DNA of 64,000 nucleotides from Olivibacter sp. XZL3 (lineage in GTDB: Bacteria > Bacteroidota > Bacteroidia > Sphingobacteriales > Sphingobacteriaceae): positions 124,001-188,000 of the forward strand of contig NZ_SBJH01000067.1 of assembly GCF_004368405.1 (NCBI RefSeq), written 5' to 3'. A program made the translations under genes and the position numbers. Below are positions 1 through 64,000 of this stretch, one piece after another; within the stretch, counting starts at the first letter, position 1; each line of letters opens with the position of its first letter. The notes under the pieces are model-generated. The model saw nothing but the letters and a program-made list of their open reading frames with translations. It was not told the DNA's origin and did not search any database.

Positions 1-1144
1 TAAAATATTGGGCGAATAATTCTTCGATAGACAGACTTAGGTCGATCGTTTTAGCTCCGTCTGCCGCGCCCAATTTATTTCTTATTTCAGGAATGATCGT
101 TACAATTCCTCCGTGTGCTTGTAGAAGTTGCTTCCGATCTTCAGCATGCATAAAATCGTCGCTTACCATGGTAAGTTCAATCCAAGCGTCACCACATTGT
201 TGCAGCCAATTCACCGCTTCTGGGATCGTTTCAAAACGTTTTCTATATAAGGGCTTTCCGCTAGTTAATGGCAACTTTTCAAAATAGGCCTTTTTCCCGG
301 GCTCTGCTTTTATAAACACTACATTCTTTTGTTGTCCGGCTTCGGCAAAACTATAGCAAAGTAGACTGCTACTATAAACGATCGGCAATCGATTCTTGTC
401 TATTTCCTGATAGCGATGTAAATGGCCCAGCGCTACATATTGTAGGCTTTCAGGTATATTTTCACTGTAAATCGCTTGTGCACCGCCGATATGCAATATA
501 GGTTTTTCATCAGCAGGCTCCTCAGGAGGAAGCTCTCCCTTTTTCATTACAAAGAGGTGTGCCATCAGTATATTCACACCCTGATCATCACAGTACTTGG
601 TGGCAAGTTGCTGCCAATGCCCCCCCAGCACGTTTCTCATTTCCTCCTCTTCGTTACCGACGCCGAGAAACGTTTTCATACGATATTCATTAGCGTAAGG
701 AGTCAAAAGTAAACGGAGCGGATATCGGTAGCCGGGAACCTGTAATTCAATAAAACCGGGCTCGCTCTTTATAATCCGAAAGCCACCGCATAGTTCCCCC
801 GTAGCTATTGCTGCATGAGGGTAACCGGCAAATATGATCCCGCATTCGCGAGCCAATACATCCGGCGCGTCTATCCTATCTGGTGAATCGTGATTGCCGG
901 CAATGGCAATAACAACCCGTTCGCCATTCTTGCTTAGGCATTTTAAACTTTTGTACAACAACTCCACCGCCTCAACCGCTGGGTTAAACGCATCAAACAG
1001 GTCGCCGGCCACCAACACCACATCAACCTCATGTTTGTCGGCCAAAGCGATAAGCTCGTCAAGCACTGCCTGCTGCTCCTCCAATCGTGAATATTTGTCA
1101 AGTCTTTTTCCTAAGTGCCAATCGGCAGTATGAAGTAATTTCAT
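1..1144 (-). CDS. sbcD: Exonuclease subunit SbcD (partial, C-terminus off the left edge)
   Basis: I translated this minus-strand frame directly; it begins at the ATG at 1144 and stays open for 381 codons to the window edge. It is a calcineurin-like metallophosphoesterase of the Mre11/SbcD type. Metal-binding motifs are visible in order: DWH (D8, H10), GDLFD (D48), GNHD (N84, H85, D86), a MAHLFV motif near residue 215 and GHLH near residue 255. In the family SbcD is the nuclease subunit that pairs with the SMC-like ATPase SbcC to open hairpins and trim double-strand ends. The length present is close to a full SbcD, so only a short tail is missing. sbcC would be expected just beyond the left edge but cannot be seen. 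Confidence 0.93.
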   Translation of the reverse strand, partial: MKLLHTADWHLGKRLDKYSRLEEQQAVLDELIALADKHEVDVVLVAGDLFDAFNPAVEAVELLYKSLKCLSKNGERVVIAIAGNHDSPDRIDAPDVLARECGIIFAGYPHAAIATGELCGGFRIIKSEPGFIELQVPGYRYPLRLLLTPYANEYRMKTFLGVGNEEEEMRNVLGGHWQQLATKYCDDQGVNILMAHLFVMKKGELPPEEPADEKPILHIGGAQAIYSENIPESLQYVALGHLHRYQEIDKNRLPIVYSSSLLCYSFAEAGQQKNVVFIKAEPGKKAYFEKLPLTSGKPLYRKRFETIPEAVNWLQQCGDAWIELTMVSDDFMHAEDRKQLLQAHGGIVTIIPEIRNKLGAADGAKTIDLSLSIEELFAQYF

Positions 1145-1236
1145 AGGTCCATTATAACCATAATAAGTAAAAAACCGAAATTTTTTATAAACAGATTTAG
1201 ACAATCTGAAGGAATTCATAACGAAGCGGCGATTAA

Positions 1237-1267
1237 TTGTATAATCGCTTCAAATTGGCTAAGTTTG
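1237..1267 (+). promoter_or_regulatory. Bacteroidota-type promoter of the TauE/SafE gene
   Basis: TTG at 1237-1239, a 20-nt spacer and TAAGTTTG at 1260-1267 match the -33/-7 consensus TTG...TAnnTTTG of the Bacteroidota primary sigma factor. Transcription would start near 1274, about 12 nt before the ATG at 1286. The in-frame TTG at 1265 lies inside the -7 box, so it cannot be the start codon. Confidence 0.7.
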
Positions 1268-1285
1268 GGCCAAAACCCAGCATTA

Positions 1286-2119
1286 ATGACAGTATTAACT
1301 TTTACCCTCATTCTGTTACTCGGAGCGTGCTGCGCGGGATTTGTTGGATCTCTTACCGGGCTCGGTGGCGGTGTGATCATCATTCCTTTACTTACAGTTG
1401 TTTTAGGCGTCGATATACATTACGCAATCGGTGCTGCTCTCGTTTCCGTAATTGCTACCTCGTCCGGATCCGCAGCCGCCTACGTACGGGAAGGCATCAC
1501 CAACATGCGTTTAGGAATGTTCCTGGAAATAGCTACCACAGCAGGAGCCGTCGGCGGTGCCTTGCTGGCTTCGGTGGCACCAACTAGCTTCATTGCTGTC
1601 TTATTTGGGTTTACTTTGATATTTTCTGCATTAAATTCATTACGTAAAAAAGAAGAACATAACGTAAAAAACTCAAGTCCTTTGGCGCTGGCGCTTAAAT
1701 TGCCCTCGACCTACCCGACACCTTCGGGACCTATAGCCTACGGCACCAAAAACGTGGTCGGCGGCTTTAGTATGATGGGATTGGCAGGCATGCTTTCCGG
1801 CCTACTTGGAATCGGCTCCGGCGCATTCAAAGTGATTGCAATGGATAATATAATGCGTATTCCTTTTAAGGTATCAACAACGACAAGCAATTTTATGATG
1901 GGTGTTACGGCAACTGCCAGCGCGGTCATTTATTTACAAAAGGGATACATTGAACCCGATATTTGCATGCCGGTAGTGATAGGCGTTCTATTGGGTGCCA
2001 TGACAGGCGCAAAAGTGCTAGTGAGGGCCAATCCCAAGAAACTGCGGGTATTCTTCGCCATCATCATCATTGGCCTAGCACTCAATATGATTTATAATGG
2101 CGCAGTAGGAAATATTTAA
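1286..2119 (+). CDS. TauE/SafE family sulfite/anion exporter
   Basis: This 277-residue integral membrane protein has about eight hydrophobic segments. It shows the two-fold internal repeat of the TauE/SafE (DUF81) family: a glycine-rich GSLTGLGGG motif in the first membrane segment and a matching GMLSGLLGIGSG motif after the midpoint. Family members export or import sulfite, sulfoacetate, sulfur compounds or other small organic anions across the cytoplasmic membrane; the substrate cannot be read from sequence. The ATG at 1286 is preferred because the upstream in-frame TTG sits in the promoter's -7 box. It is followed after 45 bp by a DUF1634 membrane protein, a frequent companion of this family, so the two probably form one transcription unit. 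Confidence 0.9.
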   Translation: MTVLTFTLILLLGACCAGFVGSLTGLGGGVIIIPLLTVVLGVDIHYAIGAALVSVIATSSGSAAAYVREGITNMRLGMFLEIATTAGAVGGALLASVAPTSFIAVLFGFTLIFSALNSLRKKEEHNVKNSSPLALALKLPSTYPTPSGPIAYGTKNVVGGFSMMGLAGMLSGLLGIGSGAFKVIAMDNIMRIPFKVSTTTSNFMMGVTATASAVIYLQKGYIEPDICMPVVIGVLLGAMTGAKVLVRANPKKLRVFFAIIIIGLALNMIYNGAVGNI

Positions 2120-2164
2120 ATCTAATTGATATACAATTGAACAAGCTTAATAGCATTTCCAACC

Positions 2165-2554
2165 ATGCAAAGTGATAAACTACGAGACCGGGATATTCAG
2201 CTGATTATCGGAAACCTACTACGTTATGGCGTATGGACAGCCTTGGCTGTGGCTGCGCTCGGTGGGCTCATCTATTTATTTAATCATGAGCAAGAGCTCG
2301 TACACTATGGCAACTTTGTTGAGAAAGACGTCAGTATATTCGCTTTGGTCGAACAAACGCTCAAGGGAGCAGCACGTGTCAAAGGCGATGATATCATCTT
2401 ATTGGGTATCTTGCTTTTATTTCTAACACCGATTTTACGCATTCTATTTTCGCTGATAGCGTTTCTACTGGAAAAAGATTTTCTGTACGTAGGAATTACC
2501 GCATTGGTAATTGCTATCATTTGTTTTAGCGTATTTTTTGGTTTTGCCCATTAA
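2165..2554 (+). CDS. DUF1634 family membrane protein
   Basis: A 129-residue protein with three predicted membrane helices (about residues 22-40, 75-98 and 102-125) separated by a polar stretch with conserved-looking acidic residues. It matches what I know of DUF1634: short, three-helix and usually encoded directly after a TauE/SafE exporter, as here (45-bp gap, same strand). No biochemical role is established; an accessory subunit or regulator of the exporter is an inference from gene order. The start is the first ATG of the frame. No terminator is visible in the 124 bp before the next gene. Confidence 0.82.
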   Translation: MQSDKLRDRDIQLIIGNLLRYGVWTALAVAALGGLIYLFNHEQELVHYGNFVEKDVSIFALVEQTLKGAARVKGDDIILLGILLLFLTPILRILFSLIAFLLEKDFLYVGITALVIAIICFSVFFGFAH

Positions 2555-2678
2555 CGGCTTTATGAATAATATAGCGACCGAAGGTATCAGGCGATAAAAA
2601 ACCAAATCTAACACTAAACAAAGACGCTAAACGAGATGTTGTCGATTAACTAAAAATGATGATTTAACCCACTTAAGT

Positions 2679-3665
2679 ATGACTGTATTTATTGACCGCA
2701 TTATTCCGCAAGTTGGGCTCGATTTGTTAGATGAGGCGGGTTTGGCCTATGAGCAACATACCGAGCCACGAGAACTGGATCTCCAAGAACTTATTGAACG
2801 CTGCCAACACCATGATGCGCTACTGACCGCTGGTTCGCTTCCGATTAATAAAGACTTTATACAAGCCTGTAAACAATTAAAGGTCATATCCCTACTTTCC
2901 GTCGGTTACGATCGCGTGGATGTCCAGACGGCCACTAAATGGAAGATTCCAATTGGAAATACACCCGACGTACTAAGCGAAGCTACAGCGGATACGGCGT
3001 TTCTTCTAATGCTTGCTGTTTCGCGGAAAGCCCTATACCTCCATAAAAAGATCGTTAAGGGAGAATGGGGATTTAGCCAGCCAACAGACGATCTAGGCTT
3101 TTCCCTTCAAGGAAAGACCTTGGGCGTGTTCGGCTTAGGCAACATCGGTTATGTACTTGCAAAGAAAGCAAAAGCGGCCTTCGATATGCCGATTATATAC
3201 CATAACCGTTCGCACAACGAGCAGGCAGAACAAACACTTGGCGCCCAAAAGGTAAGTTTCGACGACTTAGTACAACGTAGTGATGTATTGGTTGCTTTCT
3301 CATCCCTTACTCCTGAAACAAAGGATAAATTTAACAAGGAGATTTTTACTAAAATGAAGCCTTCCGCTATTTTTATAAATGCCTCCAGAGGGGCTGTGCA
3401 TAATGAAACAGATCTTATTGAAGCTTTAGAGAAGGGCATGATATGGGGAGCTGGCCTCGATGTAACGAACCCTGAACCGATGCAGACAGACAATCCGCTT
3501 CTTAACATGGCTAATGTCGCGGTCTTTCCTCATATAGGCTCTAATACGATAGAAGCGCGGAACGGCATGGCGAGCATCGCTGCGAGAAATGTAATTGCCG
3601 CTTTAAACGAACAACCGCTATTGCATATAGTTAATCCGGAAGTTTATCAACAACACCAGCGTTGA
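2679..3665 (+). CDS. D-isomer specific 2-hydroxyacid dehydrogenase
   Basis: A 328-residue cytoplasmic oxidoreductase. The Rossmann motif GLGNIG is at 152-157 and the catalytic triad of the family is complete: R237 in NASRGA, E266 in NPEP and H285 in FPHIGSNT. Members reduce 2-keto acids such as glyoxylate or hydroxypyruvate, or oxidise the D-2-hydroxy acids, with NAD(P)H. The asparagine-arginine-serine following the second strand of the nucleotide fold hints at NADP preference, which is inference. The closest named groups are glyoxylate/hydroxypyruvate reductase (GhrB) and D-glycerate dehydrogenase; the substrate is not decided by sequence. It stands alone on the plus strand and converges on the cold-shock gene across a hairpin terminator. 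Confidence 0.9.
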   Translation: MTVFIDRIIPQVGLDLLDEAGLAYEQHTEPRELDLQELIERCQHHDALLTAGSLPINKDFIQACKQLKVISLLSVGYDRVDVQTATKWKIPIGNTPDVLSEATADTAFLLMLAVSRKALYLHKKIVKGEWGFSQPTDDLGFSLQGKTLGVFGLGNIGYVLAKKAKAAFDMPIIYHNRSHNEQAEQTLGAQKVSFDDLVQRSDVLVAFSSLTPETKDKFNKEIFTKMKPSAIFINASRGAVHNETDLIEALEKGMIWGAGLDVTNPEPMQTDNPLLNMANVAVFPHIGSNTIEARNGMASIAARNVIAALNEQPLLHIVNPEVYQQHQR

Positions 3666-3710
3666 AAGGACAACCAAAAGAAGAGCTGCCAACAATAAAA
3701 CTTCCATAAG

Positions 3711-3734
3711 AACAGCCCGAATAAGCGGGCTGTT
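3711..3734. terminator. Hairpin terminator between convergent genes
   Basis: AACAGCCCG (3711-3719) and CGGGCTGTT (3726-3734) form a perfect 9-bp stem with a 6-nt loop. It lies 46 bp after the dehydrogenase stop and 38 bp from the stop of the opposing cold-shock gene, so it can serve both strands. U-runs are short on both sides. Confidence 0.7.
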
Positions 3735-3771
3735 AAAATGTAACACAATAAACTTCAAAAATTATAGCAGA

Positions 3772-3969
3772 TTAGATCTTCTTTACGTTTACAGCTTGTT
3801 GGCCCTTCCTTCCGTCTGCCACGTCAAACTCTACGCGATCATTGTCTTTGATAGCGTCTATTCCACCTTTTACATCTTTAAAGTGGACAAAAATGTCGGT
3901 TCCGTCTTCTTGAATAATAAATCCAAACCCCTTTTGCGCGTTGAACCATTTTACTTTTCCGGTTTTCAT
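3772..3969 (-). CDS. Cold-shock domain protein (CspA family)
   Basis: A 65-residue single cold-shock OB-fold. Both RNA-binding motifs are intact: RNP1 as KGFGFI (13-18) and RNP2 as DIFVHF (25-30). The length is normal for the family (65-70). Such proteins bind single-stranded RNA/DNA and melt secondary structure in mRNA, acting as RNA chaperones in cold or growth transitions. The upstream 297-bp gap to the next gene leaves room for the long structured leader typical of csp genes, but I cannot identify a cold-shock element in it. Confidence 0.95.
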   Translation of the reverse strand: MKTGKVKWFNAQKGFGFIIQEDGTDIFVHFKDVKGGIDAIKDNDRVEFDVADGRKGQQAVNVKKI

Positions 3970-4266
3970 TAATAAAAAAATTTGTTGTTGTACGATTGTT
4001 GTGACCCTATATCGAAATACTGACGTATCATAATTTAGGAAACACAGGGTTAATTCTCAGTAATCTCGCTTAAAAAAACAGTCCACATTACGACCGGCAG
4101 AGGTGGAACCCGAACAGATTTATTTAAACTATATCAAACCTACTATTAAATTTTCAATTTTTCAACGATCAAGTAAAAAAATTGGATAGTACCGTACAGG
4201 CCATCGAAAAAGTTAATCCGAATCCTATACGGTAAAAAAGTTGAAAGTACGCTTGATTAATTCACG
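3970..4266. other. Intergenic region upstream of the csp gene, downstream of peroxiredoxin
   Basis: About 300 bp without a gene, AT-rich, with no ORF that looks coding. It would hold the csp promoter and leader on the minus strand and a possible weak terminator for the peroxiredoxin gene. No clear TAnnTTTG box is seen on the minus strand. Confidence 0.5.
4175..4233 (-). terminator. Weak candidate terminator after the peroxiredoxin gene
   Basis: Reading the minus strand, ACCGTATAGG (4233-4224) pairs with CCTGTACGGT (4200-4191) as a 10-bp stem with one G-U pair and a 23-nt loop. A run of seven T follows at 4181-4175, about 9 nt past the stem. The long loop and the gap before the T-run make this a weak call. 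Confidence 0.35.
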
Positions 4267-4902
4267 TTATTTATTCGGTTGTGGTGTAGTACGTAAATAA
4301 GGTCTAATTTCTGTATAGCCCTTAGGAAATTTCGACGGAATATCTGCTGTCTTTATTGCCGGAACAACAATAACGTCCTCCCCGTCTTTCCAGTCAGCTG
4401 GCGTCGCAACGCTATAATTTTCGGTTAATTGCAAGGAGTCGATTACCCGCAAAATCTCCTGAAAGTTTCTTCCTGTAGAGGCTGGATAAGTGATCGTCAA
4501 TCTTATTTTCTTATTCGGATCGATAATATACACTGAACGCACGGTAGCCGTGGCCGATGCGTTTGGGTGTATCATCCCATAAGCTTCCGCTATCTTCCGA
4601 TCTTTATCGGCAATAATGGGAAAGTTCACTTCGACGTTTTGCGTGTCATTGATATCTTTCACCCAACCATGATGATCTTCTATACTGTCTACACTTAAGG
4701 CCAATACTTTTACGTTACGTTTGTCAAACTCCTGTTTTAAAGAGGCTGTCCGACCCAATTCGGTTGTGCAGACTGGGGTATAGTCTGACGGATGCGAGTA
4801 AAGCACGACCCAACTGTCTCCTACATACTCATAAAAATTGATATTTCCTTCGGTTGTAACCGCGTCAAAATTCGGTGCAACGTCTCCTAGTTGTAAACTC
4901 AT
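4267..4902 (-). CDS. 1-Cys peroxiredoxin (Prx6-type, AhpC/TSA family)
   Basis: A 211-residue thiol peroxidase. The peroxidatic motif PSDYTPVC places the reactive cysteine at residue 45, and the conserved arginine lies in TGRNFQE near residue 145. There is no other cysteine in the whole protein, so it is a 1-Cys enzyme needing an external thiol reductant. The C-terminal extension of about 50 residues after the thioredoxin fold is typical of the Prx6 subgroup. It reduces hydrogen peroxide and organic hydroperoxides in the cytoplasm. Its start is fixed by a perfect Shine-Dalgarno sequence, which is unusual in this window. It is transcribed divergently from the DUF3050 gene. Confidence 0.94.
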   Translation of the reverse strand: MSLQLGDVAPNFDAVTTEGNINFYEYVGDSWVVLYSHPSDYTPVCTTELGRTASLKQEFDKRNVKVLALSVDSIEDHHGWVKDINDTQNVEVNFPIIADKDRKIAEAYGMIHPNASATATVRSVYIIDPNKKIRLTITYPASTGRNFQEILRVIDSLQLTENYSVATPADWKDGEDVIVVPAIKTADIPSKFPKGYTEIRPYLRTTPQPNK

Positions 4903-4909
4903 TGTTTTT

Positions 4910-4916
4910 CCTCCTT
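4910..4916 (-). promoter_or_regulatory. Perfect Shine-Dalgarno of the peroxiredoxin gene
   Basis: AAGGAGG on the minus strand, 7 nt before the ATG at 4902. Most other genes in this window have no Shine-Dalgarno, as is normal in Bacteroidota, so this strong site stands out and fixes the start. Confidence 0.8.
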
Positions 4917-5111
4917 AAATCTAATACAAAGTATATCAAATTAATAGACTTTTATCGACAAAAACAAATATTTGCTGACAAAACTCAGCGCTAAATTCCA
5001 CTTTTTGTAGGTATTACATTTACATTACATATACTTCCTAAAATAGTTTGGCTGATCGTTGTAGCTGGCTCTTTTTGACATCTACGTTATGTTTATATTG
5101 GAAGTCATTCC

Positions 5112-5119
5112 TATGTTTG
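5112..5119 (+). promoter_or_regulatory. -7 box upstream of the DUF3050 gene
   Basis: TATGTTTG matches TAnnTTTG. No TTG is found about 20 nt upstream, so only the -7 element is supported. The start of transcription would fall around 5126, some 11 nt before the ATG at 5137. Confidence 0.45.
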
Positions 5120-5136
5120 CAATAAATTATTTTTGA

Positions 5137-5928
5137 ATGGAGTCAACACACATACAGCGACTAGAGCAAGCGATTGAGCCCTACAAAGAGCGAATCATCA
5201 ACCATTCCCTCTATAAACATATCGAAACAATCGACGATCTTAAAATTTTCATGGAACATCATATTTTTGCGGTATGGGATTTCATGTCTTTATTAAAAGC
5301 ACTGCAACGACGTTTGACTTGTATAGAAGTGCCTTGGTTTCCGGTAGGCGATGCCAATACGCGCTACCTTATTAATGAAATCGTTACAGGAGAAGAGTCG
5401 GACTTAGACCACCTGGGAAATCGAAAAAGCCACTACGAATTGTACTTGGAAGCTATGGAGCAATGTGGCGCCGATACGATGACGATGTTAAACCTGGCCG
5501 AAGCGCTTAAAAGAGGTGAAGACTTGGCGGACGCACTTGATATAACGAAAGTTCCTGATGCTGCTAAGCACTTTGTTGTCGATACTTTCAACGTGATAAA
5601 CCACAAGTCTCCAGCCATTCAATCGGCGGTCTTTACTTTTAGCAGGGAAGATTTAATCCCTGATATGTTTATTTCTATTATTAAGGACTTGGATGCCCAG
5701 TTTCCGAAAAGCGTTTCTATTTTGAAGTACTATCTCGAGAGACATATTGAAGTAGACGGAGATCACCACGGAAATCTGGCCCTCGAAATGACGAGCGCAT
5801 TATGTAAAGACGAAGATTTGGTCTGGGAAGATGCCACCAAGGCTGTAAAGAGATCGCTTGAACTTCGTATTAAACTTTGGGACAGCACGTTAGAGGCAAT
5901 TTATCAAAGAAAAGCTTCAAGGGTCTAA
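5137..5928 (+). CDS. DUF3050 family protein, heme-oxygenase-like fold
   Basis: A 263-residue, mostly alpha-helical soluble protein without a signal peptide. It matches the DUF3050 family, which I recall as belonging to the heme-oxygenase-like superfamily. Clusters of possible metal ligands are visible: E40-H41-H42, H99 and E101, then H203, E205, D207, D209, H210 and H211 in the helix HIEVDGDHHG. The D-x3-H spacing (D207/H211) resembles the ligand pattern of heme-oxygenase-like diiron oxidases, but assignment as such an enzyme is inference; no substrate is known. It diverges from the peroxiredoxin gene and its 3' end overlaps the convergent metallo-hydrolase by 12 bp. Confidence 0.85.
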   Translation: MESTHIQRLEQAIEPYKERIINHSLYKHIETIDDLKIFMEHHIFAVWDFMSLLKALQRRLTCIEVPWFPVGDANTRYLINEIVTGEESDLDHLGNRKSHYELYLEAMEQCGADTMTMLNLAEALKRGEDLADALDITKVPDAAKHFVVDTFNVINHKSPAIQSAVFTFSREDLIPDMFISIIKDLDAQFPKSVSILKYYLERHIEVDGDHHGNLALEMTSALCKDEDLVWEDATKAVKRSLELRIKLWDSTLEAIYQRKASRV

Positions 5929-6684
5929 GGAAATCCGCAGTCCGTCATAAGCTAGATAGATACCCGGAGGCAACTCTTTTGAGATCTCCTCGTGCTTACC
6001 TAAACGGTGACTGATGTGGGTAAAATAGGTGCGATCGGCACCTATTTGCTTTGCGAAGCTTATAGCCTCATCTAAGGTGAAATGAGAAATATGCGGTTCC
6101 CTTTGCAGGGCATTCACTACCAATATTTTCGTACCCGTTATTTTGTTGACAGCGCTTTCCGAAACAGATTTCACATCCGTAAGGTATGTGAAATCGCCAA
6201 AGCGATACCCTTTTATGGGCAATTTAAAATGCATTACATTGATCGGCTGGACCGATAGATGGCCTATCGAAAAAAGCTCGTCATCTACCTCTTTCAAATT
6301 AATTTGCGGTATTCCAGGATACTTATGTTCTGTGAATATATAATAGAATTCACGTTTAAGCGCGTCTTGGACCAAATTATCCGCAAAAACATCAATAGCA
6401 GTCCCTTGGAAGTAATTAAAGGCACGAATATCATCCAATCCGGCTATATGATCTTTATGGGCATGTGTATATAAGACCGCGTCTAGGCGCTTCACCCCTT
6501 CCCTGAGCATTTGGTAACGGAAATCCGGACCGGTATCAATTACGACATTCTTTCCTTGGCTGCTGATCATGACCGAGGAGCGAAGGCGATTGTCGTGATG
6601 ATCACGCGAGGTACAAACGCTGCAGCCGCAGGCTATGACGGGCACGCCCTGCGATGTTCCAGTACCTAAAAACGTAATGATCAA
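5917..6684 (-). CDS. MBL-fold metallo-hydrolase, PhnP-like
   Basis: A 255-residue metallo-beta-lactamase-fold hydrolase. The signature HAHKDH is at 74-79 (H74, H76, D78, H79), with further histidines at VMHFKLP and FTHISHRLG. The N-terminal cysteines C19, C21 and C24 resemble the structural zinc site of PhnP, a phosphodiesterase acting on cyclic phosphates. In an organism without visible phn genes nearby the physiological substrate is unknown; a cyclic nucleotide or phosphate ester is a reasonable guess. The start is a TTG at 6684, overlapping the stop of the upstream 90-aa gene (TTGA), so the two are likely translationally coupled. Its stop region overlaps the convergent DUF3050 gene by 12 bp. 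Confidence 0.88.
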   Translation of the reverse strand: MIITFLGTGTSQGVPVIACGCSVCTSRDHHDNRLRSSVMISSQGKNVVIDTGPDFRYQMLREGVKRLDAVLYTHAHKDHIAGLDDIRAFNYFQGTAIDVFADNLVQDALKREFYYIFTEHKYPGIPQINLKEVDDELFSIGHLSVQPINVMHFKLPIKGYRFGDFTYLTDVKSVSESAVNKITGTKILVVNALQREPHISHFTLDEAISFAKQIGADRTYFTHISHRLGKHEEISKELPPGIYLAYDGLRISLDP

Positions 6685-6953
6685 AGCGTTAACTTGGTTT
6701 GTTTGATGTTAAATAATAACTGTTTCTGTTTATCGTCCAACAGGGATATATCCGGTTCCAAATCGCGCAGAAGTTCAATGAGAGAATTTATCTTAACTTC
6801 TATATTAGAAAAACGATTAATAACAATTACCTTACTGCTTTGTAAAACGCAATGGCCCGTCTTGAAATTCCCTTTTTCATAACGGACTTTATACCCCATG
6901 CCCTTAAAAAGAGCTTCTAACTTATCTAAGCTATGTTGCGTAAACGGTATCAA
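6681..6953 (-). CDS. Small protein of unknown function, coupled to the PhnP-like gene
   Basis: A 90-residue protein whose function I do not recognise. It has mixed helix and strand character, a central hydrophobic segment with a single cysteine (HCVLQSSKVIVINRF) and a leucine-rich C-terminal helix. The frame is supported by its 4-bp overlap with the following metallo-hydrolase and by the tight minus-strand run of genes. A stop lies 9 nt upstream in frame, so the start must be the TTG at 6953, which is preceded by AAGAAGA. It is not secreted and has no membrane segment. Confidence 0.75.
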   Translation of the reverse strand: MIPFTQHSLDKLEALFKGMGYKVRYEKGNFKTGHCVLQSSKVIVINRFSNIEVKINSLIELLRDLEPDISLLDDKQKQLLFNIKQTKLTL

Positions 6954-6994
6954 TCTTCTTCATTTAAATATGAACCGGCTTTTCCTGATTGTGG

Positions 6995-7645
6995 CTATCG
7001 TAGATCTACAATCTCCATCCCAGGATAGTCGGTCTTGTCAAATATAAAGGTTTTGGAAGTAACTTTAACATTAGGCGTAAAATTTTGGATGGTATAGGTA
7101 TAAAGACTTCCGCTTTTATCGAAAACGGTGACATCGTGAATCTGATTGATTGATTTATCTAAGCGCAACCGAACCTTAACATAAGATACCTTACCGTCAG
7201 TAGGAATAAGGTCTATCACACTTAGGGATTTGCCTCCAATTGTCTCGCTTTTCGCAGCAGGATACTTAAAACCCTCACTATAAAACGAAAAAATATTAGC
7301 CGGCGTAATGGAACCCGACTGTTCGCCGTCCGCTTCGGTAATCTGTACTTCTTGCTCTTCCTTTAACACATGCCATTGCTGCTTCCCATCAGAAATCATC
7401 ACCTGATCATTCAGGGTAATGCGGTATCTGTTGGTTCGGGGTTCTACGATCAACTCACCCTTTTCATCCACCGTTATTTGCTTTTGCTGATTGGTAGCGG
7501 TTAAGGTAAAGTTGATCTTCGCGGTCCGATAAGACTGATACTTCTCGCGCAAGGTATTTAACAACTTTTCAGTTGCCGGATCGTTTTGACCAAAAGCCGA
7601 CAGACCGCAGGCAATAAAAATTATCATGGACATTATTTTCTTCAT
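6995..7645 (-). CDS. LolA-like outer-membrane lipoprotein carrier protein
   Basis: About 216 residues. An N-terminal signal peptide ends near the AFGQ motif around residue 20. The rest is rich in beta strands typical of the LolA half-barrel. In the family LolA shuttles lipoproteins through the periplasm from the LolCDE complex to the outer membrane; Bacteroidota carry several LolA-like proteins, so the exact client is unknown. The ATG at 7645 (MKK) is preferred over the GTG at 7654 because it gives a standard signal peptide. It lies 104 bp downstream of ftsK on the same strand, an arrangement I recall as common in Bacteroidota. Confidence 0.88.
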   Translation of the reverse strand: MKKIMSMIIFIACGLSAFGQNDPATEKLLNTLREKYQSYRTAKINFTLTATNQQKQITVDEKGELIVEPRTNRYRITLNDQVMISDGKQQWHVLKEEQEVQITEADGEQSGSITPANIFSFYSEGFKYPAAKSETIGGKSLSVIDLIPTDGKVSYVKVRLRLDKSINQIHDVTVFDKSGSLYTYTIQNFTPNVKVTSKTFIFDKTDYPGMEIVDLR

Positions 7646-7758
7646 ATGATACACTTATAACGCAACTACGGTAAGTGGAACAAATGGACAAAACCGATAA
7701 GTTGCTTGAACCTTAGACATACTAACCAGCTAAATGTTTAATTTCGCTTTGATTTCTT

Positions 7759-10392
7759 CTAGTTCTTTTTATCCAAGGTTTCCAAAAACTGTTCCAATGA
7801 ATATTCATCAGGATATAAGACCTCCCTGGCTTTACTTCCTTCAAAGGGGCCGACTATACCCGCTGCTTCCAGTTGATCGATGATACGGCCCGCACGATTA
7901 TAGCCTAACTTCAACTTCCTTTGAATCAAAGAAGTAGAGCCCTGTTGATGTAGGACGATTAATCGTGCTGCATCTTCAAATAAGGCGTCGCGATCGTTTA
8001 CTAAATCGATATCGCTCAAACCGCTGCCCTCCCCGTTCTCATCTATATATTCGGGCAGCTGAAAAGCGGACGGGTATCCCCTTTGCGCACCGATGAATTC
8101 GGAGATTTCCTCCACTTCCGGTGTATCTACGAAGGCACATTGTATGCGGATCAAATCGCTTCCTGTAGCAAGTAACATATCGCCTCGACCAATTAATTGA
8201 TCCGCACCTCCGGTATCTAAAATAGTACGGGAATCTACTTTCGACAGCACCCGGAAGGCCAAGCGGGCGGGGAAGTTCGCTTTAATGGTACCGGTGATGA
8301 TATTAACCGAAGGACGTTGCGTAGCGATAACCAAATGAATTCCCACCGCCCGCGCTAATTGAGCCAATCGCGCAATGGGGGTTTCAACCTCTTTCCCTGC
8401 CGTCATCATCAAGTCAGCAAATTCGTCAACAATAAGGACAATAAAAGGCATGAAACGGTGTCCTTCTTCCGGATTAAGCCTCCTATTGACAAATTTATTG
8501 TTATACTCTCTCAAGTTTCGTACCTGTGCATTCTTCAACAGATCATAACGTTGATCCATTTCGATACAAAGCGAATTGAGGGTATTGATCACCTTCTTTG
8601 TATCGGTTATGATTGCATCCTCCTCACCAGGAAGCTTGGCCAAGAAGTGTCGTTCAATAGTTTTAAACAAGGAAAGCTCTACTTTCTTTGGATCCACCAT
8701 TACGAATTTCAGTTCAGCGGGATGCTTCTTATACAATAAAGACGTAATGATCGCGTTAATTCCGACCGATTTACCCTGCCCGGTTGCTCCTGCAACTAAC
8801 AGGTGCGGCATTTTGGCTAAATCCGCTATATACACCTCATTGGAAATCGTTTTACCAAGCGCAATCGGTAAATCCATTTCGGTATGCTGAAACTTCTCTG
8901 TAGCGATTACGGCTCTCATGGCTACCATCTCCGGCTTTTTATTCGGCACTTCTATTCCTATGGTACCTTTTCCCGGCATAGGTGCGATAATGCGGATACC
9001 GAGGGCTGCTAAGCTAAGGGCAATATCATCTTCCAAATTTTTGATCTTCGAAATACGAACGCCGGGTTTCGGAATAATCTCGTATAAAGTTACCGTAGGT
9101 CCGATGGTGGCCTTTATTTTATCAATTTCTATATTATAATTACTCAGCGTTTCAACAATCTTATCCTTATTCGCTTCCAGTTCTTCATTGTTAACAACGA
9201 TCTTTCCCGAACCATAGTCCTTTAGTAAATCAAGCCGCGGATATTGATAGCCTGATAAATCGAGCTTTGGATCATATTGGCCGAACTGTTCCACCAAGGT
9301 GTCTGCTGTTGTAAGGGGCTTCTCTTCTTTTATACGCTCTACGGTCAAATCGGGAGTCTCCTTCGTTTCGTTAAGCGTGATATTGTCCTCTTTCACCTCA
9401 TTAACAATCAATGGCTCCAGCTCGAAAGATGGACTGCTCATAGGCGTTTCCTTATCCGGCTCTATCTTCTTGGGCTTAACATCCAGGTTCTGCGATAAAC
9501 GCTGCCCATTTTCATTCTCCCTAGCATAAGCGTCTGCCCGTTCATCCTTCAGGTGATTGCGCTGGAAGGCGGGAACACCATACTCATCATCCACCGGGTC
9601 GTCCTCCTCTTCGTCCCTTGGATCCAATGCATCCGTTGCGACTTTTCCACCTTCTTTCTCGTCATACAATCCCTTTGTTTTCTTCCGCTCTGGGAGTTTA
9701 AAATCGAGGTTAAATGCAATAATCAGTGCCGCAAGGCCGACAAATAGCAAGAAAGCCCCCACTCCAGCTGTACCCACCTGCATTTCTAGTATCTTATTCG
9801 TCCAGAAGCCAAATTCACCTTCCAGGTAATGCGGATACTCCGAAATAAAACTGTGTAAATAAGCGACGGTAACTGATGTAAACAGCAAAAGAAAAAAACC
9901 ATAACCAAAAAGCTTATCCAACGCGATAAGTCGCACTTTAAATAGCAACCTATAACCTATAACAAAAAAGATTATGATGAACAAAAACGATGCAATACCA
10001 AACCACTCGTACATAAATTGATTCGCCAACAGCGCACCTAACTTACCGAGCCAGTTTTCAACAAGCGCCTCCTTAAAACCAAAAGCCTCTAATTCCTCAC
10101 GCGTTTTAAAAAGCGTCCCCCAACCGCCATTGGCCGCAGAAATATAACTCTGATCATTTTGCCATGTAAACAGATAGGAGATAAATGCAATGAAAAAATA
10201 AAGAGATAACACCAAAAAAAACAAACCTGCAATCTTTACAGCCTTGCTATCCTGCAAATTGATCCTTGCGGAAAGCCTGGCACTATTAACCGGTTTTGCG
10301 TGGCGTGCCGATTTAGCGGTATTGCTGCCATTTCTTATCTTCCCTTCTCCTTTTACTGTATTGGCCCTAAACTGATTTCCTTTTAAAGACAT
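7759..10392 (-). CDS. ftsK: DNA translocase FtsK
   Basis: An 877-residue membrane-anchored ATPase that pumps chromosomal DNA through the closing septum and helps resolve dimers. The N-terminus carries four membrane helices between about residues 50 and 230. An acidic, low-complexity linker runs from about 235 to 370. The motor follows, with Walker A GATGQGKS near residue 537 and Walker B LIVDEFADL near 655, then the conserved GATQRPSVN-like segment (IATQRPSVN). The C-terminal winged-helix gamma domain (about 810-877) recognises KOPS-type oriented sequences. Length and domain order are normal for the family. It begins the minus-strand run ftsK, lolA-like, 90-aa gene, MBL hydrolase. Confidence 0.97.
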   Translation of the reverse strand: MSLKGNQFRANTVKGEGKIRNGSNTAKSARHAKPVNSARLSARINLQDSKAVKIAGLFFLVLSLYFFIAFISYLFTWQNDQSYISAANGGWGTLFKTREELEAFGFKEALVENWLGKLGALLANQFMYEWFGIASFLFIIIFFVIGYRLLFKVRLIALDKLFGYGFFLLLFTSVTVAYLHSFISEYPHYLEGEFGFWTNKILEMQVGTAGVGAFLLFVGLAALIIAFNLDFKLPERKKTKGLYDEKEGGKVATDALDPRDEEEDDPVDDEYGVPAFQRNHLKDERADAYARENENGQRLSQNLDVKPKKIEPDKETPMSSPSFELEPLIVNEVKEDNITLNETKETPDLTVERIKEEKPLTTADTLVEQFGQYDPKLDLSGYQYPRLDLLKDYGSGKIVVNNEELEANKDKIVETLSNYNIEIDKIKATIGPTVTLYEIIPKPGVRISKIKNLEDDIALSLAALGIRIIAPMPGKGTIGIEVPNKKPEMVAMRAVIATEKFQHTEMDLPIALGKTISNEVYIADLAKMPHLLVAGATGQGKSVGINAIITSLLYKKHPAELKFVMVDPKKVELSLFKTIERHFLAKLPGEEDAIITDTKKVINTLNSLCIEMDQRYDLLKNAQVRNLREYNNKFVNRRLNPEEGHRFMPFIVLIVDEFADLMMTAGKEVETPIARLAQLARAVGIHLVIATQRPSVNIITGTIKANFPARLAFRVLSKVDSRTILDTGGADQLIGRGDMLLATGSDLIRIQCAFVDTPEVEEISEFIGAQRGYPSAFQLPEYIDENGEGSGLSDIDLVNDRDALFEDAARLIVLHQQGSTSLIQRKLKLGYNRAGRIIDQLEAAGIVGPFEGSKAREVLYPDEYSLEQFLETLDKKN

Positions 10393-10547
10393 TAATTTCT
10401 ACTATTCTTTTGGTACAAACTTATGGATTTTTTTGGACGAAGACTCCGCGATAAATAATTTTTATAAATACTGTAGCGCTTACATCCCCCCATTCGTTAA
10501 CAAGTTCAGAATAAGAAGGGCTATCAGAACACCTTGTATTGACACGC

Positions 10548-11282
10548 ATGAACATACATACTTTGTTGTTAAATAACAAAAAGAGATTATTATATACGGT
10601 TTTAAGCTGCTGCCTACTCCTATCGCTAAGTGCATGCCTTAAAGATGACGACAACACGCAAAATGGAAATATACCGGCAGCATTGGTTTCTTTTGTACAT
10701 ACTTCACCGGACGCAGGTGATTTAATTGTAGGCATAAATGGATATCGCGTTAACACGCAGCCTTTTAGATATTTAGATCGAACAGTTTATCAATTGGTTT
10801 ACCCGGGCGGCAATCAATTTCAGGCAAATACATCGGCCGATAATAAAAGACTGGACATGAAAAACTGGAGCCTGGAAGGCGGTGTATGCTACTCGGTGTT
10901 TGCAGTGGATCGACTTGACTCACTGGAACTTTTGGGAATACGGGACTTTTACGCGAATGATACGCCGGAAAACGGTATGGCACGCGTACGCTTTATTAAT
11001 CTCTGTCCGGATTCCATCGCCTTCGATCTGAAAGCCAGTACGATTGACACCTTATTGGCTACTAATAAAAAATTTAAACAAAACAGTGCTTTTGGCGATA
11101 TCAAAGCAGACGACAACACGACTTATGTGTTAGAGGTGATTAATCACGACATGAATCTACCGGTAAGTAATACATCCTTTAAACCGAAGTCCGGACAATA
11201 TTATACTATACTAGCCACTGGCTTTATAGAAACGGAAGAGGAGGCAAAAAAGATTAAAGTCTCTGTTTTCCAACACGATTAG
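10548..11282 (+). CDS. DUF4397 domain lipoprotein
   Basis: A 244-residue exported lipoprotein. The signal sequence ends with the lipobox LSAC, placing the acylated cysteine near residue 27. The mature part shows the repeated-strand pattern of DUF4397, including FVHTSPDAG near the N-terminus and the related ARVRFINLCPD in the second half, which are the two repeat openings typical of this family. It is probably anchored on the cell surface or in the outer membrane; no activity is known for DUF4397. The ATG at 10548 gives a clean signal peptide; the TTG nine bases earlier does not improve it. It ends before a strong terminator. Confidence 0.85.
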   Translation: MNIHTLLLNNKKRLLYTVLSCCLLLSLSACLKDDDNTQNGNIPAALVSFVHTSPDAGDLIVGINGYRVNTQPFRYLDRTVYQLVYPGGNQFQANTSADNKRLDMKNWSLEGGVCYSVFAVDRLDSLELLGIRDFYANDTPENGMARVRFINLCPDSIAFDLKASTIDTLLATNKKFKQNSAFGDIKADDNTTYVLEVINHDMNLPVSNTSFKPKSGQYYTILATGFIETEEEAKKIKVSVFQHD

Positions 11283-11319
11283 GTTGATTGATGTCCATCA
11301 CAACCCCATTCGATGGACG

Positions 11320-11350
11320 AGCCGCCCGCTCCCCTTGGGCGGCTTTTTTT
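11320..11350 (+). terminator. Rho-independent terminator after the DUF4397 gene
   Basis: AGCCGCCC (11320-11327) and GGGCGGCT (11337-11344) form a perfect 8-bp GC-rich stem with a 9-nt loop, followed by a run of seven T to 11350. It lies 37 bp after the stop codon. Confidence 0.9.
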
Positions 11351-11412
11351 GGTGATAGACGTTTGCACTAAAACCATAGCAGTAACGGCTGTTAACAAAT
11401 TAGTAAACAATA

Positions 11413-11444
11413 TTTGTATATATCAATTTTTATTTCTACCTTTG
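11413..11444 (+). promoter_or_regulatory. Promoter of the DEAD-box helicase gene
   Basis: TTTG at 11413-11416, a 20-nt spacer and TACCTTTG at 11437-11444 form a full match to the Bacteroidota primary promoter. The predicted start near 11451 gives a leader of about 35 nt to the ATG at 11486. Confidence 0.75.
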
Positions 11445-11485
11445 CCCCTTCATTAGGCAATAAAGTCTAACGTTTTTTGAATTTC

Positions 11486-13273
11486 ATGAACCCATTTAGT
11501 CAATTGGGAATCCGTCATGATGTTGTTAATGCCATTACGGCGCTAGGTTTTGAAAAGCCTACACCAATCCAAGAACAGGCCATTCCGGCCCTCCTTACAG
11601 GCAGCAGCGATTTTGTCGGATTAGCCCAAACAGGAACCGGTAAAACCGCAGCATTTGGCCTGCCGTTATTAGAATTATTAGACTTCTCGCAAAATTCGCC
11701 GCAAGCACTTGTGCTTTGCCCTACGCGTGAATTATGTCTGCAGATCGCTAATGATTTAAAAAATTTCTCGAAAAATATCAGCAATGTACACGTTGTAGCC
11801 GTTTATGGTGGCGCGAGCATTAGCGATCAATTACGCCAGATTCGTCGGGGTGTTCAGATCGTTGTCGCTACACCCGGCCGTATGCTTGATATCATTGGAA
11901 GAAAAGCGATAGACTTTTCGGGAGTACGGTACGTAGTTTTGGATGAAGCGGATGAAATGCTCAATATGGGCTTTCAAGAGGACATTAACGATATCCTTTC
12001 TACCACTCCCGAAGAGAAGAAAACATGGCTATTTTCAGCCACAATGCCGGCAGAAGTCCGTCGCATTGCAAAAAATTACATGACCGATCCGTTCGAACTT
12101 ACCGTAGGAACCAAAAATACAGGTAATGCGAATATCGACCATGAATATTATGTAGTAAGGCCGCGAGACAAGTATGCTGCCTTTAAACGTATTGTAGATT
12201 TCAATCCTGAAATTTTCGGAATTGTTTTTTGCCGTACAAAAATTGAAACGCAAGAAATCGCGGAAGCTTTAATCAAAGACGGTTATAATGCCGATTCTTT
12301 ACATGGCGATTTATCTCAACAGCAGCGCGATAAAGTAATGAAGCGTTATCGTGAACGCAGTCTTCAGCTATTAATAGCCACTGACGTGGCAGCTAGAGGT
12401 ATCGACGTAAACGATGTGACACACGTAATTAATTTCTCTTTACCTGATGAGATTGAGAATTATACCCACCGCAGTGGTCGTACCGCTCGCGCAGGAAAAA
12501 CCGGTGTTTCCATCTCTCTTGTTACTGCAAAAGAATTAGGAAAAATACGTCAGATTGAACGCGTGATTGGTAAGCAATTCGTAAAGGCTGAAATCCCTAA
12601 CGGTTTCGATGTCTGCGAAAAGCAGCTATTTGCACTCGTGCATAAAGTGAAAGCGGTTGACGTTAATGACGAACAAATCGGACAATATTTGCCGCGGATT
12701 ATGGACGAATTCAGCGAATTTTCTAAAGAAGATATTATTAAGCACTTTGCTAGCTTAGAATTCAATCGCTTCTTAGATTATTATAAAAATGCACCGGATT
12801 TGAATGTGTCGGCAAGTGATGCACGTGGAGAAAAAGGGGCAAAAGGCGATCGCTTTGACAGAACGGGATATAAATCGGACTTTACACGCCTGTTTATTAA
12901 CTTGGGGTCGGTAGACGATTTTACCAGAGGTGATATCCTAGGCTACATTTGCAACACCGCGCAAATAAGCGGTAAGAATATTGGCAAGATCGATTTAAAG
13001 GGAGTTTACACTTTCTTCGAGGTAGAAAACGCCGTTGTAGATAAGGTAACAAGCGGATTTCAACAAGCCGACTTTAACGGCCGCTCCGTACGCGTTGAGC
13101 TAGCAGGCGACCGCGATGGTGGATCGTCAAGAGGCGGAAGCAGCAATAGAGGTAACCGCTCATCAAGGAGTGGGGGCCGTGGAGGACGCGAACGTGAAAG
13201 AGATAGTGGTGGTGGATTCCGCGATTTTTCAGGCAAACGCCGCGAAAGAAAAGGCGAACGTAAAAAATGGTAA
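11486..13273 (+). CDS. DEAD-box RNA helicase with DbpA RNA-binding domain and RGG tail
   Basis: A 595-residue ATP-dependent RNA helicase. All core motifs are visible: Q motif PTPIQEQ, motif I AQTGTGKT, Ia PTREL, motif II DEAD, motif III SAT, and HRSGRTAR as motif VI. After the two RecA domains (to about residue 365) comes a linker. A DbpA-type RNA-binding domain follows (FTRLFINLGSVDDF onward, about 462-540), then a disordered tail rich in Arg, Gly and Ser (RGG-like). This resembles CsdA/DeaD helicases that act in ribosome assembly and cold adaptation. The ATG at 11486 is chosen over the TTG at 11477. It is monocistronic between its own promoter and a strong terminator. Confidence 0.95.
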   Translation: MNPFSQLGIRHDVVNAITALGFEKPTPIQEQAIPALLTGSSDFVGLAQTGTGKTAAFGLPLLELLDFSQNSPQALVLCPTRELCLQIANDLKNFSKNISNVHVVAVYGGASISDQLRQIRRGVQIVVATPGRMLDIIGRKAIDFSGVRYVVLDEADEMLNMGFQEDINDILSTTPEEKKTWLFSATMPAEVRRIAKNYMTDPFELTVGTKNTGNANIDHEYYVVRPRDKYAAFKRIVDFNPEIFGIVFCRTKIETQEIAEALIKDGYNADSLHGDLSQQQRDKVMKRYRERSLQLLIATDVAARGIDVNDVTHVINFSLPDEIENYTHRSGRTARAGKTGVSISLVTAKELGKIRQIERVIGKQFVKAEIPNGFDVCEKQLFALVHKVKAVDVNDEQIGQYLPRIMDEFSEFSKEDIIKHFASLEFNRFLDYYKNAPDLNVSASDARGEKGAKGDRFDRTGYKSDFTRLFINLGSVDDFTRGDILGYICNTAQISGKNIGKIDLKGVYTFFEVENAVVDKVTSGFQQADFNGRSVRVELAGDRDGGSSRGGSSNRGNRSSRSGGRGGRERERDSGGGFRDFSGKRRERKGERKKW

Positions 13274-13294
13274 TCGCAACACCATAGAACGCAT

Positions 13295-13323
13295 AAAAAA
13301 GGCTCCTTCAGGGAGCCTTTTTT
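13295..13323. terminator. Bidirectional terminator between helicase and ggt
   Basis: AAAAAAGGCTCC (13295-13306) and GGAGCCTTTTTT (13312-13323) are perfectly complementary with a 5-nt loop. The A/T runs flank the GC core symmetrically, so it can end transcription in both directions, from the helicase on the plus strand and from ggt on the minus strand. Confidence 0.9.
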
Positions 13324-13405
13324 ATTTAACAATCTCTTTTTCAGCAGACCGTTGTTTAATCATGACTGCTAGCGCTGTCGGCTATCACTGTCGTCACTTA
13401 AGCCC

Positions 13406-15109
13406 TTAATAACCTATCGCCTTGTCGTCCCCTCTGGAGTCAGCGCCACCTGTTAACGAGCCGTCCGCGCCCACTAAAATCGCATCTACCCGACCGATGC
13501 TCGTTCTCGGTGTGATTTTATATCCCTTCTGTTGTAAGCGGGCACGAACAGCAGACGCTATTGCGTTTTCCTCAACGAAGATCTCATCAGGCATCCATTG
13601 ATGGTGGAAACGAGGAGCATCTACTGCTTGCTGCATCGTTTGGTTAAATGCTATTACATTCAAAATTGTTTGAAACACCGACGTGATAATGGTCGACCCG
13701 CCGGGTGTACCGACAACCATAAACAGTTTTTTATCTTTGGTCAAAATCGTTGGGCTCATGGCGCTCAACATCCGCTTTCCCGGTTCAATCGCATTGGCCT
13801 TTCCACCAAGGAGCCCATATAAATTAGGCACGCCGGGTTTCACAGAAAAGTCGTCCATTTCGTCGTTCAACAGAAAGCCGGCTCTATCTACCACTACCTG
13901 AGATCCATAGGAGTTATTTAAGGTTGTTGTAATAGACACCGCGTTTCCGTCTTTATCAACAATCGAAAAATGCGTCGTTTGCTCACTTTCGTAAACCTGG
14001 GGCGATCCCGCTTGAATAGCGTTGCTGGGAGTTGCTCTGTTAAAGTCCATATCCTTCATCCGTTCAGCTTGATAATTGGAATCCAACAGGCCTTTAACAG
14101 GTACCGGATAAAAATCGATATCTCCCAAATGTTCGGCGCGATCGGCATATACCCTTCTTTCGGCCTCTACCATCACTTGAATGGTTGAGTCCTGCTGAAA
14201 GCCCCATTCAGCCAAGGGATAGGGTTCAACCGACTTTAACAAAGACACCAAAGCAATGCCGCCGCTAGACGATGGTGGCATTGACACGACCTGATAGCCT
14301 TTGTAACTTCCTACAATCGGCTCGCGCCATTTTGCCTGATAGGCTTTCAAGTCTTCGTAACTGATAATACCGTTTCCTCGCTTCATTTCCTCGACAATCA
14401 ACGAGGCAACCCGACCCTCGTAAAAACCCGCACGCCCCTTCTTTCTAATCACCTTGAGCGTCCGGGCCAAATCTTTTTGCACTAATATGTCGCCCGCTTT
14501 CCACTCATTTTTCTTGTTTATCAGTGCGGTTCCCATTGGGTTGAACCGCTCGAACGCTTCTTTGCGCGCATTCAGTTCTCTAGCCTGCATAGCTGTTATC
14601 GGAAAGCCTTTTTTTGCCAAATCTATAGCAGGTTGCAGCAGATCTTTCCACGGCAGTTTAGCGTATTTTTCATGAGCTTTTACCATTCCGTCAACAGTTC
14701 CAGGAACGCCTACCGATAACTGCCCGTCTAAACTCAAACGCTCTATCGGATTTCCTTCTGTATCTAGGTACATATCTTTGGTTGCCTTTCCCGGCGCCGT
14801 TTCCCGAAAGTCCAAAGCTGCCAATTCGTTCTCGGCCGACCGATACACCATAAATCCGCCCCCACCGATATTCCCTGCGTTCGGATAAACAACGGCTAGA
14901 GCAAACTGTACCGCAATGGCGGCGTCGACCGCATTACCTCCTTGTTTTAAGATACCCACCCCTACTTCTGAAGCAATAGGATGCGCCGATACCACCATCC
15001 CGTTCTTATATCCCGAAGAAATTTGCTGCGCAAAAGAAATGTTGGCTACGACTAAAAAACATAGCGATAAACAATGAGATCTGCCGATAAATCGTAAATA
15101 CTTACTCAT
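13406..15109 (-). CDS. ggt: Gamma-glutamyltransferase
   Basis: A 567-residue exported N-terminal nucleophile enzyme that cleaves and transfers the gamma-glutamyl group of glutathione and related peptides in the periplasm. A signal peptide ends near residue 27. The substrate-binding arginine lies in LDFRETAP (R102). The autoprocessing site is TTHFSIVD, so T378 would become the N-terminal nucleophile of the small subunit. The small-subunit features NNSYGS and PGGSTI are present. Length is normal. It lies 24 bp downstream of gpsA on the same strand, so the two may be co-transcribed, though their roles are not obviously related. Confidence 0.95.
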   Translation of the reverse strand: MSKYLRFIGRSHCLSLCFLVVANISFAQQISSGYKNGMVVSAHPIASEVGVGILKQGGNAVDAAIAVQFALAVVYPNAGNIGGGGFMVYRSAENELAALDFRETAPGKATKDMYLDTEGNPIERLSLDGQLSVGVPGTVDGMVKAHEKYAKLPWKDLLQPAIDLAKKGFPITAMQARELNARKEAFERFNPMGTALINKKNEWKAGDILVQKDLARTLKVIRKKGRAGFYEGRVASLIVEEMKRGNGIISYEDLKAYQAKWREPIVGSYKGYQVVSMPPSSSGGIALVSLLKSVEPYPLAEWGFQQDSTIQVMVEAERRVYADRAEHLGDIDFYPVPVKGLLDSNYQAERMKDMDFNRATPSNAIQAGSPQVYESEQTTHFSIVDKDGNAVSITTTLNNSYGSQVVVDRAGFLLNDEMDDFSVKPGVPNLYGLLGGKANAIEPGKRMLSAMSPTILTKDKKLFMVVGTPGGSTIITSVFQTILNVIAFNQTMQQAVDAPRFHHQWMPDEIFVEENAIASAVRARLQQKGYKITPRTSIGRVDAILVGADGSLTGGADSRGDDKAIGY

Positions 15110-15133
15110 AAGACTCTTTGTGTTAATTAGTGA

Positions 15134-16138
15134 TTAGGTTAGTTGCTCTGAGAGAAGCTTCATTTCCAGATATGGCGAATGCCGTTCGTATAAAATGGCG
15201 TATACCGCCCGGCAGATAGGCATATACACCTGGTAAGCCTTGTTGATCTGATGGATGCATTGCGACGCATAATAGCCCTCTGCTATCATATTCATTTCAA
15301 GTTGGGCTGATTTAACGGTATACCCCTTCCCGATCATGTTACCGAAGGTTCTATTGCGGCTAAATTGCGAATAAGCCGTTACCAAGAGATCGCCTAAATA
15401 AGCCGATTCGTTAATATCTCTCGCTATCGGATGCACTTTTGCCAGAAAACGAGCCATTTCCCGTATCGCATTGGATATAAGAACAGCTTGAAAATTGTCG
15501 CCGTAACCGATGCCGTGGCAGATGCCACTGGCAACTGCATATATATTCTTTAGAACGGCCCCATACTCGGTTCCATATATGTCGTCCGACTGAACAGTCT
15601 TAATGTAGCGCGTATTGAGTAAAGTGGAAAAAACAGCTGCCGTATTCGGTGAGGCGGAAGCAATGGTAAGATAGGAAAGCTTTTCTAATGAAACTTCTTC
15701 GGCATGGCAGGGGCCGCTGATGACAGCAATATGATCTAATGGAACACCGAAACTGGTTTGCAGGTAATCCCCCACTATTTGATTTTCTTCAGGAACAATT
15801 CCCTTGATGGCACTTACAATGTATTTCTTTTGCAATAAATCGGCAGAAACGGTTGAAAGTGTCTCCTTCAAAAAGGCAGCGGGAACACTTAATATCAGCA
15901 CATCGCATAACTCAATAACTTTGGATAACTCAGTGGTTATCCGATCGGCAGGTAGCTTAATCTCTACAGCACTGAGGTAATTCGGGTTATGATGATACGT
16001 TTTTATATATGACGCTGCTTCCTGATTGCGCATCCACCAAAAAATGTCTTTGTCCTGCTCATTATCACTTAGCATTTTCACGATCGCCGTCGCCCAGCTA
16101 CCCCCCCCTATTACGGCTACTTTCTTTTTTCTTTGCAT
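15134..16138 (-). CDS. gpsA: NAD(P)H-dependent glycerol-3-phosphate dehydrogenase
   Basis: A 334-residue cytoplasmic enzyme that reduces dihydroxyacetone phosphate to sn-glycerol 3-phosphate for phospholipid synthesis. The nucleotide-binding motif GGGSWATAI is at residues 11-19. The conserved SAIKGI segment, GPCHAEE and the C-domain helix KNIYAVASGICHGIGYGDN carry the catalytic lysines and substrate contacts. The start is the only ATG just before the fold. The coding strand contains a run of eight G (16101-16108) inside the codons for the GGG of the nucleotide motif, a possible slippage site. Its stop is 24 bp from the downstream ggt start. Confidence 0.95.
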   Translation of the reverse strand: MQRKKKVAVIGGGSWATAIVKMLSDNEQDKDIFWWMRNQEAASYIKTYHHNPNYLSAVEIKLPADRITTELSKVIELCDVLILSVPAAFLKETLSTVSADLLQKKYIVSAIKGIVPEENQIVGDYLQTSFGVPLDHIAVISGPCHAEEVSLEKLSYLTIASASPNTAAVFSTLLNTRYIKTVQSDDIYGTEYGAVLKNIYAVASGICHGIGYGDNFQAVLISNAIREMARFLAKVHPIARDINESAYLGDLLVTAYSQFSRNRTFGNMIGKGYTVKSAQLEMNMIAEGYYASQCIHQINKAYQVYMPICRAVYAILYERHSPYLEMKLLSEQLT

Positions 16139-16332
16139 ACTTATTCGAACTCGGCTATAAAGTAGGCCAAAATAAGGATTTTTTTACATTAGTACTACAA
16201 AGATTCTTTTTTTCAGCCGGAACCGATAGAACCGATACAAGGGAACTGCCCAAAAGCTGCTTCTTGCGCCATGTCAAACACCGTAATGAAGCTGAGACAT
16301 CAATAAGCCGAAGACGCAGCAATAAGGAGTGC

Positions 16333-17805
16333 TTAATATCCCGGATTATTCTCCGTTATTCCTTGGTTGTAATTCATTTCGGCCAGCGGGATAGGCCATA
16401 GATAGTGCTTTTCTGCGATAGCAACTTCCTTATTTTGTTGTAATATCTCCGCCGCCTTACCACTGCGCTTCAAATCGAACCATCGTTTCCCTTCGAACTG
16501 GAACTCATAGGCCCGTTCTTGTAAAATAGTATCTATTAATGACTCCGGCGAGAAGGAGGCTATTTGATAATCGACATCAGACGGCGAAGTAATATCTCTT
16601 CCATATGCACGCCGCTTCACCTGATTCAAGGCATTAAGCGATTCGGCGGTAACCCCATTTGCCCGTGCCTCTGCTTCTGCAAACAACAACAGCACTTCCG
16701 CATAACGATATAAAGGAAAGTCGTTAATCGCGCCGTATTCGTTTGTCGCTCCTGGATCTGTAAATTTTTTCTGTAGAACGGTCCCCTCTCCCAAGCCTAT
16801 GTCCATCGGATACCATAATTGCTTCCGCAGATCGGCGTCGTTCCATCCTTTGTAAAAATTATTATTACTATTGGAATACTGCGCATAGGCACCTCTGCCT
16901 TGCATAAAATAGCCGGTTTCCGGATGATTAATGATAAACGGGTAATAATTACCTTGCTCTTCACGGGTATACTTGAAGTGGAAAACCTCCTCACTGGTTA
17001 CGCCTACTCCGGCACCAAAAATATGCTCGAAGTCATTCACCCCTTGTATAGGAACCAGGGAGAAAAGACCGGATTGCATGACCTCGGCAGCCTTATCTCT
17101 TGCCTCCTGATTTTGATCAGTAGTCAATAAATAATCGCTCAGCACCGTTTTTGCCATCCACTTGGTGGGCCGTCCTGGCTGAGCTGTATTATTTTCCGGA
17201 AGGTACGTTTCGGCAAAACGGAGGTCCTCATCGATTAAAGCATAAACTTCCTCTGCTGCACTCCTCGCCACATCTTTCTCCTCCATATTCGTCTCAACTC
17301 GAAGCGGCACGCCGCCCCAATTGCGGACGAGATGAAAGTAGCACCAAGCGCGCATAAATCTTGCTTCTGCGACGTATCTGTTTTTTTCTTCTTCACTCAT
17401 GGCATCACCTTCCGGCACATTCTTAATAACCAGATTAGCATTTCGAATCGCCAAATAGAAGCTGTCCCAAAAATCGCCTACGCGATTGGTATTGGTGGCG
17501 TCGAGCCCACTAAAATCATTAAATTGCGCCCAGCTTCCCCTGCCATAAGCGTAGTCCGTATGACACTCCAAGGTAGCATTATACGACGCGATACCCTGTG
17601 CACCCAAACGTATTGGAGGGAAAATAGCATTTACAGCAGCCTCTGCCTCAGCCGCTGTGTTATAAAAAGTTTCCTCTAAAATTAAACGCGGCTCTTGATC
17701 TAACTCTTTACTACAGCCGGAGAAGGCGAGGAGTCCGATCACAATCCATGCAGCTACCTTGTGATCTTTTTTCTTATATACCATTGATTGGGTCTTATGT
17801 ATCAT
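16333..17805 (-). CDS. SusD/RagB family outer-membrane lipoprotein (pair 1)
   Basis: A 490-residue surface lipoprotein. The lipobox FSGC puts the acylated cysteine around residue 31, and the SusD-type alpha-helical TPR core follows. The C-terminal RagB/SusD signatures are visible (YRYAEVLLLFAEA, LNQVKRRAYGR, ERAYEFQFEGKRWFDLKRSG, and the ending NPGY). SusD proteins cap the SusC porin and deliver glycans, peptides or other nutrients to it. It follows its SusC partner by 22 bp on the same strand. No glycoside hydrolase or other enzyme is encoded beside it, so the substrate cannot be inferred. Either ATG, 17805 or 17784, gives a usable signal peptide. Confidence 0.94.
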   Translation of the reverse strand: MIHKTQSMVYKKKDHKVAAWIVIGLLAFSGCSKELDQEPRLILEETFYNTAAEAEAAVNAIFPPIRLGAQGIASYNATLECHTDYAYGRGSWAQFNDFSGLDATNTNRVGDFWDSFYLAIRNANLVIKNVPEGDAMSEEEKNRYVAEARFMRAWCYFHLVRNWGGVPLRVETNMEEKDVARSAAEEVYALIDEDLRFAETYLPENNTAQPGRPTKWMAKTVLSDYLLTTDQNQEARDKAAEVMQSGLFSLVPIQGVNDFEHIFGAGVGVTSEEVFHFKYTREEQGNYYPFIINHPETGYFMQGRGAYAQYSNSNNNFYKGWNDADLRKQLWYPMDIGLGEGTVLQKKFTDPGATNEYGAINDFPLYRYAEVLLLFAEAEARANGVTAESLNALNQVKRRAYGRDITSPSDVDYQIASFSPESLIDTILQERAYEFQFEGKRWFDLKRSGKAAEILQQNKEVAIAEKHYLWPIPLAEMNYNQGITENNPGY

Positions 17806-17827
17806 CGTCTTAAAGTCTTATTTCATG

Positions 17828-20800
17828 TTAAAAACCAGCTTTCACACCGAACGTATAGGTTTTGGCGATTGGATAACTTAAGTAGTCTGAACCGGTGGAA
17901 GGCATTTCGGGGTCGTACCAGGAGTAATTTGTTAAGGTAAGCAGGTTCTGCCCGCTGACATATACCTGTAAACGCTTAAGCCATCCTACATTAAACTTTT
18001 CAACAGGTAAATTGTACGCTAATTGAACATTTCTTAGCCGTAGAAAAGATCCATCTTCTATCCAGCGGTTAGACACACGCGCATTCACCGTATTACTGAT
18101 TACCGGATATTTTGCGTTTGGATTTTCTGGTGTCCAATGATCGTTGAGCACATCCCGTACCATGTTCAATCCGGAAACATAATCTACCGTACTACCAATG
18201 GCACTGGCATTGAAAATGTCATTTCCGACCATCCCCTGTATAAAGAACGTAAAGTCAAAGTTCTTATAAGACATTGATGAATTCAAACCGTAGATGAAGT
18301 CGGGATTAGGATTGCCTATTACCGCTCTATCTGCATTGCTGATGGTACCGTCGTTATTTAGATCTTTATATTGTATTTGTCCATTTTCATCATATCCATC
18401 TTCTACATAGCCAAAGAACAAACCTCTTTGTAAGCCTTCTCGTAAAATCGTACGGGAATCACTCACTACGTTCATTCTCAATTCATCCCCATATATATCT
18501 GCTCCGCCATATAATTGCAACACCTTACTTCTGTTGAAGGCAATGTTAGCGTTCAGGTCCCATTTAAAATCGCCTTTGAAGACATTCGCATTAAGGCCTA
18601 ACTCGACACCGCTGTTGCGTATCTGCCCGACATTCTGGAAAGTGGTGGTGTAGCCCATTGAAGTCGGCAACGGAACCGCATTCAATAAATCTTTAGTAGT
18701 CTTGCGATAATAATCCGCCGTAAAGATCAGTCGGTTATCCAATACACCGAAATCAAGTCCTGCATCTATTTGCTCGGTAGTTTCCCACTTAAGATCTCTG
18801 TTCGGCAAGTTTGTCTCAGGAGCAAAACCCAAATGTAAGTCTCTACCAAAAACAGTATAACCACCTGCCAGGGGATTAAAGGTCGAATAAAAATCTTCGA
18901 TCTGGGTACCTGTCTTTCCCCAGCTTACCCTAAGTTTAAGATCCGATATCCAATTGTGATCCTTCAGAAAATCTTCTTGGGACACCCGCCAAGCGAACGC
19001 GCCGGAAGGGAAATACCCCCACTGGTTGTCCGATCGATACCGCGAAGATCCGTCTGCGCGGAAACTCACTGTAAAGAGATATTTATCATCGAGAGTATAA
19101 TTCACACGTGCTAAATACGATAGCAGTGTCGACTTATTATAGCCCGAGGCTGGCACCAACGGCACCAGCGCACCGCCCAAATTATCCCAACCGCTTACAT
19201 TGCTAATGAATCCCTGACCGCTTCCCATCACGTAGCTGTCAATGAAATCCTGATAGGTCATACCGGCCAAGGCCGAGAAGCTATGCCTATCATTCCACAG
19301 CTTATTGTAGTTAGCCGTCAGTTCAACCAGTCTACTCTGTTGGTTATTGGCGGTAATCCGCGCTTCCCCTGTCGATCCTTGAAAACGATTGCTACGATAT
19401 TGATTTTCACGATCGTCACGATTTTCAATACCCGATAAGAGCTTAATGCTGATATCATTTATCGGTCTGTACGTAATGGCCGCATTGGCCAGCACTAAGT
19501 TTGCTTCAGTTCGATTCGTTTCTTCGTTGATCCAATTGAGTGGATTGATAATATCTGGTGCAGCAATATTAAATGCATTGGAAAGCAGTCTATAACCACC
19601 GTTATCGTCATACGGCGTTAAAGCGGGCGGAGCGCCTAAGATGGCTGATATTAAGGAATTACCGCGGGCTCCACCGTTGCTGTCCTTTCTACCGGTGATC
19701 AGTCGACTTAAGGTGGCGTTGGCGTCAACCGTGAGTTTATCGCTAATCTGGTGTTGAATACTTCCACGCAAAGAATAGCGGTCGTAATCGCTTCCCCTAA
19801 TAATCCCATCCTGTGCCAGCACACTACCACCCACTGAAAATTGCGTACGCTCGTTTCCGCCGCCGATATTCAACGACGTACTTTTTATCGGCGCCGAACG
19901 GAAAATAAAATCCTGCCAATCGAAGGAAGGCATACTATTGATCTGTTCTTGACTAAAATAAGGGGCAACACCATCGTTTGCCGCACGTAAATTATAAAAT
20001 GTGGCATACTCCGGTCCGGTCATTAAATCGAGCTTTTTCCGAATCTGCTGTATACCATAATTTGCTTCAAAATCTACGTGAGTTGCATCCCCCGTACCTT
20101 CAACGCCACCTTGTTTGGTTGTGATGATGACCACGCCGTTCGCACCGCGCGAGCCGTATATAGCCGTTGCCGATGCGTCCTTTAGGATCTCCATACTTTC
20201 TATATCTGCATTATTTAAAATCGTTGGATTGCTTCCCGAGAGCGGAAAACCGTCCACCACATAGAGCGGCTCGTTACTGCCCAAGATGGAATTTGCTCCT
20301 CTGATACGAACGGACATGGCTGGCCCCGGTGCGCCCGACCCTTGATAGACCTGTACTCCAGGGGCACGGCCAGACAAGGATTGAACCACGTTACTTGTAG
20401 GAAATGCATTTATTTCTTCGGCCTTTACCTGTGCTACAGAGCCAGTTAAATCGCGTTTCCTTACCGAGCCATAACCGATAACCACCACCTCTTCCAGGGT
20501 TTCCTGCTCAGCTTGAAGCACCACATTCACTTCTTTCCGACTCCCTATACGCTCTTCCTTGCTGCCATAGCCGGTGTAGGAAAACACCAGTACAGTGCTG
20601 CTGTCTACAGTAGCTTTATATCGGCCATTAGGGTCGGTTGTTGTACCCGTATTAGGCTTTCCCTTTATCATTACCGAGACACCGGGAAGGGCATTCCCCT
20701 CTTCATCACGCACAATACCCGTTATTGTGTCCTGTGATTGTCCGACTGTGTCCTGTGATTGTCCGACGCCAAGAGTATCGTTAGGAATAGTGGGCGTTGG

Positions 20801-20977
20801 AATCTCTTGGGCTTGGGATAAGTTGGGAAATAAAACATGGGCAACGAAGAAAAAGACCATCAATATACAGACGCATTTAAACGATTGCACTAGATAAAAC
20901 AGAAATCTAATCACCATAGCAGAAGGCTTAATAAATAATGATTTATAATGCTTTGTACCCAACAATTGTTTGTCCAT
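17828..20977 (-). CDS. SusC/RagA TonB-linked outer-membrane transporter (pair 1)
   Basis: About 1049 residues. A long N-terminal segment with a strong hydrophobic stretch ends in LSQAQ, followed by a short linker and a carboxypeptidase-regulatory-like domain (ITGIVRDEEGNALPGV). The plug domain follows, with the TonB-box-like EEVVVIGYG and the SusC signature IRGANSILGSNEPLYVVDG. The remainder is the 22-strand barrel ending in an aromatic residue. It imports a nutrient with TonB-ExbBD energy together with the downstream SusD. The ATG at 20977 is preferred over the TTG at 21031. The linker between signal and CarbR domain contains a 21-bp tandem duplication (20726-20767) giving two copies of GQSQDT[VI]. 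Confidence 0.94.
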   Translation of the reverse strand: MDKQLLGTKHYKSLFIKPSAMVIRFLFYLVQSFKCVCILMVFFFVAHVLFPNLSQAQEIPTPTIPNDTLGVGQSQDTVGQSQDTITGIVRDEEGNALPGVSVMIKGKPNTGTTTDPNGRYKATVDSSTVLVFSYTGYGSKEERIGSRKEVNVVLQAEQETLEEVVVIGYGSVRKRDLTGSVAQVKAEEINAFPTSNVVQSLSGRAPGVQVYQGSGAPGPAMSVRIRGANSILGSNEPLYVVDGFPLSGSNPTILNNADIESMEILKDASATAIYGSRGANGVVIITTKQGGVEGTGDATHVDFEANYGIQQIRKKLDLMTGPEYATFYNLRAANDGVAPYFSQEQINSMPSFDWQDFIFRSAPIKSTSLNIGGGNERTQFSVGGSVLAQDGIIRGSDYDRYSLRGSIQHQISDKLTVDANATLSRLITGRKDSNGGARGNSLISAILGAPPALTPYDDNGGYRLLSNAFNIAAPDIINPLNWINEETNRTEANLVLANAAITYRPINDISIKLLSGIENRDDRENQYRSNRFQGSTGEARITANNQQSRLVELTANYNKLWNDRHSFSALAGMTYQDFIDSYVMGSGQGFISNVSGWDNLGGALVPLVPASGYNKSTLLSYLARVNYTLDDKYLFTVSFRADGSSRYRSDNQWGYFPSGAFAWRVSQEDFLKDHNWISDLKLRVSWGKTGTQIEDFYSTFNPLAGGYTVFGRDLHLGFAPETNLPNRDLKWETTEQIDAGLDFGVLDNRLIFTADYYRKTTKDLLNAVPLPTSMGYTTTFQNVGQIRNSGVELGLNANVFKGDFKWDLNANIAFNRSKVLQLYGGADIYGDELRMNVVSDSRTILREGLQRGLFFGYVEDGYDENGQIQYKDLNNDGTISNADRAVIGNPNPDFIYGLNSSMSYKNFDFTFFIQGMVGNDIFNASAIGSTVDYVSGLNMVRDVLNDHWTPENPNAKYPVISNTVNARVSNRWIEDGSFLRLRNVQLAYNLPVEKFNVGWLKRLQVYVSGQNLLTLTNYSWYDPEMPSTGSDYLSYPIAKTYTFGVKAGF
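20726..20767. repeat. 21-bp perfect tandem duplication inside susC (pair 1)
   Basis: Two identical, adjacent 21-bp units, 20726-20746 and 20747-20767, stay in frame and encode a repeated 7-residue GQSQDT[VI] in the linker just after the signal region. A perfect repeat implies a recent duplication and could vary in copy number by slippage. Confidence 0.9.
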
Positions 20978-21227
20978 TCTGAATGAATTACCCTGATTAA
21001 TCCTAATAATTTTGTAACTTTTCTGTAGCAATAACCCACAAAAAGGTTATTTACGAAAAGCTAAAGCACTGCCAAGCTTTATTCGCCTACATAATGAAAA
21101 AATACACGCAGCGCAATGAATCTGCCGTTTAGATAATTATGACATGTAGAAAAGAAAGGATAATTTGTAGAGAAACAGAAACAACCGGTTCCGTAGGCGA
21201 ACCAATTGTTTCTATTGATTAGGGGGA

Positions 21228-21578
21228 TTATTTTTGGGGCTGAACTACTTCCATCTTTTCAGCGAAATGGGCACAGTAGTCGCGTAGATCGCCAATCACG
21301 GCTTCGGCCAAAGGATCACTGCCTGCAGCTCGTAAAAAGGAGTCGCCCATTGTTTGCAAAGTTTCGTAAAAGAAACGCTTCATTTCGTCAAGCGGCATAT
21401 CTTTCGTCCACAAATCGATCCGTAGCGCATTCTTATAATGATGATCCCACAGTGCTAGAAACAACGCTTTAGTGGGTAATGCGTCTTTATTTTCTCCCTC
21501 TGTCGACTCCCAAGTTATATTTTCAGGAATGTTGGTATCATCTAATTCGATTGTTAATTTTATTTCTGCTTTTCTCAC
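21228..21578 (-). CDS. gldC: Gliding motility protein GldC
   Basis: A 116-residue soluble protein that matches GldC: the N-terminus KAEIKLTIELDDTNIPE, the central FLALWDHHYKNALRIDLWTKDM and the helix RFFYETLQTMGDSFLRAAG are typical. GldC associates with GldB and is needed for efficient gliding in Flavobacterium johnsoniae, but it is also conserved in many non-gliding Bacteroidota, so motility should not be assumed. The start is a GTG at 21578; no ATG is available upstream in frame. It lies downstream of the small membrane protein and the RhlE-like helicase on the same strand. The product is predicted to be cytoplasmic or peripheral, having no signal peptide. Confidence 0.9.
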   Translation of the reverse strand: MRKAEIKLTIELDDTNIPENITWESTEGENKDALPTKALFLALWDHHYKNALRIDLWTKDMPLDEMKRFFYETLQTMGDSFLRAAGSDPLAEAVIGDLRDYCAHFAEKMEVVQPQK

Positions 21579-21641
21579 TTTATATTGTTTTAGTTAATTT
21601 ATCTATTCGTCAGCGTCTCGGCAATTAATAAAAGAAGCCGC

Positions 21642-21893
21642 TCAGCTCGGCCTTCTTATTAACCAGATCAGCAACACGGTGAAGGCCGTAAAACCTATCT
21701 CTACAAGCCAGATACGTCTGATTTTTTGAAAAAAAAGACGGAAAAACTGGTCTGCTACCAAGAGTATAATGATCAATAGGATACCAAGCGCCACTTTTTC
21801 CCATGCTAGTCGGTCGACAAACGCGCGCCATAACATCCAAACTGAAAGGAAGGCGCATACAATATTGAGTGGAGTAAGACGTAATTTTTTCAT
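21642..21893 (-). CDS. Small two- or three-helix membrane protein of unknown function
   Basis: An 83-residue, very hydrophobic and basic protein. Membrane segments are visible around residues 8-25 (with LTPLNIVCAF before it), 33-50 and 62-78, and the tail ends in a positive RRPS. I do not recognise a family. The frame is supported by an ATGA overlap with the helicase stop, which implies translational coupling, and by its membrane-protein composition. A second overlapping minus-strand frame in this interval has no such features and is rejected. Its position between a helicase gene and gldC gives no functional hint. Confidence 0.72.
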   Translation of the reverse strand: MKKLRLTPLNIVCAFLSVWMLWRAFVDRLAWEKVALGILLIIILLVADQFFRLFFQKIRRIWLVEIGFTAFTVLLIWLIRRPS

Positions 21894-23215
21894 CTCTTTC
21901 GCTTCGTTTGTCCACCCATTTTCTTTTTGCCTGCTTTATCTTTTTTACTTTTATTGACCTTTAAATTTGACGCCTTCTTATCGTGAAAAGCGCCTTTGAA
22001 ATCTGGGTTCTCTTTACGCTTTTGCAAATCAATCTCCCTCGCCTGGGCCTGTTGCTCTTCAAATCCAGTCTTCTCGACGAAGACTTCATCCGGCATATCG
22101 GCGACTGGAATCTGTTGGCGAATGAGCTTTTCGATTTTGTTGACGTAATACTGTTCGGCAGGTGTCGCCATACTGATCGCTACGCCTGATTTCGTCGCCC
22201 TGCCGGTACGTCCAATACGGTGCACATAATCTTCAATAACAATTGGAATGTCGAAATTAATAACGTGACTTACGTCGCTGACATCCAATCCGCGAGCAGC
22301 AACATCCGTTGCAACAAGCATCCTTACGCTGCCTTCCTTAAAGGCATTAATGGAGTTAATGCGGGTATTCTGCCCTTTATTGGCGTGAATAACACGCACT
22401 TCTTCTTCACCGTATTTTCTCAGGAGAAAGCGATAAATATTATCTGCTGTATTTTTGGTTTTACTGAAAATAATCAACCGATGAAAATCTTCATCATCTT
22501 TCAATAAATACTGCAAAAGATTGATTTTCGTCTTTGTGTTGGGCACCAAATACAATTGCTGGCTAACGGTATTTGCGGGCGTGGCTTGGGGAGACACTTC
22601 CACCACGGTAGGGAATGCGAGGAAGTCGCCAGCTATCTTGTGAACCAGTTCGCTCATCGTTGCGGAAAAAAGCAAATTTTGCCTTTTTCGGGGCACCACT
22701 TCCAAGATTCGATGAATTTTTCCGATAAAGCCCATATCCATCATCTTATCTGCCTCATCCATCACCAAAAATTTTAACTGCTTCGTGTTAATATGTTCCG
22801 CTAAATACAAGTCTAAAAACCTGCCTGGCGTAGCGACAATAATATCGACCCCTTTTTCCAGTTCTGCGATCTGAGTCTTCGGGCCCAGCCCCCCATAAAG
22901 GACCACTGTCCTGAGATCTGTATACTTTGCAAACAAACGAATGTTTTCTTCGATCTGCATGGCGAGCTCTCTTGTAGGCGATAAAATCAAGGCTCTAGGA
23001 TCTGATCCTTGGGCATATTTGAGTTTCATAAGCATCGGTAATACGTAGGCCGCCGTTTTTCCTGTGCCGGTTTGTGCAATTCCCATCACATCTTGCCCTG
23101 CCAAAATGGGTGTTATCGCCTTCTGTTGTATAGGCGTTGGTTCTTCGTACCCAGCCTCAGTTATCGCGTTCAGTATTTGCCGGTTAAATTTGAAGTCCTC
23201 AAATGATTTCTGCAT
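21890..23215 (-). CDS. DEAD-box RNA helicase, RhlE-like
   Basis: A 441-residue RNA helicase. Motifs in order: Q motif PTPIQQK, motif I AQTGTGKT, PTREL, DEAD followed by KMMDMGF, SAT, and HRIGRTGRA. The short lysine-rich tail after about residue 375 (KSKKDKAGKKKMGGQTKRKR) fits the RhlE group, which acts in ribosome assembly and RNA turnover. The start is the ATG at 23215, since the upstream in-frame TTG (23224) lies inside a TATCTTTG -7 box; the mRNA would have almost no leader. It shares a four-base overlap with the next gene. This is the second DEAD helicase in the window; it lacks the DbpA domain of the first. Confidence 0.94.
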   Translation of the reverse strand: MQKSFEDFKFNRQILNAITEAGYEEPTPIQQKAITPILAGQDVMGIAQTGTGKTAAYVLPMLMKLKYAQGSDPRALILSPTRELAMQIEENIRLFAKYTDLRTVVLYGGLGPKTQIAELEKGVDIIVATPGRFLDLYLAEHINTKQLKFLVMDEADKMMDMGFIGKIHRILEVVPRKRQNLLFSATMSELVHKIAGDFLAFPTVVEVSPQATPANTVSQQLYLVPNTKTKINLLQYLLKDDEDFHRLIIFSKTKNTADNIYRFLLRKYGEEEVRVIHANKGQNTRINSINAFKEGSVRMLVATDVAARGLDVSDVSHVINFDIPIVIEDYVHRIGRTGRATKSGVAISMATPAEQYYVNKIEKLIRQQIPVADMPDEVFVEKTGFEEQQAQAREIDLQKRKENPDFKGAFHDKKASNLKVNKSKKDKAGKKKMGGQTKRKR

Positions 23216-23221
23216 AGCTTG

Positions 23222-23229
23222 CAAAGATA
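23222..23229 (-). promoter_or_regulatory. -7 box of the RhlE-like helicase gene
   Basis: TATCTTTG on the minus strand (CAAAGATA on the plus) matches TAnnTTTG. Its distance of only 6 nt to the ATG at 23215 suggests a near-leaderless mRNA. No matching TTG about 20 nt further upstream is seen. Confidence 0.5.
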
Positions 23230-23253
23230 GAGAAATGATTGGATTGGATAAAA

Positions 23254-23284
23254 TTGTTTATAAGGCCAATTTTATCTAAGTTTG
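23254..23284 (+). promoter_or_regulatory. Promoter of pyrC
   Basis: TTG at 23254-23256, a 20-nt spacer and TAAGTTTG at 23277-23284. The -7 box is identical to that of the TauE gene. Transcription would begin near 23291, about 19 nt before the ATG at 23310. Confidence 0.7.
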
Positions 23285-23309
23285 GCTTGTCATACAGAAC
23301 AAGTCCATT

Positions 23310-24647
23310 ATGTCATCCATCTTAATTAAAGCCGCTACGATCGTAAACGAAGGAACAACTCTCGTGGCAGATCTCTATATCAACCATGGAATAATTGAAA
23401 TGATCTCTTCCGAAATAGACCATCCGGCCGATCACGTAATCCATGCAGAGGGTCTCCACCTTTTTCCTGGACTTATTGACGACCAGGTTCATTTCAGGGA
23501 ACCCGGCCTGACGCATAAAGCTGATATATGGCACGAGAGCAGGGCGGCCGTAGCTGGAGGAACTACGAGCTTCATGGAGATGCCCAACACCGTTCCTAAT
23601 ACATTGACGCAGGACTTGCTAGCCGACAAATACCAGATTGCCGCTAAAAATTCACTCGCCAACTATTCCTTTTTTATGGGCGCAGCGAACGACAACCTGG
23701 AGGAGGTGCTTAAAACTAACCCTCGGAACGTTTGCGGTATCAAGGTATTTATGGGCTCATCGACAGGAAATATGCTGGTTGATAATGAGAAGACCTTGGA
23801 AGGGATCTTTAGAAACGCGCCTATGCTAGTCGCAACGCACTGCGAAGATGAAGCTACCATACAACAAAACTTAGCGCGTTTCAAAGAACGATACGGGAAC
23901 GAGCTGACCGCTGACATGCATCCTTTAATAAGGTCGGCCGAGGCCTGCTATCTATCCTCGTCAAACGCGGTTGCCTTAGCAGAAAAATTCGGTACCCGCC
24001 TGCACATTTTGCATATCTCAACGGCCAAAGAAACGCATCTGTTTAAAAACGACAAGCCGTTAAACGACAAAAAGATAACCGCAGAAGCATGTGTTCATCA
24101 TCTTTGGTTCGATGACCGAGATTATGAAGAAAAAGGCAATTTCATTAAATGGAATCCGGCAGTGAAAACCATAGAGGATCAACATGAAATCTTACAAGCA
24201 GTACTGGATGGCAGACTGGATGTAATTGCTACAGATCACGCTCCCCATACCTTGGAGGAAAAATCAAGGCCTTATATGGATGCCCCCTCTGGAGGCCCTT
24301 TAGTGCAGCACGCCTTGCAGGCCTTGTTAGACTTATACCATCAAGGAAAACTTTCGTTGACAGATATCGCGCAAAAAACAGCGCATAATACCGCTATTTG
24401 CTTTCAGGTCGAAAACCGGGGTTTTATTAGAGAAGGTTATTTTGCCGATATCGTATTGGTTGACCTAAATAAACCTTATACGGTTAATCAATCGAATATA
24501 CTATCGAAATGTGGTTGGTCGCCCTTTGAGGGACACACTTTTAAGTCCTCTATCACGCATACCATTGTATCCGGCAATTTAGCCTTTGAACAAGGTAAGA
24601 TAGTAAGCGATAAATCGGGGGAACGCCTTTTGTTCGAAAGAAGTTAG
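23310..24647 (+). CDS. pyrC: Dihydroorotase
   Basis: A 445-residue zinc amidohydrolase that cyclises N-carbamoyl-L-aspartate to dihydroorotate in pyrimidine synthesis. The metal-binding signature DDQVHFREPG near residue 56 is intact. The bridging lysine region GIKVFMGSSTGNM, the HCEDE and HILHIS histidines and the ATDHAPH catalytic aspartate are also present, so it should be active rather than a PyrC' pseudo-subunit. The length and signature belong to the class I type. It has its own promoter and diverges from the RhlE-like helicase. The 17-bp gap to the next gene suggests partial co-transcription with the M14 peptidase gene. Confidence 0.95.
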   Translation: MSSILIKAATIVNEGTTLVADLYINHGIIEMISSEIDHPADHVIHAEGLHLFPGLIDDQVHFREPGLTHKADIWHESRAAVAGGTTSFMEMPNTVPNTLTQDLLADKYQIAAKNSLANYSFFMGAANDNLEEVLKTNPRNVCGIKVFMGSSTGNMLVDNEKTLEGIFRNAPMLVATHCEDEATIQQNLARFKERYGNELTADMHPLIRSAEACYLSSSNAVALAEKFGTRLHILHISTAKETHLFKNDKPLNDKKITAEACVHHLWFDDRDYEEKGNFIKWNPAVKTIEDQHEILQAVLDGRLDVIATDHAPHTLEEKSRPYMDAPSGGPLVQHALQALLDLYHQGKLSLTDIAQKTAHNTAICFQVENRGFIREGYFADIVLVDLNKPYTVNQSNILSKCGWSPFEGHTFKSSITHTIVSGNLAFEQGKIVSDKSGERLLFERS

Positions 24648-24733
24648 AAACGCTTTAGCTACAAATGCATGCGTGCGTCATGATTAAAGAGAACTCACCA
24701 TATGGCCGTTTACTTGCATTAATTCGTTCGACT

Positions 24734-26221
24734 ATGAAGTATTTACCCATTGCATTACTCGTCCTTGTTGTCATAACGTCCTGCCAAAAGCCTAATTCCA
24801 ATTTAAACAATAAGAATACGTACCGTCCAGATACCGCCATGTTAGCCAGCGCCTTCGAAACTTTTAAAGAAACGAGTCTTAGCCACCGTCGATTCAAGCA
24901 TGTAGATATAGAGCCGCTTATTTTAAAACGGGCTAGCGAGAAGCTCTTTGAAATAACTGCCTTGGGCCATTCGGTGCAAAAACGCACTATCTATCAGTTG
25001 AAATATGGTAGTGGCGACAAGTGTGTGATGCTATGGTCGCAAATGCATGGTAATGAAAGCACGGCTACCATGGCCCTATTCGATCTGTTTAATTTTCTGG
25101 AAGGAAAGAATGATCAGTATGATACTATCCGGACTTTGCTAAAAGAAAAAACGAGTTTGTATTTCCTTCCGATGATCAATCCTGACGGCGCCGAAATCTT
25201 CAATCGGAGAAACGCGCTCGATATAGACTTAAATCGTGATGCGCGGGAAACCGCGAGTCCTGAGGCTCGCTTACTCAAAAAGGCCGCCGATACAAACAAA
25301 CCTCATTTCGGTTTTAATTTACACGATCAGCACATTTACTACAACGTTCCCGGCACCGGCAACCCTGCTACCATCTCGTTCTTAGCTCCCGCTTATAACC
25401 ATGAAAAAGACATCAATGAGGTAAGAGGCAGGGCAATGCAACTTATTGTCGGCATGAACAAGCTCTTACAACAGTATATCCCCGATGGCGTCGCTAAATA
25501 TGATGACACGCATGAGCCCCGGGGTTTCGGTGATAATTTTCAGAAATGGGGCGCGAGTACCGTTCTTATTGAGTCAGGCGGATTTAAAAACGACTCCGAA
25601 AAACAATATATCCGAAAGCTTAATTTTTTAATAATCTTAAACGCATTAATAGAAATTGCTCAAGAAAGTTATTCACAATACGATCGAGATGCCTACAAAG
25701 ATATTCCTCAAAACGCCACTAAATTGAGTGATTTACTAATAAAGAATATTCGTGCGAAAAGGGATTCTGTGAGTTATACAGTAGACTTAGCGATTAAAAG
25801 AGACGAGTTTAACGCGCCTGACAGCACTTTTTATATTCGCGGTCGGATAGACGACGTAGGCGATTTAAAAGATAGCTATGGCTACGAAGAGCTCGATGCA
25901 AAGGGACTTAGCTTTATGAAAGGAAAACGTTACCCAAAAGCTATAAATCATCCAAATGAGCTGACAAAAGAAAAAGTTATGACCTTATTGCGCGAAGGTT
26001 ATATTGCGGTGCAGATTAGAAATGCAGCGGCTGATAAACACTACAAGTGGCCCCTTCTTATAACTAGCAGCGGGACGGTTTATGGCAACAGCCCCAGTCT
26101 TGGAAGTCAGGCGAACTTCTTCCTTGCAAAAGGCGGCAAACCAGTATATGCTGTGGTTAACGGATATTTAGTTGATTTATCGAAAGAACTGAAGGACGAT
26201 TTCAAGAATTACGTTCAGTAG
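24734..26221 (+). CDS. M14 family zinc carboxypeptidase, lipoprotein
   Basis: A 495-residue exported peptidase. The lipobox ITSC places the acylated cysteine at residue 17. The M14 zinc ligands are visible as QMHGNES (H105, E108) and the LHD histidine in FNLHDQH near residue 196; the catalytic glutamate is in IESGGF near 281. The motif INPDGAE with NRRN and DLNRD supplies substrate-binding residues typical of M14. The C-terminal 180 residues form a separate, probably beta-rich domain. It likely cleaves peptides or peptidoglycan fragments at the periplasmic face. The ATG at 24734 is chosen for its lipoprotein signal; earlier ATGs add a hydrophilic extension. Confidence 0.88.
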   Translation: MKYLPIALLVLVVITSCQKPNSNLNNKNTYRPDTAMLASAFETFKETSLSHRRFKHVDIEPLILKRASEKLFEITALGHSVQKRTIYQLKYGSGDKCVMLWSQMHGNESTATMALFDLFNFLEGKNDQYDTIRTLLKEKTSLYFLPMINPDGAEIFNRRNALDIDLNRDARETASPEARLLKKAADTNKPHFGFNLHDQHIYYNVPGTGNPATISFLAPAYNHEKDINEVRGRAMQLIVGMNKLLQQYIPDGVAKYDDTHEPRGFGDNFQKWGASTVLIESGGFKNDSEKQYIRKLNFLIILNALIEIAQESYSQYDRDAYKDIPQNATKLSDLLIKNIRAKRDSVSYTVDLAIKRDEFNAPDSTFYIRGRIDDVGDLKDSYGYEELDAKGLSFMKGKRYPKAINHPNELTKEKVMTLLREGYIAVQIRNAAADKHYKWPLLITSSGTVYGNSPSLGSQANFFLAKGGKPVYAVVNGYLVDLSKELKDDFKNYVQ

Positions 26222-26351
26222 TCAGGTTTCTTCGTTTTAGCTTATATGTTTTACCTGGAGTTATAAATGCTATATTGCCGTTGTGATAAGCGAGACTTTA
26301 TGCCAGCGCCTGCCATTCCGGAGAACAGATCGATCACGGTGTTCGCAATTA

Positions 26352-27545
26352 TTAATCCAGCTTTTTGATGCCGTTTGTTCCCAGCCGTCCTAAATACCTC
26401 CGTGCCGCTACGATCGTTCTGCTTTCAAAGTCGCCGTAATTAGCGGCAGTCGGCAGTATACTGTTTATCCGCACTTTTCCGGCCGAATGTATAAATTCGC
26501 CGTCGCCCATGTAAAGAGCGACATGTGTTACGCGTGCATTAGGATCGCTATTTTTTCCGGCCGCAAAAAACAAAAGGTCGCCGGCTTCTAAATTTTTAAG
26601 CGCTTTCGACCTGTCGAGGGTATCATTACTTAACACCTCTATGGGCTGCCCCACCAATACCTGCTGTGAAGCATCCCGCGGTATAATGAACCCATTCATA
26701 AAATAGGCAGTTTTGGTAAATCCGCTACAGTCGACTCCTTTAACCGATGTTCCTCCCCATAAGTAAGGTACTCCGATCATTGTCTTAGCGACATTCAAAA
26801 CCGCCTGTGCCGAGGGAGAAGAAAGCGTGCGCTTCCATTCATCGTAGTCCTGAGCTTGCTCTTTTTCAATGTACCCCTTTCTTCCGTCAGGAAAAACAAT
26901 GCCATAGAACTCATCGAAAACCTGTTCGACCGCCAAAATATTACCCATTACTAAGTCTGAAACGCGAAGCGATTTTTTATCTTTGCTGCTATAGACATGC
27001 CCATAGTCGGCAGTAACAATAATTTTCCTGCTCTTTTTCCAGTCGTCAAGTTCGGCTTTAGTTTTTAGACTCACGGCTGCTGCGTCGAGCCAGCTGATAT
27101 AGCCATCGGCGGTCCGTATTAAGTAATAGCCATTGGTCTTTTTCAACACATCCACCTGCCATCCGAGCAATGCTTGACTGGCCATTTCAGCGGCATGCTT
27201 TGGTTCGGTGCGCATGTTACCGACCGAAACCGTAACCAAACCAAAGACACTGTCGGCTAACGTTGTATCCGGCAGCTGCCTAATAGAAAGCGACTTATTT
27301 ATTTGGGCCATTTGATATTGCCGACGGAAATAGGCTGCCGCAGCCTCATTACTGGTTTCGAGTTCGAATCCTGCCACCGAGTCGTAAGAAAAATTAAACA
27401 CGACAGTTCTTTTGTCCGGTGCATATTTGCTACGCGTAAGCGATGCTAATTCTGTTGCCTTTTTTATTGCTAACGAATCCACTTGTGCTTTTACCGGAAT
27501 ATACGAGGCGAGTACAAGTAACACAAGGATCTTTAATCTTACCAT
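26352..27545 (-). CDS. NlpC/P60 (C40) endopeptidase with SH3-like domains
   Basis: A 397-residue exported protein. A signal peptide ends at KAQ (residue 21). The middle carries two bacterial SH3-like segments (about 115-165 and 185-245), and the C-terminus is a C40 papain-like domain. Its catalytic cysteine lies in VDCSGFTK near residue 273, and the histidine in RVTHVALYMGDG near 341. Such enzymes hydrolyse gamma-D-Glu-diamino-acid bonds in peptidoglycan peptides, for cell-wall turnover or recycling of tripeptides. The divergent neighbour is a glycosylasparaginase, and a large dyad lies between the two genes. Confidence 0.9.
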   Translation of the reverse strand: MVRLKILVLLVLASYIPVKAQVDSLAIKKATELASLTRSKYAPDKRTVVFNFSYDSVAGFELETSNEAAAAYFRRQYQMAQINKSLSIRQLPDTTLADSVFGLVTVSVGNMRTEPKHAAEMASQALLGWQVDVLKKTNGYYLIRTADGYISWLDAAAVSLKTKAELDDWKKSRKIIVTADYGHVYSSKDKKSLRVSDLVMGNILAVEQVFDEFYGIVFPDGRKGYIEKEQAQDYDEWKRTLSSPSAQAVLNVAKTMIGVPYLWGGTSVKGVDCSGFTKTAYFMNGFIIPRDASQQVLVGQPIEVLSNDTLDRSKALKNLEAGDLLFFAAGKNSDPNARVTHVALYMGDGEFIHSAGKVRINSILPTAANYGDFESRTIVAARRYLGRLGTNGIKKLD

Positions 27546-27610
27546 AATGCTTAGATTGAAGAATTTAGCACGAATTTAATACATATGTTATGAGAATCAA
27601 ATATTTTTGC

Positions 27611-27656
27611 GGTTTTATTCCTAAATAATGCATATTCATGCATTATCGGTAAAACC
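27611..27656. promoter_or_regulatory. Long interrupted dyad between divergent genes
   Basis: ATAATGCAT (27625-27633) and ATGCATTAT (27638-27646) are perfect inverted repeats around a 4-nt centre. GGTTTTA (27611-27617) and TAAAACC (27650-27656) form a second outer pair. The genes on both sides point away from it, so it is more likely an operator or regulator site than a terminator. The bound protein is unknown. Confidence 0.5.
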
Positions 27657-27690
27657 ATCAAGAATCCGAGCAATTTATAGAGAGATTTTT

Positions 27691-27698
27691 TATGTTTG
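27691..27698 (+). promoter_or_regulatory. -7 box of the glycosylasparaginase gene
   Basis: TATGTTTG matches TAnnTTTG, 24 nt before the ATG at 27723; no clear TTG lies 20 nt upstream. It starts 34 bp after the end of the long dyad. Confidence 0.5.
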
Positions 27699-27722
27699 CA
27701 TCCATATAAATTTGAAACAAGA

Positions 27723-28748
27723 ATGATTAATCGAAGAAAATTCATTCAGCAAGGAGTGCTCGGTACTGTTGCTTTAGGTTTTACAAACGAAATATATGCT
27801 CAATCAGCATTCAATTCCATAGTCAAAACGGCTACAAAGCCGATTGTTATCTCAACTTGGGATTTTGGAATTGCCGCTAATCAAGCTGCTTGGAAAATTT
27901 TAAAGCAAAACGGTCGCGCCTTAGATGCAGTTGAGGCAGGCGTGAAAGTGCCAGAAGCCGATTTAAAAAACGTGACCGTCGGAAATGGCGGTTATCCCGA
28001 CCGTGATGGCCATGTAACGCTAGACGCTTGCATAATGGATGAAAATGGCAATTGTGGTGCGGTTTTGGCAATGGAGCATATCACCCATGCGATTTCTGTA
28101 GCACGACTCGTGATGGAAAAAACACCTCATGTGATGCTTGCCGGGGAAGGCGCACTTCAATTCGCTTTAGAAAACGGTTTCCAGAAAGAAGATCTTTTGA
28201 CGAAGGAATCAGAAAAAGCATGGAAAGAGTGGCTAAAAAAGGCCGAATACAAACCGATCATGAATATAGAAAACCAGCATTTTTCGCCCAATAAATTGCC
28301 CGGTAATCAATATAACCACGACACGATAGGCATGTTAGCCTTAGACAGCCAAGGAAATATGAGCGGTGCCTGTACCACCAGTGGGATGGCTTTTAAAATG
28401 CATGGACGCGTTGGAGACAGTCCGATTATCGGAGCAGGGTTGTATGTCGACAACGAGGTAGGCGCGGCCACTTCTACAGGTGTTGGCGAAGAGGTCGTCA
28501 GAACAGTAGGAAGCTTTCTCGTCGTAGAGCTTATGCGCCAAGGCTATTCACCCGAAGATGCATGTAAAAAAGCTGTTCAGCGTATTGTAAAGAAAAAGCC
28601 AGAGAAGGCCAAGGAAATTCAGGTTGGCTTCTTAGCGATGAACAAACAAGGTCAATACGGCGCCTACGCTTTGCAACAGGGCTTCTCCTTTGCCGTATGT
28701 AACGAAGAACAACAAGATTTGCTTATTAAAGGGAAAAGTATATATTAA
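27723..28748 (+). CDS. N4-(beta-N-acetylglucosaminyl)-L-asparaginase (glycosylasparaginase)
   Basis: A 341-residue N-terminal nucleophile hydrolase that cleaves the GlcNAc-asparagine bond left after glycoprotein breakdown. The signal region MINRRKFIQQG has a twin-arginine pattern, suggesting Tat export and folding before transport. The autocleavage motif HDTIG gives T201 as the predicted nucleophile. The substrate-loop region RVGDSPIIGAG and the TGVGEE segment of the small subunit are present. The ATG at 27723 is the natural start; the upstream TTG at 27696 overlaps the -7 box. Neighbouring peptidases suggest a role in using external glycopeptides, which is inference. Confidence 0.92.
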   Translation: MINRRKFIQQGVLGTVALGFTNEIYAQSAFNSIVKTATKPIVISTWDFGIAANQAAWKILKQNGRALDAVEAGVKVPEADLKNVTVGNGGYPDRDGHVTLDACIMDENGNCGAVLAMEHITHAISVARLVMEKTPHVMLAGEGALQFALENGFQKEDLLTKESEKAWKEWLKKAEYKPIMNIENQHFSPNKLPGNQYNHDTIGMLALDSQGNMSGACTTSGMAFKMHGRVGDSPIIGAGLYVDNEVGAATSTGVGEEVVRTVGSFLVVELMRQGYSPEDACKKAVQRIVKKKPEKAKEIQVGFLAMNKQGQYGAYALQQGFSFAVCNEEQQDLLIKGKSIY

Positions 28749-28779
28749 TTGGTTTCGACAGTTAAGGCCCGTCTTGTCT

Positions 28780-28838
28780 TTTAGGCCGATAACCCGCAAC
28801 CAACGCCAATAACAGATAACGAACAACCAATAACGAAT
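28780..28838. repeat. Low-complexity 'AATAAC' word repeat
   Basis: The gap before cutC is built of recurring words: GATAACC, CCAATAAC, GATAACG, CCAATAACG. The same words appear at 45066-45118 and 60440-60485, so they look like members of a dispersed intergenic family rather than chance. Confidence 0.5.
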
Positions 28839-28841
28839 ACG

Positions 28842-29561
28842 ATGACATTAGAAATATGCGCAAACTCACTAGCATCTGCTTTAGCGGCACAGCGAGGCGG
28901 TGCCCAACGCATAGAGCTTTGCGAGAATCTAAACGAAGGAGGAACCACTCCTTCTTACGGGACGATAAAACGCGTACGTGAACTTCTTGACATCAAGGTC
29001 TACGTCCTCATCAGGCCCCGGGCGGGCGATTTCCTTTATTCGGACGAGGAATTTGCCATTATGAAAGAAGATATTACGATGTGCAAACAGCTCGGCTGCG
29101 ATGGTGTAGTGATTGGCTTGTTGGACAAAGAAGGAAATATTGACACGAACCGCACCAAAGAGCTCGTTCATTTGGCAGATCCAATGGGCGTAACTTTTCA
29201 CCGGGCATTCGACTGCAGCAACGATGGTTTAAAAGCGTTGGAAGAGGTTATCGACTGTGGATGCGAGCGTATACTAACCTCTGGCATGCGAAACACGGCA
29301 ATCGAAGGAGCCTCTCTACTGAAGACACTTATACAGCAAGCGGCAGATAGAATAACTATTATGCCGGGCTCTGGCATTAACGAGGTAAATATTATTGAGC
29401 TAAAGGAAATAACACACGCTAAAGAGTATCATACCTCTGCAAAAACAGCCGTTAAAAGCGGGATGACTTATCAAAATCCGGCTATAGCCAATATGGGCGA
29501 TGCCGTTGAAATAAGTAACGTAGAACGGATTCGGCGAATCCTTGGCCTGTTGAATAGCTAA
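28842..29561 (+). CDS. cutC: Copper homeostasis protein CutC family
   Basis: A 239-residue TIM-barrel protein. The CutC opening LEICANS, the RIELCENLNEGGTTPS strand and loop, VLIRPRAGDFLY, the HRAFD motif and PGSGIN are all visible. The family was named for copper tolerance in E. coli, but its biochemical role is still unsettled and a copper function here is only by name. It is preceded by word-repeat DNA and ends 60 bp before the convergent gap gene, with a hairpin between them. No other copper gene is nearby. It is cytoplasmic, having no signal sequence, and its length is normal for the family. Confidence 0.93.
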   Translation: MTLEICANSLASALAAQRGGAQRIELCENLNEGGTTPSYGTIKRVRELLDIKVYVLIRPRAGDFLYSDEEFAIMKEDITMCKQLGCDGVVIGLLDKEGNIDTNRTKELVHLADPMGVTFHRAFDCSNDGLKALEEVIDCGCERILTSGMRNTAIEGASLLKTLIQQAADRITIMPGSGINEVNIIELKEITHAKEYHTSAKTAVKSGMTYQNPAIANMGDAVEISNVERIRRILGLLNS

Positions 29562-29572
29562 AAATTAAGCAA

Positions 29573-29603
29573 GTTAAGTGGTTGGTATACTTAACCACTT
29601 AAC
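29573..29603. terminator. Hairpin between convergent cutC and gap
   Basis: GTTAAGTGGTT (29573-29583) and AACCACTTAAC (29593-29603) form an 11-bp perfect stem with a 9-nt loop. It is AT-rich with no strong T-run, so termination is likely but less certain than for a GC-rich hairpin. Confidence 0.6.
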
Positions 29604-29620
29604 CTGCTCATTAGACGATC

Positions 29621-31470
<1,850 letters not shown>

Positions 31471-31479
31471 CCCAATACA

Positions 31480-32466
31480 CTAAATGGCTAGTACATTCAT
31501 CATTTCAATCATGTCATCTGCCAACTTGAACTCTTTACTTCTGAGGGCAACTTCTAGTGGAGTGGTCACGATATCGTTGCCACGCAGGCCAACCATGATT
31601 CTGCTTTCACCTTGTAAAAGTTTCTTTACAGCAGCAAAGCCCAAGCGACTGGCTAATACGCGGTCGAAACTACTGGGCGATCCTCCCCTTTGCAAATGTC
31701 CCAAGATTGTCACCTTCGTGTCGTAAAAGTCGAATTTCTCCTGAACCCTTTTAGCCACATTATAAGCTCCGCCATTTTTGTCACCTTCCGCCACAATCAC
31801 AATAGTAGAGGTCTTTTTGTCGTTTGCTGCAGTTTCCAACTTCTGAATCAGCTCATCAATACCGGTTTCCTTTTCAGGTAATAAGATGGCCTCCGCGCCG
31901 CCCGCAATACCGCAATTCAAAGCGATACACCCTGAATCGCGCCCCATCACTTCTATAAAAAACAAACGGTCATGGGAAGCCGCCGTGTCGCGAATCTTAT
32001 CAATGGCATCTATCACCGTATTGTTAGCCGTGTCATATCCAAGGGTAAAATCAGAACCATATAAATCGTTGTCAATAGTCCCTGGAATACCAACCACTGG
32101 AATATTGTGTTCCCGTGAAAACACTTCCGCTCCGGTAAAGGTACCGTCACCTCCTATCGCAACCAAAGCGTCAATTTCGTGAGCTGTAATATTATCATAG
32201 GCTTTCTTTCGCCCTTCTGGTGTCCGGAAATCTAAACAACGCGCTGTCTTCAAAATCGTTCCTCCGAGCTGAAGGATATTGCTTACTGATCGACTGTTCA
32301 TATCAATGATATTTCCATCGATCATCCCCTGATAGCCGTGTAAAATACCGCTTACTTTCTTACCCTCATAAATGGCAGTCCGCACTACCGCCCGAATACA
32401 TGCGTTCATCCCTGGAGCATCTCCCCCTGAAGTAAATACGCCTATACGTTTGATTGAATTGTCCAC
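31480..32466 (-). CDS. pfkA: ATP-dependent 6-phosphofructokinase
   Basis: About 328 residues. It phosphorylates fructose 6-phosphate in glycolysis. The motifs IGVFTSGGDAPGMN, GGDGT and PGTIDND are intact. Glycine in GGDG and in PGTIDND marks the ATP-dependent rather than the pyrophosphate-dependent type. The catalytic aspartate lies in the TIDND stretch and MGRDSG gives substrate contacts. No ATG precedes the fold; I choose the GTG at 32466 because it gives the usual few residues before KRIGVFT, while the GTG at 32493 adds nine more. It is the first gene of the minus-strand unit with the BadF-like gene and gap. Confidence 0.95.
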   Translation of the reverse strand: MDNSIKRIGVFTSGGDAPGMNACIRAVVRTAIYEGKKVSGILHGYQGMIDGNIIDMNSRSVSNILQLGGTILKTARCLDFRTPEGRKKAYDNITAHEIDALVAIGGDGTFTGAEVFSREHNIPVVGIPGTIDNDLYGSDFTLGYDTANNTVIDAIDKIRDTAASHDRLFFIEVMGRDSGCIALNCGIAGGAEAILLPEKETGIDELIQKLETAANDKKTSTIVIVAEGDKNGGAYNVAKRVQEKFDFYDTKVTILGHLQRGGSPSSFDRVLASRLGFAAVKKLLQGESRIMVGLRGNDIVTTPLEVALRSKEFKLADDMIEMMNVLAI

Positions 32467-32493
32467 TGTAAAATATCTATATATAGGTTTCAC

Positions 32494-32866
32494 TTGAATT
32501 TAATCATCCTTGATGAATTGAATAAAGCACACCCATTGTTAGCATGGGCCGCCATTCACTGCACCTCTGGCCGTGTCAATTCACATCTAATGCACGAATA
32601 TAAGGTGTATTTCTTACACTATTGCTATTTATTTGTATTTTTTTTACTTTTTTGCACATGATGGTATTCATACCTTACAAACACCCTGAAAAAACTAAAA
32701 ATGGATAAGGTATAGATAAGTTTGGCTTTTATAGTTTTCTTCCATAATTTTGACTTTCTTTGCCTAAACAAGCTGGGCGTTTTGAAACAAGCAAACAATG
32801 GCTAAGCTTTACCGAGACTATTCGTGATAATTGTACATTTTTATAGAACCTTTAAAAGAGAGAATT
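32494..32866. other. Divergent control region between pfkA and the NUDIX regulator
   Basis: About 370 bp without a gene. It contains a full promoter for the regulator (32721-32752) and two small dyads: GTGTA-N5-TACAC at 32605-32619 and the 12-bp palindrome GGTATTCATACC at 32663-32674. These are candidate operators for the regulator acting on itself and on the pfkA operon. No clear -7 box is visible for pfkA. Confidence 0.45.
32721..32752 (+). promoter_or_regulatory. Promoter of the NUDIX-type regulator
   Basis: TTTG at 32721-32724, a 20-nt spacer and TAATTTTG at 32745-32752 match the Bacteroidota consensus. The predicted start near 32759 leaves a leader of about 108 nt to the TTG at 32867. 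Confidence 0.65.
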
Positions 32867-33562
32867 TTGCAATCAAATTTGCCACATCTACAATCTATAT
32901 TTACGGCTGACTGTGTTATTTTTGGTTTTAACGAAGGTGAGCTAAAAGTCCTTTTGATTGAAAGAAATGAATATCCTTTCAAAGATTGGTGGGGACTGCC
33001 GGGTTTCTTTGTAGAACACAATGAAACCATCGATGATGCTGTTAAGCGTATTTTGCTTGAGCATACCGGTTTAAAGGGTATTTACATGGAACAGCTGTAT
33101 ACTTTCGGCGACCTAAAAAGACATCCGCAGGGCAGAATAATCACGGTAGCTTATTATGCTATGCTCAGGCTGGAAGCCGTTAACGCCAATTTGAAGCCAT
33201 CAACTAATTATGTAAGAAACGCGCAATGGCATCCGCTTAACAACTTACCCGACCTTGCATTCGACCATCGTAACATTATTGAAAAAAGCATAGAAAAAAT
33301 ACGCCGCAAGGTAAGCCATAGTCCCATAGCTTTTGAGCTTTTACCTGAAAAATTCACACTCACCCAACTGCAACAGCTTTACGAAGCCATCTGGGACAAA
33401 AAACTTGACAAGCGGAACTTCCGAAAAAAAATGCTTAAATATAATGTCCTGAAGGAATTGGATGAAAAACAAAAAGGGGTTTCGTATCGGGCTGCCAAAC
33501 TCTATAAATTTGACAAGCGAAAGTACAACAAGATATTTAAGAACGAATTGAATTTCTCTTAA
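32867..33562 (+). CDS. NrtR/AraR-like transcriptional regulator with inactive NUDIX domain
   Basis: About 231 residues: an N-terminal NUDIX domain and a C-terminal winged helix (about residues 145-220), the architecture of NrtR- and Bacteroides AraR-type repressors. The NUDIX box reads FFVEHNETIDD...RILLEHTGL where an active enzyme has GX5EX7REUXEEXGU. The first glycine and two of the catalytic glutamates are lost, so it should sense a ligand without hydrolysing it. Regulators of this type control sugar or NAD metabolism. Its place beside pfkA and two BadF-type genes suggests control of glycolysis, which is inference. There is no ATG; the TTG at 32867 follows AAAAGAGAG, and the TTG at 32831 is an alternative. 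Confidence 0.86.
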   Translation: MQSNLPHLQSIFTADCVIFGFNEGELKVLLIERNEYPFKDWWGLPGFFVEHNETIDDAVKRILLEHTGLKGIYMEQLYTFGDLKRHPQGRIITVAYYAMLRLEAVNANLKPSTNYVRNAQWHPLNNLPDLAFDHRNIIEKSIEKIRRKVSHSPIAFELLPEKFTLTQLQQLYEAIWDKKLDKRNFRKKMLKYNVLKELDEKQKGVSYRAAKLYKFDKRKYNKIFKNELNFS

Positions 33563-33608
33563 AAGAAAAAGGTAAAAGACAGCTGATCTACCTTTTACCT
33601 TTTTCTTT
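33562..33608. terminator. Bidirectional terminator between regulator and BadF kinase
   Basis: AAAGAAAAAGGTAAAAG (33562-33578) and CTTTTACCTTTTTCTTT (33592-33608) are a perfect 17-bp inverted repeat with a 13-nt loop. It starts at the last base of the regulator's stop codon and ends 17 bp before the convergent gene's stop. Confidence 0.85.
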
Positions 33609-33625
33609 AAGAATAATGCCCTTAA

Positions 33626-34480
33626 TTAGGCATTAATCTTCTCCTGATGAAACTTCACTAGATCATCAATAGGTGACCGAACGATCCGACCGAACTCCAT
33701 ACCGTACTCGTGTGCGGTTTCCTCCAGCACATTTCTGAAATTATAGGCAACCGAACCAATACAATTGAAGGAGTATTTTTGATAATCAGGATAGTGAACC
33801 ACCAAGTTTTTAAAGAAATCTTCGAAAGAACTTTTCACCAATCCCCGTGAATATTCCATATTGATCATGATGTCGTAAACGAATTTACTGAAACTTGCAC
33901 AGAACCTATTGGCTAATGGCTTTGTGTAAACGGCATCCATTACATCATCAGGCGTAAGTTTAAAGGTTTCCCAAAACACTTCCCTTACATCGTTAGGCAT
34001 ATACCCGCGTACATAGTCCGTTAAAAGTTTTTTTCCGATATAGCATCCACTCCCCTCATCGCCCAAAATATAGGCAGCAGAATCGATATTTTTGACGATA
34101 TCTCTTCCGTCGTAAATACAGGTATTGGTTCCCGTTCCTAAAATAGCAGCGAAGCCGGCTTTATCTTTCAACAAGGCCCTGGCAGCAGCCAACAAATCGT
34201 GTCCGACAAAAACCTCCGATTGACTAAATACTTGTTTGATTGCCATCGATACAATGGCCGCTTTCTCTTCATTGTGAACGCCTGCACCGTAATAATTCAC
34301 TTCTTTCACCTCACCAAAGGGCAAATCTTTAGGAAGCCCCTTTTTTAACGAACTTACAATATAATCACTGGAAACAAAATAAGGATTATACCCTTCAGTG
34401 TTAAAATAGATTTTTTTACCGGAGTCATTGATCAGGCACCAATTTGTTTTGGTTGAACCGCCATCTGCAATAATGATCAT
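33626..34480 (-). CDS. BadF/BadG-type ASKHA kinase, N-acetylglucosamine kinase-like
   Basis: A 284-residue sugar-kinase-fold protein. All ATP and phosphate motifs are intact: DGGSTKTNW (6-14), HD with D95 as the probable general base, GTGTN (115-119) and GDEGSGCYIG. The closest characterised relatives are N-acetylglucosamine kinases, so phosphorylation of GlcNAc or a related sugar in the cytoplasm is likely but not proven. It is the intact paralogue of the degenerate copy inside the pfkA-gap operon, and the two flank pfkA and the regulator. The gene stands alone on the minus strand and converges on the regulator across a perfect hairpin. Confidence 0.9.
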   Translation of the reverse strand: MIIIADGGSTKTNWCLINDSGKKIYFNTEGYNPYFVSSDYIVSSLKKGLPKDLPFGEVKEVNYYGAGVHNEEKAAIVSMAIKQVFSQSEVFVGHDLLAAARALLKDKAGFAAILGTGTNTCIYDGRDIVKNIDSAAYILGDEGSGCYIGKKLLTDYVRGYMPNDVREVFWETFKLTPDDVMDAVYTKPLANRFCASFSKFVYDIMINMEYSRGLVKSSFEDFFKNLVVHYPDYQKYSFNCIGSVAYNFRNVLEETAHEYGMEFGRIVRSPIDDLVKFHQEKINA

Positions 34481-34776
34481 GTTATTGGTTTTAGTTAAAA
34501 TATTGATTTATATCATTTCAAATTAAATTCCCTTAAAGTTAGCGTTATTAAAACAATCCACGCTGCTAAAACCGGAAAATCGTGGCACAAAATACACGTT
34601 TCAAGATACTAATACAAATAATTGGAAAAAAATTAACGAACAATTTTATCATACCGATCATTAAAACAGTCTAAAAACCGGCTTATTCATATCGCTTAGA
34701 CCGTTTCCTCTTCGCTTCACTTCTACAGGCATATAGTGTACTTTTTACAATTAGTCTCCTTCTTTTAGGAAACATT

Positions 34777-34806
34777 TTTGCGATCTCCGCTGGAAGTGTA
34801 CCTTTG
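34777..34806 (+). promoter_or_regulatory. Promoter of ribE
   Basis: TTTG at 34777-34780, an 18-nt spacer and TACCTTTG at 34799-34806. The predicted start near 34813 leaves about 10 nt before the ATG at 34823, so no riboswitch can fit in the leader. Confidence 0.6.
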
Positions 34807-34822
34807 TTTAAAAATTAGCAAC

Positions 34823-35416
34823 ATGTTTACGGGTATTATTGAAACACTGGGCGTTGTAAAAGATCTGAAAAGAGAAGACACAAACTTACATCTTACCATA
34901 GCATCAGCTATCTCAGACAGTCTAAAAATTGATCAGAGCGTTTCCCATAATGGTGTGTGTTTAACGGTGGTCTCACTAAATCCGGGCGAACATACCGTAA
35001 CCGCCATCCAAGAAACCCTAACAAAAAGCAACCTCAACATGATAAAAGTGGGGGATAAAGTAAACCTGGAGCGCTGTACGCTCGTTGGAAGTCGTCTGGA
35101 CGGCCATATCGTTCAGGGCCATGTCGACCAAACCGCCGTTTGCACTGCTATTGAGGACGAGAATGGCAGTTGGTTATATACTTTTCAGTATGATGCTCAA
35201 TTGGGAAATATTACCGTAGAAAAAGGGTCCATCGCTGTGAACGGCATCAGCCTCACCGTTGTCAATTCCAAAGTCGACGCATTCTCCGTTGCCATTATTC
35301 CCTATACATTCGAGCATACAAGTATGCACACCTTAAAAGTTGGAGATAGTGTAAATCTGGAGTTCGATGTCATTGGCAAGTATGTAACGCGACTTGCAGC
35401 GCTGGGAAAGCTTTGA
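34823..35416 (+). CDS. ribE: Riboflavin synthase, alpha subunit
   Basis: A 197-residue enzyme that dismutates two 6,7-dimethyl-8-ribityllumazine molecules into riboflavin. It has the two tandem lumazine-binding beta-barrel domains, opening with MFTGIIETLG and with GHIVQGHVDQ near residue 95. The conserved NGVCLTV and NGISLTVV motifs lie at matching positions in each half. The ATG at 34823 matches the invariant family start MFTGI; the longer frame is not used. It is alone here, without ribBA, ribD or ribH neighbours, as is common where riboflavin genes are scattered. Confidence 0.95.
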   Translation: MFTGIIETLGVVKDLKREDTNLHLTIASAISDSLKIDQSVSHNGVCLTVVSLNPGEHTVTAIQETLTKSNLNMIKVGDKVNLERCTLVGSRLDGHIVQGHVDQTAVCTAIEDENGSWLYTFQYDAQLGNITVEKGSIAVNGISLTVVNSKVDAFSVAIIPYTFEHTSMHTLKVGDSVNLEFDVIGKYVTRLAALGKL

Positions 35417-35643
35417 CGGTCGACAGTAACGGCTATACTGTCCTTACTTTATTGCCTGTTTTCGAGTATCTGTTACCAAATTACTTTTTTATACCCCCGG
35501 AGACGGAGGCCGTCCGGTATTCATACAGAAGGCTGTCAATCGATCATCGGTTCAAGGGGCTTCCGCCGGATTCTGGTTCCTTGAACAAACAAATCATTTT
35601 TTTCTCTTGTTAATATTTACGAACGATCAAGAGAATAAGAGAT

Positions 35644-35937
35644 ATGGATAAATTAAAAAAGTTCGAATTGATGGAAAAGGTTGTCCGTCAATTAGAAGAC
35701 CTGCAAAATAGTCAACAGGCAATTTTAGAAAAGATCAGTAACATCGAAGTCGAAAACATTGAGATAGGCGATAAGCGTCTGGAAACACTTCTTCCCGAAA
35801 TACACCAACGTTCAGCAGATAATTTGGACGTTGTGCGGGACTTAGTGGAAGAGTTCGCTGCTAAAACCGACGACTTTGGAGAAACGAATAACGTCGCTCG
35901 ATTAAGGGAGCAACAAGAAATCAATAGTACGAAGTAA
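35644..35937 (+). CDS. Small acidic coiled-coil protein of unknown function
   Basis: A 97-residue, charged, mostly helical protein without membrane segments or signal peptide. Residues 1-35 show heptad-like spacing of hydrophobic residues (KKFELMEKVVRQLEDL, then AILEKISNIEV), as in a short coiled coil. I do not recognise a family. It has the composition of a real protein and is followed after 2 bp by a strong hairpin. It could be a small structural or adaptor protein; no function is claimed. Confidence 0.7.
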   Translation: MDKLKKFELMEKVVRQLEDLQNSQQAILEKISNIEVENIEIGDKRLETLLPEIHQRSADNLDVVRDLVEEFAAKTDDFGETNNVARLREQQEINSTK

Positions 35938-35939
35938 TA

Positions 35940-35974
35940 AGAGATGCCGGGGCTGGTCACCCGGCATCTCTTTC
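35940..35974. terminator. Hairpin terminator between convergent genes
   Basis: AGAGATGCCGGG (35940-35951) and CCCGGCATCTCT (35960-35971) form a perfect 12-bp stem with an 8-nt loop, followed by TTTC. It ends the coiled-coil gene on one side and susD on the other. Confidence 0.85.
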
Positions 35975-35975
35975 A

Positions 35976-37490
35976 TCAATACCCTGGATTCTGCGTATAA
36001 TTTGTGTTTCCCAACTGATTTAAAGGGATTGGGAAAAGAAGGTTTCTAGGATCTGAAGCCTCTTTTTCTTGCCAAGCTTCTAAAAACCGCCCAAAACGGA
36101 TCAAGTCAGTTCTCCTATGTCCTTCCCAGAAAAACTCCCGACCCAACTCATCCAATAATAATTGCTCATTAAGTTCAGACAAACTGCTTGCTCCCCGCTT
36201 TACTCGAACTTCGTTTACTAAGTTAAGCGCTTCGCCGGCCTGACCTAAACGTAAAAGTGCTTCGGCTTTCATTAATAAAACGTCCGAATAACGATAAAAG
36301 ACCCAGTCGTTATTTAACAGACTTGTGGAACCGTTGGCATAATCGATCGGATATTTAATAACCCGGATACCCGCTACTTCGAGATGATTCTGATCTCTTT
36401 CAATAATGCTGACTTCCGGTGTAAAGGCCAACGGATTTCCACGCCTATCCGTCAAATTTTGACCGTTTTCATCTACTTGTTGTCCTACTAAAAAGCCTAC
36501 CCGCACACCACTTACATTAGTGACACCCGGATATTCACCGCCTCGTCTAACATCACTTTCTTCAAATTTATTATAAAAGTCGGACAGGGTACAAAAACCA
36601 TTATTTCCCGGCGGATTCTGATTATAGTGCAAGGTAGCCACCCACATATTGGTCATCCCCGTAGCAGAACTTTCTCCTCCAATATTTTCGCCTGTAAAAA
36701 TATTCTCTGTGGTAGACTGTCCATTATTCGGCGCAAAATTTAAATAGTAATCGTCTATTAGGCTATATCTTCCGCTATTAATGATCTCATCGGCCAATCG
36801 TACAACTTCTTGTAAATCTTCATTAGCGAATGTGGGCGCTTGACGGTTCAAATAGGCTCCCTTATTCAGATAAATTTTCATCAACAAGATCTTCGCCGCG
36901 TCTTGAGAAGCACGGTCGACCCGATCCGTAGGCAAGTTCCCCAGCACTTCTGTCACTTCAGAAACAAGGTAATCAATTTCTTCCTGTGCCGTTCTAACCC
37001 TCGGGTTTTGAGTAACGTTTTCTCCGGGGTCACGATAAGGCACCTGACCCCAGCCATCTAAGATGGAAAGCTCGGCAAAAGCTCGGAGGAATCGCGCTTG
37101 AGCCTCTTGGGAAGGGGTCGGATTATATTGCAAAATATCGGTAGCCGCATAACTAACTCCCAACACGTCTTTAAATACGCTGTGGATACGTGTATGATCT
37201 GATTGCCATCGGTGTAAATGAAGTGCCCTCCAAGCTCCATTATCATCCCAGTCTCCCCCTCTTGTAGGCACCATAGCTTCGTCTGTAGGAAATTCCTGAA
37301 GCGCCCACCAACCGTAAGGCCCATAATATGGATTGCGCATCGCTATATAAGCAGCATTTAACAAAGCAGGCACATCGTCGCTCCCGACCCCTCCCGACCC
37401 TACTTGTCCGTGAAGATCTTCTTCCAGTTTAGTACATCCAGTAAATGCGCAGAACACAAATAATAGGATTGCTATATTTTTTAAATTCAT
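35976..37490 (-). CDS. SusD/RagB family outer-membrane lipoprotein (pair 2)
   Basis: A 504-residue surface lipoprotein. The lipobox FTGC puts the acylated cysteine at about residue 19. The SusD fold follows, with QARFLRAFAELSILDGWGQVPY in the N-terminal half and the C-terminal signatures YRYSDVLLMKAEALLRLG, LVNEVRVKRG, LGREFFWEGHRRTDLIRFG and the terminal NPGY. It lies 18 bp after its SusC partner. It differs clearly from pair 1, so the two systems probably serve different substrates. No adjacent polysaccharide enzyme is present, but the divergent neighbour is a penicillin acylase. Confidence 0.95.
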   Translation of the reverse strand: MNLKNIAILLFVFCAFTGCTKLEEDLHGQVGSGGVGSDDVPALLNAAYIAMRNPYYGPYGWWALQEFPTDEAMVPTRGGDWDDNGAWRALHLHRWQSDHTRIHSVFKDVLGVSYAATDILQYNPTPSQEAQARFLRAFAELSILDGWGQVPYRDPGENVTQNPRVRTAQEEIDYLVSEVTEVLGNLPTDRVDRASQDAAKILLMKIYLNKGAYLNRQAPTFANEDLQEVVRLADEIINSGRYSLIDDYYLNFAPNNGQSTTENIFTGENIGGESSATGMTNMWVATLHYNQNPPGNNGFCTLSDFYNKFEESDVRRGGEYPGVTNVSGVRVGFLVGQQVDENGQNLTDRRGNPLAFTPEVSIIERDQNHLEVAGIRVIKYPIDYANGSTSLLNNDWVFYRYSDVLLMKAEALLRLGQAGEALNLVNEVRVKRGASSLSELNEQLLLDELGREFFWEGHRRTDLIRFGRFLEAWQEKEASDPRNLLFPIPLNQLGNTNYTQNPGY

Positions 37491-37508
37491 GATATCCTAA
37501 TTTATTCC

Positions 37509-40500
37509 TTATAAAGAGAAGTTAACACCTAAATTAAAAGTTCGTGCAGTTGGGTAAGTGACATTGTCAATACCCGCAGAAGGCACATTATTTACCGATT
37601 TATTGACATTTACTTCTGGGTCAAAGCCTTTGTATTTGGTGATCACGAACAGGTTCTGCCCATTTACAAAAATACCTAAGTTTTTAATTGAGCTACCAAC
37701 GTCTCCTACGCGGTAACTTAACGTAGCATTGGCAAGTTTTAAATAGCTACCGTTTTCTATATAACGAGATGATGCCGCAATCGGATTAGCCGGCGACTCC
37801 AATATGCTCGAACTCATTAATTCTGAGGCAATATTTCTGGATCCCAAGTTGGATATGGGTAGTACAGCATTGGCGGTATTATTATAAATATCTTGACCGA
37901 GTGACCCGTTCAGATTAGCGGAAAAGGAAAACTTCTTATAATCTATCGCCGTACTGATACCTAATAACACTTTCGGATTTGGGTTTCCTACGCGGTAAAA
38001 CACAAAGCCGTCATCGGTGTATTGTGAAAAGCCTTCCTGATCGAGCCCTAAATATTCTCTTGTCACAAAAGCAAAAAGCGGATAGTCATTTTGGATCACT
38101 TGCACCGTGACATCACTGAGCCCTTGCCCACTTAAACTACCCGTCCTGATGATTTCATTTTCTCCTAAGTCACGTACTTTATTGTTTACAAAAGTGGCAT
38201 TTGCTCCTAAATCCCATCGAAAATCATCATTCTCCACGATTACACCATTTAGATTCAACTCCACCCCTTTATTGATCACCTCTCCGGGCAAATTTATCCA
38301 AGTAATAGAAGCGTCCGGCGAAGCGGGATACTGCGGTGTTTGTGGAAAAAGTAAATCGGTCGTTTTCTTGTTAAAGTAATCCACGGTACCGCTCAAGCGG
38401 CCATTAAATAAACCAAAATCTACACCCACGTTCATCTGTTCATCAGATTGCCAACGTAAGTCGAGATTCTCATTGTTATTAATAGGTCGCGTTTGACCGC
38501 CCCCTCCATATCCGATTGAATACCGGCGTTGCGATGAACCTGAAGGGAATTCTTGGTTACCTGTTTTACCCCAGCCGGCACGCAGCTTCAGTTGACTCAA
38601 CCAAGTAGCATCTGCCATAAAATCTTCGTTCTTTATATTCCATGCACCTGCAAATGAAGGGAAGGTTCCGTAACGGTTATTCTCTCCAAATCGGGTAGAA
38701 CCGTCAACCCGAACCGTAGCCGTCAATAAATAACGATCCTTAAAATTAAAGGTAGCTCTTCCGAAATAAGATTGAAGTTGTGTAGTAGGATCGTTAAAAG
38801 AGTTTAAAGTTCTGTTCCCAGGTGCAGTGGCCTGCATCACATCGGTATAATCTACCGGAATATCGCCAAAGCCTCGTGCGTTCATATCGGTCCCTCGATT
38901 AATGAAATCCATATATTCGTAACCGATCACAGCGTTGAGATTCAGGTCTGACGCAATTTCCTTATTGAAGGACAGCGTATGGGTCAATTGTTTCGTTATA
39001 AGCTCATTATTAGCTACACTGGCAAATCCGCCGGGGAAATTATTATTGGGCTCCTCCTGAATGCTTGGAAGATTAATAAAGCTTCGCGTGGACGACCGGC
39101 GTTCTCCTCTGTTATAATTGATGCTTAGTAACATCCGATACTCTAACCAATTATTAAATTTATAATACGGCGATAAACTCGCTAATATGGTCGATACATT
39201 GGAACGGTCGTTATAAGCCTCCGACATGGCCAAGGGATTAACAATATTACCCCTTTCAATGAGCAGGCTACCATCCGGATTCCGCAATGATCGCGTTGGA
39301 TTCCAGGCTAAAGCGTGGGTCAGTAAACTGCCCGACGCCCCCGCATCGGTTGCTACCGGTCCTATGTTTTCATTGGTTTGACTAGCTATTAAACTCACAT
39401 CCAAGCCTAATTTTTTACTTTTGAGCATTTTGAAGTTTCCATTAAACGAGCCGCTGTACCGTTTAAATCCCGTCTTCCTGATAATCCCTTGCTGATCCTG
39501 ATAGCCGAAAGACGCCCGATACTTGTTATCTGCATTGCCGCCGCTTAATGAAAGGCTATGATTCTGGTTATAGGCTGTTCTTAAAATAGCATCCAATGCA
39601 TCCACATTATCACCGAAGTCTCCGGTGCTTAATCCATACCTATTTAATGCATCCCTATACTGATTACCGTCGAGAATATCGATTCTTCTCATAATGTTAC
39701 TCACGCCACCTGACGAATTAATGTCTACTTGCAGGCCTCCTTCTTGGCCTCGTTTTGTTGTTATTAAAACGACCCCGTATGCGGCTCTCGAACCATAGAT
39801 TGCTGTTGCAGACGCATCTTTAAGGATTTCCATGGAGGCAATGTCCGCAGGATTAATAAAACTCAGCGGATTTCCTGCCGGGCTCGTACCAATCCCGCCA
39901 CTTTGACTGGGTCTGGCGGAACGTCCGTCCAAGGCTACTCCATCCACCACGTACAAAGGCTGTCCGGTTCCTGTAACAGCCGAATTACCCCGGATACGCA
40001 CTGTGGTTGCTCCGCCGGGCTGTCCACTATTATTAATCATCTGTACACCCGATACCTTACCTTGAATAAGCTGATCAGCCGCAACCAAGGGACCCTTATT
40101 GAAATCCTTCGCTCCAACAGATGCAACAGCACCCGTTAAATCGCTCTTGCGTTGCGTACCATAGCCCACTACGACTACCTCATCCAAACCCTGGGCATCG
40201 GGCTGCATCGTAAAGGTGATAGTAACGGCCCCACCCGAAACTGTAACCGACCTTTCTTGTGGGATATAACCTACAAACGAGGCTACCAACGTATATCGGC
40301 CATTTGGAATATTCGCCATACTGAAATTCCCGTCCGCATTTGTGCCGACAGATTTGTTCAGCTCTTTTAATTGTATAGAGGCACTGGGTAAAGGTTGATT
40401 ATTTTCGTCTACGACTTTTCCCGTTATACTACCGCTTTGTGCCATAGAAACGAGCGAACTAAGCATAAAAATAAAATACGCCAGACAACTGACAACATGA

Positions 40501-40511
40501 TTCTTTTTCAT
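37509..40511 (-). CDS. SusC/RagA TonB-linked outer-membrane transporter (pair 2)
   Basis: A 1000-residue outer-membrane transporter. The signal peptide ends at SMAQ. A carboxypeptidase-regulatory-like domain follows (SITGKVVDENNQPLPSAS), then the plug with DEVVVVGYGTQRKSDLTG and the SusC signature TVRIRGNSAVTGTGQPLYVVDG, and a 22-strand barrel ending in VNFSL. It imports a nutrient together with the SusD encoded 18 bp downstream, driven by TonB. The ATG at 40511 gives a normal signal peptide; the longer frame to 40565 does not. The divergent penicillin acylase gene starts nearly 600 bp away across a control region. Confidence 0.95.
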   Translation of the reverse strand: MKKNHVVSCLAYFIFMLSSLVSMAQSGSITGKVVDENNQPLPSASIQLKELNKSVGTNADGNFSMANIPNGRYTLVASFVGYIPQERSVTVSGGAVTITFTMQPDAQGLDEVVVVGYGTQRKSDLTGAVASVGAKDFNKGPLVAADQLIQGKVSGVQMINNSGQPGGATTVRIRGNSAVTGTGQPLYVVDGVALDGRSARPSQSGGIGTSPAGNPLSFINPADIASMEILKDASATAIYGSRAAYGVVLITTKRGQEGGLQVDINSSGGVSNIMRRIDILDGNQYRDALNRYGLSTGDFGDNVDALDAILRTAYNQNHSLSLSGGNADNKYRASFGYQDQQGIIRKTGFKRYSGSFNGNFKMLKSKKLGLDVSLIASQTNENIGPVATDAGASGSLLTHALAWNPTRSLRNPDGSLLIERGNIVNPLAMSEAYNDRSNVSTILASLSPYYKFNNWLEYRMLLSINYNRGERRSSTRSFINLPSIQEEPNNNFPGGFASVANNELITKQLTHTLSFNKEIASDLNLNAVIGYEYMDFINRGTDMNARGFGDIPVDYTDVMQATAPGNRTLNSFNDPTTQLQSYFGRATFNFKDRYLLTATVRVDGSTRFGENNRYGTFPSFAGAWNIKNEDFMADATWLSQLKLRAGWGKTGNQEFPSGSSQRRYSIGYGGGGQTRPINNNENLDLRWQSDEQMNVGVDFGLFNGRLSGTVDYFNKKTTDLLFPQTPQYPASPDASITWINLPGEVINKGVELNLNGVIVENDDFRWDLGANATFVNNKVRDLGENEIIRTGSLSGQGLSDVTVQVIQNDYPLFAFVTREYLGLDQEGFSQYTDDGFVFYRVGNPNPKVLLGISTAIDYKKFSFSANLNGSLGQDIYNNTANAVLPISNLGSRNIASELMSSSILESPANPIAASSRYIENGSYLKLANATLSYRVGDVGSSIKNLGIFVNGQNLFVITKYKGFDPEVNVNKSVNNVPSAGIDNVTYPTARTFNLGVNFSL

Positions 40512-41103
40512 TCGATTGGTTTTAATGGTTATAATGAAGGCTCGTTGGTCATTAACAATGGCCATTTACTTACGTAGATTGCGAATACGTGTTAAGGAAC
40601 AGATTTTAAATAGGAACTCATAATTTACTTCATTTATTGGTGAAACCTTGGTCTTTAGATTAGCCGTCGGCCGTCGCTTATATACATCGTAGTGCTAAAC
40701 CAGTTTATATTGGCGCTCAGGAAAACGACGTGCCGTCCCGGCGAGTCCGGTAAAAATAAAGCTATTCTTAAGAATTACAAAAGTAATTTTCAAAATGTAC
40801 GCTTCCCGTTTTATACGATTATCCCTTCGGCAAGCGGAGGCTGAAACGCCTCTTTATAAGTCTTCTCTCAAGCACATATAACGTGCTTATATGAACGTGC
40901 ATCCTATAGGTGATAAAAAGATTATAGGGACATTATAAGGGGCCGTCCCTTATTATAGTCGTCATTATACACTTGTTAATTTTGTATTCCCCAACAGTTG
41001 CTAAGGCCGACGCTTTTCTTTCAAAAGTGTTGCAAAAATTGGCGCTTTTTAATTACTTTTATGTCGTAGCCTATCACAACCGTTCATTATATCCTGTATA
41101 CTT
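40512..41103. other. Divergent control region between susC (pair 2) and penicillin acylase
   Basis: About 590 bp without a gene. It contains a 19-bp dyad, CATATAA-CGTGC-TTATATG (40875-40893), and a second small hairpin, ATAAGGG-GCCGT-CCCTTAT (40935-40953). Either could be an operator shared by the two transcription units. No complete promoter could be matched; TACTTTTA near 41054 is close to a -7 box for the acylase gene. Confidence 0.45.
40875..40893. promoter_or_regulatory. Candidate operator dyad
   Basis: CATATAA (40875-40881) and TTATATG (40887-40893) are perfect 7-bp inverted repeats around CGTGC. The flanking DNA repeats ACGTGC twice (40881-40886 and 40895-40900). The size and shape fit a dimeric regulator site; the regulator is unknown. 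Confidence 0.4.
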
Positions 41104-43584
41104 ATGCGATTGAAAGCACTTTTAGCCATTTTCCTGTCTATCGGTTTAGCTCTTATTTTAAATCAAAAAATCGGGGACGTCCCCCCTCTTGGAAAGTTTT
41201 TAAACCCCTTTACGGGCTTTTGGAAAAATGCGGAATCCCTTACTTCCAAGGAGCATCAATCGTTTACGGTAAAAAAAATAAAGAACAGCGTTGAAGTCTT
41301 TTATGATGACCAACATATCCCCCATATCACTGCGGAAGACGATTACGATTTATATTTTGCGCAGGGTTATATCACAGCGAAAGACCGGCTTTGGCAAATG
41401 GATTTTCAAACTCGATATGCTAGTGGTAGACTTGCAGAAGTCGTAGGCGCCAAGGCAATTCCCCTCGATCGCTATCAAAGAAGAATGGGCATGATGTTCG
41501 GAGCAAAGAACATGTTAGCGGAAAGCATGAAAGACCCCATTAGCAGACTTATTCTAGAAGCCTACGCCGATGGTGTAAACGCCTATATCGCCAGCCTATC
41601 GCCAGCCGACTATCCCCTAGAATTTAAATTGATGGATTATGCACCGGAACCTTGGCAGCCAATCAATTCAGCGCTATTACTAAAATTGATGTCTGCAACA
41701 CTCGCCGGTAGTACCGATGAGTTATATATGACCAATGTTCTTAAGACCCACGGAAAGGAAGTCGCCGACAATCTATTCCCGAACTATCCAGTTAGGGAAG
41801 ATCCGGTTATTCCCCGGGGCACACCTTGGTCGTTTACCCCGGTCACAGGAGCAAAGGCGACAGCAGATCAGTTAGACACAAGACAACAAAAAGTGTCTTC
41901 CTCCTCGATGAGCTTAATTGACCAGAACACATTGCTGACGGGAGACAAGGAAGAAGGATTGGGAAGCAATAATTGGGCGATATCTTCAGCCAGAAGTAGT
42001 ACTGGCTACCCAATGCTGGCAAATGACCCACATCTAAGTCTTACACTTCCTAGCATCTGGTACCAAATACAACTTCAACCCCCCCACACTAACAGCTGTG
42101 GCGTCTCCATTCCTGGCGCCCCTTGTGTTATTATTGGCTTCAACGAGCGCATTGCTTGGGGCGTTACCAATGTCGGCTCCGATGTATTGGATTGGTATCA
42201 AATTACCTTTAAGGACGAGAAAAGAGATTTCTATTTGGTTGACGACCAATGGAAAAAAACGGTTAAGAAAATAGAGAAAATCAATGTTAGGTCTGGGACG
42301 GCGGTCTTTGATACGGTATACTATACGCACCATGGCCCGATAAGTGTAGACGCGGAACCGTTGGACAACGAAAATAACTTAACGAGCAAGATTCCTAGGG
42401 GCGCTGCTCTAAAATGGGTCGCCCATTTGCCGTCCAACGATTTACGCACTTTCTACGAGCTCAATAGGGCGAAAAATTACGATGACTACCGAAAAGCGTT
42501 GTTGTTTTTCACTGCTCCCGCTCAAAATTTTGTTTTCGCCGACAACCAAAACAATATAGCCATTACGCCAAACGGCTATTTCCCATTAAAGTCGCCGGAG
42601 CATGGTAAGTTTATATTAGACGGGAAATACAGCGAAAACGACTGGTCGGATCGAATTCCTGCAGAACAGAATCCAAGCGTTAAAAATCCTCCCCGCGGTT
42701 TTGTCAGTTCAGCGAATCAATCACCCGTTGACGAAAGCTATCCTTATTATCTGAACTGGGAGTTTGCTCCCTATGATCGTGGACACCGAATAAATGAACG
42801 ACTGACCAAACTGGAACACGCAACAGTAGATTCACTCCGATTGCTCCAACTCGATAACAGAAGTGTATTGGCCGACGAAATCCTAGACACGCTAATTTCC
42901 GCGATACAAAGCGCCGTCAGTTTAACTGGCGCAGACAGAGAAGTACTTACTTTACTCGGCGATTGGAACCATTGCTACGAAGCAAAATCTATCGCTGCCA
43001 CGATTTTTGAACGATGGTATCAAAAGATTGAAAGTGAGCTATGGGGCAAATGGTTTGATAAAAAGACAGCAAAAATGCGGTACCCCAATCGAGATCGTAC
43101 AGTTGCATTGCTGCTCGATGAACCAAATTCGGTGTGGTATGGCGCCCAAAAGTCGGACGATATCGATGCACGGGCCACATTGCTAACCAAAGCGCTCCGC
43201 GAAGCAATCCAGGAACTGAAAGAAAAACACGGTACCTTCGGAAAGAACTGGGAATGGGGAACGGTAAATAAACGTCAAGTCCTTCATCTTGCGAATATAG
43301 ATGGGCTGGGATCTGCTAAATTTCCGGTTAACGGCGCGGGGCGAACAGTTAATGCAATTAGGGAGAAAAGTGGTCCTTCTTGGAGAATGATAGTAGCGCT
43401 AGGTGAAAGGCCAAAAGCTTACGGTATCTTACCCGGAGGCTCATCGGGGAATCCGGGCAGCAGATACTACGACAATCAACTAAAAGATTGGATTCAAGGA
43501 GGGCTTAAAGAGCTCCTGTTTCTTACCGATGAAGAAGGTGATGCAAACGATAGGATTGTAAGCAAAATCACGCTTCTTAACTAA
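41104..43584 (+). CDS. Penicillin acylase family amidase (N-terminal nucleophile)
   Basis: An 826-residue exported precursor with a hydrophobic N-terminus (residues 5-20). The predicted self-cleavage site is LGSNNW, giving S288 as the N-terminal serine nucleophile of the beta chain. It is followed by the conserved NDPHLSL and the GAPCVIIGFNERIAWGVTN motif of the family. In this superfamily the substrates include penicillins, cyclic imides and N-acyl homoserine lactones; the real substrate here cannot be read from sequence. It diverges from SusC/SusD pair 2 and is followed by a small membrane protein and a LuxE-like gene. Confidence 0.92.
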   Translation: MRLKALLAIFLSIGLALILNQKIGDVPPLGKFLNPFTGFWKNAESLTSKEHQSFTVKKIKNSVEVFYDDQHIPHITAEDDYDLYFAQGYITAKDRLWQMDFQTRYASGRLAEVVGAKAIPLDRYQRRMGMMFGAKNMLAESMKDPISRLILEAYADGVNAYIASLSPADYPLEFKLMDYAPEPWQPINSALLLKLMSATLAGSTDELYMTNVLKTHGKEVADNLFPNYPVREDPVIPRGTPWSFTPVTGAKATADQLDTRQQKVSSSSMSLIDQNTLLTGDKEEGLGSNNWAISSARSSTGYPMLANDPHLSLTLPSIWYQIQLQPPHTNSCGVSIPGAPCVIIGFNERIAWGVTNVGSDVLDWYQITFKDEKRDFYLVDDQWKKTVKKIEKINVRSGTAVFDTVYYTHHGPISVDAEPLDNENNLTSKIPRGAALKWVAHLPSNDLRTFYELNRAKNYDDYRKALLFFTAPAQNFVFADNQNNIAITPNGYFPLKSPEHGKFILDGKYSENDWSDRIPAEQNPSVKNPPRGFVSSANQSPVDESYPYYLNWEFAPYDRGHRINERLTKLEHATVDSLRLLQLDNRSVLADEILDTLISAIQSAVSLTGADREVLTLLGDWNHCYEAKSIAATIFERWYQKIESELWGKWFDKKTAKMRYPNRDRTVALLLDEPNSVWYGAQKSDDIDARATLLTKALREAIQELKEKHGTFGKNWEWGTVNKRQVLHLANIDGLGSAKFPVNGAGRTVNAIREKSGPSWRMIVALGERPKAYGILPGGSSGNPGSRYYDNQLKDWIQGGLKELLFLTDEEGDANDRIVSKITLLN

Positions 43585-43681
43585 TAGTATGTCTACCGCT
43601 ATATACAAACATCTCCAAGCTATCGTAAAAATGGTGGCACTAGTGAGTGAATCCATATAGGCACCATTGCCTCTTAAAACT

Positions 43682-44032
43682 ATGCTAATGAAAATGTTTA
43701 TCGTACTTTGCGTTACCGTCTTTGCAGTTCAACTCTTTCTCCCTTGGTGGACAATTATACCGACTTCGGTTATCATATCTTATCTTTTTGATAAACAACC
43801 GTGGAAGGCCTTCGTCATTTGCTTCCTTGCAATTTACTGCGTTTGGACCTTGTACAGTCTGTATTTGAGCTATCTAAACGGTCACCTATTAGCAAACCGC
43901 ATAACTACGCTATTTGGACTTCCGGCAAGCTCCTTTAATTGGATATGGATGGCACTGATAAGTGGAATGCCGGGCGGTATTGTTGCAGGTTTCGCCGGCT
44001 TATCAGCCCAATATTTAAAAAAAGCATTTTAA
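43682..44032 (+). CDS. Small membrane protein of unknown function
   Basis: A 116-residue hydrophobic protein with three or four membrane segments (about residues 2-20, 21-36, 40-62 and 85-110). The last contains the glycine-rich GMPGGIVAGFAGLSAQ. I do not recognise a family. The ATG at 43682 is taken instead of the TTG at 43667 because it starts directly before the first membrane segment. It lies 97 bp after the acylase and 31 bp before the LuxE-like gene, so it could be co-transcribed with the latter. Confidence 0.78.
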   Translation: MLMKMFIVLCVTVFAVQLFLPWWTIIPTSVIISYLFDKQPWKAFVICFLAIYCVWTLYSLYLSYLNGHLLANRITTLFGLPASSFNWIWMALISGMPGGIVAGFAGLSAQYLKKAF

Positions 44033-44063
44033 TATTTTCGCTTATCTTTGTTACCTATTAGAT

Positions 44064-45050
44064 ATGTTGGACATCGACAAAAGCGCAATTTTTGAAATAA
44101 GCTCATCGGCACAGTTTGAGCAGCTAGCTTTACAGGTCTTTAAGAAGCAAGCATCGGAGAATCCTGTTTATAAGGCTTACTTGCAATACCTGAACTGCAA
44201 GCCCGACAGCATTACCCATACAGAAGAAATTCCCTTTCTTCCTATCGAGTTTTTTAAAACGAAAGAAGTGATACTCGAAGGGAGAACAAGCGAAGTTGTC
44301 TTTTCGAGCTCCGGAACAACGGGCATGCAACAAAGCAGGCATTTTGTTAGCGACTTAAGTCTATATGAAGAGAGCTTTAGAAAAGCCTTTAAGCTGTTCT
44401 ATGGCGAGATAGAGAATACGGCTTTACTGGCTCTTCTTCCTTCTTATTTAGAAAGGGAAGGGTCCTCGCTGATTTATATGGTGGACGATCTAATTAAGTA
44501 TGCGAACCAGGAATATAGCGGTTACTTTCTTTACGACCATGAGGCTCTTTATGAACGACTGCACCAGCTTCGGCAGGCTGGCACTCCCACCATACTGATT
44601 GGCGTCACCTATGCGCTGCTCGACTTTATCGAAACCTATCCGATTTCCTTTAAAAATCTGATTGTTATGGAAACGGGAGGCATGAAAGGGAAACGGAAGG
44701 AAATGATCCGGAACGAATTACATGATCTCCTTTGTAGAGGTTTTGGCGTCGATGCCATTCATTCTGAATACGGCATGACCGAACTATTATCGCAAGCCTA
44801 CTCCTACGGAAATGGCCTTTTTGCTTGTCCGCCGTGGATGAAAATATATATCAGAGATGTAAATGACCCGCTCAGTATTTTACCCCAGGGCTTAACAGGC
44901 GGTGTAAATGTAATCGATTTAGCGAATCTCAATAGTTGTTCTTTTATCGCAACTCAGGACTTGGGAAAGGTGTTAAGCGATAATCAGTTTGAGATATTAG
45001 GTCGCTTTGATCAAAGCGATATCCGAGGCTGCAACCTGCTGGTGCAATAG
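44064..45050 (+). CDS. LuxE-like acyl-protein synthetase / adenylate-forming ligase
   Basis: A 328-residue protein of the LuxE/phenylacetate-CoA-ligase-like adenylate-forming group. The ATP-binding core FSSSGTTGMQQSRH near residue 82 and the YGMTELLSQAY signature near residue 232 are intact. The family activates carboxylic acids as acyl adenylates. In light-producing bacteria LuxE delivers fatty acid to the reductase LuxC, but no luxC or other lux gene is present here. Such orphan copies occur in Bacteroidota without a settled role. A TATCTTTG sequence at 44043-44050 may be its -7 box. Confidence 0.86.
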   Translation: MLDIDKSAIFEISSSAQFEQLALQVFKKQASENPVYKAYLQYLNCKPDSITHTEEIPFLPIEFFKTKEVILEGRTSEVVFSSSGTTGMQQSRHFVSDLSLYEESFRKAFKLFYGEIENTALLALLPSYLEREGSSLIYMVDDLIKYANQEYSGYFLYDHEALYERLHQLRQAGTPTILIGVTYALLDFIETYPISFKNLIVMETGGMKGKRKEMIRNELHDLLCRGFGVDAIHSEYGMTELLSQAYSYGNGLFACPPWMKIYIRDVNDPLSILPQGLTGGVNVIDLANLNSCSFIATQDLGKVLSDNQFEILGRFDQSDIRGCNLLVQ

Positions 45051-45069
45051 CTCTTTTTTAATTCCAGTT

Positions 45070-45108
45070 ATCAGTTATTGGCTGCAAGACTAACAACCAA
45101 TAACTGAT
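45070..45108. terminator. Word-repeat hairpin between convergent genes
   Basis: ATCAGTTATTGG (45070-45081) and CCAATAACTGAT (45097-45108) form a perfect 12-bp AT-rich stem with a 15-nt loop between the LuxE-like gene and tyrS. The words match those at 28780-28838 and 60440-60474. Confidence 0.6.
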
Positions 45109-45138
45109 GAGAGTAACCGAGAACGGCAACTGCCGACG

Positions 45139-46431
45139 CTATTGCGCAATCAATAAAAAATAATTCTTCTTGCCCTTTTGTACAATAATGTATTTGTCGT
45201 TTACCAAGTCAGAAGGGCCCACTTGTTGTTCGACCGTCCCCACTTTTTCTCGATTGATGGACACGCCCCCTCCTTGTATCATTTTACGCGCTTCACCCTT
45301 CGAAGAAAATACAGAAGCGTGAGTTGAGAGAAGATCCACCACATTAATCGTATCGGTTAATTCATCTTTTCTGATAACAAATTGCTGTAGGCCATCGAAA
45401 ACATCCAATACATCGGCATCGTCCATTCCGTTTAAAAATTCCAGGGAACCCGTTCCGAAAAGGAATTCAGACGTTTTAATAGCCATCTGATAAGCAGACT
45501 CAGAATGGGTTCTTATCGTTATATCTTGAGCTAATGCCTTCTGAACGACTCTTAAATGAGGCGCAGTTTCGTGTTCGGCGATAATCGAGTCAATTTCTTC
45601 CTTATCCTTTAGTGTGAAAATCCTAATCCAATTCTTCGCGTCATCGTCACTTGCGTTGAGCCAAAATTGATAATATTTATAAGGAGACGTTTTCTTCGGA
45701 TCAAGCCACACCGCACCGCTCTCCGTTTTTCCGAATTTTGTGCCGTCGGTTTTCTTGATAAGTTGTGTGGTTAAGCCAAAAGCTGTTCCGCCATCCTGCC
45801 TTCTGATAAACTCGGCGCCGGTTACGATATTGCCCCACTGATCTGACCCTCCCATCTGGATCATGCAACCTTTATGCTTCCAGAGATAATAAAAATCGTA
45901 GCCTTGTATAAGTTGATATGAAAATTCAGTAAAAGATAGGCCGTTCTCTCCTTCCAGTCTCTTTTTTACAGAGTCCTTTGCCATCATATAGTTGACCGTG
46001 ATCAACTTCCCAACATCCCGAATAAAATCCAAAAACTTAAAATCTTTAAACCAATCGTAATTATTGACCATTATGGCGCCGTTTCCCTTTCCGTCTTGAT
46101 TATCAAAATCCAAAAATCTCCTCAGCTGCTTTTCTAAACATGAAACGTTGTAGCGTAGCGTATCTTCATCCAACAGATTGCGTTCGGCCGATTTAAACGA
46201 TGGGTCACCGATCATCCCGGTCGCTCCGCCAACTAAGGCGATTGGCTTATGGCCTGCCCGTTGGAAATGAATGAGCGTCATGATCTGTGTTAAATGGCCA
46301 ACGTGTAAGGAATCACCTGTTGGATCGAAGCCAATATAACCAGAAGTGGTGCCTTTTTTTAATTGTTCCTCTGTTCCGGGCATAATATCCTGTAGCATGC
46401 CTCTCCACCGCAGCTCGTCAACGAAATTCAT
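45139..46431 (-). CDS. tyrS: Tyrosyl-tRNA synthetase
   Basis: A 430-residue class I aminoacyl-tRNA synthetase charging tRNA-Tyr. The HIGH motif appears as HVGH (43-46). The tyrosine pocket includes [13 protein letters not shown] and GGSDQWGNI, and the KMSKS loop is KFGKT near residue 232. A C-terminal S4 RNA-binding domain covers about residues 360-430 ([29 protein letters not shown]). This TyrRS form with KFGKT is the common bacterial type. A TAAGTTTG box on the minus strand (46480-46487) probably gives its promoter -7 element, about 49 nt upstream of the start. Confidence 0.97.
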
Positions 46432-46654
46432 GTCTTTTTATCTATTTATTTAAATCTCTATTTTTCCAATGAAAATGTGCAAACTTACCATTATTTTTTT
46501 ATCAGCGTAACTTTTTCTCTATTTAATCCAAAGCACGATGTCCGCCTATTTCCATCCATATTAGTTATTGCAAACCGACATAAAAATCGTATATTCACAA
46601 GTCGATTGCGTAACGGCGGAATTAGAAAAAGGCGAGCATTTTAAACGAGGCAAT

Positions 46655-47341
46655 ATGAACTTCCTATCTCATTTTTATTTTGAAAGAAAAGTAAACGATC
46701 CCTATCGCGCTATCGGATCTGTACTGCCTGATCTTTTAAGGAATATGGATAGGGATATCCGTATTTTTCCCGAGAAAAACGTCGCATTATTTATTGACGA
46801 ACCGCATACTTCACAAATATTAAAAGGTTGGTGTCGACACTTGGCCACAGATCGGTTTTTTCATAACAACGTATTTTTCCTTGAAAAAACCCAGCAGCTG
46901 AAAGCTTATTTATCGCCCGTAGTCGTCAACACGCCTGTTCGCGCTTCCTTCCTTTCTCATATTGCCTTAGAACTCCTCCTCGATCGTTTGTTATTAAAAG
47001 ATAACTGGCTGCATGAAAACGATTTTTACGAACAGCTCCGAGAGGTGGATGGACAAAGTCTGTCTACTTTCCTAACATCGGCTGGCATAGCCGAACCGAC
47101 TTCCTTCCTTACTTTCTTCAAAGCCTTTATCAGTGATCGATATCTAGGCACGTATCGTGAAATGGCGAAAGTAACCTATGCATTAGACCAAGTTTGCAAA
47201 AAGATGTGGCCCCAAGGCTTAAGCGATGACAAAAAGCTGCAGTTAACGGATGCATTAAACAGATATGAGGAAGATTTAGCGCATAATTATAAGTCGATCT
47301 TTAACGAAGTAGCCGATTATTTGCGTAGATATTACAACTAG
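46655..47341 (+). CDS. Acyl carrier protein phosphodiesterase (AcpH-like)
   Basis: A 228-residue protein of the ACP phosphodiesterase family, which removes the phosphopantetheine arm from acyl carrier protein. It starts with the family opening MNFLSHFYF and contains GSVLPDLLRN and the histidine- and aspartate-rich CRHLATDRFFHN and FLSHIALELLLDRLL helices of the HD-like fold. The ATG at 46655 is chosen because it opens this conserved start and is preceded by GAGG at a good distance; the longer frame from 46568 adds an unrelated stretch. A short hairpin follows the stop. Confidence 0.9.
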   Translation: MNFLSHFYFERKVNDPYRAIGSVLPDLLRNMDRDIRIFPEKNVALFIDEPHTSQILKGWCRHLATDRFFHNNVFFLEKTQQLKAYLSPVVVNTPVRASFLSHIALELLLDRLLLKDNWLHENDFYEQLREVDGQSLSTFLTSAGIAEPTSFLTFFKAFISDRYLGTYREMAKVTYALDQVCKKMWPQGLSDDKKLQLTDALNRYEEDLAHNYKSIFNEVADYLRRYYN

Positions 47342-47351
47342 CACGTAGGTT

Positions 47352-47372
47352 AGCAGAAACTCTGCTTTATTT
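47352..47372 (+). terminator. Candidate terminator after ACP phosphodiesterase
   Basis: AGCAGA (47352-47357) and TCTGCT (47361-47366) form a 6-bp stem with a 3-nt loop, followed by TTATTT. Short, so only moderately convincing. Confidence 0.45.
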
Positions 47373-47451
47373 GGGCCTTATATCGATGGAATAATTTTTT
47401 TTTTATATGTTTGGGCCATAATTCTAATTGCTATTTAACATCCAAACATGT

Positions 47452-49143
47452 ATGGCTCATAAACTCTTCCGCAAAAAAACCGTTGAGCAAATCCAAAGAG
47501 ACACTGATCATCAAGGAAGCGGGGGACTAGCAAAAGTCTTAGGCGTAAAAGATTTAGTTTCATTAGGCATCGCAGCTATTGTTGGGGCCGGCATCTTCAG
47601 TACAATCGGTTTAGCAAGCTACAACGGAGGCCCGGCTGTGTCACTGCTATTTGTTTTCACGGCAATTGCCTGTGTATTTACCGCCCTTTCTTATGCGCAG
47701 TTCGCCAGCACGGTTCCGGTGTCCGGAAGCGCATATACGTATGCCTACGTTGCCTTTGGTGAAATATTTGCTTGGATAATTGGATGGGCCCTTATCTTGG
47801 AATATGCGGTCTCAAACATGGTTGTGGCCATTTCTTGGTCGGAATATTTCGTCAGTATGCTGAAAGGATTTGGCATTAACCTCCCCGCATGGCTGACTAC
47901 CTCTTCAGAAGGGGCTTATGACGCCTTTCAGAAGTCACAGCAAGTTGGTATTGAAGCGCTCAGCTCATCTGAGCGAATTGCGGCTGCCGCTTATCAGCAG
48001 GCCCCCCATTTAGGTGATGTACCACTCATATGCAATCTTCCGGCCGGGCTTATTACCGTTTTAGTTACTTGGTTGGTCTATATCGGCATCAAAGAGTCCA
48101 GAACAGCGAGCAATATTATGGTGATTCTCAAAGTAGGTGTCGTGCTTTTTGTCATTATTGGAGGTGCATTCTATGTTAAGCCTGAAAACTGGACACCGTT
48201 TGCTCCGAATGGCATGCAAGGCATCTTAAGCGGCGTAGCGGCTGTGTTTTTCGCTTTCATCGGCTTCGATTCCATTTCAACCACTGCCGAAGAGTGTAAG
48301 AATCCACAACGCGACCTGCCCAGGGCAATGATTTATTGTCTCTTGATCTGTACCGTCTTATATGTCTTAATAACGCTCGTGTTAACCGGTATGGTAAACT
48401 ATAAAGAGTTAAATGTAAACGACCCTTTGGCCTTTGTTTTTCAATCAACCGGATTGAACTTTATGGCTGGTGTCATTTCAGTTAGTTCCGTTATCGCAAT
48501 TACCAGTGCCTTATTGGTTTTCCAACTCGGTCAACCCCGTATTTGGATGACCATGAGCAGAGATGGTTTACTCTGGAAAAGATTTGCCAGCATTCACCCA
48601 AAGTACAAGACGCCCGGCTTTGCCACCATTATTGCAGGTATCGTAGTAACCGTCCCCGCTTTGTTTTTTAGAATGGATTTTTTTGTCGACTTAACCAGCG
48701 TCGGCACCTTCTTCGCTTTTATATTGGTATGTGGCGGTGTTCTGTATTTAGATCACCAAGGAATATCTGAAAAGTCCAAGTTCCGTGTCCCTTATATAAA
48801 CGGCAAATATATCGTTGGATTTGCCCTTTTATTAACGATTTTAGGTATTGCGTTTTATGGGAAAACCGTCATAGCGGAGTGGCGCGCGCTTTCCTATACG
48901 GATATCATTGAACATAAATCGCTCACCATTATTTTCTGGCTGACATGGGCAGTCCTTGCTTTTTTTAGCTATAAACACGAATTTTCAACGCTTCCGGTAG
49001 CAGGTATTTTAGTAAATCTTTATTTGATGACGGAACTGGGAGCCAGTAACTGGATCATTTTCGCGGCCTGGCTGGTGTTTGGCTTGATCATCTATTTCAT
49101 CTATGGCTATAAGAGGTCGAAATTAAACACCGCTAAGGAATAA
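47452..49143 (+). CDS. APC superfamily amino acid permease, cationic amino acid transporter-like
   Basis: A 563-residue cytoplasmic-membrane permease with about 12-14 helices. The first helix holds the glycine-rich GIAAIVGAGIFSTIG motif that forms the substrate site, and the signature FFAFIGFDSISTTAEECKN of the cationic amino acid transporter subgroup is near residue 275. Substrate specificity is not readable beyond amino acids in general. The ATG at 47452 gives a normal cytoplasmic N-terminus; the TTG at 47428 is less likely. A TATGTTTG -7 box lies at 47406-47413. Confidence 0.92.
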   Translation: MAHKLFRKKTVEQIQRDTDHQGSGGLAKVLGVKDLVSLGIAAIVGAGIFSTIGLASYNGGPAVSLLFVFTAIACVFTALSYAQFASTVPVSGSAYTYAYVAFGEIFAWIIGWALILEYAVSNMVVAISWSEYFVSMLKGFGINLPAWLTTSSEGAYDAFQKSQQVGIEALSSSERIAAAAYQQAPHLGDVPLICNLPAGLITVLVTWLVYIGIKESRTASNIMVILKVGVVLFVIIGGAFYVKPENWTPFAPNGMQGILSGVAAVFFAFIGFDSISTTAEECKNPQRDLPRAMIYCLLICTVLYVLITLVLTGMVNYKELNVNDPLAFVFQSTGLNFMAGVISVSSVIAITSALLVFQLGQPRIWMTMSRDGLLWKRFASIHPKYKTPGFATIIAGIVVTVPALFFRMDFFVDLTSVGTFFAFILVCGGVLYLDHQGISEKSKFRVPYINGKYIVGFALLLTILGIAFYGKTVIAEWRALSYTDIIEHKSLTIIFWLTWAVLAFFSYKHEFSTLPVAGILVNLYLMTELGASNWIIFAAWLVFGLIIYFIYGYKRSKLNTAKE

Positions 49144-49245
49144 CCATTACGAATCATTGCTTATCGGCGTCAGTTCGGATGATACACACGGGCTCGGCTG
49201 CTTATGCTAGCCAGGGGTCATTTGTGTCTTCAGAAGGATAAAACC

Positions 49246-51189
49246 TTATTTCCAATAACTGCGCTTAATATTAATTTCTTTTGTGCCAGAAATAACGAGT
49301 GGCACCCGCTCAATCGTTACAAAGCTCGAGTCCAATCCAAAACCGCGTTCTTCCGATAAACTAAAGTTCCGCAATAAGTTATAGCCTTCCATAATGATCC
49401 GCTCCATAAAGCCGAGGTTATTTGATCGTGACACCACTTTTTCGAGCACTACAAATCGGAAATCGCCCACCATATTGTACTTTCTCAATGTACGATACCG
49501 GCTTGTAATTTCCACCTCCTGATTTTTCACTAGTTCCTCGACAACTTTACGAAATAGTAAACTGATACGCTGTTCCACCCTAAAGCCTAAACGAAAATCG
49601 ATCCGTATCAACTTTCCTTTTATAAGATGATCCACCTTGTATTCATTCGTATATGGCTCGTCAGTGACGTCCACATGTACGAGCCAATAGACATCGGCGC
49701 GTTTTGGTTTTTTCTGAAGGATTGAATATACGATCTTCGACTCAATCTCAGATCTGAAATTAGCACTGGTTAGATACACGAGCTGCGAAGCGTAGCGCGG
49801 AACCGTTTCGTCTTCTGTCAATTCGCTTAATATTGGATAATAGTCCTCAATATCGACATAGCGCACAAAATTGTTCTTTATTTTTCTAGCCCACCACCAA
49901 CATAACATAACCGCAAACAATACGCTGGCCAGCAATAGGGTCAACCAACCTCCATGAGCTATTTTAGCGCCATTCGCCACAAGAAACGACAGTTCAATAG
50001 CTAAGTAAACGATTAAGAACAGACCTATCAAATATCGAGGAGTGTGCTTTTTAAAAAGGTAAGCCACCATTAAAATTGTCGTAGCAAGAAAGGTTGTATT
50101 AATTGCGAGTCCGTATGCCGCCTCCATGTTGCGCGACTCTTTAAAAATGAGGATTACCACCATACAGCCTAACCATAAAAGCAAATTGACCGACGGCACA
50201 TAGAGTTGGCCTTTTTGATTACTTGGATAATTTATTTTTACTTTTGGCCAGATGTTCAAACGAACCGCTTCGGCGATTAAGGTGAATGAACCGGATATCA
50301 TGGCTTGCGAAGCAATCACCGCAGCAATCGTTGCGATGGCGATACCGATAGTGAGAAACCATTCCGGCATAAGCAAATAAAAGGGATTTTGATCATTTAA
50401 ATAGGCACCTTGATGTTGAGCTAACCAGACCCCTTGCCCAAAATAGTTCATTAATAGACAAGTCTTCACATAAATCCAACCAACCCTTACATTGGACCTG
50501 CCGCAGTGTCCTAAATCCGAATAAAGCGCCTCTGCTCCTGTCGTACATAAAAACACGGCTCCCAATATCATCCAAGCACTGGGATGGTTTATTAAGAGTT
50601 TAATCGCATAATAGGGATTAATTGCGGCGATAATCTCTGGCGCGTCTACCAAATACCTCAGGCCTAGCACGCCCATCATTGTAAACCATACAAACATAAG
50701 CGGACCAAAGACCTTTCCGACAACGGACGTTCCGAAGCGCTGAATGATAAATAATAGAGAAATTATTCCGACGACAATGGGTACCGTAGGGAGCGCTTGA
50801 TTATAGATCTTTAGTCCCTCTATGGCGGAAGACACGGTGATAGGCGGTGTAATCATACCATCTGCCAGCATCGCAGCTGCTCCTACCATAGCAGGGAAAA
50901 TCAACCATCTGGCCCGCCTTTTAACCAACGAAAACAAAGACAGGATCCCACCTTCTCCCTTATTATCTGCCTTTAATGTTATAATAACGTACTTTATAGT
51001 GGTTTGTAACGTCAATGTCCAAAAAATACAAGATAATCCGCCATAGATCAACTCCGACGTGATAATGTCGTCGCCAATAATAGCCTTAAAAACATATAAA
51101 GGAGAGGTACCGATATCTCCATAAATAACTCCCAAACTAACTAATAAGCCCGCCGCGCTTAATTTGTGTAAATCTCTTGATTTTTCCAC
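49246..51189 (-). CDS. kup: Low-affinity potassium transporter Kup
   Basis: A 647-residue potassium uptake permease. The conserved opening GVIYGDIGTSPLYVF near residue 20 is diagnostic for Kup/HAK/KT. About 12 membrane helices follow to residue 440, including GAVFLCTTGAEALYSDLGHCG and the GVWLAQHQGAY loop, then a cytoplasmic C-terminal domain of about 200 residues. It brings in K+ by proton symport in the cytoplasmic membrane. The start codon is GTG (51189). It converges on the APC permease across a 102-bp gap without an obvious strong hairpin. Confidence 0.96.
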   Translation of the reverse strand: MEKSRDLHKLSAAGLLVSLGVIYGDIGTSPLYVFKAIIGDDIITSELIYGGLSCIFWTLTLQTTIKYVIITLKADNKGEGGILSLFSLVKRRARWLIFPAMVGAAAMLADGMITPPITVSSAIEGLKIYNQALPTVPIVVGIISLLFIIQRFGTSVVGKVFGPLMFVWFTMMGVLGLRYLVDAPEIIAAINPYYAIKLLINHPSAWMILGAVFLCTTGAEALYSDLGHCGRSNVRVGWIYVKTCLLMNYFGQGVWLAQHQGAYLNDQNPFYLLMPEWFLTIGIAIATIAAVIASQAMISGSFTLIAEAVRLNIWPKVKINYPSNQKGQLYVPSVNLLLWLGCMVVILIFKESRNMEAAYGLAINTTFLATTILMVAYLFKKHTPRYLIGLFLIVYLAIELSFLVANGAKIAHGGWLTLLLASVLFAVMLCWWWARKIKNNFVRYVDIEDYYPILSELTEDETVPRYASQLVYLTSANFRSEIESKIVYSILQKKPKRADVYWLVHVDVTDEPYTNEYKVDHLIKGKLIRIDFRLGFRVEQRISLLFRKVVEELVKNQEVEITSRYRTLRKYNMVGDFRFVVLEKVVSRSNNLGFMERIIMEGYNLLRNFSLSEERGFGLDSSFVTIERVPLVISGTKEINIKRSYWK

Positions 51190-51355
51190 TGATTGAAGTT
51201 TTCTTATTTACGGAGCAAATGTAGGTATTATATTGCTAATTGAAAGTATACCCCGGTATCGTGCAACTAAAAACACGCAAACGAAAAAGGTTGTTAAAAA
51301 TTGTTAAAAACTTCTTTTTTTTCACTTTGTTCTAAAAATTAAAATATATTTATTA

Positions 51356-51363
51356 TACTTTTG
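51356..51363 (+). promoter_or_regulatory. -7 box upstream of the T9SS-domain protein gene
   Basis: TACTTTTG matches TAnnTTTG. The nearest TTTG upstream (51326-51329) is at a long 26-nt spacing. The leader would be about 75 nt. Confidence 0.45.
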
Positions 51364-51444
51364 TAGTCGAACTAACTGGTAGACACAACCTTTTTATGAC
51401 GGTCCAGTATCCATGTTTTTGTAATAAGAAATAAAGCAGTACAT

Positions 51445-51957
51445 ATGGCATATAAATACTTTTATAGCATATTTTTCACGATTTTAAGTGTAGTTTTTAC
51501 GCTAGCAAAAATTGATGCATACGCGGCGAAATACACCTTAGAGATGGACTCTGCAGCGAGTAAGCAACAAACGCCTTCGCAGAAGAGCCGTATTTCAGAC
51601 CATAAAGATTATAAAACGAATGATCTGCAATTCGGTTTCAAACCCTTCTCTCCCGTAACAGGTATGCAAAAAGTTGCTGGTACCGACAATGAAAAACTGC
51701 TGAGTAATGTAAAGGTTTTCCCCAATCAGATTTCTGATCAATTGAATTTGTCCTTCAAGTTAAATAAAGACAGCAACGTTTCTATTAAAGTGATGGACGC
51801 ACTGGGGAATGAAGTAACCACCTTGCTTTCGCAACGGCTTACTGCAGGCGAGCAGAGCAACACTTTTAATTTAGGCAGCAAACTCAATCAGGGATTTTAC
51901 TTTATCCGCGTGGTTGCCGGTACAGAAACCATCGTTAAACGTATTGAAGTGCTTTAG
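51445..51957 (+). CDS. Small secreted protein with T9SS type A C-terminal domain
   Basis: A 170-residue protein: signal peptide (about 1-28), a 60-residue polar, probably disordered segment, then an 83-residue C-terminal type IX secretion sorting domain from residue 88. The domain shows KVFPNQISDQLNLSF in place of the usual YPNP opening, then the VSIKVMDALGNEV, LTAGEQSNTFNLG and GFYFIRV strands and the basic end KRIEVL. T9SS sends such proteins across the outer membrane, often attaching them to the surface. What is odd is the absence of any cargo domain: the sorting domain is nearly the whole mature protein. It has its own terminator. Confidence 0.88.
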   Translation: MAYKYFYSIFFTILSVVFTLAKIDAYAAKYTLEMDSAASKQQTPSQKSRISDHKDYKTNDLQFGFKPFSPVTGMQKVAGTDNEKLLSNVKVFPNQISDQLNLSFKLNKDSNVSIKVMDALGNEVTTLLSQRLTAGEQSNTFNLGSKLNQGFYFIRVVAGTETIVKRIEVL

Positions 51958-51986
51958 ACATAAAACTGTTATTACTTTTCTGATTC

Positions 51987-52024
51987 AAACCATCCGTACA
52001 CTAAAAACGGGTGGTTTTTTTTAT
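51987..52024 (+). terminator. Rho-independent terminator after the T9SS-domain gene
   Basis: AAACCATCCGT (51987-51997) and ACGGGTGGTTT (52007-52017) form an 11-bp stem with one G-U pair, followed by a T-run reaching 52022. It lies 30 bp past the stop. Confidence 0.85.
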
Positions 52025-52199
52025 TTAAATTAAATGCCAAAAAATTCATTGCATAGTTTTTTTATAGTAGGTTTGAAACTATATTTGAGATACTACGGTA
52101 AATGACAAATGAAGCGCGAACCGACAAGGGGCATCAAAAAACAAGGAATAGATGCGCAAGCTCTTGCAACTTCATATAACTTAAAACAAATTTAGTCGA

Positions 52200-52811
52200 A
52201 TGAAAATTATTGCCATTGGTAGAAACTACGTAGCTCACGCTCAAGAGCTCAATAATCCGGTACCTGAAAAGCCAGTCATCTTTTTGAAACCAGACACAGC
52301 GATACTGAAAGACAATCGGGACTTCTATCTTCCGGATTTTTCGAAAGAGGTTCATCACGAAGTTGAAGTTGTCATAAGAATTTGCAAAGAAGGAAAACAT
52401 GTTCAACGTAAATTTGCCGACACCTATTATGACGCTATCGGACTTGGGATTGACTTCACGGCGCGCGACCTGCAAGCCGAACATAAAGAAAAAGGCTTGC
52501 CTTGGGAGCTCGCAAAAGCCTTTGACCATTCAGCGCCTGTTAGTAAATTGATCTCTAAAAGCGAATTTCCAGATATTTATAACATTAACTTTTCCTTAAA
52601 AAAAAGCGGTGAGGAAGTCCAGAGGGGCAATACGAACAATCTGATTTTTTCTTTTGAAAGTATTATTTCCTTCGTAAGCATGTACATTACGCTCCGGAAG
52701 GGGGATTTGATTTTTACAGGCACCCCTGCAGGCGTCGGTCCTGTATCTATAGGCGATCACCTCGAAGGCTATATCGAGGATCAAAAGTTGCTTGATTTTA
52801 ATATAAAGTAA
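52200..52811 (+). CDS. Fumarylacetoacetate hydrolase family protein
   Basis: A 203-residue hydrolase of the FAH fold. The metal ligands lie in HHEVEVV (E54, E56) and D85 in IDFTARD, with the family motif TGTPAGVGP near residue 178. Short members of this family are acylpyruvate hydrolases or oxaloacetate decarboxylases rather than true fumarylacetoacetases, and the substrate is unsettled here. It lies 9 bp before an M23 peptidase on the same strand, so the pair is probably co-transcribed, though no functional link is obvious. It is cytoplasmic, lacking a signal peptide. Confidence 0.9.
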   Translation: MKIIAIGRNYVAHAQELNNPVPEKPVIFLKPDTAILKDNRDFYLPDFSKEVHHEVEVVIRICKEGKHVQRKFADTYYDAIGLGIDFTARDLQAEHKEKGLPWELAKAFDHSAPVSKLISKSEFPDIYNINFSLKKSGEEVQRGNTNNLIFSFESIISFVSMYITLRKGDLIFTGTPAGVGPVSIGDHLEGYIEDQKLLDFNIK

Positions 52812-52820
52812 TTACCGCCA

Positions 52821-54536
52821 ATGAAGTTTTTTTATTATTTAACTATATTTCTTTATCTGACTTCTTCAGCAACTGCTCAGGAGTCGCGCATTCAACAAAA
52901 GCAATATCCACAAAACTATTTTCGCCCGCCACTTGATTTGGCGCCGCAAGCAGCAGGAAGTTTTGGCGAATTAAGAGCCAATCATTTTCATTCGGGCACT
53001 GATTATAGAACCAATCAAAAAGAGGGTTACCCGGTTTACGCGGTGGCTGATGGATATATCGCTAGAGCACGTGTGCAGATAGGCGGCGGCGGAAACGCTC
53101 TTTATATAGCACACCCGAACGGATATACAAGCGTCTACATGCATCTCCAGCGTTTTAATCCAAAAATCGCCGCTACGGTAAAAGAAAGACATTTTTTAGA
53201 GAAGCGCTTCGATATAGATTTCGCCTTGCCTGCTGATTTAATCCCTGTAAAAAAAGGCGAGGTCATCGCATTCTCCGGAAATACCGGCGGGTCGGCAGGT
53301 CCTCACCTGCATTTCGAACTGAGAGATACGAAAACCGAAGATGCTATCAATGCTCAACTTTTTGGCTTGACGATTCCCGACCGCGTACCTCCTACTATCA
53401 GCGGATTAACTGTTTACCGATTGGGAAATGACACATACGATGAAAACACCGAGCGGGAGCACTACCAAGTTTCTGGCGCAAACGGTGATTACAAAATTAC
53501 GCCTGCAAAAACAATCGTCATCAACGGGCCAACCGCTTTCGGAATTGTTGCTTCCGACCTCAATTCTGCATCAGCTAATAGAAACGGCGTATATTCCATC
53601 GAGCTTTTTCTAGACGGAAAAAATATCTATACAGCTGCTTGGGAGAGCTTTTCTTTTGATAACAGCAGAGCGATTAATTCGCATATCGACTATGCTTCTT
53701 ATATCCTGCATAGAAGACGAATACAAAAGAGCTTTGTTGAACAGGGCAATAAACTGGAAATTTACCATCGACTCCTCAATAGAGGCATTATTAACATCAA
53801 CGATCAACAAAACCATAAGCTGCTTTACAAAGTAAAAGATGTAATGGGCAATGTCAGCACACTGTCCTTTGAAGTTCGAAACGATCCGCAATACCTATTG
53901 ACTAAGAAAAATCGCGATGGAACCACTTTCTTCTATTATGGACAAGATAACCAATTTGAAAGTGATGATGTAAAGATCAGCATCCCAAAAGGTTGTCTAT
54001 ATAGCGATCTATACTTCAAATATGATCAAGGACCGCGCCCAAAAGGTGCATATTCTACCCTGCAGCATGTGCATAACCGAATGGTTCCCGTTCATCAGGG
54101 CTATAAGCTGGCCATTAAAGCACGTGATCTGCCCAGCCATTTACAATCAAAAGCGCTGATTGTCAACACGCAGGGCGATTCACAGGGAGGTGTTTACGAA
54201 GACGGTTTTGTTAAAACGACAGGAAGGGTTTTTGGCAGCTTTTATATTACCGTGGATACGATTGCACCTGTGATCCGGTCGCTTAACCTCTCCTCAAACA
54301 AAAATTTGAGCGCTTACAAAAGAATCAACTTTAAGATTTCGGATAACCTGTCGGGAATTAAATCGTTCGACGGCTATATTGACGATCAATGGGTGCTTAT
54401 GGAATACAATGCAAAGACTGCTTCTCTATGGCATACTTTTGACAGCGATCTTACAAAGGGAAGACATCGGTTTCGGTTAAGCGTTAAAGATTGGAAAGAC
54501 AATGAAAAAGTGTTTGAAGCGGATTTTATTAAATGA
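52821..54536 (+). CDS. M23 family metallopeptidase
   Basis: A 571-residue exported protein. A signal peptide ends near residue 20 (ATAQ). An M23 lysostaphin-like domain lies in the first third: zinc ligands H57 and D61 in HFHSGTDYR, and the HLHFE motif with H162 and H164; H108 in VYMHLQRF is the catalytic histidine region. The other 380 residues are a beta-rich region of unknown role, possibly immunoglobulin-like (DTIAPVI, DNLSGIKSFDGYIDDQW). The family cuts peptidoglycan cross-links or regulates such enzymes. Catalytic residues are intact, so it is probably active. It follows the FAH gene by 9 bp. Confidence 0.9.
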   Translation: MKFFYYLTIFLYLTSSATAQESRIQQKQYPQNYFRPPLDLAPQAAGSFGELRANHFHSGTDYRTNQKEGYPVYAVADGYIARARVQIGGGGNALYIAHPNGYTSVYMHLQRFNPKIAATVKERHFLEKRFDIDFALPADLIPVKKGEVIAFSGNTGGSAGPHLHFELRDTKTEDAINAQLFGLTIPDRVPPTISGLTVYRLGNDTYDENTEREHYQVSGANGDYKITPAKTIVINGPTAFGIVASDLNSASANRNGVYSIELFLDGKNIYTAAWESFSFDNSRAINSHIDYASYILHRRRIQKSFVEQGNKLEIYHRLLNRGIININDQQNHKLLYKVKDVMGNVSTLSFEVRNDPQYLLTKKNRDGTTFFYYGQDNQFESDDVKISIPKGCLYSDLYFKYDQGPRPKGAYSTLQHVHNRMVPVHQGYKLAIKARDLPSHLQSKALIVNTQGDSQGGVYEDGFVKTTGRVFGSFYITVDTIAPVIRSLNLSSNKNLSAYKRINFKISDNLSGIKSFDGYIDDQWVLMEYNAKTASLWHTFDSDLTKGRHRFRLSVKDWKDNEKVFEADFIK

Positions 54537-54660
54537 GATATAGGATATTAAGACCTAAGACACAGGACATAGATTTAAAGCCTATCTCGACACATACAGG
54601 TTTAAGACATAGAACTAAGGTTTTAAGTCTATTGATACTATGTCTTTATACTTCATACTA
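54537..54660. repeat. Word-repeat DNA with 'AAGACATAG' hairpin
   Basis: The gap before bcp is made of recurring words such as TAAGACATAG, TAAGACC, TAAGACAC and GGACATAG. AAGACATAG (54604-54612) and CTATGTCTT (54638-54646) form a 9-bp stem with a 25-nt loop. It resembles the intergenic word repeats elsewhere in the window in style but uses different words. Confidence 0.45.
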
Positions 54661-54673
54661 ATATACAAATGAA

Positions 54674-55138
54674 ATGAAAGAACTAAAAAAAGGCGATAAA
54701 GCGCCTGCTATTAAAGCCAAAAACCAAAACGGCGAAACCGTAGAGTTAAAAGATTATTTAGGCAAGAAAGTGATTTTATACTTTTACCCAAAGGATAACA
54801 CGCCAGGGTGTACGACAGAAGCCTGCAATTTCAGAGACAATTACCAATCGCTCCTTCAGGAAGGCTATGAAGTACTGGGCGTTAGCATTGACAGCGAACA
54901 GTCTCATCAAAAGTTTATCGATAAATTTGAACTCCCGTTCAATTTACTGGCCGATGAGGATAAAAAGATAGTTGAAGACTATGGCGTTTGGGTAGAAAAA
55001 AACATGTATGGAAAAAAGTATATGGGAACAGCAAGAACCACCTTTGTAATTGATGAAAACGGCATTATCAAACACATTGTAAAGAAGGTCGACAATAAAA
55101 ATGCTTCGCAGCAGATTCGTGAGCTGGTTAATAGCTAA
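54674..55138 (+). CDS. bcp: Thioredoxin-dependent thiol peroxidase (Bcp/PrxQ)
   Basis: A 154-residue peroxiredoxin of the Bcp/PrxQ group. It has the peroxidatic cysteine C46 and a resolving cysteine C51 in GCTTEACNF, five residues apart, the atypical two-cysteine arrangement. It reduces peroxides using thioredoxin; trxA is encoded about 5 kb further on. Length and motifs are normal. It is a second peroxide-removing enzyme in this window beside the 1-Cys peroxiredoxin. The start is ATG at 54674; an overlapping ATG at 54669 is out of frame. Confidence 0.95.
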   Translation: MKELKKGDKAPAIKAKNQNGETVELKDYLGKKVILYFYPKDNTPGCTTEACNFRDNYQSLLQEGYEVLGVSIDSEQSHQKFIDKFELPFNLLADEDKKIVEDYGVWVEKNMYGKKYMGTARTTFVIDENGIIKHIVKKVDNKNASQQIRELVNS

Positions 55139-55252
55139 CAATTTAATAAGCAAATTACTGATGGCCTATGGCCTAAAGCTGCCGCTTACAGCCAGCAAAT
55201 AACTAAAAATATTTATCTTAGCATCTTAAATATCGTTTAACACAAATTCATA

Positions 55253-56098
55253 ATGAGTGCAGACATAGCAAAGCTTGAAAACATAGCAAAACAGGTACGT
55301 CGGGATATCGTACGTATGGTACATGGTTGCCAATCGGGCCACCCAGGTGGATCGTTGGGATGTGCAGATTTTTTTGTAGCTCTTTACTTCCATCAAATGG
55401 AGCACAATCCCAAATTCAATTTGGATGGCATCGGGGAAGATATTTTCTTCTTATCAAATGGCCACATATCCCCTGTGTTTTATAGCACATTGGCTCGAGC
55501 CGGATATTTTGATAAGAGCGAGTTGGCAACATTCCGGAAAATCGATTCCCGCTTGCAAGGCCATCCAACCACACACGAACATCTACCGGGGATCCGTGTA
55601 GCTTCAGGCTCTCTCGGACAAGGACTTTCGGTAGCGATTGGCGCCTCCCGTGCAAAAAAGCTAAACAACGACGATAAACTAGTCTATGTTTTAATGGGCG
55701 ACGGTGAATTGCAAGAAGGACAGGTGTGGGAAGCAGCTATGTATGCGCCTCACAATAAAGTGGATAATCTTATTGCTACCATCGATTTAAATGGTCAACA
55801 AATTGACGGCCCGACTGAACGTGTTCTCTCGCTAGGAAACTTAAAAGCTAAATGGGAGGCATTTGGATGGGATGTTTTGGAAGCAAAGGGAAACGATATG
55901 GCTCAATTAACTGAAACACTTGCCGAAGCTAAGAGCCGTACAGGAAAAGGCAAACCCGTAATGATACTCATGCATACCGAAATGGGCTACGGTGTGGATT
56001 TTATGATGGGCTCACACAAATGGCATGGCGTTGCTCCCAACGATGAGCAACTCGCTGCTGCACTTGTGCAATTGGAAGAAACCTTAGGAGATTATTAA
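55253..56098 (+). CDS. Transketolase, N-terminal subunit
   Basis: A 281-residue protein carrying the thiamine diphosphate-binding half of transketolase. HPGGSLGCADFF near residue 30, the GDGELQEGQVWEA stretch near 150 with DLNGQQ as the magnesium end of the motif, and GSHKWHG near residue 260 are visible. Transketolase moves two-carbon ketol units in the pentose phosphate pathway. Here the enzyme is split into two genes, as in many Bacteroidota and archaea, with the C-terminal half 39 bp downstream; the two chains should assemble. The start is ATG at 55253. Confidence 0.95.
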   Translation: MSADIAKLENIAKQVRRDIVRMVHGCQSGHPGGSLGCADFFVALYFHQMEHNPKFNLDGIGEDIFFLSNGHISPVFYSTLARAGYFDKSELATFRKIDSRLQGHPTTHEHLPGIRVASGSLGQGLSVAIGASRAKKLNNDDKLVYVLMGDGELQEGQVWEAAMYAPHNKVDNLIATIDLNGQQIDGPTERVLSLGNLKAKWEAFGWDVLEAKGNDMAQLTETLAEAKSRTGKGKPVMILMHTEMGYGVDFMMGSHKWHGVAPNDEQLAAALVQLEETLGDY

Positions 56099-56137
56099 TT
56101 CCCATATAATGGGCCATTCACCTCTCAATAATAAGAA

Positions 56138-57091
56138 ATGAAAAAATATACATATACAGATAAAAAAGACACGCGTTCAGGCTTTGGCGCTGGCCTACAT
56201 GAGGTAGGACAAAAAAACAGCGATGTGGTTGCCCTCTGTGCCGACTTAGTCGGCTCACTGAAAATGGATGCTTTTATTAAAGATTTCCCAGAGCGATTCT
56301 TTCAGATTGGGATTGCCGAAGCAAATATGATGGGTATTGCTGCCGGCTTAACGATCGGTGGCAAAATCCCTTATACCGGAACTTTCGCCAATTTCTCTAC
56401 AGGAAGGGTATACGATCAAATCCGCCAGTCGATAGCCTACTCCGGAAAGAATGTCAAAATTTGTGCCTCACACGCTGGATTAACCTTAGGCGAAGATGGC
56501 GCTACACATCAGATCCTCGAAGATATTGGACTAATGAAAATGCTGCCCGGCATGACGGTGATCAACCCTTGCGACTATAATCAAACAAAAGCCGCAACCA
56601 TTGCAATTGCCGAGCATGATGGTCCTGTTTATCTACGCTTTGGACGTCCCGTTGTACCTATTTTTACGGATCCAAACCAAAAATTTGAAATCGGTAAAGC
56701 ATGGATGGTCAATGAAGGGTCGGACGTTACAATCATTGCGACGGGTCATTTGGTATGGGAAGCAATACAAGCAGGCGAACAGTTAGCGACCTTAGGTATA
56801 GACGCTGAAATTATAAATATCCATACCATTAAACCTTTGGATGAAGAGGCTATTCTAAAGTCTGTAGCTAAAACAGGTTGCGTGGTTACGGCAGAAGAGC
56901 ATAACAGACTAGGCGGTTTAGGAGATAGCGTAGCGCAAGTGCTGGTAAAAAACAATCCGGCCCCGCAGGAATATGTAGCGGTTAATGACAGTTTTGGAGA
57001 AAGCGGTACACCGGCACAGTTAATGGAAAAATACGGACTTAACGCAGCCAGTATAGTAAGCGCAGCACAAAAGGTTATCAAAAGAAAATAA
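56138..57091 (+). CDS. Transketolase, C-terminal subunit
   Basis: A 317-residue partner of the preceding gene, with the pyrimidine-binding and C-terminal domains. The catalytic glutamate lies in GIAEANMMGIAAGL near residue 66, typical of transketolase and deoxyxylulose synthase, and HEDGATHQ is replaced by GEDGATHQ near residue 119. The C-terminal domain ends with LGGLGDSVAQVLV and SFGESGTPAQLMEKYGL. Both halves being intact, the complex should be active. It is likely one transcription unit with the first half. The palindromic element that follows may end the transcript. Confidence 0.95.
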   Translation: MKKYTYTDKKDTRSGFGAGLHEVGQKNSDVVALCADLVGSLKMDAFIKDFPERFFQIGIAEANMMGIAAGLTIGGKIPYTGTFANFSTGRVYDQIRQSIAYSGKNVKICASHAGLTLGEDGATHQILEDIGLMKMLPGMTVINPCDYNQTKAATIAIAEHDGPVYLRFGRPVVPIFTDPNQKFEIGKAWMVNEGSDVTIIATGHLVWEAIQAGEQLATLGIDAEIINIHTIKPLDEEAILKSVAKTGCVVTAEEHNRLGGLGDSVAQVLVKNNPAPQEYVAVNDSFGESGTPAQLMEKYGLNAASIVSAAQKVIKRK

Positions 57092-57127
57092 ATGGTGTAG
57101 GTAACGAGGGTGTTCAAGAGTTTCACC

Positions 57128-57193
57128 CTGCCGTCGTCTCGACCGTAGAGCCAAGGGCTCAACGCCCTCTCATCACGGTTCGAGGTGACGCAG
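57128..57193. repeat. Large intergenic palindromic element
   Basis: Left arm 57128-57146 (CTGCCGTCGTCTCGACCGT) pairs with right arm 57175-57193 (ACGGTTCGAGGTGACGCAG), with two single-base bulges and two G-U pairs. Small inner hairpins lie in the 28-nt loop. It lies between the transketolase genes and the sigma factor. The arms resemble dispersed palindromes I recall from related genomes, which is inference. Confidence 0.65.
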
Positions 57194-57239
57194 AAAAAAC
57201 GACTTTTGGATAGCCTGTTACCAATCATCAAACCCTCTA

Positions 57240-57785
57240 ATGGAAGATTCAATAATAATTGAAAAATTTTCTAACGAAAGAACTCGAAACGAGGCTTTTA
57301 ACTTGTTGCTAAAAAAATACCAACAACGGATTTATTGGCATGTCCGAAGGTTGGTGGTAGATCATGACGATGCTGATGATCTCGTGCAAGACGTTTTTGT
57401 AAAGGTTTGGAAAAATTTAGCGAACTTTAGAGCAGATGCTCAGCTCTATACTTGGCTTTATCGCATTGCCACGAACGAATGCATCACTTTTCTCAACAAA
57501 AAAAAGCAGCGTCAAAATATATCCTTAGATGATGATTCTGCTTCTTACCTGTCTGATACCCTTACCACAGGTAGTTACTTTAATGGAAATCAGGCCCAGC
57601 TGAAATTACAACAAGCGTTATTGACTTTACCAGAGAAACAACGACTTGTTTTTAACATGAAATATTTTGACGATCTTAAGTATGATGAAATATCGGATAT
57701 TCTTGGCACGAGTGTTGGCGCACTAAAAGCGTCCTACCATTTAGCTGTAAAAAAAATTGAGCAATTTTTTAATGATCACGATTAA
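57240..57785 (+). CDS. ECF RNA polymerase sigma factor
   Basis: A 181-residue sigma-70 family factor of the extracytoplasmic function type. Region 2 spans about residues 20-85, with DDADDLVQDVFVKVWK and TWLYRIATNECI for -10 recognition and core binding. Region 4 (about 120-175) has the helix-turn-helix LPEKQRLVFNMKYFDDLKYDEIS...SVGALKASYHLAVKKI. There is no region 1 or 3. The next genes, 33 bp and then 5 bp apart, encode a membrane protein and a periplasmic protein, the layout of a sigma, anti-sigma and sensor cassette. It is therefore predicted to be held inactive by the downstream membrane protein. Confidence 0.93.
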   Translation: MEDSIIIEKFSNERTRNEAFNLLLKKYQQRIYWHVRRLVVDHDDADDLVQDVFVKVWKNLANFRADAQLYTWLYRIATNECITFLNKKKQRQNISLDDDSASYLSDTLTTGSYFNGNQAQLKLQQALLTLPEKQRLVFNMKYFDDLKYDEISDILGTSVGALKASYHLAVKKIEQFFNDHD

Positions 57786-57818
57786 ACCTTTTCTTGTGGT
57801 CTACATCTAAGAGTTACT

Positions 57819-58523
57819 ATGAGCACTATGGACAATAAACGTAATTATCAAGATGATTTAGCCGGTATAAAAGGGTTACCGCTCAATCCAAAGGATACGC
57901 CATTTATTGTGCCTTCGGATTATTTCAACACCTTGGAAGCTAAGATTAAGCGCCGTGTTGCCATCATGTCCGATGCAGAAGCTAGTTTCGAGGTACCGAA
58001 GCAGTATTTTGAATCGCTTAGTGACCGTATTTTTGCGAGGATAGAAAATGAAAGCTATCAAAACGACGAATTTGTTTCGCAAGAGGAAGTAAAAGAGAAA
58101 CCTTTCATCATCGAACTAAGGAAAGAAGTGCCTACATCCGGCTTTGTTGCCCCTCCTCAATACTTTGACGTATTGAGCGAAAAAATCAAGGCGGCGGTAG
58201 ATCCTCTAAACCTTGAAGAAAATACGAGAGAAATTTCGTTTCCAAGAAAAAAGAAGCGGTATATGTCCTTATGGATGCGCTACGCCGCTGCAGCCTGCAT
58301 AACGATCGGTTTAGGCGTTTATGGCTTTTTTCAATATCAATCAAACAGCTTTGAACGCAAACTGAAAGACATACCGGAGAATGAGATTGTGAGTTATTTG
58401 CAATATTACGGAGAAACTGGGGATGCCGCTTTGCTCGAAGCTCAATTTGATGGAGTTGTTCAAATGAACCAACCAACTTTTTCAGAAAAAGATATAGAAG
58501 CCTACTTGGATTACAGTATCTAA
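57819..58523 (+). CDS. Putative membrane anti-sigma factor with three 19-residue repeats
   Basis: A 234-residue single-pass membrane protein. The cytoplasmic part carries three copies of a 19-residue motif starting at F29, F57 and F109: F-x-[VA]-P-x-x-Y-F-x-x-L-x-x-[KR]-I-x-x-x-[VI]. A positive patch (PRKKKR, 142-147) precedes the membrane helix (about 152-173), so the N-terminus should face the cytoplasm and the last 60 residues the periplasm. The tail has two related [DE]-I-x-x-Y-L-x-Y segments near 189 and 225. I recognise no classical zinc anti-sigma motif. An anti-sigma role is inferred from topology and from its place between the sigma factor and a periplasmic protein. Confidence 0.82.
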   Translation: MSTMDNKRNYQDDLAGIKGLPLNPKDTPFIVPSDYFNTLEAKIKRRVAIMSDAEASFEVPKQYFESLSDRIFARIENESYQNDEFVSQEEVKEKPFIIELRKEVPTSGFVAPPQYFDVLSEKIKAAVDPLNLEENTREISFPRKKKRYMSLWMRYAAAACITIGLGVYGFFQYQSNSFERKLKDIPENEIVSYLQYYGETGDAALLEAQFDGVVQMNQPTFSEKDIEAYLDYSI

Positions 58524-58528
58524 AAGAA

Positions 58529-58930
58529 ATGAATAAATTATTTTTTACATATATGCTGTTGCTTGCTTCTATCTTCACTGTAAAGGCTCAAGATAGAGAC
58601 CAACAGCACCAGTTTAAACAAATTGAGGCCGCGAAAATTGCTTATATCACAAAGGAGCTTTCCTTAAGTCCTGCCGATGCCGAGCGCTTTTTCCCTTTAT
58701 ATAACCAATATCAAAGAGAAATGCGAATGTTAATTCATCAACGGAGAACAAAAACCGGTAAAAAGAGAAATGAATTAGAGTACGATTCGGAGGTATTAGC
58801 ACTAAAGATGCGTTACCGTGATGCGTTCATTCCGATAATAAATGCGCAGCGAACAGCTAAGTTTTTCGAAGCCGAACGCGAGTTTAGGGAACAGTTATTG
58901 CAGGAGCTGAAAGCTAGGAGAAACGAATAA
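58529..58930 (+). CDS. Periplasmic Spy/CnrX-like helical protein
   Basis: A 133-residue exported protein. A signal peptide ends near residue 20 (VKAQ), and the rest is a highly charged, all-helical protein. The segment ELSLSPADAERFFPLYNQY resembles the LTxxQ-type helices of the Spy, CpxP, ZraP and CnrX families of periplasmic sensors or chaperones. It starts 5 bp after the membrane protein's stop, so translational coupling is likely. By analogy with cnrYXH-type systems it could be the stress or metal sensor acting on the membrane protein. The ligand is unknown and the family match is moderate. Confidence 0.78.
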   Translation: MNKLFFTYMLLLASIFTVKAQDRDQQHQFKQIEAAKIAYITKELSLSPADAERFFPLYNQYQREMRMLIHQRRTKTGKKRNELEYDSEVLALKMRYRDAFIPIINAQRTAKFFEAEREFREQLLQELKARRNE

Positions 58931-59079
58931 ACTCGTTGTTGCCATAAACTTTTCTCAGGCTTTTCTAACGCTATCTTATTCCCTATTCCCTCACACTAGA
59001 TGATCCGTAGGCCTTTTAGGCCATTTTATTCCTATTTAATCTGTACCTTCGAATCATTAAAACTTTTTAAAGAATCCCC

Positions 59080-60267
59080 ATGCTAAGTAATCGGCAACTT
59101 TTCTTATTAAATACTGCGCAAACCTCTACCAGCCCCCGCTTAATAGAAATTGAAAAGGCGGAGGGACTCTATTTATATGGGCCTGAAGGACAAAAATATA
59201 TGGATCTTGTTTCGGGTTTTGCAGTTAGTAACATCGGACACCGGCACCCGAAGGTAATAAGCGCTATCAAGGAACAGATAGAAAAGTATCTTCATGTAAC
59301 CGTTTATGGAGAATTTATACAGGCACCACAAGTTGCTTTAGCTAGCAAACTGTTGGCGCAACTTCCGCCTTCGCTAAATAATGTCTATTTTGTCAACTCC
59401 GGGACGGAAGCAACGGAAGGTGCAATGAAAATAGCTAAAAAGTTCACCGGACGAACAGAGTTCATTGCCGCAAGAAAAGCGTATCATGGGAGCACGCAGG
59501 GCGCCTTAAGTTTAATGGGAGATGAAAAATATCAAACACCATACGCGCCCTTACTTCCAAATATAAGATATATCGAATATAATGAGCCACGCGACATAGC
59601 CAAGATAAGCACTAGTACAGCGGCCGTGGTACTTGAAGCCGTTCAGGGAGAGGCCGGCATTCGAGTGCCCGACAACGGCTATATGCGCCAAGTACGCGAG
59701 CGCTGTAACGAGACCGGCACCTTACTGATATTGGACGAGATTCAAACAGGACTCGGACGAACAGGTAAGCTTTTTGCCTTTGAACATTATGGTATCGTCC
59801 CAGACATTTTACTAACTGCAAAAGGCCTGGGTGGAGGCATGCCCATAGGTGCCTTTGTGGCAAGAAAAGAAATCATGGACGTTATCAAGGAAAATCCAAT
59901 TTTAGGGCACATAACCACCTTCGGCGGGCATCCGGTTTCCTGCGCTGCTGCGCTGGCATCCTTGAACGTTATTCTCGATGAAAAACTGATGGACACCGTT
60001 CCGATCAAACATCAAATTTTTAAAAAACACTTGAAACATCCACTGATTAAGGAAGTGAGAGGAATTGGTTTGATGATGTGTATCCAGCTTAGTTCCTTTC
60101 AGCAGGTAGAAGCGGTAAGTAAATATTGTGCAGAAAATGGCGTGATGATCGACTGGTTTTTACACCACGAAACAGCGTTACGTGTCTCTCCGCCGCTTAT
60201 CATTACCGAGGAGGAAATTATTGGTGCTTGTACTATTATTAAGCGTGGACTGGATAAAATAAGTTAA
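59080..60267 (+). CDS. Class III (acetylornithine-type) aminotransferase
   Basis: A 395-residue pyridoxal phosphate enzyme of fold type I. The cofactor lysine is K248 in LLTAKGLGGGMP, with D219 in LILDEIQTGLGRTG and the phosphate-binding NSGTEATEGAMKIAKK near 107. The class covers acetylornithine, ornithine, GABA and beta-alanine aminotransferases. The sequence looks closest to the acetylornithine/ornithine branch, but no arginine biosynthesis gene is nearby, so the substrate is open and I give no symbol. It is monocistronic, following a stretch without an obvious full promoter; TACCTTCG near 59051 is a near match to a -7 box. Confidence 0.9.
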   Translation: MLSNRQLFLLNTAQTSTSPRLIEIEKAEGLYLYGPEGQKYMDLVSGFAVSNIGHRHPKVISAIKEQIEKYLHVTVYGEFIQAPQVALASKLLAQLPPSLNNVYFVNSGTEATEGAMKIAKKFTGRTEFIAARKAYHGSTQGALSLMGDEKYQTPYAPLLPNIRYIEYNEPRDIAKISTSTAAVVLEAVQGEAGIRVPDNGYMRQVRERCNETGTLLILDEIQTGLGRTGKLFAFEHYGIVPDILLTAKGLGGGMPIGAFVARKEIMDVIKENPILGHITTFGGHPVSCAAALASLNVILDEKLMDTVPIKHQIFKKHLKHPLIKEVRGIGLMMCIQLSSFQQVEAVSKYCAENGVMIDWFLHHETALRVSPPLIITEEEIIGACTIIKRGLDKIS

Positions 60268-60490
60268 AGGGGTAACGTATTGAATATAGGGACTAAGGTA
60301 TTAGGGCCAAAAGCCATACGGTGCGAGGCGCAGCCTATATGGTATAGGGGGTAAACCGCAGGGTATAGCGACGGTGGCGTAGGCGTAAGGTATAGGAAGA
60401 GGTAACCTGAAAATTATTTAAAGACTTGATAAGGGGAAAGTTAGTTATCGGTTACCACATAACCAATAACTAACATCCAACAACTGGCGA
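60268..60490. repeat. Word-repeat intergenic region with hairpin
   Basis: This gap between convergent genes is built of recurring words: GGTATAGG, GGTATAGCG, GGTAACG, GGTAACC. It ends with a hairpin of GTTAGTTATCGGTTA (60440-60454) and TAACCAATAACTAAC (60460-60474), 15 bp with one mismatch and a 5-nt loop. The hairpin words match those at 28780-28838 and 45070-45108. Confidence 0.55.
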
Positions 60491-60811
60491 CTAAACCAAT
60501 TGTGCTTCTAACTTGCTAGCTAAGACGGACTTAGGAACCGCACCGATTTGTTTGTCTACGATTTCTCCGTTCTTAAAGAATAATAAAGCCGGAATGTTTC
60601 TAATTCCGTATTTCGTAGAAATATCTGAATTATGATCCACGTTCACTTTTCCTACAACCGCTTTCCCGTCATACTCTTTTGCCAATTCTTCAACAACAGG
60701 CCCAACCATACGGCATGGTCCGCACCATTCTGCCCAAAAATCCACCAATACCGGTTTGTCTGATTTCAAAACAACTTCATCGAAGTTGCTATCTGTGATT
60801 TCTAATGCCAT
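60491..60811 (-). CDS. trxA: Thioredoxin
   Basis: A 106-residue thioredoxin. The active site WCGPC is at 29-33, preceded by the conserved VDFWAEWC strand, and the cis-proline lies in NIPALLFF near residue 75. It reduces protein disulfides in the cytoplasm and would supply the Bcp peroxidase encoded upstream and ribonucleotide reductase. Length and motifs are standard. A TATATTTG -7 box lies on the minus strand at 60873-60880, about 62 nt before the ATG. It is transcribed toward the aminotransferase gene and followed by the word-repeat region with its hairpin. Confidence 0.97.
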   Translation of the reverse strand: MALEITDSNFDEVVLKSDKPVLVDFWAEWCGPCRMVGPVVEELAKEYDGKAVVGKVNVDHNSDISTKYGIRNIPALLFFKNGEIVDKQIGAVPKSVLASKLEAQLV

Positions 60812-60872
60812 TATCTTTTTTAATTTATGTGCTTACTATGTTTATTATCAAATATCTTACTATTCTTAAGTA

Positions 60873-60880
60873 CAAATATA
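60873..60880 (-). promoter_or_regulatory. -7 box of trxA
   Basis: TATATTTG on the minus strand (CAAATATA on the plus) matches TAnnTTTG. No TTG is found about 20 nt further upstream. Confidence 0.45.
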
Positions 60881-60924
60881 ACCTTCAAAAGGTTTGCCAG
60901 AGCATAGCATCTGACAATCTGACA

Positions 60925-63900
60925 CTAATTTAACTTATAACCTCTGTCGCCCGTTAAAGCACGTAAGTCTTGTAAAAACTCATTGCTCAGATGAACCTTC
61001 ACACCTTTTGCCGGCATTTCCAAACTGACCTTATCTTCATAATCTAACAACACAAATTTGAGCTGGCAATTCCGAACTTCCTGTTCCTGTTGGTTCTTTT
61101 GGATGATATGCTGTAAACTATCTACGAATTTATTGTTCAATTCGTGAAGGGGTACCTGAATACTTATGGATTTAGCCATTTTATCGCGCAGCTCCGACAG
61201 TAATTGAATAGAGGTGACTTTAAACTCCCAATTACCCTGCTGCCTAAAACGCTCACTCACGGTACCTCGGATTTGCAAAAAATAATTTTCATTCATGAAG
61301 CCCTTAAATTTAACGTAGTCTTCCCCAAACAAAGCCATCTCATAGGAATCGCTATAGTCTTCGAACGTCATACGCCCGTACGGTTTGCCGGTTTTAGTCA
61401 TGCCATGATATACCGCGGTAACCATACCTCCCACCACTAAATCTTTATTTTTTATTTTGGCAAATTCAGTTTTAATATCGTCCTCTCCTGTTTCCAGCGG
61501 ATCCAACCCGCCGTCTTGCCCATTATCAGCATCTTTTCCGGCTCCAGCCTTCATTTTATCAATCAAGTGAAGCTGACTCACTTTGTGTTGACAAAAATAT
61601 TCTAATTCCAGCCGATAATCGTCCATTGGATGCCCTGTTATGTACATACTCACAACATTTTTTTCATGTCGAAGCTTCTCCATTAAGCCCCATTCCGGAC
61701 ATGGGGATAACGTAGGTTCCGGGATATCAGCGTCACTTGTTCCGCCGAATAAAGACATAGCAGCGTTATTCTTATTATATTGATAGTCGTTCGTATATTT
61801 TATAAGTCGCTCAATACCGTTTTGTGTCACACCTTCGGGAACGTGAAAAAATTGCGCCCTATTTAAACCAAAACAGTCGAAAGCACCGCTGTATACCAAA
61901 CTTTCATATACCTTTTTATTAATAGTTCGCGGATTGCTTCTCCGCGCAAAATCTGATATGGAAAGGTATTTGCCCTGCTCTCTATTACTTACAATGGTAT
62001 CTACCGCACCGGCACCAACACCTTTTACCGCACCGATCCCAAAACGTATAGCACCTTGATCATTTACCGTGAACTTGTAAAAAGATTCGTTTACATCCGG
62101 GCCTAACACCGTTAAGCCCATGCGCTTACACTCCTCCATAAAGAAAGATATTTGCTTAATATCGTTCATGTTATTGGACAGTACCGCCGCCATGTATTCT
62201 GCAGGATAATGCGCCTTTAAGTAGGCCGTTTGATAAGCTACCCAAGCATAACAAGTAGAGTGCGACTTATTGAAAGCGTAACTGGCAAAAGCTTCCCAAT
62301 CTTTCCAGATTTTCTCTAACACCTTCTCGTCGTGCCCTTTTTCAGCCGCCTGTTGAACAAACTTGGGCTTCATCTTGTCCAGCACATCTCTTTGCTTCTT
62401 ACCCATGGCCTTACGCAATACGTCTGCTTCACCTTTAGTAAAGCCCGCAAGCTTTTGCGAAAGAAGCATCACCTGCTCTTGGTAAACAGTAATACCGTAA
62501 GTTTCCTTCAAATATTCCTCGCAGGCGTCTAAGTCGTAGGTAATGGGTTCTTCTCCATTTTTACGCCGAATAAAACTGGGTATATACTCCAAGGGGCCAG
62601 GCCTGTAAAGGGCATTCATTGCAATCAGGTCGCCAAAGACTGTCGGTTTCAATTCCTTCATGTACTTTTGCATACCGGGCGACTCATATTGAAAGATCCC
62701 CACTGTTTCGCCCCGTTGGAACAGCTCGTAAGTCTTCACGTCGTCAATCGGGAAAAAGTCGGGATTCAAGTCGATACCCTTGGTATGCTTGACCAGACTA
62801 ACCGTGTCCTTAATTAAGGTCAAGGTTTTTAGGCCGAGAAAGTCCATTTTCAGGAGGCCGGCACTTTCTACTACAGAGTTATCAAACTGCGTAACATAAA
62901 GTTCGGAATCTTTTGCGGTCGACACAGGAACAAAATTGGTGATATCATCCGGCGTGATAATTACACCACAGGCATGAATTCCCGTATTTCTTACCGATCC
63001 CTCCAGCGCTTTTGCCTGCCTGATCGTTTCGGCGCCGAGGTCATTGCCATTTGCCAAATTAATCAGCTCGCGAACACTTTCAAGCTCTTCGGCTCGTAAG
63101 GCACTCTTCAGTGCTTGCGCATCCATATTGAACAACTTGTTCAGTTTCAGGTTCGGCACCAGTTTAGCAATTTTGTCTGCTTCAAATAGCGGTAAATCAA
63201 GCACCCGCGCGGTATCCCGTATGGAAGACTTAGCGGCCATGGTACCATAAGTAATGATTTGCGCAACCTGATTAGCACCGTACTTATTGATCACATAATC
63301 CATTACCCTACCCCTACCTTCATCGTCAAAGTCAATATCAATATCGGGCATGGAGACACGGTCGGGATTTAGAAAACGCTCAAAAAGTAAATCGTAAGCA
63401 ATCGGGTCTATGTTGGTAATTCCCAAACAGTAAGCCACAGCAGAACCTGCAGCCGATCCCCGACCCGGTCCTACGGAAACACCGATCTCCCTCGCGGCGG
63501 CAATGAAATCTTGAACGATAAGAAAATAACCAGGATAGCCGGTTTTCTCGATCGTTTGTAACTCGAAATCGAGTCGCTCTCGTATTTCCGGCGTAATGTC
63601 ACTGTAGCGTTTAGCTGCACCGACATAGGTGAGATGACGGAGATATTTATTTTCGCCTCTCTTTCCGCCGTCCACTTTATCTTCCTCCACTTGAAATTCT
63701 TCCGGAATGTCGAACTTGGGTAAGAGCACGTTGCGATAAAGCGAGTAAACCTCCACTTTATCTACAATGTCCTGTATATTGGCAATCGCTTCGGGAATGT
63801 CGGTAAAAAGCTTTTTCATCTCTTCGCCGGATTTGAAATAATACTCCTCGTTGGGTAAGCCGTACCGGAATCCCCTACCCCTGCCTTTGGGCGTAGCTAG

Positions 63901-64000
63901 CTTTTCTGCATCCCGAACACACAATAGAATATCATGTGAATGCGCATCTTCTTTATCAATGTAATACGTATTGTTCGTTGCAACCAACTTTACATCGTGT
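60925..64000 (-). CDS. dnaE: DNA polymerase III alpha subunit (partial, N-terminus off the right edge)
   Basis: The C-terminal 1025 codons of the replicative polymerase. The sequence continues past the edge with HDVKLVATNN, so the N-terminal PHP domain is missing. The polymerase core has GPGRGSAAGSAVAYCLGI and the catalytic aspartates in PDIDIDFDDEGR, then the fingers with NALYRPGPLEYIP, YQEQVMLL and KSHSTCYAWVAYQTAYLKAHYP. The tail holds a helix-hairpin-helix region and an OB fold (LVVGGMVTAVYHGMTKTGKPYG). This is a DnaE-type, not PolC, enzyme. About 400 residues should lie beyond the window, judging from normal family length. Confidence 0.96.
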   Translation of the reverse strand, partial: HDVKLVATNNTYYIDKEDAHSHDILLCVRDAEKLATPKGRGRGFRYGLPNEEYYFKSGEEMKKLFTDIPEAIANIQDIVDKVEVYSLYRNVLLPKFDIPEEFQVEEDKVDGGKRGENKYLRHLTYVGAAKRYSDITPEIRERLDFELQTIEKTGYPGYFLIVQDFIAAAREIGVSVGPGRGSAAGSAVAYCLGITNIDPIAYDLLFERFLNPDRVSMPDIDIDFDDEGRGRVMDYVINKYGANQVAQIITYGTMAAKSSIRDTARVLDLPLFEADKIAKLVPNLKLNKLFNMDAQALKSALRAEELESVRELINLANGNDLGAETIRQAKALEGSVRNTGIHACGVIITPDDITNFVPVSTAKDSELYVTQFDNSVVESAGLLKMDFLGLKTLTLIKDTVSLVKHTKGIDLNPDFFPIDDVKTYELFQRGETVGIFQYESPGMQKYMKELKPTVFGDLIAMNALYRPGPLEYIPSFIRRKNGEEPITYDLDACEEYLKETYGITVYQEQVMLLSQKLAGFTKGEADVLRKAMGKKQRDVLDKMKPKFVQQAAEKGHDEKVLEKIWKDWEAFASYAFNKSHSTCYAWVAYQTAYLKAHYPAEYMAAVLSNNMNDIKQISFFMEECKRMGLTVLGPDVNESFYKFTVNDQGAIRFGIGAVKGVGAGAVDTIVSNREQGKYLSISDFARRSNPRTINKKVYESLVYSGAFDCFGLNRAQFFHVPEGVTQNGIERLIKYTNDYQYNKNNAAMSLFGGTSDADIPEPTLSPCPEWGLMEKLRHEKNVVSMYITGHPMDDYRLELEYFCQHKVSQLHLIDKMKAGAGKDADNGQDGGLDPLETGEDDIKTEFAKIKNKDLVVGGMVTAVYHGMTKTGKPYGRMTFEDYSDSYEMALFGEDYVKFKGFMNENYFLQIRGTVSERFRQQGNWEFKVTSIQLLSELRDKMAKSISIQVPLHELNNKFVDSLQHIIQKNQQEQEVRNCQLKFVLLDYEDKVSLEMPAKGVKVHLSNEFLQDLRALTGDRGYKLN

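Follow-up and report, generated by a model that had tools for sequence, protein, structure and literature searches.

A conserved cassette of sigma factor, repeat-bearing membrane protein and Spy-like protein as a probable sigmaE-like envelope-stress switch of Bacteroidota

Within the 64,000-nucleotide stretch of Olivibacter sp. XZL3 DNA analysed here (the window), we identified a three-gene cassette that is probably a sigmaE-like envelope-stress switch of Bacteroidota, with its membrane protein serving as the anti-sigma factor. The best reading of that protein, judging from sequence, is that it represents an unrecognised anti-sigma family; none of the curated families scanned matched it. The cassette also contains a predicted promoter through which the sigma factor appears to switch on the gene of its own inhibitor. 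The three open reading frames (Table 1) are separated by 33 bp (sigma to membrane-protein gene) and 5 bp (membrane-protein to Spy-like gene), and the genes and the gaps between them are as claimed in an earlier note on this DNA. The first product is an extracytoplasmic function (ECF) sigma factor by the criterion of sigma regions 2 and 4 only in ~180 aa; it scored 65.7 bits against Sigma70_r2 (Pfam cut-off 24), 57.3 bits against Sigma70_r4_2 (cut-off 25.7) and 105 bits against TIGR02937 (cut-off 42.9). No second copy of a suspected repeat element 5' of position 57240 was found in the genome.

Table 1. Features of the cassette and of a candidate target gene, in window coordinates
Feature	Coordinates	Strand	Basis
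ECF sigma factor gene, 181 aa	57240..57785	+	ORF and Pfam/TIGR domains
Predicted sigmaE-like promoter, TTAAACCTTT-N12-CATCTAA	57782..57810	+	profile score 24.3
Single-pass membrane protein gene, 234 aa, proposed anti-sigma	57819..58523	+	sigma adjacency in relatives
Repeat copy 1 (PFIVPSDYFNTLEAKI)	57897..57968	+	family repeat profile, residues 27-50, 26.6 bits
Repeat copy 2 (SFEVPKQYFESLSDRI)	57984..58058	+	family repeat profile, residues 56-80, 31.4 bits
Repeat copy 3 (GFVAPPQYFDVLSEKI)	58140..58205	+	family repeat profile, residues 108-129, 17.7 bits
Transmembrane helix, ~residues 155-173	58281..58337	+	hydropathy peak, YAAAAC signature, K/R bias
Acidic extracytoplasmic tail, net -8	58338..58520	+	charge count
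Exported Spy/LTXXQ-like helical protein gene, 133 aa	58529..58930	+	ORF; helical model; Pfam matches of relatives
Promoter match upstream of lolA-like gene	7713..7741	-	score 21.3, one mismatch
LolA-like outer-membrane lipoprotein carrier gene, candidate sigma target	6995..7654	-	PF03548 LolA 8.4e-13, above cut-off

The trio had been put forward as a possibly new cassette of a single genome; it proves instead to be of wide distribution, and one likely relative of it has been published. Among 138 distinct relatives of the membrane protein collected at E<=1e-10, a sigma gene lies directly upstream in 137, the one exception being at a contig end, and a Spy-like gene lies downstream in all 138. 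In a survey from the sigma side, every one of the 78 loci with room had a following ORF, which displayed a hydropathy peak above 1.2 in 76 cases and the repeat motif described below in 72, and a Spy-like gene was present in 75. Six named Hymenobacter loci have a repeat motif that is degenerate or was missed by the search pattern. The membrane protein was found in 245/251 genomes of the source family, in 49/61 genomes of a further family (41/41 in one genus of that family) and in 98/296 genomes of a phylum-wide sample (E<=1e-3, weak matches included), and the order sigma, membrane protein, Spy-like protein was kept in 55 of 58 loci from the further family and its genus. The neighbourhood survey that the earlier note had proposed thus finds the same three-gene order far beyond chance across Bacteroidota, with the membrane protein beside sigma genes rather than mostly away from them, and the conserved trio supports a dedicated cassette of sigma factor, membrane protein and periplasmic protein.

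The membrane protein of the window has a single hydrophobic stretch with K/R residues ahead of it. In its relatives the helix is preceded on average by 4.0 K/R residues and followed by 1.0, the N-terminal side being the richer in 132/138, and from this charge bias we infer a cytoplasmic N-terminus. The extracytoplasmic tail is 61 residues long in the window protein (median 69 among the 138 relatives). It thereby differs from Dma/Das (ECF21) and EcfO-Reo, likewise Bacteroidota anti-sigma factors for ECF sigmas, which passages of PMC13088901 and PMC9308784 describe as ending in a C-terminal outer-membrane beta-barrel; no such barrel with a long linker is present here. Ahead of the helix lie three VPxxYFxxLxxxI repeats, at residues 31, 59 and 111, with a unit length of ~31 residues. 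The pattern [VAIL]P..YF..L...I occurs three times in the protein, while none of 20,000 shuffled sequences contained it more than once and just 3 contained it at all. Copy number ranges from 1 to 8 across the relatives and varies within some genera. Single-copy relatives align to copy 3 of the window protein, in which P112, Y115, F116 and L119 are invariant over 28 aligned rows.

No family scanned accounts for this protein. It rose above no Pfam or NCBIfam cut-off, its repeats are in no curated family scanned, and a Pfam scan of the window protein at E<=1 returned no family, FecR and the four-helix domain of class I (ZAS) anti-sigma factors included. The zinc motif HxxxCxxC, whose absence from the window protein had already been remarked on, occurs in 0/138 relatives. 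A weak likeness was found to NCBIfam NF052375, annotated 'anti-sigma factor', which 7 of 26 Bacteroidaceae-type members matched at E<=0.01 (best E 6.4e-7); its match to residues 119-184 of the window protein scored 15.3 bits, far under the cut-off of 100. Profile searches of PDB sequences brought up no convincing relatives with either of two alignments (A3, best E 0.026; A1, best E 0.31). A read-through model of sigma factor plus membrane protein was of low confidence, repeat part included (pLDDT 69, pTM 0.39), too low to bear on the contact with sigma region 2 or 4 that the earlier note's idea calls for, and the matches listed for a fold search with this chain were mainly sigma factors, with the sigmaE chains 1or7 and 4lup among the closest solved structures, which says nothing on the repeats.

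The earlier suggestion of an unconventional anti-sigma factor is supported by the sigma gene upstream in 137/138 relatives. As many Bacteroidota ECF sigma factors operate with FecR-like partners, and inhibition by the VPxxYF family is putative, we considered that the membrane protein might instead be an activator or membrane anchor required by the sigma factor, with a FecR-type pro-sigma function. This appears improbable: besides the negative scan of the window protein, FecR was not among the matches listed at E<=0.01 for 28 members, and, in the passages of PMC13114119 on the Phocaeicola vulgatus genes cirY, cirZ and spy, deletion of cirZ in this published likely relative raises expression of cirY, spy and two downstream genes. 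That CirY/CirZ/Spy operon, likewise an ECF sigma, an anti-sigma and a co-transcribed Spy-like gene, lends support to the anti-sigma reading. Judged by gene order, CirZ (M0N98_01575 by the order given in that paper) is a likely relative of the family.

A sigma-type promoter had been expected upstream of position 57240; the best profile score there was -3.7, and the predicted promoter sits inside the cassette instead. Its -35 element overlaps the sigma stop codon, and 8 nt separate the end of its -10 element from the ATG of the membrane-protein gene. Using a profile trained solely on sites upstream of sigma genes and a threshold of >11, we found the predicted promoter at the junction of sigma and membrane-protein genes in 215/234 cassettes, with the consensus TTAAACCTTT-N12-NRTCTAA and the -35 at an identical offset to the sigma stop codon in 172. 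Controls at the same threshold were the next junction (1/234), the region behind the Spy-like gene (1/162), the interior of the sigma gene (0/234), the reverse strand (3/234) and shuffled sequences (1/234). The AAC-N17-RTCTAA arrangement matches the promoter spacing of E. coli sigmaE. A further set of cassettes carried the junction promoter in 54 of 64. Its ten misses comprised three loci with the sigma gene behind the Spy-like gene, where the promoter instead stands some 50 bp ahead of the membrane-protein gene (scores 23.6-26.8), one locus with the promoter shifted nearer the membrane-protein gene (score 26.6), and six diverged second cassettes. These six, from Bacteroides-like genomes, all have the variant TTTAAC..TTCTAA together with a diverged sigma factor (6/6). 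A second promoter copy was present ~50 bp upstream of the sigma gene in 84/240 cassettes. Since a predicted sigma-type promoter precedes the membrane-protein gene, the sigma factor should induce its own inhibitor.

In 174 of the 215 cassettes the element's last base is 4-10 nt ahead of the start codon that follows in frame, a placement that would also suit an RNA signal acting in translation or in processing of the mRNA between the first two genes. We regard that explanation as very unlikely. Both blocks of the element recur, equally spaced, upstream of sigma in the 84 cassettes above and ahead of the membrane-protein gene in the three loci without sigma in front, the variant element accompanies the diverged sigma factor, and the element is also found upstream of lipoprotein and lolA genes.

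The other targets of the sigma factor are likely envelope genes, a lipoprotein and LolA, as predicted from the promoter element. The second match to the promoter within the window precedes a lolA-like gene (Table 1), whose orthologs carry the site in 6/29 cases. The lipoprotein gene is preceded by an exact site in 4/5 genomes of the source genus, and 6/7 of its orthologs carry the promoter site. Over 25 genomes there were 18 exact promoter sites, whereas the reversed control gave 2; when as many as two mismatches were allowed, the source organism's own genome was not enriched (66 sites against 71 in the control).

The third protein begins with a signal peptide (~residues 1-20, by eye), and its model is helical and confident (pLDDT 93). 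The window protein is under every Pfam cut-off (Metal_resist E=0.41). Among 65 rows, this protein and 64 relatives, 19 matched LTXXQ (Spy/CpxP) and 13 Metal_resist at E<=0.01, which makes the label 'Spy/CpxP/CnrX-like' a fair one. We looked for metal ligands and found that the consensus of the 65 rows is without His, Cys or internal Met; of the H, M, C, D and E residues of the window protein, only E116 and the start Met are conserved in more than half of the rows. Foldseek gave no significant match with the model. CnrX chains were weak fold matches that did not rise above background (Z 5.9, rmsd 5.5, 90 aligned), and Spy, CpxP and ZraP were absent among the matches listed, an absence that excludes nothing.

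CnrYXH of Cupriavidus also combines a sigma factor, a small membrane anti-sigma and a periplasmic helical sensor, and with the same three kinds of protein the cassette could be thought an ordinary metal sensor of that type. In CnrYXH, however, the gene order differs and the third protein is membrane-anchored, not exported as here. The lack of conserved metal ligands, the failure to detect any sequence relation, and presence in 245/251 genomes of one family, unexpected for a specialised metal response, make this explanation very unlikely.

A sensory role for the third protein, as the earlier note had it, is not favoured over the alternative that it is purely an effector, a Spy-type periplasmic chaperone induced by the sigma factor, with the membrane protein alone sensing damage, for example by regulated proteolysis of its tail. 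The effector explanation has somewhat less than an even chance; a chaperone controlled in the same way agrees just as well with the LTXXQ matches, the ligand-free consensus and the position of the gene behind the sigma-type promoter, and passages of PMC13114119 read the P. vulgatus counterpart as a Spy chaperone whose gene is the most induced in colitis. Against it, co-conservation with the membrane protein in 138/138 cases is more than would be expected of one effector among several, and CnrX is among the weak fold matches. The two proteins also have opposite charges, the membrane-protein tail being negative in 136/138 and its Spy-like partner positive in 138/138, though without covariation (rho -0.06).

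Under the envelope-stress switch that we favour, the repeat-bearing N-terminus, 1 to 8 amphipathic-helix units, would keep the ECF sigma sequestered at the inner membrane, with one helix spanning the membrane and the acidic tail placed in the periplasm. Envelope damage would be sensed by the tail alone or together with the basic Spy-like partner, which may bind the tail, and the sigma factor would be released. Free sigma would then use TTAAACCTTT-N12-NRTCTAA promoters, the main one lying across its own stop codon. From this internal promoter the inhibitor and the Spy-like protein would be made, giving negative feedback, and the upstream promoter copy of many lineages, not visible in that of the window, may add positive feedback. 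A bolder version, which we offer tentatively and rather doubt, would make the membrane protein a multivalent sponge: each repeat would dock a sigma factor, copy number would set the holding capacity, the stop-codon promoter would yield a leaderless or near-leaderless mRNA and negative feedback, and the protein would be the missing anti-sigma factor of Bacteroidota RpoE-like factors.

The E. coli RpoE-RseA-RseB system likewise has an RpoE-like sigma, a single-pass anti-sigma, a periplasmic partner, envelope targets and AAC-N17-TCTAA spacing. It differs in that the membrane protein here has repeats in place of an RseA-type domain, none being found by Pfam, and the partner is Spy/LTXXQ-like rather than RseB. 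According to passages of PMC7406223, a recognised class I anti-sigma domain stands beside only 6% of Bacteroidetes ECF sigmas, and an RpoE-like ECF group of Bacteroidetes is noted without a conserved anti-sigma. Being widespread, a cassette that combines an unclassified repeat protein with a readable promoter and candidate envelope targets could fill part of this gap, and envelope-stress control could become testable in both gut and environmental Bacteroidota. The repeats pose the question of why an inhibitor has 1 to 8 copies of one helix.

The predicted sigmaE-like promoter built into the cassette is new here. In a non-exhaustive search, the portions consulted of PMC13114119, PMC7406223, PMC13088901, PMC9308784, PMC12045153, PMC9723704, PMC12596196 and PMC7366714 contained no description of VPxxYF repeats or of a stop-codon promoter. 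The passages of PMC13114119 on CirYZ-Spy likewise make no mention of a repeat family, a promoter element or a distribution over the phylum, and report two extra co-induced genes. One Bacteroides-like locus (L315) was tried as the CirYZ locus itself; this identity was not borne out, as the downstream genes differ and those described for cirYZ were not found there. The P. vulgatus genome has a second CirYZ-Spy-like locus (passages of PMC13114119), just as several Bacteroides-like genomes in our survey have two cassettes.

The earlier note had proposed that an ECF sigma factor, a single-pass membrane protein serving as its anti-sigma and an exported, Spy-like sensor are encoded side by side, and all three genes were confirmed as open reading frames at the positions it proposed (see table). 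ECF superfamily was the only cut-off passed by the sigma protein among the 25 NCBIfam models listed. The membrane protein had no match in Pfam, and its sole NCBIfam match was weak (15.3 bits versus a cut-off of 100).

Genes of the cassette and promoter elements in the window
Feature	Positions	Strand	Details
One-mismatch promoter site	7741-7713	minus	ahead of a LolA-like gene
ECF sigma factor	57240-57785		ORF; above the Pfam cut-offs for both sigma region 2 and region 4
Promoter element, strong copy	57782-57810		found with the profile from sigma-upstream sites; overlaps the sigma stop codon
Membrane protein, 234 aa	57819-58523		starts 33 bp beyond the sigma gene
Exported protein, 133 aa	58529-58930		starts 5 bp beyond the membrane-protein gene

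Single-sequence search identified relatives of the membrane protein in 32 of 60 near genomes, and a profile search identified them in 245 of the family's 251 genomes (E<=1e-10). A phylum-wide sample of 296 genomes gave matches in 98 at E<=1e-3, some of them false. Ten of the 89 phylum-wide best matches read in context had neither a sigma neighbour nor the VPxxYF motif described below, the strongest having an E of 1.3e-7. The 206 matched loci reduced to 187 distinct ones, a sample weighted towards the window's own family. Surveying gene neighbourhoods, as the earlier note had suggested, placed a sigma gene immediately upstream of the membrane protein at 137/138 distinct loci (E<=1e-10), the sole exception (L032) being cut off by the end of its contig. 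All 138 have a Spy-like gene on the downstream side; at E<=1e-5 each neighbour was present at 167/171. In the reverse survey, the best 80 sigma relatives in named genomes gave 78 usable loci, the other two ending at a contig edge. All 78 had an ORF in the membrane-protein position, with a hydropathy peak >1.2 in 76 (exceptions L216 and L229) and the VPxxYF pattern as written in 72, the other six being Hymenobacter with a degenerate motif; the Spy-like gene was present in 75 (missing at L264, L284 and L290). Named carriers include Sphingobacterium, Pedobacter, Mucilaginibacter, Hymenobacter, Dyadobacter, Dysgonomonas and Mariniphaga. The membrane protein was also matched in 49/61 genomes of a further family, apparently Bacteroidaceae, and in 41/41 of one Bacteroides-like genus. 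The order sigma, membrane protein, Spy-like held at 55/58 loci read from these two groups, while in three loci of one genus (L333, L337 and L338) the membrane-protein gene comes first, the Spy-like gene next and sigma last. Six loci of the Bacteroides-like genus (L375-L378, L380 and L381) contain a second, diverged cassette, with TPEGFF or similar as its single motif. Within the window's own genome, L128 (G000:C99:52076-56255) is a second sigma/membrane-protein pair of weak similarity, without the VPxxYF motif.

The window's membrane protein contains three copies of F-x-[VA]-P-x-x-Y-F-x-x-L-x-x-x-I, with VP/AP at residues 31, 59 and 111; among 20,000 shuffles, three had one match and none had more. 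Each unit, of ~31 residues (median period 31), consists of a VPxxYF turn and, after it, an amphipathic helix in which L and I are regularly spaced. Across 138 loci, copy number was 3 in 77, 2 in 20, 5 in 16, 1 in 12, 4 in 8 and 6-8 in five. It is constant at 3 in the window's genus (5/5) and in one large genus (28/28 loci read), whereas the 9 loci of a second genus have 5 to 8 copies and the 12 loci of a third have 3 to 6. Most of the Flavobacterium-like and Bacteroidaceae-type members read have a single copy close to the membrane helix. Two 450-residue relatives (L096 and L107), flanked by a sigma gene on one side and a weakly Spy-like gene on the other, have several degenerate YFxxFxxRV-like units. 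Lysine and arginine are commoner on the N-side of the membrane helix in 132/138 proteins, so the repeats are expected to lie in the cytoplasm. An acidic tail was found in 136/138 and a basic Spy-like partner in 138/138, with no covariation between the two charges (rho -0.06).

When sigma and membrane protein were modelled as a single chain, the sigma stop being read as a residue, the model (pLDDT 69, pTM 0.39) had a confident sigma region 2 and helices over the repeats, with blocks over the first copy at 77-85. A confident model of the Spy-like protein (pLDDT 93) was helical and had no significant match in a fold search; CnrX was among the weak matches, not above background (Z 5.9, 90 residues, rmsd 5.5).

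A dyad count over 240 sigma-upstream regions revealed, besides A-runs, an excess of TAAAC and GTCTAA a set distance apart (highest count 42 vs <=21 in shuffles). The refined element, TTAAACCTTT-N12-NGTCTAA, occurs in 84/240 regions at a threshold reached by ~2% of shuffled regions, with a spacer of 12 in 71 of these; its median distance to the start of sigma is 50 bp. Scores >15 were found in 75/240 regions versus 13/720 segments drawn at random from these loci, a control that may itself include cassette sites. With the cassettes grouped by locus number, the upstream element is common outside the window's lineage (69/117) and rare within it (15/123, mostly Sphingobacteriaceae). Upstream of 57240, where the earlier note had suggested looking for a sigma-specific promoter, the window has none (score -3.7); the site is instead internal, ending 8 nt before the ATG of the membrane-protein gene. 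Between the transketolase and sigma genes, the segment 57107-57190 can form a hairpin (DNA folding z -2.3) and has no second copy in the genome; by eye, some near relatives have terminator-like hairpins at the same place.

The junction element was present in 215/234 cassettes (119/119 in the window's group and 96/115 elsewhere), with the -35 block at a constant offset to the sigma stop codon in 172. Controls gave 1/234 at the next gene junction, 1/162 after the Spy-like gene, 0/234 inside sigma, 3/234 on the reverse strand and 1/234 in shuffled sequence. The Bacteroidaceae-type set had the element at the junction in 54/64. Three of the ten misses are the loci in which sigma comes after the Spy-like gene; there the promoter stands ~50 bp upstream of the membrane-protein gene (scores 23.6-26.8). 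L351 likewise has it ahead of that gene (26.6). The remaining six are the second cassettes, whose diverged sigma gene is itself preceded by a variant, TTTAAC..TTCTAA. This placement indicates that the element goes with the membrane-protein gene, not with the stop codon as such. The 17 bases from AAC to RTCTAA equal the spacing of E. coli sigmaE promoters. As a sigmaE promoter has been reported upstream of rseA within the rpoE operon of E. coli, a sigma factor driving its own inhibitor may not be a new principle.

Under the most likely mechanism, the membrane protein would hold sigma via its repeats until envelope damage frees it; free sigma would then transcribe envelope genes along with the Spy-like gene and the gene for its inhibitor, and this would return the system to rest. 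Since the search upstream of sigma found no sigma-type promoter in the window's lineage, the loop there would be purely negative, and elsewhere the second site would add positive feedback. The Spy-like protein could act in sensing, in feedback or in repair only. The best, though indirect, experimental support comes from cirYZ of Phocaeicola vulgatus, described in section 28 of PMC13114119: this sigma/anti-sigma pair, which is co-transcribed with a Spy-like gene, is >100-fold up in colitis, and deletion of cirZ increases expression of cirY, spy and the two genes that follow. Systems of an ECF sigma, an anti-sigma and a periplasmic partner are known already. The parts of the literature searched held no description of the VPxxYF family, its copy-number variation or the stop-codon promoter, nor of a sigma-type promoter fused to the sigma stop codon across such a breadth of lineages. 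As PMC7406223 describes the RpoE-like ECFs of Bacteroidetes as having no conserved anti-sigma, the VPxxYF protein is a candidate for that missing partner, if the present sigma belongs to that group.

Exact promoter elements numbered 18 in 25 genomes versus 2 for the reversed control. Four of the five genomes of the window's genus have exactly two, one at the cassette and one ahead of a glycine/tyrosine-rich lipoprotein gene, a candidate target; the fifth has one at the cassette only, its lipoprotein ortholog having a weaker site (score 21.0). Six of seven lipoprotein matches had a site scoring >11, and similar-looking lipoproteins, not found by searching with the window genome's protein, follow sites in three other genera. 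The LolA-like gene in the window (PF03548, 8.4e-13), also a candidate target, has orthologs with a site scoring >15 in 6/29 cases; on the reverse strand none exceeded 15 and two exceeded 11. At two mismatches there was no enrichment in the window's genome (66 sites vs 71 in the control), so the regulon is probably small. A one-mismatch match in the same genome (L387) lies 40 bp before the gene for an exported DUF6600 protein, another candidate target.
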